From positions 1 to 22,963 of IMG/VR virus record IMGVR_UViG_3300006077_000040: a stretch of DNA of 22,963 nt, one strand, 5' to 3'. This document shows positions 1-22,963 of this stretch, in pieces. Position numbers and translations under genes: made by a program. How positions within the stretch are numbered: position 1 is the stretch's first letter; each line of letters begins with the position of its first letter. Source of the DNA: a virus. Below the pieces are notes generated by a model. That model made no database searches and was not told the DNA's origin. It worked only from the letters and a program-made list of their open reading frames with translations.

Positions 1-1
1 T

Positions 2-988
2 GTTAAATCTAGTGATGAGAGACAATTAATAGATGATAGTAATAAACTTAAATCTACTAATATAAAAAGTAACCAGATGATTAGTGAATTAAAACAATCA
101 TTTATTTCAGATATATTAGATGATGATAGTTTAACTGATGCGGAAAAAATGAATAAAATATCTGGTACATCTAAAGAAAAAGATTATAAAATTCTAAAAG
201 CTATGTATGACCTAGAATATTCTAAAGGTAGAGTGGAGTCTCAAAATAGAGATAAAACACTAGATAAATTAAAAGGTGATAAATTAGAACTAGATATTAA
301 AAGTAAAAAAGATGAAATTGCTAAATCAAATATAAAAGGTTCTAGTGACTTTTTAATAAACCTGTTCGATAGGGATAAAGTTAAATATAACGATGAAAAT
401 CTTAGAAAGGCTAAAGCTATACAAGGAAAGGCGCCAGTAACTGGTACAGTTAAGCAATTAGATAAGAAATTAACATTAGTTAAACAAACTAGTTCATTAT
501 ATGATAAATTAAGTAAAGCTAATATAGATAGAAATGCTATTCAAAAACTAGGTAAAGCTTTATTCACCGTAACAGGTATAAGTAATAAGAAAGAAAAAGA
601 AAGAATACTAGAAGAGATTAAATTAGATTCAAACTTAAAAGCTATAACAGCTGAATATATAAAGTTTATGTCAGGAGCAGCTGTTACAGATGAGGAAAGA
701 AAAATTTATACTGGTATTATTTCATCAGGTGATTGGTCTACTAAAGAATCATCACTAGTATCACTTAAATCATTTATGAACTATATAGATGAATCTTATA
801 GAACAGATTTAGAAGGTATTAATTTACCTTACGAACAATTGATAAGAAGAGAGAAATATGATAGATGGAAAAATAAATCTATGCAACAAGGTAAACCGAG
901 TATAATAGATGATATTAAAACTGATACAATAAAGCCAAATAAAAATAATGAATCTGTACCAGATTTATCTAAATATATAAGAGGTTAA
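2..988 (+). CDS. Charged protein of unknown function, probably virion-associated (5' partial)
   Basis: The reading frame is open to the left edge of the window, so the gene probably begins upstream. The first ATG, at 77, has no convincing ribosome binding site and is likely an internal Met. At least 329 residues are visible. The N-terminal half is rich in Lys, Asp and Glu and probably helical or coiled-coil. A later segment reads GAAVTDEERKIY, followed by a stretch rich in Ser and Leu. From memory, similar 'SGAA-(acidic)' segments occur in phage virion or ejection proteins, but this is only a resemblance. It ends 2 bases before the portal start and shares its strand, which supports a structural or DNA-packaging role. 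I do not recognise the family. It is not an obvious terminase, because no Walker A or nuclease motif is visible in this part. Confidence 0.75.
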   Translation, partial: VKSSDERQLIDDSNKLKSTNIKSNQMISELKQSFISDILDDDSLTDAEKMNKISGTSKEKDYKILKAMYDLEYSKGRVESQNRDKTLDKLKGDKLELDIKSKKDEIAKSNIKGSSDFLINLFDRDKVKYNDENLRKAKAIQGKAPVTGTVKQLDKKLTLVKQTSSLYDKLSKANIDRNAIQKLGKALFTVTGISNKKEKERILEEIKLDSNLKAITAEYIKFMSGAAVTDEERKIYTGIISSGDWSTKESSLVSLKSFMNYIDESYRTDLEGINLPYEQLIRREKYDRWKNKSMQQGKPSIIDDIKTDTIKPNKNNESVPDLSKYIRG

Positions 989-990
989 TT

Positions 991-2787
991 ATGAAACCAA
1001 CAATAGAAAATTTAAAGAGCACATTTGATTATTCCTCTTCTGTTTATGAGAAAAGTATAAAAAGATATGAACTAGTTTTAAATATGTTTAATAATAAACA
1101 ATATACTAGAGATGAAATGGCATTACTATTAGAACAAGGTAGACCTGCTGAAACATTTAATATTATTAAGTTGTTTACTAGACAAATTTCAGGTTATTAT
1201 GATGCAGTTACAAATACTACAAGAGTGGATGCAAGCCATCCAGAGGATGTTAAATTAGCTAGTATACTGAATGATATAATCAAACATATAGATTATAAAT
1301 CTAGTATTAGAACTATAAACCAAAAACTAAGACTAGATTTATTATTAGGTGGATTAGCTGTAAGTGAATTAAGGGTTGTAAAATCTGTAGATGATTTCGG
1401 TAATATTAAAACTGATAAACTAGGAAGAATAGAGTATGATATATTTAAAGAACATGTACCTATTAATGAAATAAGACTTGACCCTATGAGTAAACAAGAA
1501 GACTATTCTGATGCTAGATTTATTCATAGATATAAATGGACATCAAGAGAAGAAATGGAAGACATGTTTGGTAAAGCTAAGGTTGATAAGCTGCAACCAC
1601 ATAATTCTACAGTATCTAATTCTATTATATCGAATGGTAGTGATGAACATGCATATAACATTAGTGACCTTGATAACTTCCTAGTTGTTAGAACTATAAT
1701 TAAACATAAAAAGAAAACATACTCAGTATATTGGTGTAATGATACTATATTATCTAAAACAGTAATAAACCATAAGATAGTTAAATTTCCATATCAAGTA
1801 GTAAAATTACAGGATACTATTGATAGTGAGTTCTTTGGAATATTTGAGGATATAATAGAAACTCAAAGAGCTATTAATCAGGCATTATTGCAAATTCAAT
1901 TAATGGTTAATACTAATAAAGTTATAGTTAGAACAGGAGCTATTAAAGAAGACGAATGGGAAGACTTTAAAAACACAGTTACTAGAGTTAATGCGATAAT
2001 TGAAATAGACGACCCACAGGATATTACAATTCTTAATATGAATGGAGATATAGCTCAACAATACAGAATTATAGATGAGGGGTTTAATAGAATCAAAAGA
2101 GTTTTAGGTGTAAATGATTCATTCTTAGGTCAAGCATTTGCTAGTGATAGTGGTAGAAAAGTTAAATTACAACAAAATTCTACAATATCATCTTTAAAAT
2201 ATATAGATATTAAGTTAGAACTATTATACACATTAATAGGTAAAGATTTAGTAGGTATGATTAAACAATATTATCGCTCTAATAGAATCATTAGAATATC
2301 TGATGAGGTAGATATTAATAGGTGGATAGAGATAAATAAACCATTAGTTAACCCAGAGAATGGACAGTTTATGTTTCATGAAGAAATAGACCCTGATACT
2401 GGTAGATTATTAAAAGATAGCAATGGTAATTTCTTACTAACTCCATTAAATGATGCAGATACTGATATATCATTCCTTGAAACAGATATTAAAATAATAG
2501 CTGTATCTTATAATGACGAAGACGAAAGAAACCAACTCATGTTAGAGACTATGCTAAATGGTAACATAGGTGCACAATTAATGCAATATAATCCAGCAGG
2601 ATATTTGAAAGCCTCTAGCTTAATAGTTAAGACTATGAAAACTAAACATAGTATGAAAATAACAGAAATTATAGAACAAACAGCTGATATGATTTCTAAT
2701 CAAGGTGAGCAACAAGGCCAAGAATTCCAGGATAGTCCTAAGAGTAGTGAATTAAAACTACCACAAAATACTAATGAAGGATACTAA
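991..2787 (+). CDS. Portal protein, P22-like
   Basis: The 598-residue protein resembles the P22-type portal family, which forms the dodecameric ring at the capsid vertex through which DNA is packaged and ejected. Recognisable stretches are the N-terminal helical region with GRPAETFNIIKLFTRQISGY, the segment VPINEIRLDPMSKQEDYSDA followed by RFIHRYKW, and a later VLGVNDSFLGQAF region in the clip/stem part. The length is slightly below that of P22 gp1 (about 725). The start has AGAGG six bases before ATG. The stop overlaps the next start as TAATG, so the two genes are translationally coupled. The large terminase, usually upstream of such portals, is not in the window. The assignment rests on remembered family sequence and gene order, not on a search. 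Confidence 0.85.
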   Translation: MKPTIENLKSTFDYSSSVYEKSIKRYELVLNMFNNKQYTRDEMALLLEQGRPAETFNIIKLFTRQISGYYDAVTNTTRVDASHPEDVKLASILNDIIKHIDYKSSIRTINQKLRLDLLLGGLAVSELRVVKSVDDFGNIKTDKLGRIEYDIFKEHVPINEIRLDPMSKQEDYSDARFIHRYKWTSREEMEDMFGKAKVDKLQPHNSTVSNSIISNGSDEHAYNISDLDNFLVVRTIIKHKKKTYSVYWCNDTILSKTVINHKIVKFPYQVVKLQDTIDSEFFGIFEDIIETQRAINQALLQIQLMVNTNKVIVRTGAIKEDEWEDFKNTVTRVNAIIEIDDPQDITILNMNGDIAQQYRIIDEGFNRIKRVLGVNDSFLGQAFASDSGRKVKLQQNSTISSLKYIDIKLELLYTLIGKDLVGMIKQYYRSNRIIRISDEVDINRWIEINKPLVNPENGQFMFHEEIDPDTGRLLKDSNGNFLLTPLNDADTDISFLETDIKIIAVSYNDEDERNQLMLETMLNGNIGAQLMQYNPAGYLKASSLIVKTMKTKHSMKITEIIEQTADMISNQGEQQGQEFQDSPKSSELKLPQNTNEGY

Positions 2788-4934
2788 TGACAATAGAAGA
2801 TGCTTTTGGTAATACCAATAAAAATAATTTCGGTGTAGGTATCAATGATAAAGACATTGAAAGAACATTAGGTTATAACTTTATGGAAGTTAGACGCAGT
2901 AAAGTTAATCATGATGAGTTCAATGAGAAAATAAAAAATGAAGTAGAGAATCATACAGGATATTCTAAAGATAGAGGGTTTATAGATTTTTTTAAAACTG
3001 TAGGTACGAAAGGTGTAATAGATTTTGAAGAGTCTAAACTATCAGAATCAGAAAGATTTGATTATGATAAAGCCTTAAAGGATAATGTTAACCCTAGTCA
3101 AATAATAGATTTCCTTAGTTCTAAAGATACAAAGTTCGATTATTCACAAGCTAGAAAAGATTTAGGTGATGAAAAACTAGTTGATTTACTTAAAGATAGA
3201 GGTGAAAAGAATCTATTAAATGAGAAAAAATCTAAAGTTGGGGCCTATTCAGACTTTCAAGCTGGTATGATTAAAGCTTCATTAGGTATAAATGCTTTAA
3301 TCTCTGATGGATTACATAAAATAGGGGTTATATCAGATGAAGCCCATTCTTCTGATATAACAAATATACAAAGAACTACTAAAGCCATAGATGAGACTAG
3401 AATGGATAAAGACATTATTAGTTCATATACAGCTGGTGATATAGCTGGTCAAATATTATCATCACCTGCAGCAACTAGTAGGGTTGCAATAGGTACAATA
3501 GGTGGTTTATTAGGTTATGCAAATGAGAGAGGTAATGGTGGTTCAGAATCAGAATCATTAATTGCTGGTGGTGTTTCATCTGCTATAGGTTTAGGTATAA
3601 ATGAAGCTTTTATACAATTAAGTAAACCTGCAAGTAAGAAAGTATTTGAATATTATGAGAATGAAATAGGTTTAACTCGTTCAGAATCAGACCATATATA
3701 TGATAATTGGCTTAAATTAAATGAATCTACAGGTAGTGAATTTGCAGACAGAACAAAAGCTATTATAGACCATTCTGGTACATATGGCGCTAGAATGAAA
3801 GAAGATATAATTATAAATGATATTAAACTAGGTAATAATATTGTTAAAAATAAAGCCGATAGAATAAGAACAATGAATTCTATGCTAGCTAATGATTTCG
3901 ACCCTACAAAATTCTCTAAAAACCTGAATAAAATTTCTGATACTATAAAAAGTAATTATAACCTAGTTAAAGGTAAAATAGATACTGATAAAGGTATGGT
4001 CTCTATAGATACAACATATTTTAAACTAGGTAAAGAATTAAATGATGTATCTACTGATAGGGCTGCGCTAGCAGAATTACTAGGTAAGAATAAGAAAGGT
4101 ATGAAGAATAAGAAAAATCATATTACAACTGTATCAGATTTAATGGATGGAATGCCACATTTAAATGCAATGATTAACAGGGCTAAAGGTAAACAACTGA
4201 GACAATTAACAGAATTAAAAAATAATATGAAATTATCTATAGAAGATGCTATAGACGACGATGTTTTATATAAAGCGTGGAATATAGCTAATGAAGATTA
4301 TGCTGTTATGAATTCTGTTTTAAAATCTAAAATAGGTGATGCTTTAAGTAGAATAACTAAGAGTGGTCCAGGTGCGAAACAAATAAATGCTAATAGAGCT
4401 ATGGAGATTATAAAAACTAATAAAAATAGTGGGGATAAAACTTTTAGAGATATTGCACATATAGTAGGTAAGTCTGAAACAGAACATCTCGAACTAGGGA
4501 TAATCGATAATGCTTTCAATAATCATATTGATGATTTTTCATGGAGAACATTAGAAAAGAGTATAAATACAAAAGGATTTATATCAGAATCAGCAAATAA
4601 TCTAAGTGAATTGATAAAACTATCGAGAGATACATTTAGAACAGACGATGCACTAAGACAAATCATCAGAAAAGATAGCCAAAATATAAACAATAATATG
4701 AGTTCTACTATAGGTGGTAAGGTTATGATTATGTTAAATACATCAATTCTAAAAAGAATGATTAAAAGAATACCATTTAGTAGAACAGCTAAGGATTTAA
4801 GAATGAAAGATGAATTAAGTGAGATATTAGCTTCACCAGAAAAACTTAGAATGATAAAAGCATCATTTGAAGATTTAGATGAAGGTATCAAGAATGATAT
4901 TTTAGAAAGAGCGATAAACGAGGTAATAGAATAA
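2787..4934 (+). CDS. Large probable virion / DNA-ejection protein
   Basis: This 715-residue protein directly follows the portal and precedes a muramidase, a position typical of internal or ejected virion proteins in podoviruses. The N-terminal 170 residues are highly charged. Residues of about 210-275 form a Gly/Ala/Ser-rich, weakly hydrophobic stretch (for example AIGTIGGLLGYANERGNGGS and LIAGGVSSAIGLGINEAF) that could contact or cross a membrane during ejection. The rest is mostly charged and predicted helical. The start uses AAGGA in the end of the portal gene and TAATG coupling. The stop overlaps the following ATG in the same way. No enzymatic motif is visible. A scaffold or head protein is an alternative, but the length and the glycine-rich segment fit an ejection protein better. 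Confidence 0.55.
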   Translation: MTIEDAFGNTNKNNFGVGINDKDIERTLGYNFMEVRRSKVNHDEFNEKIKNEVENHTGYSKDRGFIDFFKTVGTKGVIDFEESKLSESERFDYDKALKDNVNPSQIIDFLSSKDTKFDYSQARKDLGDEKLVDLLKDRGEKNLLNEKKSKVGAYSDFQAGMIKASLGINALISDGLHKIGVISDEAHSSDITNIQRTTKAIDETRMDKDIISSYTAGDIAGQILSSPAATSRVAIGTIGGLLGYANERGNGGSESESLIAGGVSSAIGLGINEAFIQLSKPASKKVFEYYENEIGLTRSESDHIYDNWLKLNESTGSEFADRTKAIIDHSGTYGARMKEDIIINDIKLGNNIVKNKADRIRTMNSMLANDFDPTKFSKNLNKISDTIKSNYNLVKGKIDTDKGMVSIDTTYFKLGKELNDVSTDRAALAELLGKNKKGMKNKKNHITTVSDLMDGMPHLNAMINRAKGKQLRQLTELKNNMKLSIEDAIDDDVLYKAWNIANEDYAVMNSVLKSKIGDALSRITKSGPGAKQINANRAMEIIKTNKNSGDKTFRDIAHIVGKSETEHLELGIIDNAFNNHIDDFSWRTLEKSINTKGFISESANNLSELIKLSRDTFRTDDALRQIIRKDSQNINNNMSSTIGGKVMIMLNTSILKRMIKRIPFSRTAKDLRMKDELSEILASPEKLRMIKASFEDLDEGIKNDILERAINEVIE

Positions 4935-5728
4935 TGATGATGACAGATGTTATAGATTATGAATTACCGATTGATGTTGGGATAGACGATTTATTTAAAA
5001 ATCCAATGGATTATTCAAATAATAAAAATAAATCCATCTATGGGAATCCTCAGGGATTTATGTATGGATTAAACGAAAATACAGAGGAAAACATGAATTT
5101 ACAAACCCAGATAATAGTCGATGATATACCTTATGTAATGGTAGAATCTGATAATTATGATAAAAGTAAAGTAATAGAAGTAGAAGGGAAACCTTATATG
5201 AAAGTAGAAAAACCTAAAGATAGTTTATTAGAATTAATAGCTAATGGAGAAGGAACTAGTTTTGATAAAGCAGTAAAACATGGTTATAAAAGTGAGTACG
5301 ATGTAACATTAGGTTATGGTGCTTATGCAGATGATAAAAGCAAACCTGTTAGTACTATGACCTTAAATGAACTAATAGCTCATCAGACAAAAATGTTGAG
5401 GAATAAAAAGAATAAACTAAATTCATCTGCAGCAGGTAAATATCAAATCACTAGAACAACATTAAAAGATCTAATGAAAACGATGAAACTAGATGGTAAT
5501 TCTATATTCTCACAAGAACTACAAGATAAAATGGCTATGAAATTATTAGAGAGAAGAGGATTACAAAAGTTTAAAACAGGTAAAATAACTAAGGAGGAGT
5601 TTCAGAATAATCTAAGTAAGGAATGGGCCTCTATAGCTAGGTTTAAATCTAATAAAGGTTCTTATGGGCAGCATGTAGGAACATCATCAGAATCTATAGG
5701 TAAGCTATTAGATGGCTATTTATCGTGA
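4934..5728 (+). CDS. Lambda R-like (GH104) muramidase / lytic transglycosylase with N-terminal extension
   Basis: Residues of about 97-264 match the lambda R endolysin family, which cleaves peptidoglycan between MurNAc and GlcNAc. Visible signatures are LIANGEGTSFDKA with the likely catalytic Glu106, SAAGKYQITRTTLKDL (compare lambda STGAGRYQLL), FSQELQDKMAMKLLERRG, and the C-terminal EWASIARF...GSYGQHVG block. The preceding 95 residues are not part of that domain. They contain two similar short strands, VDDIPYVMVES and VEGKPYMKVEK, which look like a small beta repeat. There is no signal peptide. Being directly behind the virion genes, and larger than a free endolysin (158 aa in lambda), it is more likely a virion-associated wall-opening enzyme used at entry. 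A lysis role cannot be excluded. GAGG lies 10 bases before the chosen first ATG. The stop is TGA. Confidence 0.8.
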   Translation: MMMTDVIDYELPIDVGIDDLFKNPMDYSNNKNKSIYGNPQGFMYGLNENTEENMNLQTQIIVDDIPYVMVESDNYDKSKVIEVEGKPYMKVEKPKDSLLELIANGEGTSFDKAVKHGYKSEYDVTLGYGAYADDKSKPVSTMTLNELIAHQTKMLRNKKNKLNSSAAGKYQITRTTLKDLMKTMKLDGNSIFSQELQDKMAMKLLERRGLQKFKTGKITKEEFQNNLSKEWASIARFKSNKGSYGQHVGTSSESIGKLLDGYLS

Positions 5729-5730
5729 TT

Positions 5731-5765
5731 CAATTATTTTAATTATCTAATTATTATAATTGAAC
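5731..5765. repeat. 35-bp imperfect palindrome, copy A1 (possible bidirectional terminator)
   Basis: This stretch starts three bases after the muramidase stop and is identical to positions 5871-5905. Each copy is an imperfect palindrome: seven paired bases (CAATTAT/ATAATTG), a two-base mismatch, six more pairs (TAATTA/TAATTA) and a two-base centre. It lies exactly where rightward and leftward transcription converge. A terminator or a protein-binding site both fit. It has no GC-rich stem. Confidence 0.7.
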
Positions 5766-5768
5766 ACC

Positions 5769-5865
5769 TAATTACAAAAATTACTCTAATTACAACTTCG
5801 TTTATATTTGATAATATAAAATTCAATATACCTACCAACGGTAATTATTGTAATTAATGTAATTA
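5769..5865. repeat. 97-bp long-range direct repeat, copy B1
   Basis: This segment is repeated at 21040-21136 in the same orientation with a single mismatch (C at 5799, T at 21070). It has internal symmetry: AATTAC at 5770, 5779 and 5788 (9-bp steps), then a roughly 47-bp centre, then GTAATT at 5841, 5850 and 5859 (again 9-bp steps). It lies between the two 35-bp palindromes at the convergent gene boundary. The function is unknown. Regularly phased half-sites facing each other suggest cooperative binding of a small DNA-binding protein. Confidence 0.9.
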
Positions 5866-5870
5866 AATCC

Positions 5871-5905
5871 CAATTATTTTAATTATCTAATTATTATAAT
5901 TGAAC
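5871..5905. repeat. 35-bp imperfect palindrome, copy A2
   Basis: This is a perfect second copy of 5731-5765, 140 bp further right. It overlaps the last codons and the TAG stop of the leftward VRR-NUC gene. With the first copy it brackets the 97-bp repeat, so each convergent transcription unit ends in its own copy of the palindrome. That is what a pair of terminators or roadblock sites would look like. Confidence 0.7.
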
Positions 5906-6255
5906 GACTCTTTTATTTTAGCTATGACATGACTCTTATCACTAGCTATAACACCTATACCACCTCTTTCATTAATTAGTTTTAACTTAGCTAATTGCAG
6001 AGGTTCATGTTTCTTAAGAGGTTTTTTATCAATTAGGTTATAATGTTTATCACACCCACGCATTACTCTATTATAATCCTTAGGTGTTTTTACCTCTATA
6101 GCTACATGAATTAAAACAATTTTATTTTCTAATTCTATAGGTATCCCGGCCTGTAAATCAGCTTCCCCAGACTTACTATAGGTGCCATTTACTACATGAC
6201 CACCTATAGAATTTATCCAGTTTATTATTTTTGTTTGGTAATATTGTTCTTTCAT
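5887..6255 (-). CDS. VRR-NUC domain nuclease
   Basis: The 122-residue protein fits a stand-alone VRR-NUC (PD-(D/E)XK superfamily) nuclease, as found in many phages, where it is proposed to cut branched DNA. Visible residues are Glu3 near the N terminus, the SKSGEADLQAG loop with the metal-binding Asp, AIEVKTP with the catalytic Glu-x-Lys, and the C-terminal QLAKLKLINERGGIG helix-strand. The start has AAGG seven bases upstream and overlaps the SF2 helicase stop as ATGA, so the two are coupled. This VRR-NUC plus SF2-helicase pairing is common in phages. The last codons lie in a 35-bp repeated palindrome. It is the last gene of the leftward block. Confidence 0.85.
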   Translation of the reverse strand: MKEQYYQTKIINWINSIGGHVVNGTYSKSGEADLQAGIPIELENKIVLIHVAIEVKTPKDYNRVMRGCDKHYNLIDKKPLKKHEPLQLAKLKLINERGGIGVIASDKSHVIAKIKESFNYNN

Positions 6256-7448
6256 CTATATACCTTATTAAATTCCTCATAAGAATTCTTATCGAAATTC
6301 TTTTTCTTAATTGCTACTGTATTATAAATCGATTTACCTATAGCCGGCTTATCCATAACTAATATATCAACCTCTATAGGGTCTCTTCTATCGTGATTTG
6401 CTTGTCTTGCCATTCTTTGTAGATGTTTACTAGTTTTGAAGCTCATACTATAAATAATTAGTTTATCTATATGTTGTAAATCAACTCCTTCTGCATCTCC
6501 ATCAGAACTCAAAATTAAAGCCTCTGGTAATAAATTACTTAGTAATGTTCTTTCATGGATAAAATGAGCCATAATAGCTATTGATTTGCCATGATAATTA
6601 CTTTTTATATATTCTATTTTAGGTAAAGAATCCATTATATATGAGCTACCGTTATCTAGTTTAACTGTACCACCTTCTAGTTGATAATGAACTATTCTCT
6701 TTTTAGAGTCTGAATCTAATAGCACTAAGTTATCTTCAAATATATTATCTTCTATGATACCTTTGAATAGCTTATTATATTCACCATTAGGTTTTATAAT
6801 AATTAGTTTCTCTGTTGGTTCATGTTCAATTCCTACTTCTTGTCTAGTCTTCCATATGAATAGATGTTGTATCTTATCTAATATCTCTTTATCTTTATAT
6901 TTAGTTCTTGAATCAACTAACCCATAAGGTGTTCTAACCATTTTAGGAATACCGAATACATTATACCATTTATAAAAGTTTATATATTCTTTAAATGGGC
7001 TATATGATGATAAAGCTAATTGATTAAAGATTAAACCTAAATGCTCAGAATATGGAGTTGCTGATAAATATACTATAGGTTTTCCTAATGTATACTTTTT
7101 AACATTCATCCAAGTTTTACTAGTTCTACCTATAGAGCTAATAGCATGATGTGCTTCATCTAAAATAATTAAGTCAAATGTATCTTTAATTTTATGAACA
7201 GATTCATAGTTTATAATTGTATATGATTTTGTAATAGGTAGATTTTTTAAGTGAGTATTCCAACCAGGTATGGCTTTCTTTTTAGTTACAACTAATATTT
7301 TCTTAGCTTTACTATTCTCTGATAATAATAACGCTGTTCCTGTCTTCCTAGTTCTCTCTTTCCAGGCTATATAAACTATACCGTAATCCCTAAGAATAGA
7401 GAGTGCCAATTTGGCTCCCTCTATCTGATGCGGGTTATATGACCACAT
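6252..7448 (-). CDS. SNF2/DEAD-like SF2 helicase with altered Walker A
   Basis: The 398-residue protein has the order of motifs of phage SNF2-like SF2 ATPases: a Q-like NPHQIEGAKLAL near the N terminus, motif I at about residues 31-38, LDEAHH (Asp97-Glu98-Ala-His100), LSATP around residue 130, and a C-terminal QRMARQANHDRRDP motif VI. Such proteins remodel DNA or assist recombination and replication. The striking feature is motif I, which reads ERTRKTGT. The invariant Gly of GKT is Arg34, encoded by AGG, one base away from GGG. The Lys-Thr pair is kept. If real, nucleotide binding may be impaired. The start overlaps the MazG-like stop, with AAGGGA upstream. VRR-NUC follows with an ATGA overlap. 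Confidence 0.85.
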   Translation of the reverse strand: MWSYNPHQIEGAKLALSILRDYGIVYIAWKERTRKTGTALLLSENSKAKKILVVTKKKAIPGWNTHLKNLPITKSYTIINYESVHKIKDTFDLIILDEAHHAISSIGRTSKTWMNVKKYTLGKPIVYLSATPYSEHLGLIFNQLALSSYSPFKEYINFYKWYNVFGIPKMVRTPYGLVDSRTKYKDKEILDKIQHLFIWKTRQEVGIEHEPTEKLIIIKPNGEYNKLFKGIIEDNIFEDNLVLLDSDSKKRIVHYQLEGGTVKLDNGSSYIMDSLPKIEYIKSNYHGKSIAIMAHFIHERTLLSNLLPEALILSSDGDAEGVDLQHIDKLIIYSMSFKTSKHLQRMARQANHDRRDPIEVDILVMDKPAIGKSIYNTVAIKKKNFDKNSYEEFNKVYR

Positions 7449-8131
7449 TATCTATTTTCCCTTCCAGATGTATCTGAGTCTTTGATAAAATTACCTTCAG
7501 CATTAACTTTACCTTTTCTATCCTTAATATCAGACCAAGCATCTAACCAACATTCATAGACATTTAAACCTTGATTATTGGCGAAGTTCTCTAAGTGATA
7601 AACATATGAAGCTATATATCTAGTTAAATCTCTTGATTTAATAATATTATCTTGAATTTCACCTAGGTAAAAACCTATTAAAAATAAATCATTGGTTTCA
7701 TTCTCTTGTTCTATTCTAGTGATTCCATTAATACCTGTTAAAATATTTAATAATGAATATTCCCCAGACAACCTAGCTATAGAAGTTAAAACCACTAATT
7801 GGTCTCCTATATCATCAGAAATGATTGCCATAGATTCTTCTGTATTTTGTGATAGATTTAACATCATCTCTGAATATTCACTACCTAGTTTTAAACCCTG
7901 TGTACTAATGTTTTGAGATTCACCAAATCTATCAAAAGCCCATTGGTCAATTCTATAATTCATTACTGATAACGCTCTAACTTCGTCTGTTAATCTATTT
8001 TCACTACCTAAATCTAACTCAACAGCTAAATCATCACTCATAAGATTAAAATTATCGTTATGTAATAATACTGATGCTGTGTTTCTACTTGTTGCTAATT
8101 GCTCTTTGAAATCTATTTTATTGTATGCCAT
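7448..8131 (-). CDS. MazG-like nucleotide pyrophosphohydrolase
   Basis: The 227-residue protein resembles the phage MazG-like (all-alpha NTP pyrophosphatase) family, which hydrolyses nucleoside triphosphates to monophosphates. Evidence is LKLGSEYSEMMLNL (the E-x2-E metal site), then ISDDIGDQLVVLTSIARL (the second acidic cluster on the next helix), and the typical C-terminal tail AWSDIKDRKGKVNAEGNFIK. About 90 N-terminal residues and a long insertion before the tail are less typical. T4 dCTPase/dUTPase belongs to the same superfamily, and this gene lies two genes from a dCMP hydroxymethylase-like enzyme. Removing unmodified dCTP is therefore a plausible job, but the substrate cannot be read from sequence. 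AAGG lies eight bases upstream of the start. The stop is shared with the next gene's start (TAATG). Confidence 0.75.
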   Translation of the reverse strand: MAYNKIDFKEQLATSRNTASVLLHNDNFNLMSDDLAVELDLGSENRLTDEVRALSVMNYRIDQWAFDRFGESQNISTQGLKLGSEYSEMMLNLSQNTEESMAIISDDIGDQLVVLTSIARLSGEYSLLNILTGINGITRIEQENETNDLFLIGFYLGEIQDNIIKSRDLTRYIASYVYHLENFANNQGLNVYECWLDAWSDIKDRKGKVNAEGNFIKDSDTSGRENR

Positions 8132-8132
8132 T

Positions 8133-8345
8133 TTATTTACCTTCTTCTATTAATGAAATTTTACTATATGGATGTAATACTACATCGAACTTTTTGAATA
8201 CTGTTACAGCTAATGAAAGCCTTGGGATATGCTTATAATTCAAGTATCTTGAAATCATAGAAGAAGAGATATTAAGCTCTTCTCCTAGTTCTTTCATACT
8301 TTTATAATCTAGCTGTTCTTCTAACCAATTACTTATCTTAACCAT
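8133..8345 (-). CDS. Small XRE-family helix-turn-helix regulator
   Basis: This 70-residue protein is essentially one helix-turn-helix domain: MKELGEELNISSSMISRYL is a classic Cro/CI-type HTH, followed by IPRLSLAVTVFKKFDV, the usual fourth and fifth helices. It most likely binds DNA as a dimer and regulates phage transcription. Its start lies inside the end of the preceding gene and has no recognisable Shine-Dalgarno site, so it probably depends on translational coupling and may be made at low level. It sits between the thymidylate synthase-family and MazG-like genes. No integrase or divergent repressor/cro arrangement is visible, so it is not evidence of lysogeny by itself. Confidence 0.8.
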   Translation of the reverse strand: MVKISNWLEEQLDYKSMKELGEELNISSSMISRYLNYKHIPRLSLAVTVFKKFDVVLHPYSKISLIEEGK

Positions 8346-8985
8346 GAATGAAATCGTTTAAAAACTTTTCAGCTCTATCTTTTTCATGTGGTAAGATATG
8401 TCCATTCAAAGTTATATGAGTATAAGTTCCCATTCTCATACCTAATTTATCTGCTACATATTCTAATAAAGAAATGCTTAAATATACATCTAAAGGGAAA
8501 ACTACTAATAAATTATTACTTCTCATAGTTGTTGTCATATTTATCGTATCATCTTCTATATAAAATAAATAACCTATTGTACATGGATATTCTACTTTTT
8601 TACCTAGTTCATTTAAACCTGTAACTATATTATCATCCCCTTCTAGGATATTGATATAAGCTTGTCTAGTGTCTTTATCTGTTCTGAGTTTTTCCAATAC
8701 TGAACCTAACTGTTTAGCAATTCTTGGACCATATGCCATATTTCTACCATTGAAATCTACATCATATTCTTTACTCTTATCACTAAATTTCTCTAGTTTA
8801 GAAGACTTAGTTTTAGAACCTGAGAAAATCCACTCTTTAAACGCTTTAAAATAATCTTCATTAGCTTTAAAACATAATTTACCTTTGTTAGGGTTTATCA
8901 CTACTACTTCATTTCTAAGAATCATATTTCTAGTTCTTAAAGCTTTACTAACCAACCCGTGATGAACATTTTTAACTGAATACAT
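8338..8985 (-). CDS. Thymidylate synthase-family enzyme, probable dCMP hydroxymethylase type
   Basis: The 215-residue protein shows the core of the thymidylate synthase fold: DKDTRQAYINIL (phosphate-binding Arg107), EYPCTIGYLFYIEDDTINM with nucleophile Cys135, TTMRSNNLLVVFPLDVYLS, and THITLNGHI near the C terminus. Aligned to E. coli ThyA, Cys135 matches Cys146, Arg155-Ser156 match Arg166-Ser167, and Asp166 matches Asn177, the residue that selects dUMP. An Asp there is the hallmark of T4 dCMP hydroxymethylase. Asp169 of ThyA is Asn158 here and Tyr209 is Leu198. It is shorter than ThyA (264) and T4 gp42 (246). It therefore more likely modifies dCMP with methylene-tetrahydrofolate than makes dTMP. 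GGAG lies eight bases before the start. It overlaps the methyltransferase fusion upstream and the XRE gene downstream. Confidence 0.75.
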   Translation of the reverse strand: MYSVKNVHHGLVSKALRTRNMILRNEVVVINPNKGKLCFKANEDYFKAFKEWIFSGSKTKSSKLEKFSDKSKEYDVDFNGRNMAYGPRIAKQLGSVLEKLRTDKDTRQAYINILEGDDNIVTGLNELGKKVEYPCTIGYLFYIEDDTINMTTTMRSNNLLVVFPLDVYLSISLLEYVADKLGMRMGTYTHITLNGHILPHEKDRAEKFLNDFIHG

Positions 8986-8986
8986 T

Positions 8987-9958
8987 TTATTTCTCCATTT
9001 CTTTAAATTTTTCTACGCCTAATATTTTCTTTGCTTGAATAAATTGTCTAGTACCTATAATGGTATTACTAATAAATCTATAATTAGAAATCTTAAGCAA
9101 TCTTTTAATATCGTCAAGAGAATACAATCTCCCATTAGATAGATTCTCTAGTCTAAAACCTAGTTTAAAATTCTCTTCCATAGAATCAATATTTTCACCT
9201 ATTAGAAGAGTTTCAATCTCTAAATTTGTCAAAAGATTTACAATCTCTTTTTCACTCATAACATGTAAAACTTCATTTAATAAACCTAGTTTTACATGAT
9301 TATATTTCTTTAGGTCATTAGACTTAAGAAAGTTAATACTTTCAAATTTAGTTGTTTTAACTAGATTAGTATCTTCTCTTTCTATTTTATCTACTGCATA
9401 AATATCATCACAGATACCTATTAGACTATTAGAGTAGCTACCATAACCACATCCAATATCTATAATTGATTCAGGATTTAGTTTTTTAACTAATTCAATA
9501 TAATCTTTCTTTGTAACATTATGAAATTCTTCACCTAGTAATCGTCTCAAATCATTATAGAATGGATTCTCTTTAATTCCATTAGTAATCAATATATGAG
9601 CCATAGAATCATATTCTTCCATAGATTTTAAAGTACCAGGTATAGCTAATTTAATTGTATCAATTATATTAGAATCTACCTTAGGTGTATTTCTTGTTAT
9701 ATCTAACCATAAATCGGCATAACTAGATAAATCAATTAAACTATCTTCATGATTAGGAGTTACAGCTATTCTCGCTAATTTACCTACCATATAATTAATA
9801 GCTGTTTCAAATCCTGTAGGCCATTTCAAAATCCCATCATTAGCCTCTATATTAATCATTTTTAATTCTGACATAATAGAGTCAACACATTTAGCATGGT
9901 GAATAAATTTCCCGTATGCTTTACCTCTTTCTTTTTGTATAGACTTAATTTCTTCCAT
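8987..9958 (-). CDS. DUF6378-like domain fused to SAM-dependent methyltransferase
   Basis: I chose the ATG at 9958 (323 aa) because GGAGG lies six bases upstream. An earlier in-frame ATG at 10003 has no ribosome binding site. Residues of about 8-88 resemble the phage domain DUF6378: ERGKAYGKFIHHA, then MVGKLARIAVTPNHEDSLID and LSSYADLW. This domain usually stands alone near nucleotide-metabolism genes. Residues of about 145-300 form a class I methyltransferase, with motif I SIIDIGCGYGSYS (residues 164-176), an acidic AVDKIE after the second strand, and LGLLNEVLHVM in the motif IV position. The substrate is unknown. Location between the 5'-3' exonuclease and the dCMP hydroxymethylase-like gene suggests nucleotide or DNA modification. 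The 5' end overlaps the exonuclease gene by 14 bp. Confidence 0.7.
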   Translation of the reverse strand: MEEIKSIQKERGKAYGKFIHHAKCVDSIMSELKMINIEANDGILKWPTGFETAINYMVGKLARIAVTPNHEDSLIDLSSYADLWLDITRNTPKVDSNIIDTIKLAIPGTLKSMEEYDSMAHILITNGIKENPFYNDLRRLLGEEFHNVTKKDYIELVKKLNPESIIDIGCGYGSYSNSLIGICDDIYAVDKIEREDTNLVKTTKFESINFLKSNDLKKYNHVKLGLLNEVLHVMSEKEIVNLLTNLEIETLLIGENIDSMEENFKLGFRLENLSNGRLYSLDDIKRLLKISNYRFISNTIIGTRQFIQAKKILGVEKFKEMEK

Positions 9959-10994
9959 ACTTAACCTCCATATAAGTTTCAAATGATATAACCATTTTAT
10001 CATTTTCGTAATCTACAAATAATGCATCATCTATATATCTTGAATCAATATCAGTATATAGATTCATAGCTAATAAATTAGCATTAGCTAATGCATCCAT
10101 CTCACTTAAACCTTTGCTCTCATAAGCAGTCACCACAGAATTCCAAGCGTTATAAACATTGAATTCAGGGAATTTATCGATAAACTTCAATAAGTCTGAA
10201 ACCTTTTTAACCTCCTTCTTTTCATCTTTAGTTAATGTAACACCAAAGAATTTTAACATCGTTTTAGGTCCTATACCTTTAGGTCCAATTATATTATCTG
10301 ATGAATCACCTTCTAAACATTGAATGAATGGCCAGTAATCAGATTGTTTCTCTGATACAGTTTCCCAATGAATATTTCTACTAACAATATTACCATTTCT
10401 GGTTATATAATTAGCTTCATAATAATTTAATACTTTACCTGGGTTACTATATAATACATCTTTATCTATAGCAGAACAAATATATAGTGGGTTTGTTCTA
10501 ACTTTATAACAAACATAATCATCAGCCTCAATATTTACACAGTTTATGGATTTGAATTTATTTGATATTGCATCTTTAATCTCTACTAAACCTGCAGGTC
10601 TAATGATTTTCTTCCTGTTATCTTTATATGAACAGTCACCTAGTGTAAATCTAAAACATTTACCAGCTGTAAAAGCTAATTCTACATTATCACATCCAGA
10701 AATCGTTAATAATCTATTAATCTTATCAGATGCTGTTTCTATCCCCATATTTAAATTAGAGACGTTATAAACTCCATCATCTTCATTATATGATGGATTT
10801 GATGAAATTTCATCCCATTCTTCATCTGAATAAGCACTTCTATCAGCTACAACCATTTCTATTTGTGAACTAAGTGCAGCCGTATAAATGATAGAATCAG
10901 CATCTATAATTAAAGTTTTACCTTTATTAATTACCGAATTATCATCTATAACATTACCGAAATTCTCTACTACTACTTCTTTAAATTCTTCCAT
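9945..10994 (-). CDS. 5'-3' exonuclease / flap nuclease (PIN-FEN family)
   Basis: The 349-residue protein matches the T7 gp6/T5/T4 RNase H type 5'-3' exonuclease family, which removes RNA primers and flaps behind the fork. Motifs in order: LIIDADSIIY (metal-binding Asp31 and Asp33), NIEADDYVCY, YICSAIDKDVLY, and QCLEGDSSDNIIG followed by PKGIGPKTMLK, the helix-hairpin-helix DNA-binding element. All expected acidic residues are present, so it should be active. The N-terminal 25 residues and a segment near residues 45-80 are extra. It starts with GGAG eight bases upstream and a TAATG overlap with the polymerase stop, so polymerase and exonuclease are coupled, as in the domain order of bacterial Pol I split into two genes. 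Confidence 0.9.
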   Translation of the reverse strand: MEEFKEVVVENFGNVIDDNSVINKGKTLIIDADSIIYTAALSSQIEMVVADRSAYSDEEWDEISSNPSYNEDDGVYNVSNLNMGIETASDKINRLLTISGCDNVELAFTAGKCFRFTLGDCSYKDNRKKIIRPAGLVEIKDAISNKFKSINCVNIEADDYVCYKVRTNPLYICSAIDKDVLYSNPGKVLNYYEANYITRNGNIVSRNIHWETVSEKQSDYWPFIQCLEGDSSDNIIGPKGIGPKTMLKFFGVTLTKDEKKEVKKVSDLLKFIDKFPEFNVYNAWNSVVTAYESKGLSEMDALANANLLAMNLYTDIDSRYIDDALFVDYENDKMVISFETYMEVKYGRN

Positions 10995-12808
10995 TATTTA
11001 ATCTCCAAAAATTCTGATGTTTCTCTAACTATTTTCTTACCTGTAATACTACAAGTATACTCGGCTTCTACTTTCAATGGTACATTTTTAAAATGAATCA
11101 TATCTAGTTTTGAAGTTTCTTTCCAACCTTTAATCATAGCATTATGAGCTAATTTAGACCATAAATCTTCTTCACCTTTAGGAACTCTTAATTCCATAGA
11201 ATCATGAACAATATTATATACGTATTTTAAAGCTAATTTATTGCTTTTAACTAAGTAATGTAATGCTAATTTAATTGTCTCGGCTATACATCCCTGAGTA
11301 GCAAAATTAATTGCATTTGTACCAACGAATGCATAATCTAATCTACCTTGTGGAGTATAATTAGGTTTTGTTTTATAAGTATTCCATTTCATTCTAGCAT
11401 ATTTAGTATTATTAGGGAACTCTTTTTCATACGCCTTTTTAATCTTTTTTGCTTCAGACTCTGAGAATACTACATTATAATTAACATACGCATATTCAAT
11501 AAATGTTTGCCATCCCATTCCAAAAATAAATCCGAAACTAATAGCTTTACCTTTCTGTCTATCTTGTTTAGTACATTGTTCAACGGGAATTCCTGTAGCT
11601 AGTTTTGCAGAAACCTTATGTAAATCAACCCCATCTAAAATATAATTTTTCATGTTTTCATCTTGCATAATACAACACCCAGCTATTAATTCTGCAGTAG
11701 AATAATCTAATTTAATAACTGTTGTATCATCAGTATCTTGACTAAAAATATATTGCATATCTCTAGTTATATTTTGAGCATTAATAGAGTTAGGTAAACC
11801 ATCTCCACCTTTAGCTGAGAATCTACCTGTAGTAGCCCCATATGGATTAAATCTAGTATACATAATAGATTTATTTAAATACTTTAATAAATTCCCAATT
11901 CTTAATCTGAGTCTTCTAAATTTGAATACTGTATCTGCAAACTTAGCTATCTCTTTATTATCATCGTTAATAAGTTTAATTAATGCATTTTTATCAGTTT
12001 TACCTGAATATCCACCATCTATATGACTATCTAACCAAGCTTTAACCTGTTGAGTAGAACCTAGGTTAATCCCATAATCTGTATTTTTTAAGTCGTTCAT
12101 CTTTTTCATAGCATCAGAATACTCTGACCTAACACTCTCTTGATGAACAACTAAACCATTCTGTTGTATAGTAACTAAATGACCTAATGTTAATTTATCA
12201 ACCTTATAAGCTAAAATATCCTGGATAAATTCACTATTATTAGGAATCGTCTCCGGGACATTATTAAAATCATAATGAGCGTATGAACGAATCTTTATGC
12301 GTTTTAAACGATTATAAACCTTATGTAATACAATTACATCTAAAGCTGCATATCTTAGTTGTTTATCACTAAGTCTAGCACCTTTTACAAAAGAAGCTTT
12401 TTGCATAGCTTTTTTATCAATATCTGCATAAGCATCTTCATTAAATAACTTATTATAGATAATATCTAATGATAAACTTCTCTCTTTAGGTAAAGCATAT
12501 TTTGCCATCCATAAAGTATCTTCAAACTTATCAGTAACGAAATTCAAACAACCAAAATCATAACTAGCATTCTGCCAAACAGTATAGAGTTTCTTAAATT
12601 CTGATTTAATATCATCTAATTTAATGTAATCCATATCAAATAGATACTGATATTCTGAAGTCTCAGGTTGATATAGTTGTAATAATCTAACTTCCCCATA
12701 TAATCCATCTGTTTCTGTATCACACATAACTTCTGTTAATACATCAAAACCAAATAGTACAGATAAAGCTGATTTTTTATCTTTAATTAATTTCTTTTTA
12801 ATTTCCAT
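10994..12808 (-). CDS. Family A DNA polymerase with 3'-5' exonuclease domain
   Basis: The 604-residue protein is the length of a Klenow fragment. The proofreading domain is intact by inspection: CDTETDGL (Asp30, Glu32), NASYDFGCL and YAALDVIVLHKVY. The polymerase domain shows TTGRFSAKGG, motif A VIKLDYSTAEL, motif B RQKGKAISFGFIFGMG and motif C NIVHDSMELRV. Two positions differ from E. coli Pol I: the motif B Tyr766 equivalent is Phe, and the Glu of the HDE motif C is Ser. The Phe762 equivalent is present, which predicts discrimination against dideoxynucleotides. It should be the replicative polymerase of this phage, acting with the SSB just upstream and the exonuclease downstream. AAGG lies six bases before ATG. 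Confidence 0.95.
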   Translation of the reverse strand: MEIKKKLIKDKKSALSVLFGFDVLTEVMCDTETDGLYGEVRLLQLYQPETSEYQYLFDMDYIKLDDIKSEFKKLYTVWQNASYDFGCLNFVTDKFEDTLWMAKYALPKERSLSLDIIYNKLFNEDAYADIDKKAMQKASFVKGARLSDKQLRYAALDVIVLHKVYNRLKRIKIRSYAHYDFNNVPETIPNNSEFIQDILAYKVDKLTLGHLVTIQQNGLVVHQESVRSEYSDAMKKMNDLKNTDYGINLGSTQQVKAWLDSHIDGGYSGKTDKNALIKLINDDNKEIAKFADTVFKFRRLRLRIGNLLKYLNKSIMYTRFNPYGATTGRFSAKGGDGLPNSINAQNITRDMQYIFSQDTDDTTVIKLDYSTAELIAGCCIMQDENMKNYILDGVDLHKVSAKLATGIPVEQCTKQDRQKGKAISFGFIFGMGWQTFIEYAYVNYNVVFSESEAKKIKKAYEKEFPNNTKYARMKWNTYKTKPNYTPQGRLDYAFVGTNAINFATQGCIAETIKLALHYLVKSNKLALKYVYNIVHDSMELRVPKGEEDLWSKLAHNAMIKGWKETSKLDMIHFKNVPLKVEAEYTCSITGKKIVRETSEFLEIK

Positions 12809-12851
12809 CTTTTACCTTTATGAATTGAACTAAATTCAATTATTAATGAAA

Positions 12852-12878
12852 GAAAGCAAGTAATTTATACCTGCTTTC
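12852..12878 (-). terminator. Rho-independent-like terminator after the SSB gene
   Basis: Read on the minus strand this is an 11-bp stem (GAAAGCAGGTA with TACTTGCTTTC, one G-T pair) closed by a five-base loop and followed by TTTCATT. It begins six bases after the SSB stop. The stem is strong for this genome, while the T tract is only moderate. It would let SSB be made in excess over the downstream polymerase. A second AT-only hairpin (12823-12841) lies just before the polymerase leader. Confidence 0.65.
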
Positions 12879-12883
12879 ACCAT

Positions 12884-13555
12884 TTAAATTTCTACTTTTT
12901 GCTTTGCTGGTTCTGTAGTTTTATCTTTTGAAATATCTTCTACATTAGGTTCATCACCCATACCATCATCCATACCATCATCTCCACCTAAATCTTCAGC
13001 ATCAATTTCACCTGGTATATACTCAACGAATTTTTTCATTTGGATAGCTTGAAGATAAAATAATAAACCTTCATTCCCTGGATATTCATTAATAGCTAGT
13101 TTACCATGAATAACACCTATTGAGCCTTCGCCTATAAGTTTACTAAAATTTGGTAACTCTCTACCATTTGCTCTTAGTACCTTTACTTTATTAGGAGTTC
13201 CATCTGGCCAAGTTGTTCCTGTTTTTGCTTGAAGAATATATCGACCTGAGTGCTCTCTAATAATCTCACCATCTTCATCTTTTTGCTCTTTACCATTAGC
13301 ATCTAATACTTTTACCATTTCTGGTTTAAACATATTATATCTTTGTTTGGTAAGTTTTTCAGATTTATTCTCTCTCCAAAATTTATCGAAAATAGCTTTT
13401 TGTTTAAGCATAGATTCTTCATTTTCAAAGATAACTGAAGCAGTATAAAAGTAATCATCAGGGTTTGTAGACTTAGGGTCTTTGTTCATTTTTAGTTTAC
13501 CAGGGTTTGTAATATTTACCCAAGCTAAAGCTAGTATTGGAGTTTTGTAAATCAT
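12884..13555 (-). CDS. Single-stranded DNA-binding protein, T7 gp2.5-like
   Basis: The 223-residue protein looks like the phage OB-fold SSB group (DUF2815/gp2.5-like). It starts MIYKTPILALAWVNITNP, has aromatic-rich strands (DDYFYTASVIFENEES, HSGRYILQAKT, GLLFYLQAIQM) and ends in a long acidic tail with GGDDGMDDGMGDEP. Such tails recruit polymerase and helicase and compete with ssDNA. Oddly, the tail does not end in an acidic-aromatic tip as in T7: a basic TEPAKQKVEI follows it. It lies immediately before the polymerase gene, with a terminator between. AAGG lies six bases before ATG. Its role is to coat ssDNA at the fork. The family call rests on architecture and context rather than on a strict motif. 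Confidence 0.7.
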   Translation of the reverse strand: MIYKTPILALAWVNITNPGKLKMNKDPKSTNPDDYFYTASVIFENEESMLKQKAIFDKFWRENKSEKLTKQRYNMFKPEMVKVLDANGKEQKDEDGEIIREHSGRYILQAKTGTTWPDGTPNKVKVLRANGRELPNFSKLIGEGSIGVIHGKLAINEYPGNEGLLFYLQAIQMKKFVEYIPGEIDAEDLGGDDGMDDGMGDEPNVEDISKDKTTEPAKQKVEI

Positions 13556-13596
13556 AATTTGCCTTTATTTATTATTTGTTTGTTAAGTATTTATAT

Positions 13597-13612
13597 CCCG
13601 CTCTACAGCGGA
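13597..13612 (-). other. Intercistronic GC hairpin between the 170-aa gene and SSB
   Basis: CCGCT and AGCGG (minus strand CCGCT-GTAG-AGCGG) form a compact five to six base-pair hairpin with a four-base loop, six bases after the stop of the upstream gene. No T tract follows, so it is a weak terminator at best. It could be an mRNA-processing or stability element in front of the SSB message. Confidence 0.45.
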
Positions 13613-13617
13613 CTTAA

Positions 13618-14130
13618 TTAAACAGTTTTAGTTGCTGTAACTGAAGAGAAATCAGGTTTACTAGCTTGAATAGCTTTTAACTCTTCTTGTAATGATTTAA
13701 CTGCTTCGGTATCAGTAACATCAAGTTCAGACATATCAGACATAATTGAAGCAATTGATGCTCTTTTCTGTTTAGCATGAAGCTTAGAAATCTTTTCAGC
13801 TTGACGAGAAAGTCTTCTGATTTGAGTACCATCTTTAAGAACAATAGTATTTGCCCCTCTATCACTTTTATCAGCATAAAAGAATTCTAATGTAGCAGGA
13901 AGCCATACATTTGAAGTAGAACATAAAACTTCTACAATGTCACCATTTTCATCTTTTCTAGTGAAATCTTCAATATTTAGTCTCTTAGAATTAGTTCTAG
14001 TAGGTTTAAAATCATCAATTACAGGTTTAAAAGCCTCTTCAAGTTTTTCAAGTTGTTTAGGAGATTTGATAACCTCACCAGCTGCGGCAATAAGAGCTGT
14101 TAAAAGCAATGTTTTATTTGTTTCATTCAT
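13618..14130 (-). CDS. Unknown protein of the replication module
   Basis: I do not recognise this 170-residue protein. It begins with a mildly hydrophobic helix (LLLTALIAAAGEVI), has a central part with strands (DIVEVLCSTSNVWLPATLEF and NTIVLKDGTQIRRL) and ends in charged helices. It has no signal peptide motif and no enzymatic signature. It sits directly upstream of the SSB gene on the same strand and has its own likely promoter and a good AGGA site seven bases before the ATG, so it may be made with SSB. A replication accessory or DNA-binding role is only an inference from position. Confidence 0.85.
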   Translation of the reverse strand: MNETNKTLLLTALIAAAGEVIKSPKQLEKLEEAFKPVIDDFKPTRTNSKRLNIEDFTRKDENGDIVEVLCSTSNVWLPATLEFFYADKSDRGANTIVLKDGTQIRRLSRQAEKISKLHAKQKRASIASIMSDMSELDVTDTEAVKSLQEELKAIQASKPDFSSVTATKTV

Positions 14131-14159
14131 TTAAGAATCCTTTGTTTAATTTATTTATA

Positions 14160-14165
14160 ATTATA
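14160..14165 (-). promoter_or_regulatory. Likely -10 element of a promoter for the 170-aa/SSB genes
   Basis: On the minus strand a perfect TATAAT sits in ATACGATATAATTATAAA, about 30 bases before the start codon of the 170-aa gene, leaving room for a short leader with AGGA. The position 17 bases further upstream is not a good TTGACA, so either the host sigma factor tolerates a poor -35 or activation is needed. It lies in one of the few gaps of the leftward block. Confidence 0.5.
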
Positions 14166-14177
14166 TCGTATCTTTTA

Positions 14178-14213
14178 TTAAAAGAAGATTAAATTTAAAT
14201 AATTTTCTTTTAA
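14178..14213 (-). terminator. AT-rich hairpin at the end of the SF1 helicase gene
   Basis: TTAAAAGAA and TTCTTTTAA form a nine-pair stem, extended past one mismatch by four more pairs, with an eight-base loop. It overlaps the helicase stop codon and immediately precedes the promoter-like TATAAT. Without GC pairs it would be a weak terminator. Its place at a transcription-unit boundary is the main support. Confidence 0.35.
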
Positions 14214-15541
14214 TTTATAATTATTAGTCTATCTATAGCTCTCGATAATGCTACATACATAAGAGTAGCAAATTGAGTATAGTTACCATTTCTAACACTA
14301 GTTTTTATATCATCATGAGCTAGAAATACATTACTAAATTCTGAACCTTGAACTTTATGCACAGTACTAGCAAATTTTCTATCTAATCTAAAAACATGAT
14401 TTTTAAAACCTAGGTACTTACCCCAAGCTCTACCTCTATCAGATACAAATTTCTCATTTCTATTCTCCTTACACCATTTAGCTAATTTTATTGACTTATC
14501 TAGGTTATGATGATTGATTAATTTATTTTGAATGAACTCTACATCTAATTTAAGATTTTTATCCGTCTCATGATAATTGTCGTCGTAATAAATATTATAA
14601 AATTCATCATTGAAATTAATTACACATTTTTTATACATAGATAAATCAGTTCTAAATTTCTCTATATTAGTATTAACCTGTTTTAACTTCTTCTCGAAAT
14701 CTTCAACTAAATTACTACCTTTTAATAAAGATGGAAACAGGTTATCATTAAAATCTGTATGCCCAATACTATCAAATTTACAGTAAGTAGAACCTAGTTG
14801 AAGCTCTTCATCAAGGTTAAAAGTGTCTAGCGGTAAACCTAGGTGTTCACTAACAATAATATTTAGTTCTGATACTTTTTTATTAGTATAAGCCAGGATT
14901 TTATCTGTATCAGGATTGAATTCAGATACCCAATTATTACCCATCCTAACCAAATCACTACCTCTATTAGTATAGAGTTTTAAATCATTACATGAAGAAT
15001 CTTTTAGGTAATGTACATATCGCATAAAAGTCTCCACTACATTAGGAGCTTTACTTCTATATTGATTAGTGAATAACTCTATTCCTGAATCAGTATAAAT
15101 ATAATCTTCAGGATTAATAGCTTCACCATTAACTGGTGGCAATTGATAAGGGTCACCATAAACAATTACTTCTGCTGTAGCAGGTAATATTTCTAAGAGA
15201 ATATCAAAAACATGTTTAGGTATCATACTGAATTCATCAATATAAATCTTCTTAACAGTGCTCATATCAAGTTCACCAATTCTCAATAATTTAGTTCTCA
15301 TCTTACCTCTGAAATTATCATCTATATTAGGTACAAGTTTTAATACCGAATAAATAGTAAATACATTAATCATACCTTTATTATTCAATACTTCCTTCGC
15401 TTTATGGGTAGGAGTCAGAACCATGTAATTACTATCATCAGCTAGTTTACTAGCTAGGTGTGTAGATTTACCAGAACCAGCATAACCTAGTTTAAATTTA
15501 ATCTCTTGTTCATAATCTCTTAACTCTTCACCTAATTCCAT
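14210..15541 (-). CDS. SF1B DNA helicase, Dda/RecD-like
   Basis: The 443-residue length is close to T4 Dda (439). Motifs in order: Walker A GYAGSGKST (residues 19-27), Ia LTPTHKAKEVL, II KKIYIDEFSM, III VYGDPYQLPPV, IV TNQYRS, V ASTVHKVQGSEF and VI MYVALSRA near the C terminus. Together they identify a 5'-3' SF1B helicase that unwinds DNA or displaces proteins during replication initiation or recombination. Only 18 residues precede Walker A, so the usual upstream Q-motif region is short or absent. The start is still well supported, by an AGGA site and a 10-bp overlap with the upstream small gene. It lies between the ligase cluster and the SSB/polymerase genes. Confidence 0.92.
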   Translation of the reverse strand: MELGEELRDYEQEIKFKLGYAGSGKSTHLASKLADDSNYMVLTPTHKAKEVLNNKGMINVFTIYSVLKLVPNIDDNFRGKMRTKLLRIGELDMSTVKKIYIDEFSMIPKHVFDILLEILPATAEVIVYGDPYQLPPVNGEAINPEDYIYTDSGIELFTNQYRSKAPNVVETFMRYVHYLKDSSCNDLKLYTNRGSDLVRMGNNWVSEFNPDTDKILAYTNKKVSELNIIVSEHLGLPLDTFNLDEELQLGSTYCKFDSIGHTDFNDNLFPSLLKGSNLVEDFEKKLKQVNTNIEKFRTDLSMYKKCVINFNDEFYNIYYDDNYHETDKNLKLDVEFIQNKLINHHNLDKSIKLAKWCKENRNEKFVSDRGRAWGKYLGFKNHVFRLDRKFASTVHKVQGSEFSNVFLAHDDIKTSVRNGNYTQFATLMYVALSRAIDRLIIIN

Positions 15542-15633
15542 TCGTCATCCTTTAACACTCTAATAGCTGAAAAAACTAATGTGATAAAACACACTATTAA
15601 AATCCCGATTTGAAAATATTCTGCATTACTCAT
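15532..15633 (-). CDS. 33-aa single-span membrane peptide
   Basis: ATG at 15633 follows GAGGAG with seven to eight bases spacing. The frame ends at TAG 10 bases inside the helicase gene. The product begins MSNAEYFQIG, has one clear hydrophobic span (ILIVCFITLVFSAI) and ends RVLKDDEWN, so the N terminus would lie outside and the positively charged side with Arg and Lys inside. The strong site, the overlaps on both sides and the coherent membrane span support a real gene. The function is unknown. Membrane anchoring of replication, superinfection functions or host inhibition are all possible. Confidence 0.65.
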   Translation of the reverse strand: MSNAEYFQIGILIVCFITLVFSAIRVLKDDEWN

Positions 15634-15775
15634 TATTCTTCTCCTCTTTCTTAATATCTTTTCTGATAGCTAATGTGTTATCAGTCTCTTTTACGACTTT
15701 ATAAACATCGTAGTTAAATAAATTAATATCACTAGTTAATATAACTCTTTTCTCTGAAGCAAATTTCTCAGCCAT
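15626..15775 (-). CDS. 49-aa charged small protein
   Basis: ATG at 15775 has GAGGAG about eight bases upstream, and the A of the ATG is also the last base of the preceding stop (TAATG). The product begins MAEKFASEKRVIL, has a central DINLFNYDVYKVVKETDN and ends in a basic-acidic tail (IRKDIKKEEKNNE). The last codons contain the GAGGAG that serves the next gene. There is no recognisable family and no membrane span. The tight coupling to neighbours supports expression. Confidence 0.6.
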   Translation of the reverse strand: MAEKFASEKRVILTSDINLFNYDVYKVVKETDNTLAIRKDIKKEEKNNE

Positions 15776-15933
15776 TATAAATTCTCCTCTTCTAACCATT
15801 CTTCGAATGAATCTTTATAATTAAATAGTTCATAGATAATAATCGAAAACAAAATTATAAAGAAACAAATAGGCATAAATATCATTATATATAATACTGC
15901 TAATAAAAGCAGTAGATTTAGTATAATTTTCAT
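15775..15933 (-). CDS. 52-aa hydrophobic membrane protein
   Basis: ATG at 15933 overlaps the ligase stop as TAATG. No strong Shine-Dalgarno site precedes it, so translation probably couples to the ligase. About 33 residues from position 3 are almost continuously hydrophobic (for example LNLLLLLAVLYIMIF, then PICFFIILFSIII), consistent with one long or two short membrane spans around a Pro. The C terminus is acidic (SFEEWLEEENL). Size and layout recall small holin-like or inner-membrane phage proteins, but it is far from the muramidase gene, so I do not call it a holin. Confidence 0.6.
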   Translation of the reverse strand: MKIILNLLLLLAVLYIMIFMPICFFIILFSIIIYELFNYKDSFEEWLEEENL

Positions 15934-16781
15934 TATACAACCTTTATAAAAACAGGTTGAACATAAGTATCTAAAATTTGTTCATATTTTATTTGAATAG
16001 TTTTACCTAAGAAATAACTACTATCTTTACTTCTCATAGAATCATTAAGCCCTGAACCTACTTGACAAGTCATACCTGTACGTTCATTAATTAAATGCAA
16101 TCCACCAATCATTCCAGAATATTTACCTCTACCTGGTACTATATCATAACATTTCAAATCAATTCTTCTTAACTCTTTAATCTTGATAACATCATTAGTT
16201 CGTTTACCAGGTTTATAAATATGGTTCATCTGCTTTAGCATTAAACCCTCATAACCTTCTAAGTTTTTAGCTAATGCAATATCTAAGGCCTCATTTATAG
16301 AATATTCGAATGAAAAATCTATAGTTTTCAAATTGTTATTAGACTTAAAACTATTTAATAATTTCAATCTATCACTAAATTTAGTATCATCTAGTTTTAT
16401 AACATCGAATACCATAAATATATCTTTATCGGTTAAATCATTACTTAAACCTTTAGCTGAATTAGTTCTATATGTAGTAAGTCTAGCTGATTTTGTTCTA
16501 TCACCTAGTTTACCCTCACAATCGTATATATACTCAGCCTCAATAATAGTTGGTTCTTTTATATAACCTAGATATGATTCTAGTAAAAACTGTAGATTAC
16601 TAAATCTCATAGGTTTACCAGAGCTAGTGAATACCACACTATTATCAGGATTATATGGGTCAAAATGAATTTGAACATAGTTACCATCATATTTAGTTGA
16701 TAATGCCCAACCAGATTCAATTAATTTAGAACTAGCTACTTTAGATAACATCTTACCTTTATTTTGTTTAATGAATTCCAT
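15933..16781 (-). CDS. ATP-dependent DNA ligase
   Basis: The 282-residue protein has the nucleotidyltransferase motifs of ATP-dependent DNA ligases: motif I TKYDGNYVQ with the AMP-accepting Lys30, motif Ia/III around VVFTSSGKP and IIEAEYIY (metal-binding Glu), IIIa IFMVFDVI, IV EGYEGLMLK, and V NDVIKIKEL. A short OB-like C-terminal domain follows (YDIVPGRGKYSGMIGGLHLI), as in small phage ligases. T7 ligase is larger (359), so this is a minimal version. It seals Okazaki fragments after the exonuclease and polymerase have acted. The start has a very strong GGAGG site provided by the last codons of the preceding gene. Confidence 0.92.
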   Translation of the reverse strand: MEFIKQNKGKMLSKVASSKLIESGWALSTKYDGNYVQIHFDPYNPDNSVVFTSSGKPMRFSNLQFLLESYLGYIKEPTIIEAEYIYDCEGKLGDRTKSARLTTYRTNSAKGLSNDLTDKDIFMVFDVIKLDDTKFSDRLKLLNSFKSNNNLKTIDFSFEYSINEALDIALAKNLEGYEGLMLKQMNHIYKPGKRTNDVIKIKELRRIDLKCYDIVPGRGKYSGMIGGLHLINERTGMTCQVGSGLNDSMRSKDSSYFLGKTIQIKYEQILDTYVQPVFIKVV

Positions 16782-16783
16782 GA

Positions 16784-17089
16784 TTACCCTCCGTACGAAA
16801 ATAAAATTCGTAAATTAAATTCTTTAGCAATTATTTTGCGCAAATAAGCTTCTTGTAAATCATAACTACCATCAACACTTACAAATACATAATCGATAAT
16901 AAATTCATTATCAAAGATTATACTATCATCTGTAACAGTAATTAAACCACTTTTAACATAACCTGTAAACTCTCGTTTCTTGAAATCTGTAAGTTTTGCA
17001 AACACCTTATCTATTTCTTTAATAGTGGGTTTACTTACTCCAACTTCTGGTTGTTTACCGAAAAACAATTCATCTAAAAATTTTAACAT
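16784..17089 (-). CDS. Unknown 101-aa protein
   Basis: I do not recognise this 101-residue protein. It has a charged helical first half (TIKEIDKVFAKLTDFKKREF) and a second half with alternating strands (GLITVTDDSIIFDNEF, IIDYVFVSVDGSYDL) and a final helix. It is soluble by inspection. GGAG lies five bases before the ATG, inside the end of the preceding gene, and its own last codons form the ligase ribosome binding site. It sits between primase-helicase and ligase, which suggests co-expression with replication genes but not a function. Confidence 0.8.
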   Translation of the reverse strand: MLKFLDELFFGKQPEVGVSKPTIKEIDKVFAKLTDFKKREFTGYVKSGLITVTDDSIIFDNEFIIDYVFVSVDGSYDLQEAYLRKIIAKEFNLRILFSYGG

Positions 17090-17271
17090 TTCATCTCCAA
17101 TTCTATAATTTCTAGTTTTAAACTAGTGTTTTCTTGTTGTAGGTTTCTAACCTGCTCAACAATATCTTTTTTACCATCTTCTACACCTTTATAATAAAGT
17201 TCAAGTAATAACCCTTTGAACTTTTCGGATAAATTAGGCATAGAATTAATATGAAATTTAATCTTATTCAT
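17083..17271 (-). CDS. 62-aa coiled-coil protein
   Basis: Two in-frame ATGs exist at 17277 and 17271. I prefer 17271 because AGAAG lies six bases upstream of it, whereas it abuts the first ATG. The start lies inside the end of the primase-helicase gene. The C-terminal half (IVEQVRNLQQENTSLKLEII) has a leucine/isoleucine heptad pattern and is probably a coiled coil. The N-terminal half is helical (MPNLSEKFKGLLLELYYKG). It could be a small oligomerising partner of its neighbours. No family is recognised. Confidence 0.75.
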   Translation of the reverse strand: MNKIKFHINSMPNLSEKFKGLLLELYYKGVEDGKKDIVEQVRNLQQENTSLKLEIIELEMKC

Positions 17272-19537
17272 AATCATCTTCTAACGGAATAATAAAGTTA
17301 TCAAAATCTAACATTCTAATATAATGTTTATTCTCTCCATTAATAGTAGTATACGGATGCCTAGGTTGATTGGTTAACATCTTCTTAAACTTAGTTTTGA
17401 CTCTTTGTTCAGTTTTAGAATTATCAGCAGATGGATTATAAGCATCATATATATCACAAATAACAGAGGTCAAAACCCTACTAGATGGTTGTCCTGCCAT
17501 TAGCTCATCTTGCATATTAACACCTAAAGCTAATTCATATAAACTATCATACATTTGGTCTTCAATAAAGATTGCCATTCTATCAACTAAAGGCAATTTA
17601 TTAAGAATTAATTCTTTCTTGCTCTCAGTAAATGGTGCAGTAGTATATTCTATTCCATCTAGGTTACTGAATTCAGTTGCAAGCCAATACATAACATCAG
17701 CTAGGATTAAACCTCTTTTATAATCATCAAACATAACAGATGCTATATGAGTAGGTAGTTTAGTAGGCGTATCTATATAAAAATAACGTCTATCATCCCT
17801 ATCAAAATTCATAGAACTACCATTTTGAGTCAAAATAAATGTAGCATTCATATCAGTATCATAATGATTACTATTCATACCTCTAATCTGACATCTATTA
17901 GAACCTGTATATCTCTTAAGGTTACCATTAGCTTTATTAATATCTTTACTATCTAATGAGTTATAAAGTTCATCTAAATGAGCAAAATATATACCATCTA
18001 ACCACTTGTTAAACTGACCAACTATATGCTCTGCACCCATCTCCATAGAAATATATTTATCGCTCATAATATCTCTAAGAATCCGAACAAATAGTGATTT
18101 ACCGGAGCCACTTGCACCAACGAAATAGTAAATAACAGGAGAATGTTGAAACGTAGTCAATTTGGTTCTCAAATGACGTAATAAATATTCTCTATCTTCT
18201 TCGTTAGGAACTAAGCTTTCCATATATTCAATAAATAGTTCAGGTTTCACATAATTATCCTTATGTGTAATAGGATTGTTTATAATCTCTAAAAATCTAG
18301 TCGGGTGAAACACATTATAATCAGTTTGATTAATTAAACCGAATGGCTCATTAGGTCTAAGTACAGATTCAAAATTAGGAAGAATCTCTAATAACTTTGG
18401 ACCTGTTGTCGGAAACCGCTCTCTTACACTTGCTGCTATATTTGGTGCAACCTTACTAGCTTGTTCATAACGTTTAATAGAACCTTTTGTATGGTTAATT
18501 TCAAATATCAGGTGTCTCTCAGGGTCATAAAAGAACTCAACTGTATAACCTAGTTTACTCACTACAGTCAATGAATGACTTCTCCAATTCTCATCATATC
18601 TCCATATAGGTTCACCATTTATAGAACTAGAGCCTATAATCATAGGATTCATAATCTCACTAGGAGCAGATTTTAGATGTTTCAATCTTCTAGCATGGTC
18701 AAAGAAGTTAATAATATAATTCATAGTACGTCTATAAAAATCTTCATTAATAGAAATATCAGAACCTAGTATTGCACTAACTTTCATCAAATAATCTGAA
18801 CCAGAACCTTCAGGTATGTCATTCGGTTCCAAATAAGTTTTCTTCTTATATAAATTGTTTCTATAACTCTTAGGTGTAAGAATAGTAAATAAACCCTTAT
18901 TCAAAACATCAGGAGTTTTAAGAGCCAATTCTACCAACGGAAACAATTTGAATACTGTAGATTTGTTCTTATCAAATGACATAGTTGCATCAGCTATAGT
19001 ATTACTAGTAATCTCTGCTTCGGAAGCTATTTTCCAAATCTTCATTAGATTGAGAATCGTATCAGGTACAGGTTTCAATTCAGGTACCTTATCCCAAGCC
19101 ATTTTACTCTCGTTGCCAGCAGTAGGTAAAAACACCATTCTGTTCTGACCGCTTGAAAACAGTTCCATACCCATTCTACCATTGTTAAATGTATCAGGAA
19201 TACCGTCAGTCCAACTAAAGAAGAAACTAGCTCCTCTGATAGGATTACCATCTTTATCAATCTTACCAACACTCCAAGCAATATTATCATCGTATGGATT
19301 AAGTTGTTCAATCAAATCTGTTGTTTCAGACGTATCACAATCTATAACTATTAGATTAGCATCTTTACCAACCAAAGCCGCTCCAACGGGAGTACTCATT
19401 TCATTAGGTTGTTTCAAGTCTTTCCAATTAGTAAGTATCTTGAAATTTTTCTTACCTTTTACTCTAGTGATTTTAGCTGAAGTAAAAGGTACCGTATACC
19501 AACCAGCATCTATAAAAGGAGCTAATGATTCAACCAT
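17264..19537 (-). CDS. Primase-helicase: AEP/prim-pol-like N terminus plus SF3 helicase
   Basis: The 757-residue protein has two modules. Residues of about 1-160 resemble an archaeo-eukaryotic primase/prim-pol domain: ALVGKDANLIVIDCDTSE with Asp66-x-Asp68, then RGASFFFSW and MGMELFSSGQNRMVFLP. The His usually found in the S-x-H motif is not evident at the expected place (ASFFF), so synthesis activity is uncertain. Residues of about 440-640 form a D5/DUF5906-type SF3 helicase: Walker A FVGASGSGKS near residue 475, Walker B GIYFAHLDELY, and the later DMNATFILTQNGSSMNF plus DRDDRRYFYID arginine-finger region. It should open and prime DNA at the origin and fork. GGAGG lies seven bases before the ATG. 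It overlaps small genes on both sides. Confidence 0.88.
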   Translation of the reverse strand: MVESLAPFIDAGWYTVPFTSAKITRVKGKKNFKILTNWKDLKQPNEMSTPVGAALVGKDANLIVIDCDTSETTDLIEQLNPYDDNIAWSVGKIDKDGNPIRGASFFFSWTDGIPDTFNNGRMGMELFSSGQNRMVFLPTAGNESKMAWDKVPELKPVPDTILNLMKIWKIASEAEITSNTIADATMSFDKNKSTVFKLFPLVELALKTPDVLNKGLFTILTPKSYRNNLYKKKTYLEPNDIPEGSGSDYLMKVSAILGSDISINEDFYRRTMNYIINFFDHARRLKHLKSAPSEIMNPMIIGSSSINGEPIWRYDENWRSHSLTVVSKLGYTVEFFYDPERHLIFEINHTKGSIKRYEQASKVAPNIAASVRERFPTTGPKLLEILPNFESVLRPNEPFGLINQTDYNVFHPTRFLEIINNPITHKDNYVKPELFIEYMESLVPNEEDREYLLRHLRTKLTTFQHSPVIYYFVGASGSGKSLFVRILRDIMSDKYISMEMGAEHIVGQFNKWLDGIYFAHLDELYNSLDSKDINKANGNLKRYTGSNRCQIRGMNSNHYDTDMNATFILTQNGSSMNFDRDDRRYFYIDTPTKLPTHIASVMFDDYKRGLILADVMYWLATEFSNLDGIEYTTAPFTESKKELILNKLPLVDRMAIFIEDQMYDSLYELALGVNMQDELMAGQPSSRVLTSVICDIYDAYNPSADNSKTEQRVKTKFKKMLTNQPRHPYTTINGENKHYIRMLDFDNFIIPLEDDYE

Positions 19538-19743
19538 TACATAGCCTCCAATAAAGATAAAACAGTTGATAATTTAGCTTGACTAATACCAGTCAATTCA
19601 CTAAGTTCCATCTGTGTCTTACCAGCTTTTGCCTCAAGAATCAAATCTTTATTCTCAATAAGAAACTGGTAATATAATAGATTTTTTCTAGGGAAATTAT
19701 GTAATTTCCTACAAAATTCTAAAAACTCTACACTATCTTGCAT
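19537..19743 (-). CDS. Small helix-turn-helix protein
   Basis: The 68-residue protein ends in a helix-turn-helix-like segment, GKTQMELSELTGISQAKLS, preceded by a helical region (LLYYQFLIENKDLILEA). It is likely a DNA-binding regulator or a loader for the primase-helicase that follows, with which it overlaps at the stop (TAATG). GGAG lies nine bases upstream of the start, inside the end of the previous gene. It is a candidate to bind the repeated AATTAC words in the noncoding locus, but nothing in the sequence proves this. Confidence 0.7.
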   Translation of the reverse strand: MQDSVEFLEFCRKLHNFPRKNLLYYQFLIENKDLILEAKAGKTQMELSELTGISQAKLSTVLSLLEAM

Positions 19744-20039
19744 ATTAAATCACTCCATTCATTTAAATTCATCTTAGTATCAAGCTTATACAATTTCTTA
19801 ATTGTGTTATATAACCTATAATACTGACTTCTACTGACTACCTTAACTGTTCTCGGGTTGTTACCAGAATCTTTATAATTAAAACCTAATTTAAGTTTCT
19901 TATTATTTAGTAAATTCCCAATTTTAGGTACTGGACCTGTACCAAATTTAGTACCTCTATCGAACTCAATATCGATTCCGCCGGTCATAAAACCGACGTA
20001 ATAAATAATTGTAAGTGTTTTATCAGCACCTCTGCCCAT
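19728..20039 (-). CDS. Unknown 103-aa basic protein
   Basis: I do not recognise this 103-residue basic protein. It starts MGRGADKTLTIIYYVG, has a glycine-rich segment (IDIEFDRGTKFGTGPVPKIG) and ends in helices with many Lys and Arg residues (SRSQYYRLYNTIKKLYKLD). The charge would suit nucleic-acid binding. The start is coupled to the preceding stop (TAATG), with only a weak GGTGAG upstream. It overlaps the following HTH gene by 16 bp. It belongs to the run of small genes leading into the primase-helicase. Confidence 0.75.
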   Translation of the reverse strand: MGRGADKTLTIIYYVGFMTGGIDIEFDRGTKFGTGPVPKIGNLLNNKKLKLGFNYKDSGNNPRTVKVVSRSQYYRLYNTIKKLYKLDTKMNLNEWSDLICKIV

Positions 20040-20356
20040 TACAGCTCACCGAATTCAGCTTTGAGAGCTAATAGAGTACCCTTATTGATTCTGTTTACAT
20101 CAAGCAATGGAATCTTAGCACCGTCAGGGAAGTTATCATCTCTTGGAACATACATTGTAATAGCTTCTAGTCTAGCTTTTGAAACTAAATAAGCTCTGTA
20201 AGTATCATCGATAGACTCTAGTGATTTAGTCAAAGAAATTTCTAACTCCTCTTTAGTTTGAAGAGTGTCCAAGTTTGAAGTTGGTTTGAAATACTTTTTA
20301 GTATTCGATAATAGTTCTAATAGTTTACCTGTTGCATTAGTTTGAAATTCTGGCAT
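20039..20356 (-). CDS. Unknown 105-aa helical protein
   Basis: This 105-residue protein is of unknown family and mostly helical and charged, with a run ELEISLTKSLESIDDTYRAY followed by LVSKARLEAITMY and a C-terminal NKGTLLALKAEFGEL. The start is supported by AGGAG nine bases upstream. The stop is coupled to the next gene (TAATG). No catalytic motif, membrane span or cysteine is visible. Its place before the primase-helicase suggests an early or replication-linked role. Confidence 0.8.
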   Translation of the reverse strand: MPEFQTNATGKLLELLSNTKKYFKPTSNLDTLQTKEELEISLTKSLESIDDTYRAYLVSKARLEAITMYVPRDDNFPDGAKIPLLDVNRINKGTLLALKAEFGEL

Positions 20357-20450
20357 TTGTTGTTTCTCCTGTTAAAAAATAAAATATCTGTCTTGAGGTA
20401 AAGTGCTTACCCTTTGTAGCTAATATGAATCTGATAATACGCTTATTCAT
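20337..20450 (-). CDS. Possible 37-aa basic small protein
   Basis: ATG at 20450 overlaps the stop of the upstream gene (ATGAATAA). The frame crosses the whole gap and stops 20 bases inside the next gene. The product starts MNKRIIRFILATKG and continues HFTSRQIFYFLTGETTNARI, which faintly resembles part of a helix-turn-helix. There is no clear Shine-Dalgarno site, so expression would depend on coupling. The frame fills an otherwise empty gap, which is the main reason to list it. Confidence 0.3.
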   Translation of the reverse strand: MNKRIIRFILATKGKHFTSRQIFYFLTGETTNARISN

Positions 20451-20682
20451 AGCTGTTTAATTCTTGTAGAACTTTATATTTATCTACGAAAGAACCATCT
20501 TTATAAATTGAAATATAACCATTGTTAATATTCATTTCATATCCATTGAATTTACATGCAGACATATTTAATTCCATAGCTAATGTAGCTAATATAAATG
20601 AATGAAGAAGAGCTTTCCCAAGTTTGTTTTTACATTTAACATAATCTGTCATGTAAACTAATAATCTATTATTATAAATCAT
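20443..20682 (-). CDS. Unknown 79-aa protein
   Basis: This 79-residue protein of unknown family has a mixed helix and strand pattern, with three cysteine or methionine-rich patches (YVKCKNKLGKALLHS, MELNMSACKF) and a C-terminal strand pair (NGYISIYKDGSFVDKYKV). AAAGGA lies about nine bases upstream of the ATG at 20682. It is the first gene to the left of the noncoding locus and so would be the first one transcribed from any promoter there. Confidence 0.7.
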   Translation of the reverse strand: MIYNNRLLVYMTDYVKCKNKLGKALLHSFILATLAMELNMSACKFNGYEMNINNGYISIYKDGSFVDKYKVLQELNSYE

Positions 20683-20790
20683 TCTGTTATCCTTTGTTAA
20701 TTATAAGAATTACTAATTATTTTAATTACGAACTTTTAAGAATTCAATAATAATTTAATCAATAATTCTAATATTTGCTCTGGTCGTAAA

Positions 20791-20812
20791 AGGGCCAAAA
20801 TACCCGCGCCCT
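20791..20812. other. GC-rich hairpin in the noncoding locus
   Basis: AGGGC and GCCCT form a perfect five-pair stem around a 12-base loop. On the minus strand GCCCT runs into TTTA, so it may act as a weak leftward terminator. It is the core of a roughly 55-bp GC-rich patch that stands out sharply from the AT-rich surroundings and also contains TGCTTCGGCA. Confidence 0.4.
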
Positions 20813-20906
20813 GCTTCGGCAACCACCGCTTTTGAAAAAAATTTAACAATGTTGGTAACTAATTACAAATGACCGATAATTTTGATTAATTTCAATATAT
20901 ATCGTT

Positions 20907-20940
20907 CAATTACAATAATTATGCAATTACAATAATTATG
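20907..20940. repeat. Tandem 17-bp repeat (two perfect copies)
   Basis: The unit CAATTACAATAATTATG occurs twice in direct succession without a mismatch. Each unit contains the AATTAC word that also builds the 97-bp repeat, so the same protein may bind both. Confidence 0.85.
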
Positions 20941-20983
20941 AATATTTAAATAATTTTAAATAAACTAAATAATTATTTAAAAT

Positions 20984-20995
20984 CCATAATTATGG
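20984..20995. promoter_or_regulatory. Palindrome CCATAATTATGG
   Basis: A perfect 12-bp palindrome just left of the 97-bp repeat copy. It fits a dimeric operator site, but no matching site was found near other genes. Confidence 0.3.
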
Positions 20996-21002
20996 TTATA
21001 TT

Positions 21003-21017
21003 GTTACCTAATGTAAC
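21003..21017. promoter_or_regulatory. Inverted repeat GTTAC-N5-GTAAC
   Basis: GTTAC and GTAAC are separated by five bases. A longer version (GTTACC-ATT-GGTAAC) lies on the other side of the 97-bp repeat at 21138-21152, so the repeat is bracketed by similar inverted sites. Confidence 0.35.
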
Positions 21018-21039
21018 GTTATTTTCCATTAAATTACCA

Positions 21040-21136
21040 TAATTACAAAAATTACTCTAATTACAACTTTGTTTATATTTGATAATATAAAATTCAATAT
21101 ACCTACCAACGGTAATTATTGTAATTAATGTAATTA
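21040..21136. repeat. 97-bp long-range direct repeat, copy B2
   Basis: This copy matches 5769-5865 at 96 of 97 positions in the same orientation, with T at 21070 instead of C. Here the left array has a fourth AATTAC at 21032, again nine bases from the next, so it reads 21032, 21041, 21050, 21059. The facing GTAATT words are at 21112, 21121 and 21130. Unlike copy B1 it lies between two genes of the same strand, so it cannot simply mark a convergent boundary. Confidence 0.9.
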
Positions 21137-21137
21137 G

Positions 21138-21152
21138 GTTACCATTGGTAAC
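21138..21152. promoter_or_regulatory. Inverted repeat GTTACC-ATT-GGTAAC
   Basis: A perfect six-base inverted repeat with a three-base centre, starting one base after the 97-bp repeat. It looks like an operator half-site pair and resembles 21003-21017. Confidence 0.4.
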
Positions 21153-21176
21153 ATTGTAATTCATTGTTTAATATTA

Positions 21177-21434
21177 TCAAATTATCAATCTATAGGTGTC
21201 AATTATACTAGTTATACTAGGTACTTCAATTCTAAGCTTAATCTTAGGTACTTTAATCACTAGTTTGAACTCTGGCTTAACAGAAACATAAATTTCTATA
21301 ATAGCTTTAAGCTTTTTAACTAGTTCTTTAATAGTATTCTTAGCTTTGATTATAACTCTGATACCAACTCTAGCACAGTAGATTCTTATTAGGTTAATAA
21401 TAGGTTTCTTACGCTTATAATTAATTCTATACAT
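21177..21434 (-). CDS. Unknown 85-aa very basic, isoleucine-rich protein
   Basis: I do not recognise this 85-residue protein. It is unusually rich in Lys, Arg and Ile, with alternating charged and hydrophobic residues (VKPEFKLVIKVPKIKLRIEV), which suggests extended beta structure, and a basic N terminus (MYRINYKRKKPIINLIRIY). AAGGAA lies about seven bases upstream. It ends with TGA. The position among early genes at the promoter end and the small size suggest a host-takeover type gene, by analogy only. Confidence 0.65.
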   Translation of the reverse strand: MYRINYKRKKPIINLIRIYCARVGIRVIIKAKNTIKELVKKLKAIIEIYVSVKPEFKLVIKVPKIKLRIEVPSITSIIDTYRLII

Positions 21435-21461
21435 TGCTTTCCTTTCAATTAGATTTAATCA

Positions 21462-21492
21462 GTAGGCTAATACTAGTTATAATATAGCCCAC
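21462..21492 (-). other. Intercistronic hairpin upstream of the 85-aa gene
   Basis: On the minus strand GTGGGCTA pairs with TAGCCTAC (eight pairs, one G-T) around a 15-base loop, between the 200-aa and 85-aa genes. There is no T tract. It may be a weak terminator or an mRNA-processing site. Confidence 0.4.
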
Positions 21493-21504
21493 AAATTAAT
21501 TTAA

Positions 21505-22107
21505 TTAAAGTGATTCGATATTTATATACCATTCAAATACATTCTCAAAACTATCAATATTATCAAATGTATCAACGATAGCAAATGAATCAGGTTTCTT
21601 ACCACCATAGTTTAGCCAGTCGTTTTTGAAATCGAATATATCTAGGTTATCAATTCTGTTTTTTATATCTCTAGCCTTTAATGCCAACTCTTGAGCTGCT
21701 TCAATATCATCCAACATAATACTAGCTGCCTCCGCATTTAGCTTTTTAACTTGTGATTGAGCTTTGTTCCAAGTCGAATAACTAGCTCTACAATAACCTT
21801 TAGACTTCCCATCCTTAGTTAATACCATTAGCTCTACTGGTTCATATTGTCCGTGGAATCTACACCAAAAAGCCATCACATTACCTTCGTTATCTAACAA
21901 TGGTTTATGAGTTGTTCTACTTGAAGTCTTCTTAGGTTTAGATAATTCTATCACCTTAGCTTCTAGCTCTTTAATCTTAGCTTCATACTCATTAGCTACC
22001 TCATTCATAGCTGTGATGATGATTTTCTCTACATCCTCAACTTTAGTTTTTGCTATTTTAGCATCAACAATCATTTGTGATACTACTGTACTTAATTTAG
22101 TTTCCAT
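21505..22107 (-). CDS. Unknown 200-aa early protein with coiled coil and Cys/His segment
   Basis: The first 60 residues are a probable coiled coil (VEKIIITAMNEVANEYEAKI, KELEAKVIELSK). A central segment, AFWCRFHGQYEPVELMV followed by GKSKGYCRASYSTWNKAQ, has Cys-x2-His and a later Cys with nearby aromatics, which resembles a small treble-clef-like zinc site, though only three ligands are obvious. The C-terminal third is acidic and helical and ends FEWYINIESL. The leader and ribosome binding site (GGAGACAAG before ATG) are almost identical to those of the next gene upstream. The function is unknown. As an early gene it may act on the host. Confidence 0.8.
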   Translation of the reverse strand: METKLSTVVSQMIVDAKIAKTKVEDVEKIIITAMNEVANEYEAKIKELEAKVIELSKPKKTSSRTTHKPLLDNEGNVMAFWCRFHGQYEPVELMVLTKDGKSKGYCRASYSTWNKAQSQVKKLNAEAASIMLDDIEAAQELALKARDIKNRIDNLDIFDFKNDWLNYGGKKPDSFAIVDTFDNIDSFENVFEWYINIESL

Positions 22108-22131
22108 CTTGTCTCCAATTTAGTTTGTTTT
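22105..22131 (-). promoter_or_regulatory. Shared leader with strong RBS, copy 1
   Basis: The 27 bases before and including the ATG of the 200-aa gene match those of the 86-aa gene at 22437-22462 except for one extra base. Both contain AACAAACTAAA and GGAGACAAG-ATG. This suggests duplication of an efficient translation start. Confidence 0.75.
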
Positions 22132-22148
22132 GTATTAATAATACACAA

Positions 22149-22168
22149 GAACCGTTTATTAACGGCTC
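22149..22168 (-). terminator. Hairpin between the 86-aa and 200-aa genes
   Basis: On the minus strand GAGCCGTT pairs with AACGGTTC (eight pairs, one G-T) around an AATA loop, then TTGTGTATTATT follows. It is a compact, stable hairpin with a poor T tract, eleven bases after the 86-aa gene stop. Partial termination or processing is likely. Confidence 0.5.
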
Positions 22169-22178
22169 AAGTCTATTA

Positions 22179-22439
22179 TTAGCGTTTTAAATTATATTTA
22201 GGGTTAACATCCATTGAATATTTATCTACTATTTTGTTGAAATATTCATGTTCTCTTAGCTCTGGCTCTGTAAATGCCATTTTAATTTCCATCATCATCT
22301 CTTCTAAATCACAATCCCCTATTAATAAATAAAATTGCTCATCTTCAATATCTCTTACTAGTAGTACATTATCCTCTTCAATAAGTGTATTAATAGCTGT
22401 AACTGTTATCACCTCATCGGCATATAAAAATTCTGACAT
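22179..22439 (-). CDS. Unknown 86-aa acidic early protein
   Basis: This is the first gene of the leftward block. The 86-residue product is acidic, starts MSEFLYADEVITVTAINTL, has a strand-rich first half (NVLLVRDIEDEQFYLLIGD) and a helical EEMMMEIKMAF. No family is recognised. GGAGACAAG precedes the ATG in a leader shared with the next gene, and at least two near-identical promoter-like units lie directly upstream, so it should be strongly and early expressed. It ends in tandem TAA stops. An acidic small early protein could be a host-factor inhibitor or DNA mimic, but that is speculation. Confidence 0.75.
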   Translation of the reverse strand: MSEFLYADEVITVTAINTLIEEDNVLLVRDIEDEQFYLLIGDCDLEEMMMEIKMAFTEPELREHEYFNKIVDKYSMDVNPKYNLKR

Positions 22440-22462
22440 CTTGTCTCCATTTAGTTTGTTTT
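22437..22462 (-). promoter_or_regulatory. Shared leader with strong RBS, copy 2
   Basis: This is the leader of the 86-aa gene, the counterpart of 22105-22131 with one base fewer. It abuts the first promoter-like unit at 22461. Confidence 0.75.
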
Positions 22463-22528
22463 ATAAATTTCTTTCTGATTATTTATAATTATATTATAGC
22501 GAGTTTACTGTTAAAGTTTTATTAAATT
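22461..22528 (-). promoter_or_regulatory. Promoter-like tandem unit 1
   Basis: A 68-bp segment repeated at 22567-22634 with two mismatches. On the minus strand it contains ACTCGCTATAATATAA, with a perfect -10 hexamer at 22493-22498, about 54 bases before the 86-aa gene. No TTGACA is seen 17 bases upstream. An AT-rich TTTAAC/TTTAAT stretch stands there instead. Confidence 0.65.
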
Positions 22529-22566
22529 CTCGTGATTTAATAAATTTAATAACTCACTGTAAATAA

Positions 22567-22634
22567 TTATAAATTTCTTTCTGATTATTTATAATTATAT
22601 TATAGCGAGTTTATTATTAAAGTTTTATTAAATT
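22567..22634 (-). promoter_or_regulatory. Promoter-like tandem unit 2
   Basis: The second copy lies exactly 106 bp to the right of unit 1, with -10 hexamer TATAAT at 22599-22604. The two mismatches (22614 and 22616, equivalent to 22508 and 22510) lie upstream of the -10. Confidence 0.65.
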
Positions 22635-22685
22635 TATAAATATTTTAAATATTTTGGGATTAAATTATTTGCTAACATTATTATA

Positions 22686-22704
22686 ACGCGTGCACGCGCA
22701 CGTG
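22686..22704. other. 19-nt alternating purine-pyrimidine tract (Z-DNA prone)
   Basis: ACGCGTGCACGCGCACGTG alternates purine and pyrimidine without a break and contains the palindromes ACGCGT, GCGTGCACGC and CACGTG. It is the most GC-rich short stretch in a very AT-rich region and lies between two TATAAT hexamers. Confidence 0.8.
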
Positions 22705-22753
22705 ATTATATTGAGTTATTATTAAAATAATATTAAATTTATAAATATTTTAA
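22705..22753 (-). promoter_or_regulatory. Promoter-like tandem unit 3 (degenerate)
   Basis: The -10 hexamer TATAAT at 22705-22710 is again 106 bp from that of unit 2. The upstream half matches unit 2 with one indel and a few mismatches, including a 22-bp identical stretch (22732-22753 and 22627-22648). The downstream half is replaced by the alternating GC-rich tract and a further TATAAT at 22680-22685. Confidence 0.5.
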
Positions 22754-22883
22754 TATAATTTCGATATAATATAATAATAAATATATTGCCCATAATTCAA
22801 CGAGGATGGACGAGAACGGATTATTATAAATTATCTGGATGATTATATTAAATTAATATTAAATCCCTCAGATTGGGTTTATG

Positions 22884-22963
22884 AACAGCAATGTGATTTA
22901 ACAGCAATGTGATTTAACAGCAATGTGATTTAACAGCAATGTGATTTAACAGCAATGTGATTT
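22884..22963. repeat. 16-bp tandem repeat array, at least five perfect copies, open at the window end
   Basis: The unit AACAGCAATGTGATTT repeats five times without a mismatch from 22884 to the last base of the window, so the true copy number is unknown. There are no spacers and no reading frame (TAA occurs at each junction when read with the preceding T). It may be a set of protein-binding iterons or a repeat close to a genome end. Confidence 0.9.

Follow-up and report, generated by a model that had tools for sequence, protein, structure and literature searches.

SaPI Rep helicases bind to origins made of iterons, and they apparently do so in the form of two hexamers (PMC7581432). An 8-nt recognition sequence that occurs twice in opposed orientation has been proposed as the origin of NrS-1 (PMC7102993), and the recognition motif is TTTGGTTA (PMC8718748). 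The way in which NrS-1-like PrimPol/SF3 replicases locate their start sites is only partly known so far, and the locus described here would show this if it acts as an origin. It occupies positions 20683-21176 of the IMG/VR phage fragment IMGVR_UViG_3300006077_000040; “the window” below means this whole record of 22,963 bp. Judging from the sequence, we give about even chances to the reading of this locus as a DNA control element of the iteron type that most likely serves as the replication origin of the phage. No earlier description of the element was found in the literature searched, the coverage of which was incomplete.

Repeats at the locus and their arrangement

The fragment carries virion genes that run rightwards up to 5728 and, convergent with them, a block of early genes on the minus strand that runs leftwards from the right end to 5887. 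The gene order agrees with that of Edwardsiella phage KF-1, including both sides of the 5.8-kb junction between the blocks, and on this basis the fragment can be regarded as a distant Kafunavirus-like podovirus. No close relatives at the DNA level were found among phage records. The end of the record (22884-22963) lies inside a 16-bp tandem repeat, AACAGCAATGTGATTT x5, and probably marks either an assembly end in repetitive sequence or the border of a terminal region. Another gene-free AT-rich repeat stretch is found at 22461-22783, upstream of the first early gene, with 68-bp direct repeats at 22461 and 22567 and a 199-bp imperfect palindrome.

The features of the locus and the two genes discussed together with it are the following.

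17264..19537, minus strand: PrimPol + superfamily 3 (SF3) helicase, 757 aa, a relative of NrS-1 polymerase
20699..20729, no strand: AATTAY array at the left edge of the locus, spacing 9-7-9
20780..20829, no strand: GC-rich island inside the AT-rich locus, 62% GC, which is the maximum for 50-bp windows in the record
20907..20940, no strand: perfect 17-bp tandem repeat CAATTACAATAATTATG x2, AATTAY spacing 9-8-9
21003..21017, no strand: inverted repeat GTTACCTAATGTAAC, left bracket of the element
21032..21136, no strand: palindromic iteron element (copy R), consisting of an AATTAC arm, an AT-rich centre and a GTAATT arm
21040..21136, no strand: 97-bp duplicated core of copy R
21138..21152, no strand: inverted repeat GTTACCATTGGTAAC, right bracket of the element
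21505..22107, minus strand: phrog_10459-family protein, 200 aa; in relatives, elements of this kind are linked to its gene

An earlier note on this DNA had reported a gene-free interval of less than 500 bp with at least thirteen AATTAC/GTAATT words, a perfect 17-bp tandem repeat, a 12-bp palindrome and two GTTAC/GTAAC inverted repeats bracketing a 97-bp element. All of this was confirmed: the 494 bp contain 13 exact words and no ORF of at least 50 aa, the tandem repeat starts at 20907 and 20924, the palindrome CCATAATTATGG lies at 20984, and the brackets are those listed above. A 14-bp palindrome, TAAATAATTATTTA, was additionally found at 20966. What the note did not contain is the 9-bp spacing, the inverted arms and the second copy of the core.

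The number of words is high in comparison with 2000 dinucleotide shuffles (mean 1.26, sd 1.14, maximum 7), and their order is a stronger signal than their number. AATTAY words of the same orientation stand exactly 9 bp apart in nine pairs, while 0.03 are expected and none of 500 shuffles reached this value. In the element the arms are inverted, i.e., AATTAC at 21032, 21041, 21050 and 21059 faces GTAATT at 21112, 21121 and 21130 over the AT-rich centre. One could suppose that an AT-rich spacer yields such words unaided, the GC content of the locus being only 22% (29% in the genome). The shuffle tests rule this out, as shuffled sequences never attained the word counts or the 9-bp spacing, and the design is common to relatives; we see practically no chance for this explanation. 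The locus contains one short repeat many times at regular spacing, with AT-rich DNA beside and between the repeats (40-bp windows within 20930-20989 have a GC content down to 7.5%).

The GC-rich island precedes the next early gene by about 100 bp. Its folding energy is no better than that of shuffles, and a search of the locus and the island for Rfam families gave only chance-level matches, far under the gathering scores. The minus strand of the island contains AGGGC...GCCCT followed by TTT, which could be a weak terminator or attenuator.

The earlier note regarded the layout as that of an iteron-type origin or a complex operator. The anatomy does fit, and this interpretation gains strength because the half-sites recur every 9 bp, the arms are inverted around an AT-rich centre and relatives conserve this architecture. 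The layout alone does not separate an origin from an operator. As an operator, the arms would be bound by the phrog_10459 protein or another phage regulator that controls early transcription, either by autoregulation or as an early-to-late switch. A strong promoter-like site just upstream of the element on the early strand, a good match to a sigma-70-like promoter (TTGACA-18-GATAAT, 21202-21173, minus strand), speaks for this reading, which we consider a real possibility that falls short of even chances.

A second copy of the core at the convergent junction

The 97-bp core occurs in the window once more, with the following surroundings.

5731..5765, no strand: perfect 35-bp direct repeat, left of the second copy
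5769..5865, same orientation as the first copy: second 97-bp core copy, 96/97 identical, between the convergent gene blocks
5871..5905, no strand: perfect 35-bp direct repeat, right of the second copy, overlapping the 3' end of ORF 5887-6255

The only difference between the copies is C5799 versus T21070. Their similarity ends exactly at the inverted termini (TAATTAC...GTAATTA), with none beyond. An assembly chimera at the repeat was rejected because the gene order flanking the junction agrees with KF-1. The right 35-bp repeat encodes the C-terminal codons of gene 5887-6255, so that the duplication extends into the end of the gene.

The second copy sits at a 3'-3' junction, where there are only 3' ends of genes. 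This argues against an operator and speaks more for an origin or another replication site, because no gene start is present there to control. If the element is an operator, the extra copy would serve as a roadblock or a bidirectional termination site between the convergent transcripts. A bidirectional terminator as such was considered and discarded, since the arms are AT-rich and no T run follows them.

The 35-bp repeat matches the reverse complement of 20904-20938, i.e., of the 17-bp tandem array, at 29 of 35 positions (maximum 27 in 500 shuffles). The convergent junction therefore contains a counterpart of each module of the first locus. The second copy may be an extra origin or a terminus or assembly site that arose by duplication of the first. 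Without 140 bp the junction would measure 18 bp, about as compact as in relatives, where it spans 28-44 bp or the genes overlap.

The same data could be read as the trace of a small mobile or copied (MITE-like) element, the insertion of which at the junction duplicated 35 bp of target. The copies stop exactly at inverted termini with no likeness outside, the 5.8-kb copy stands between perfect direct repeats, and excision of 140 bp would restore a junction like those of relatives. However, 35 bp is much longer than the usual target duplications, and the unit need not be a target at all because it is related to the locus's own AATTAY array, a resemblance reached by none of 500 shuffles. A search with exact core patterns gave no match in viral or genome contigs, and insertion would account for the second copy, not for the conserved first one. 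We therefore regard a MITE-like origin of the second copy as improbable. With its duplicated copy, this phage offers a natural test of whether elements of this kind are movable.

Elements beside phrog_10459 genes in relatives

The 757-aa protein matches phrog_19785, and relatives sharing about 30% identity with it occur in Edwardsiella phage KF-1, Vibrio phage VPMS1, Dickeya phage Amaethon and Pseudoalteromonas phage PH1. A search with the single primase sequence gave no matches, while an alignment-based search of viral contigs gave 28 relatives; bacterial genomes searched with the primase alignment gave none. Imperfect palindromes of about 100 bp were found upstream of the primase in several of the relatives.

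We ran a detector of inverted arms, each with two tandem half-sites, on the fetched loci. It matched KF-1 (ATAATACCT), VPMS1, Amaethon, L015, L016 and L034 (AAATCC every 9 bp), L022 (AAATCT every 8 bp), L039 (AATGATTT every 8 bp) and the low-complexity L033, with 0/105 matches in Markov controls; this first result is not independent because the detector was designed after some of the cases had been seen. Almost all AAATCY pairs spaced 8 to 9 bp apart are found as inverted pairs. Distant Kafunavirus-like phages share the architecture with another half-site, mostly AAATCC per 9 bp, and AAATCC is kept among genomes in which the linked protein is only 34-62% identical. Two further repeats were observed in these loci. 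At 6358-6460 of locus L012, upstream of its phrog_10459 gene, the 17-bp unit TTATCATTTGATACCCG is repeated six times in perfect tandem, and two promoter-like repeats come after it. In KF-1 (L006), a unit of about 83 bp, present three times in tandem and nearly identical each time (3547-3813), directly follows the palindromic element, which is located at 3473-3559.

The earlier note placed the locus upstream of the primase-helicase gene. This is correct for the phage studied here, in which about 1.1 kb and four small genes separate the two, but the conserved neighbour in relatives is not the primase; it is the gene corresponding to 21505-22107. The element is about 1.5 kb from the primase start in our phage and 2-6 kb in most relatives. 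Its distance from the upstream phrog_10459 member ranges from 26 to 684 bp in eleven further genomes. In VPMS1 this member is MS_01, 89 bp from the element across the ends of the record.

Held-out contigs were fetched by the phrog_10459 protein alone, and the detector settings were left unchanged. The 38 new contigs gave seven matches, all within 700 bp of a phrog_10459 gene, although this near zone makes up 18% of bases; controls gave 0/38. As the matches of L077 and L078 are identical, the seven represent about five independent lineages. A relaxed detector, run after the held-out test on 59 phrog_10459 loci (old and new), gave 20 near matches in 104 kb versus seven far ones in 701 kb, one of the latter being this phage's own second copy; shuffled near regions gave 0/590. 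Of the 59 loci, 19 have an element no more than 700 bp from the phrog_10459 gene. The other 40 have no near match with this detector, so the exact design is not universal.

Retention of the same kind of palindrome beside phrog_10459 in distant relatives marks it as a likely protein-docking site, and we are highly confident that it represents a real, conserved, protein-binding cis element. The phrog_10459 family has no assigned function, usually has two members per genome and consists of small proteins rich in conserved lysines. The predicted model (pLDDT 90.6) has no convincing match to a known fold, and a DNA-binding fold was not recognised in it; a zinc-ribbon reading was dropped because the TFS4 match covers a helical stretch alone. 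Since the model matches nothing known well, it is by linkage only that the phrog_10459 protein becomes a candidate reader of the half-sites. There are too few half-site types to separate the phrog_10459 protein from the primase as their correlate. An uncharacterised family is now tied to a defined DNA site. A 170-aa protein encoded at 13618-14130 has a weak phrog_10459 match (E 0.003; 1e-5 to the clade profile) and is possibly the second paralog, relocated between the genes of a helicase and a single-strand-binding protein.

The relatives also bear on the operator. In L013, L020, L023, L031 and L037 inverted repeats instead flank the phrog_10459 gene on both sides, and in L007, L010 and L016 an additional single arm stands a few hundred bp past the palindrome; both arrangements would suit transcriptional control. 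In most relatives, on the other hand, the element is found on the downstream side of the phrog_10459 gene. A good promoter lies in the centre of the VPMS1 element (2/200 shuffles), but the other nine of ten elements have none better than shuffles, and a conserved promoter in the palindrome centre was rejected.

In relatives the elements are located between terL and the early genes. This position and the sharp ends of both copies at inverted termini could also indicate another nucleoprotein site, for packaging start, partition or recombination. The window, from which about half of the genome is missing, showed neither a partition gene nor a recombinase gene, and same-orientation copies 15 kb apart would invite recombinational deletion. 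We consider such a site less probable still than a MITE-like insertion.

A possible mode of initiation and comparison with known systems

In its anatomy the locus corresponds to a site at which DNA is opened by an array of proteins and a helicase is loaded. If the locus is an origin, a phage-encoded DNA-binding protein, for which the adjacent phrog_10459 protein is the candidate, would fill the half-sites of each arm, and the AT-rich centre would then open. The PrimPol/SF3 protein, the candidate helicase/primase to be loaded at the element, would be placed at the opened centre, unwind the DNA and prime in both directions. Loading would resemble that by SaPI Rep initiators, with apparently two hexamers on iterons. 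The check by GC skew proposed in the earlier note gave the origin no support: there is no switch at the locus, and relatives are inconsistent. Two further observations weigh against this reading, namely that 40 of the 59 phrog_10459 loci have no near match and that a DNA-binding fold was not recognised in the phrog_10459 family.

A wider proposal is that Kafunavirus-like phages share an initiation system in which phrog_10459, a family restricted to this clade and of unrecognised fold, reads 9-bp iterons in a palindromic origin and loads the PrimPol/SF3 helicase, the origin being duplicated in our phage. In this full form it seems rather unlikely, slightly less probable than the operator. If true, this phage has two start sites 15 kb apart. 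The elements also provide a testable candidate origin (or master operator) for the cultured phages KF-1, VPMS1, Amaethon and others.

Like lambda-type and plasmid iteron origins, the locus combines tandem repeats and an AT-rich stretch near replication genes; here, instead, the half-sites have a 9-bp period in inverted arms and no recognised initiator family is present. There is no exact DnaA box (TTATCCACA), and one-mismatch matches are below expectation, with none in the locus. Phage P4 has two separated repeat-bearing loci in one genome, as in this phage. The P4 iterons (ori/crr) differ from those of this element in sequence and length. The 757-aa protein is similar to the P4-family primase-helicase (TIGR01613), with a match below the cut-off.

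With NrS-1 the phage shares a homologous PrimPol/helicase, the predicted model matching the C-terminal region of NrS-1 polymerase (6k9c, 6lrb). The NrS-1 motif is absent from the locus, and its one copy in the window, at 14947, is at chance level. The SaPI origin lies directly downstream of rep, whereas the element described here is about 1.5 kb upstream of the primase, beside the phrog_10459 gene, a difference that speaks against the origin reading. As in SaPIs, however, there are sets of short repeats, in SaPIs also oppositely oriented around an AT-rich stretch, and the phage encodes an SF3 initiator-type helicase, fused to a primase, whose model matches SaPI5 PriRep1 as well as NrS-1 polymerase.
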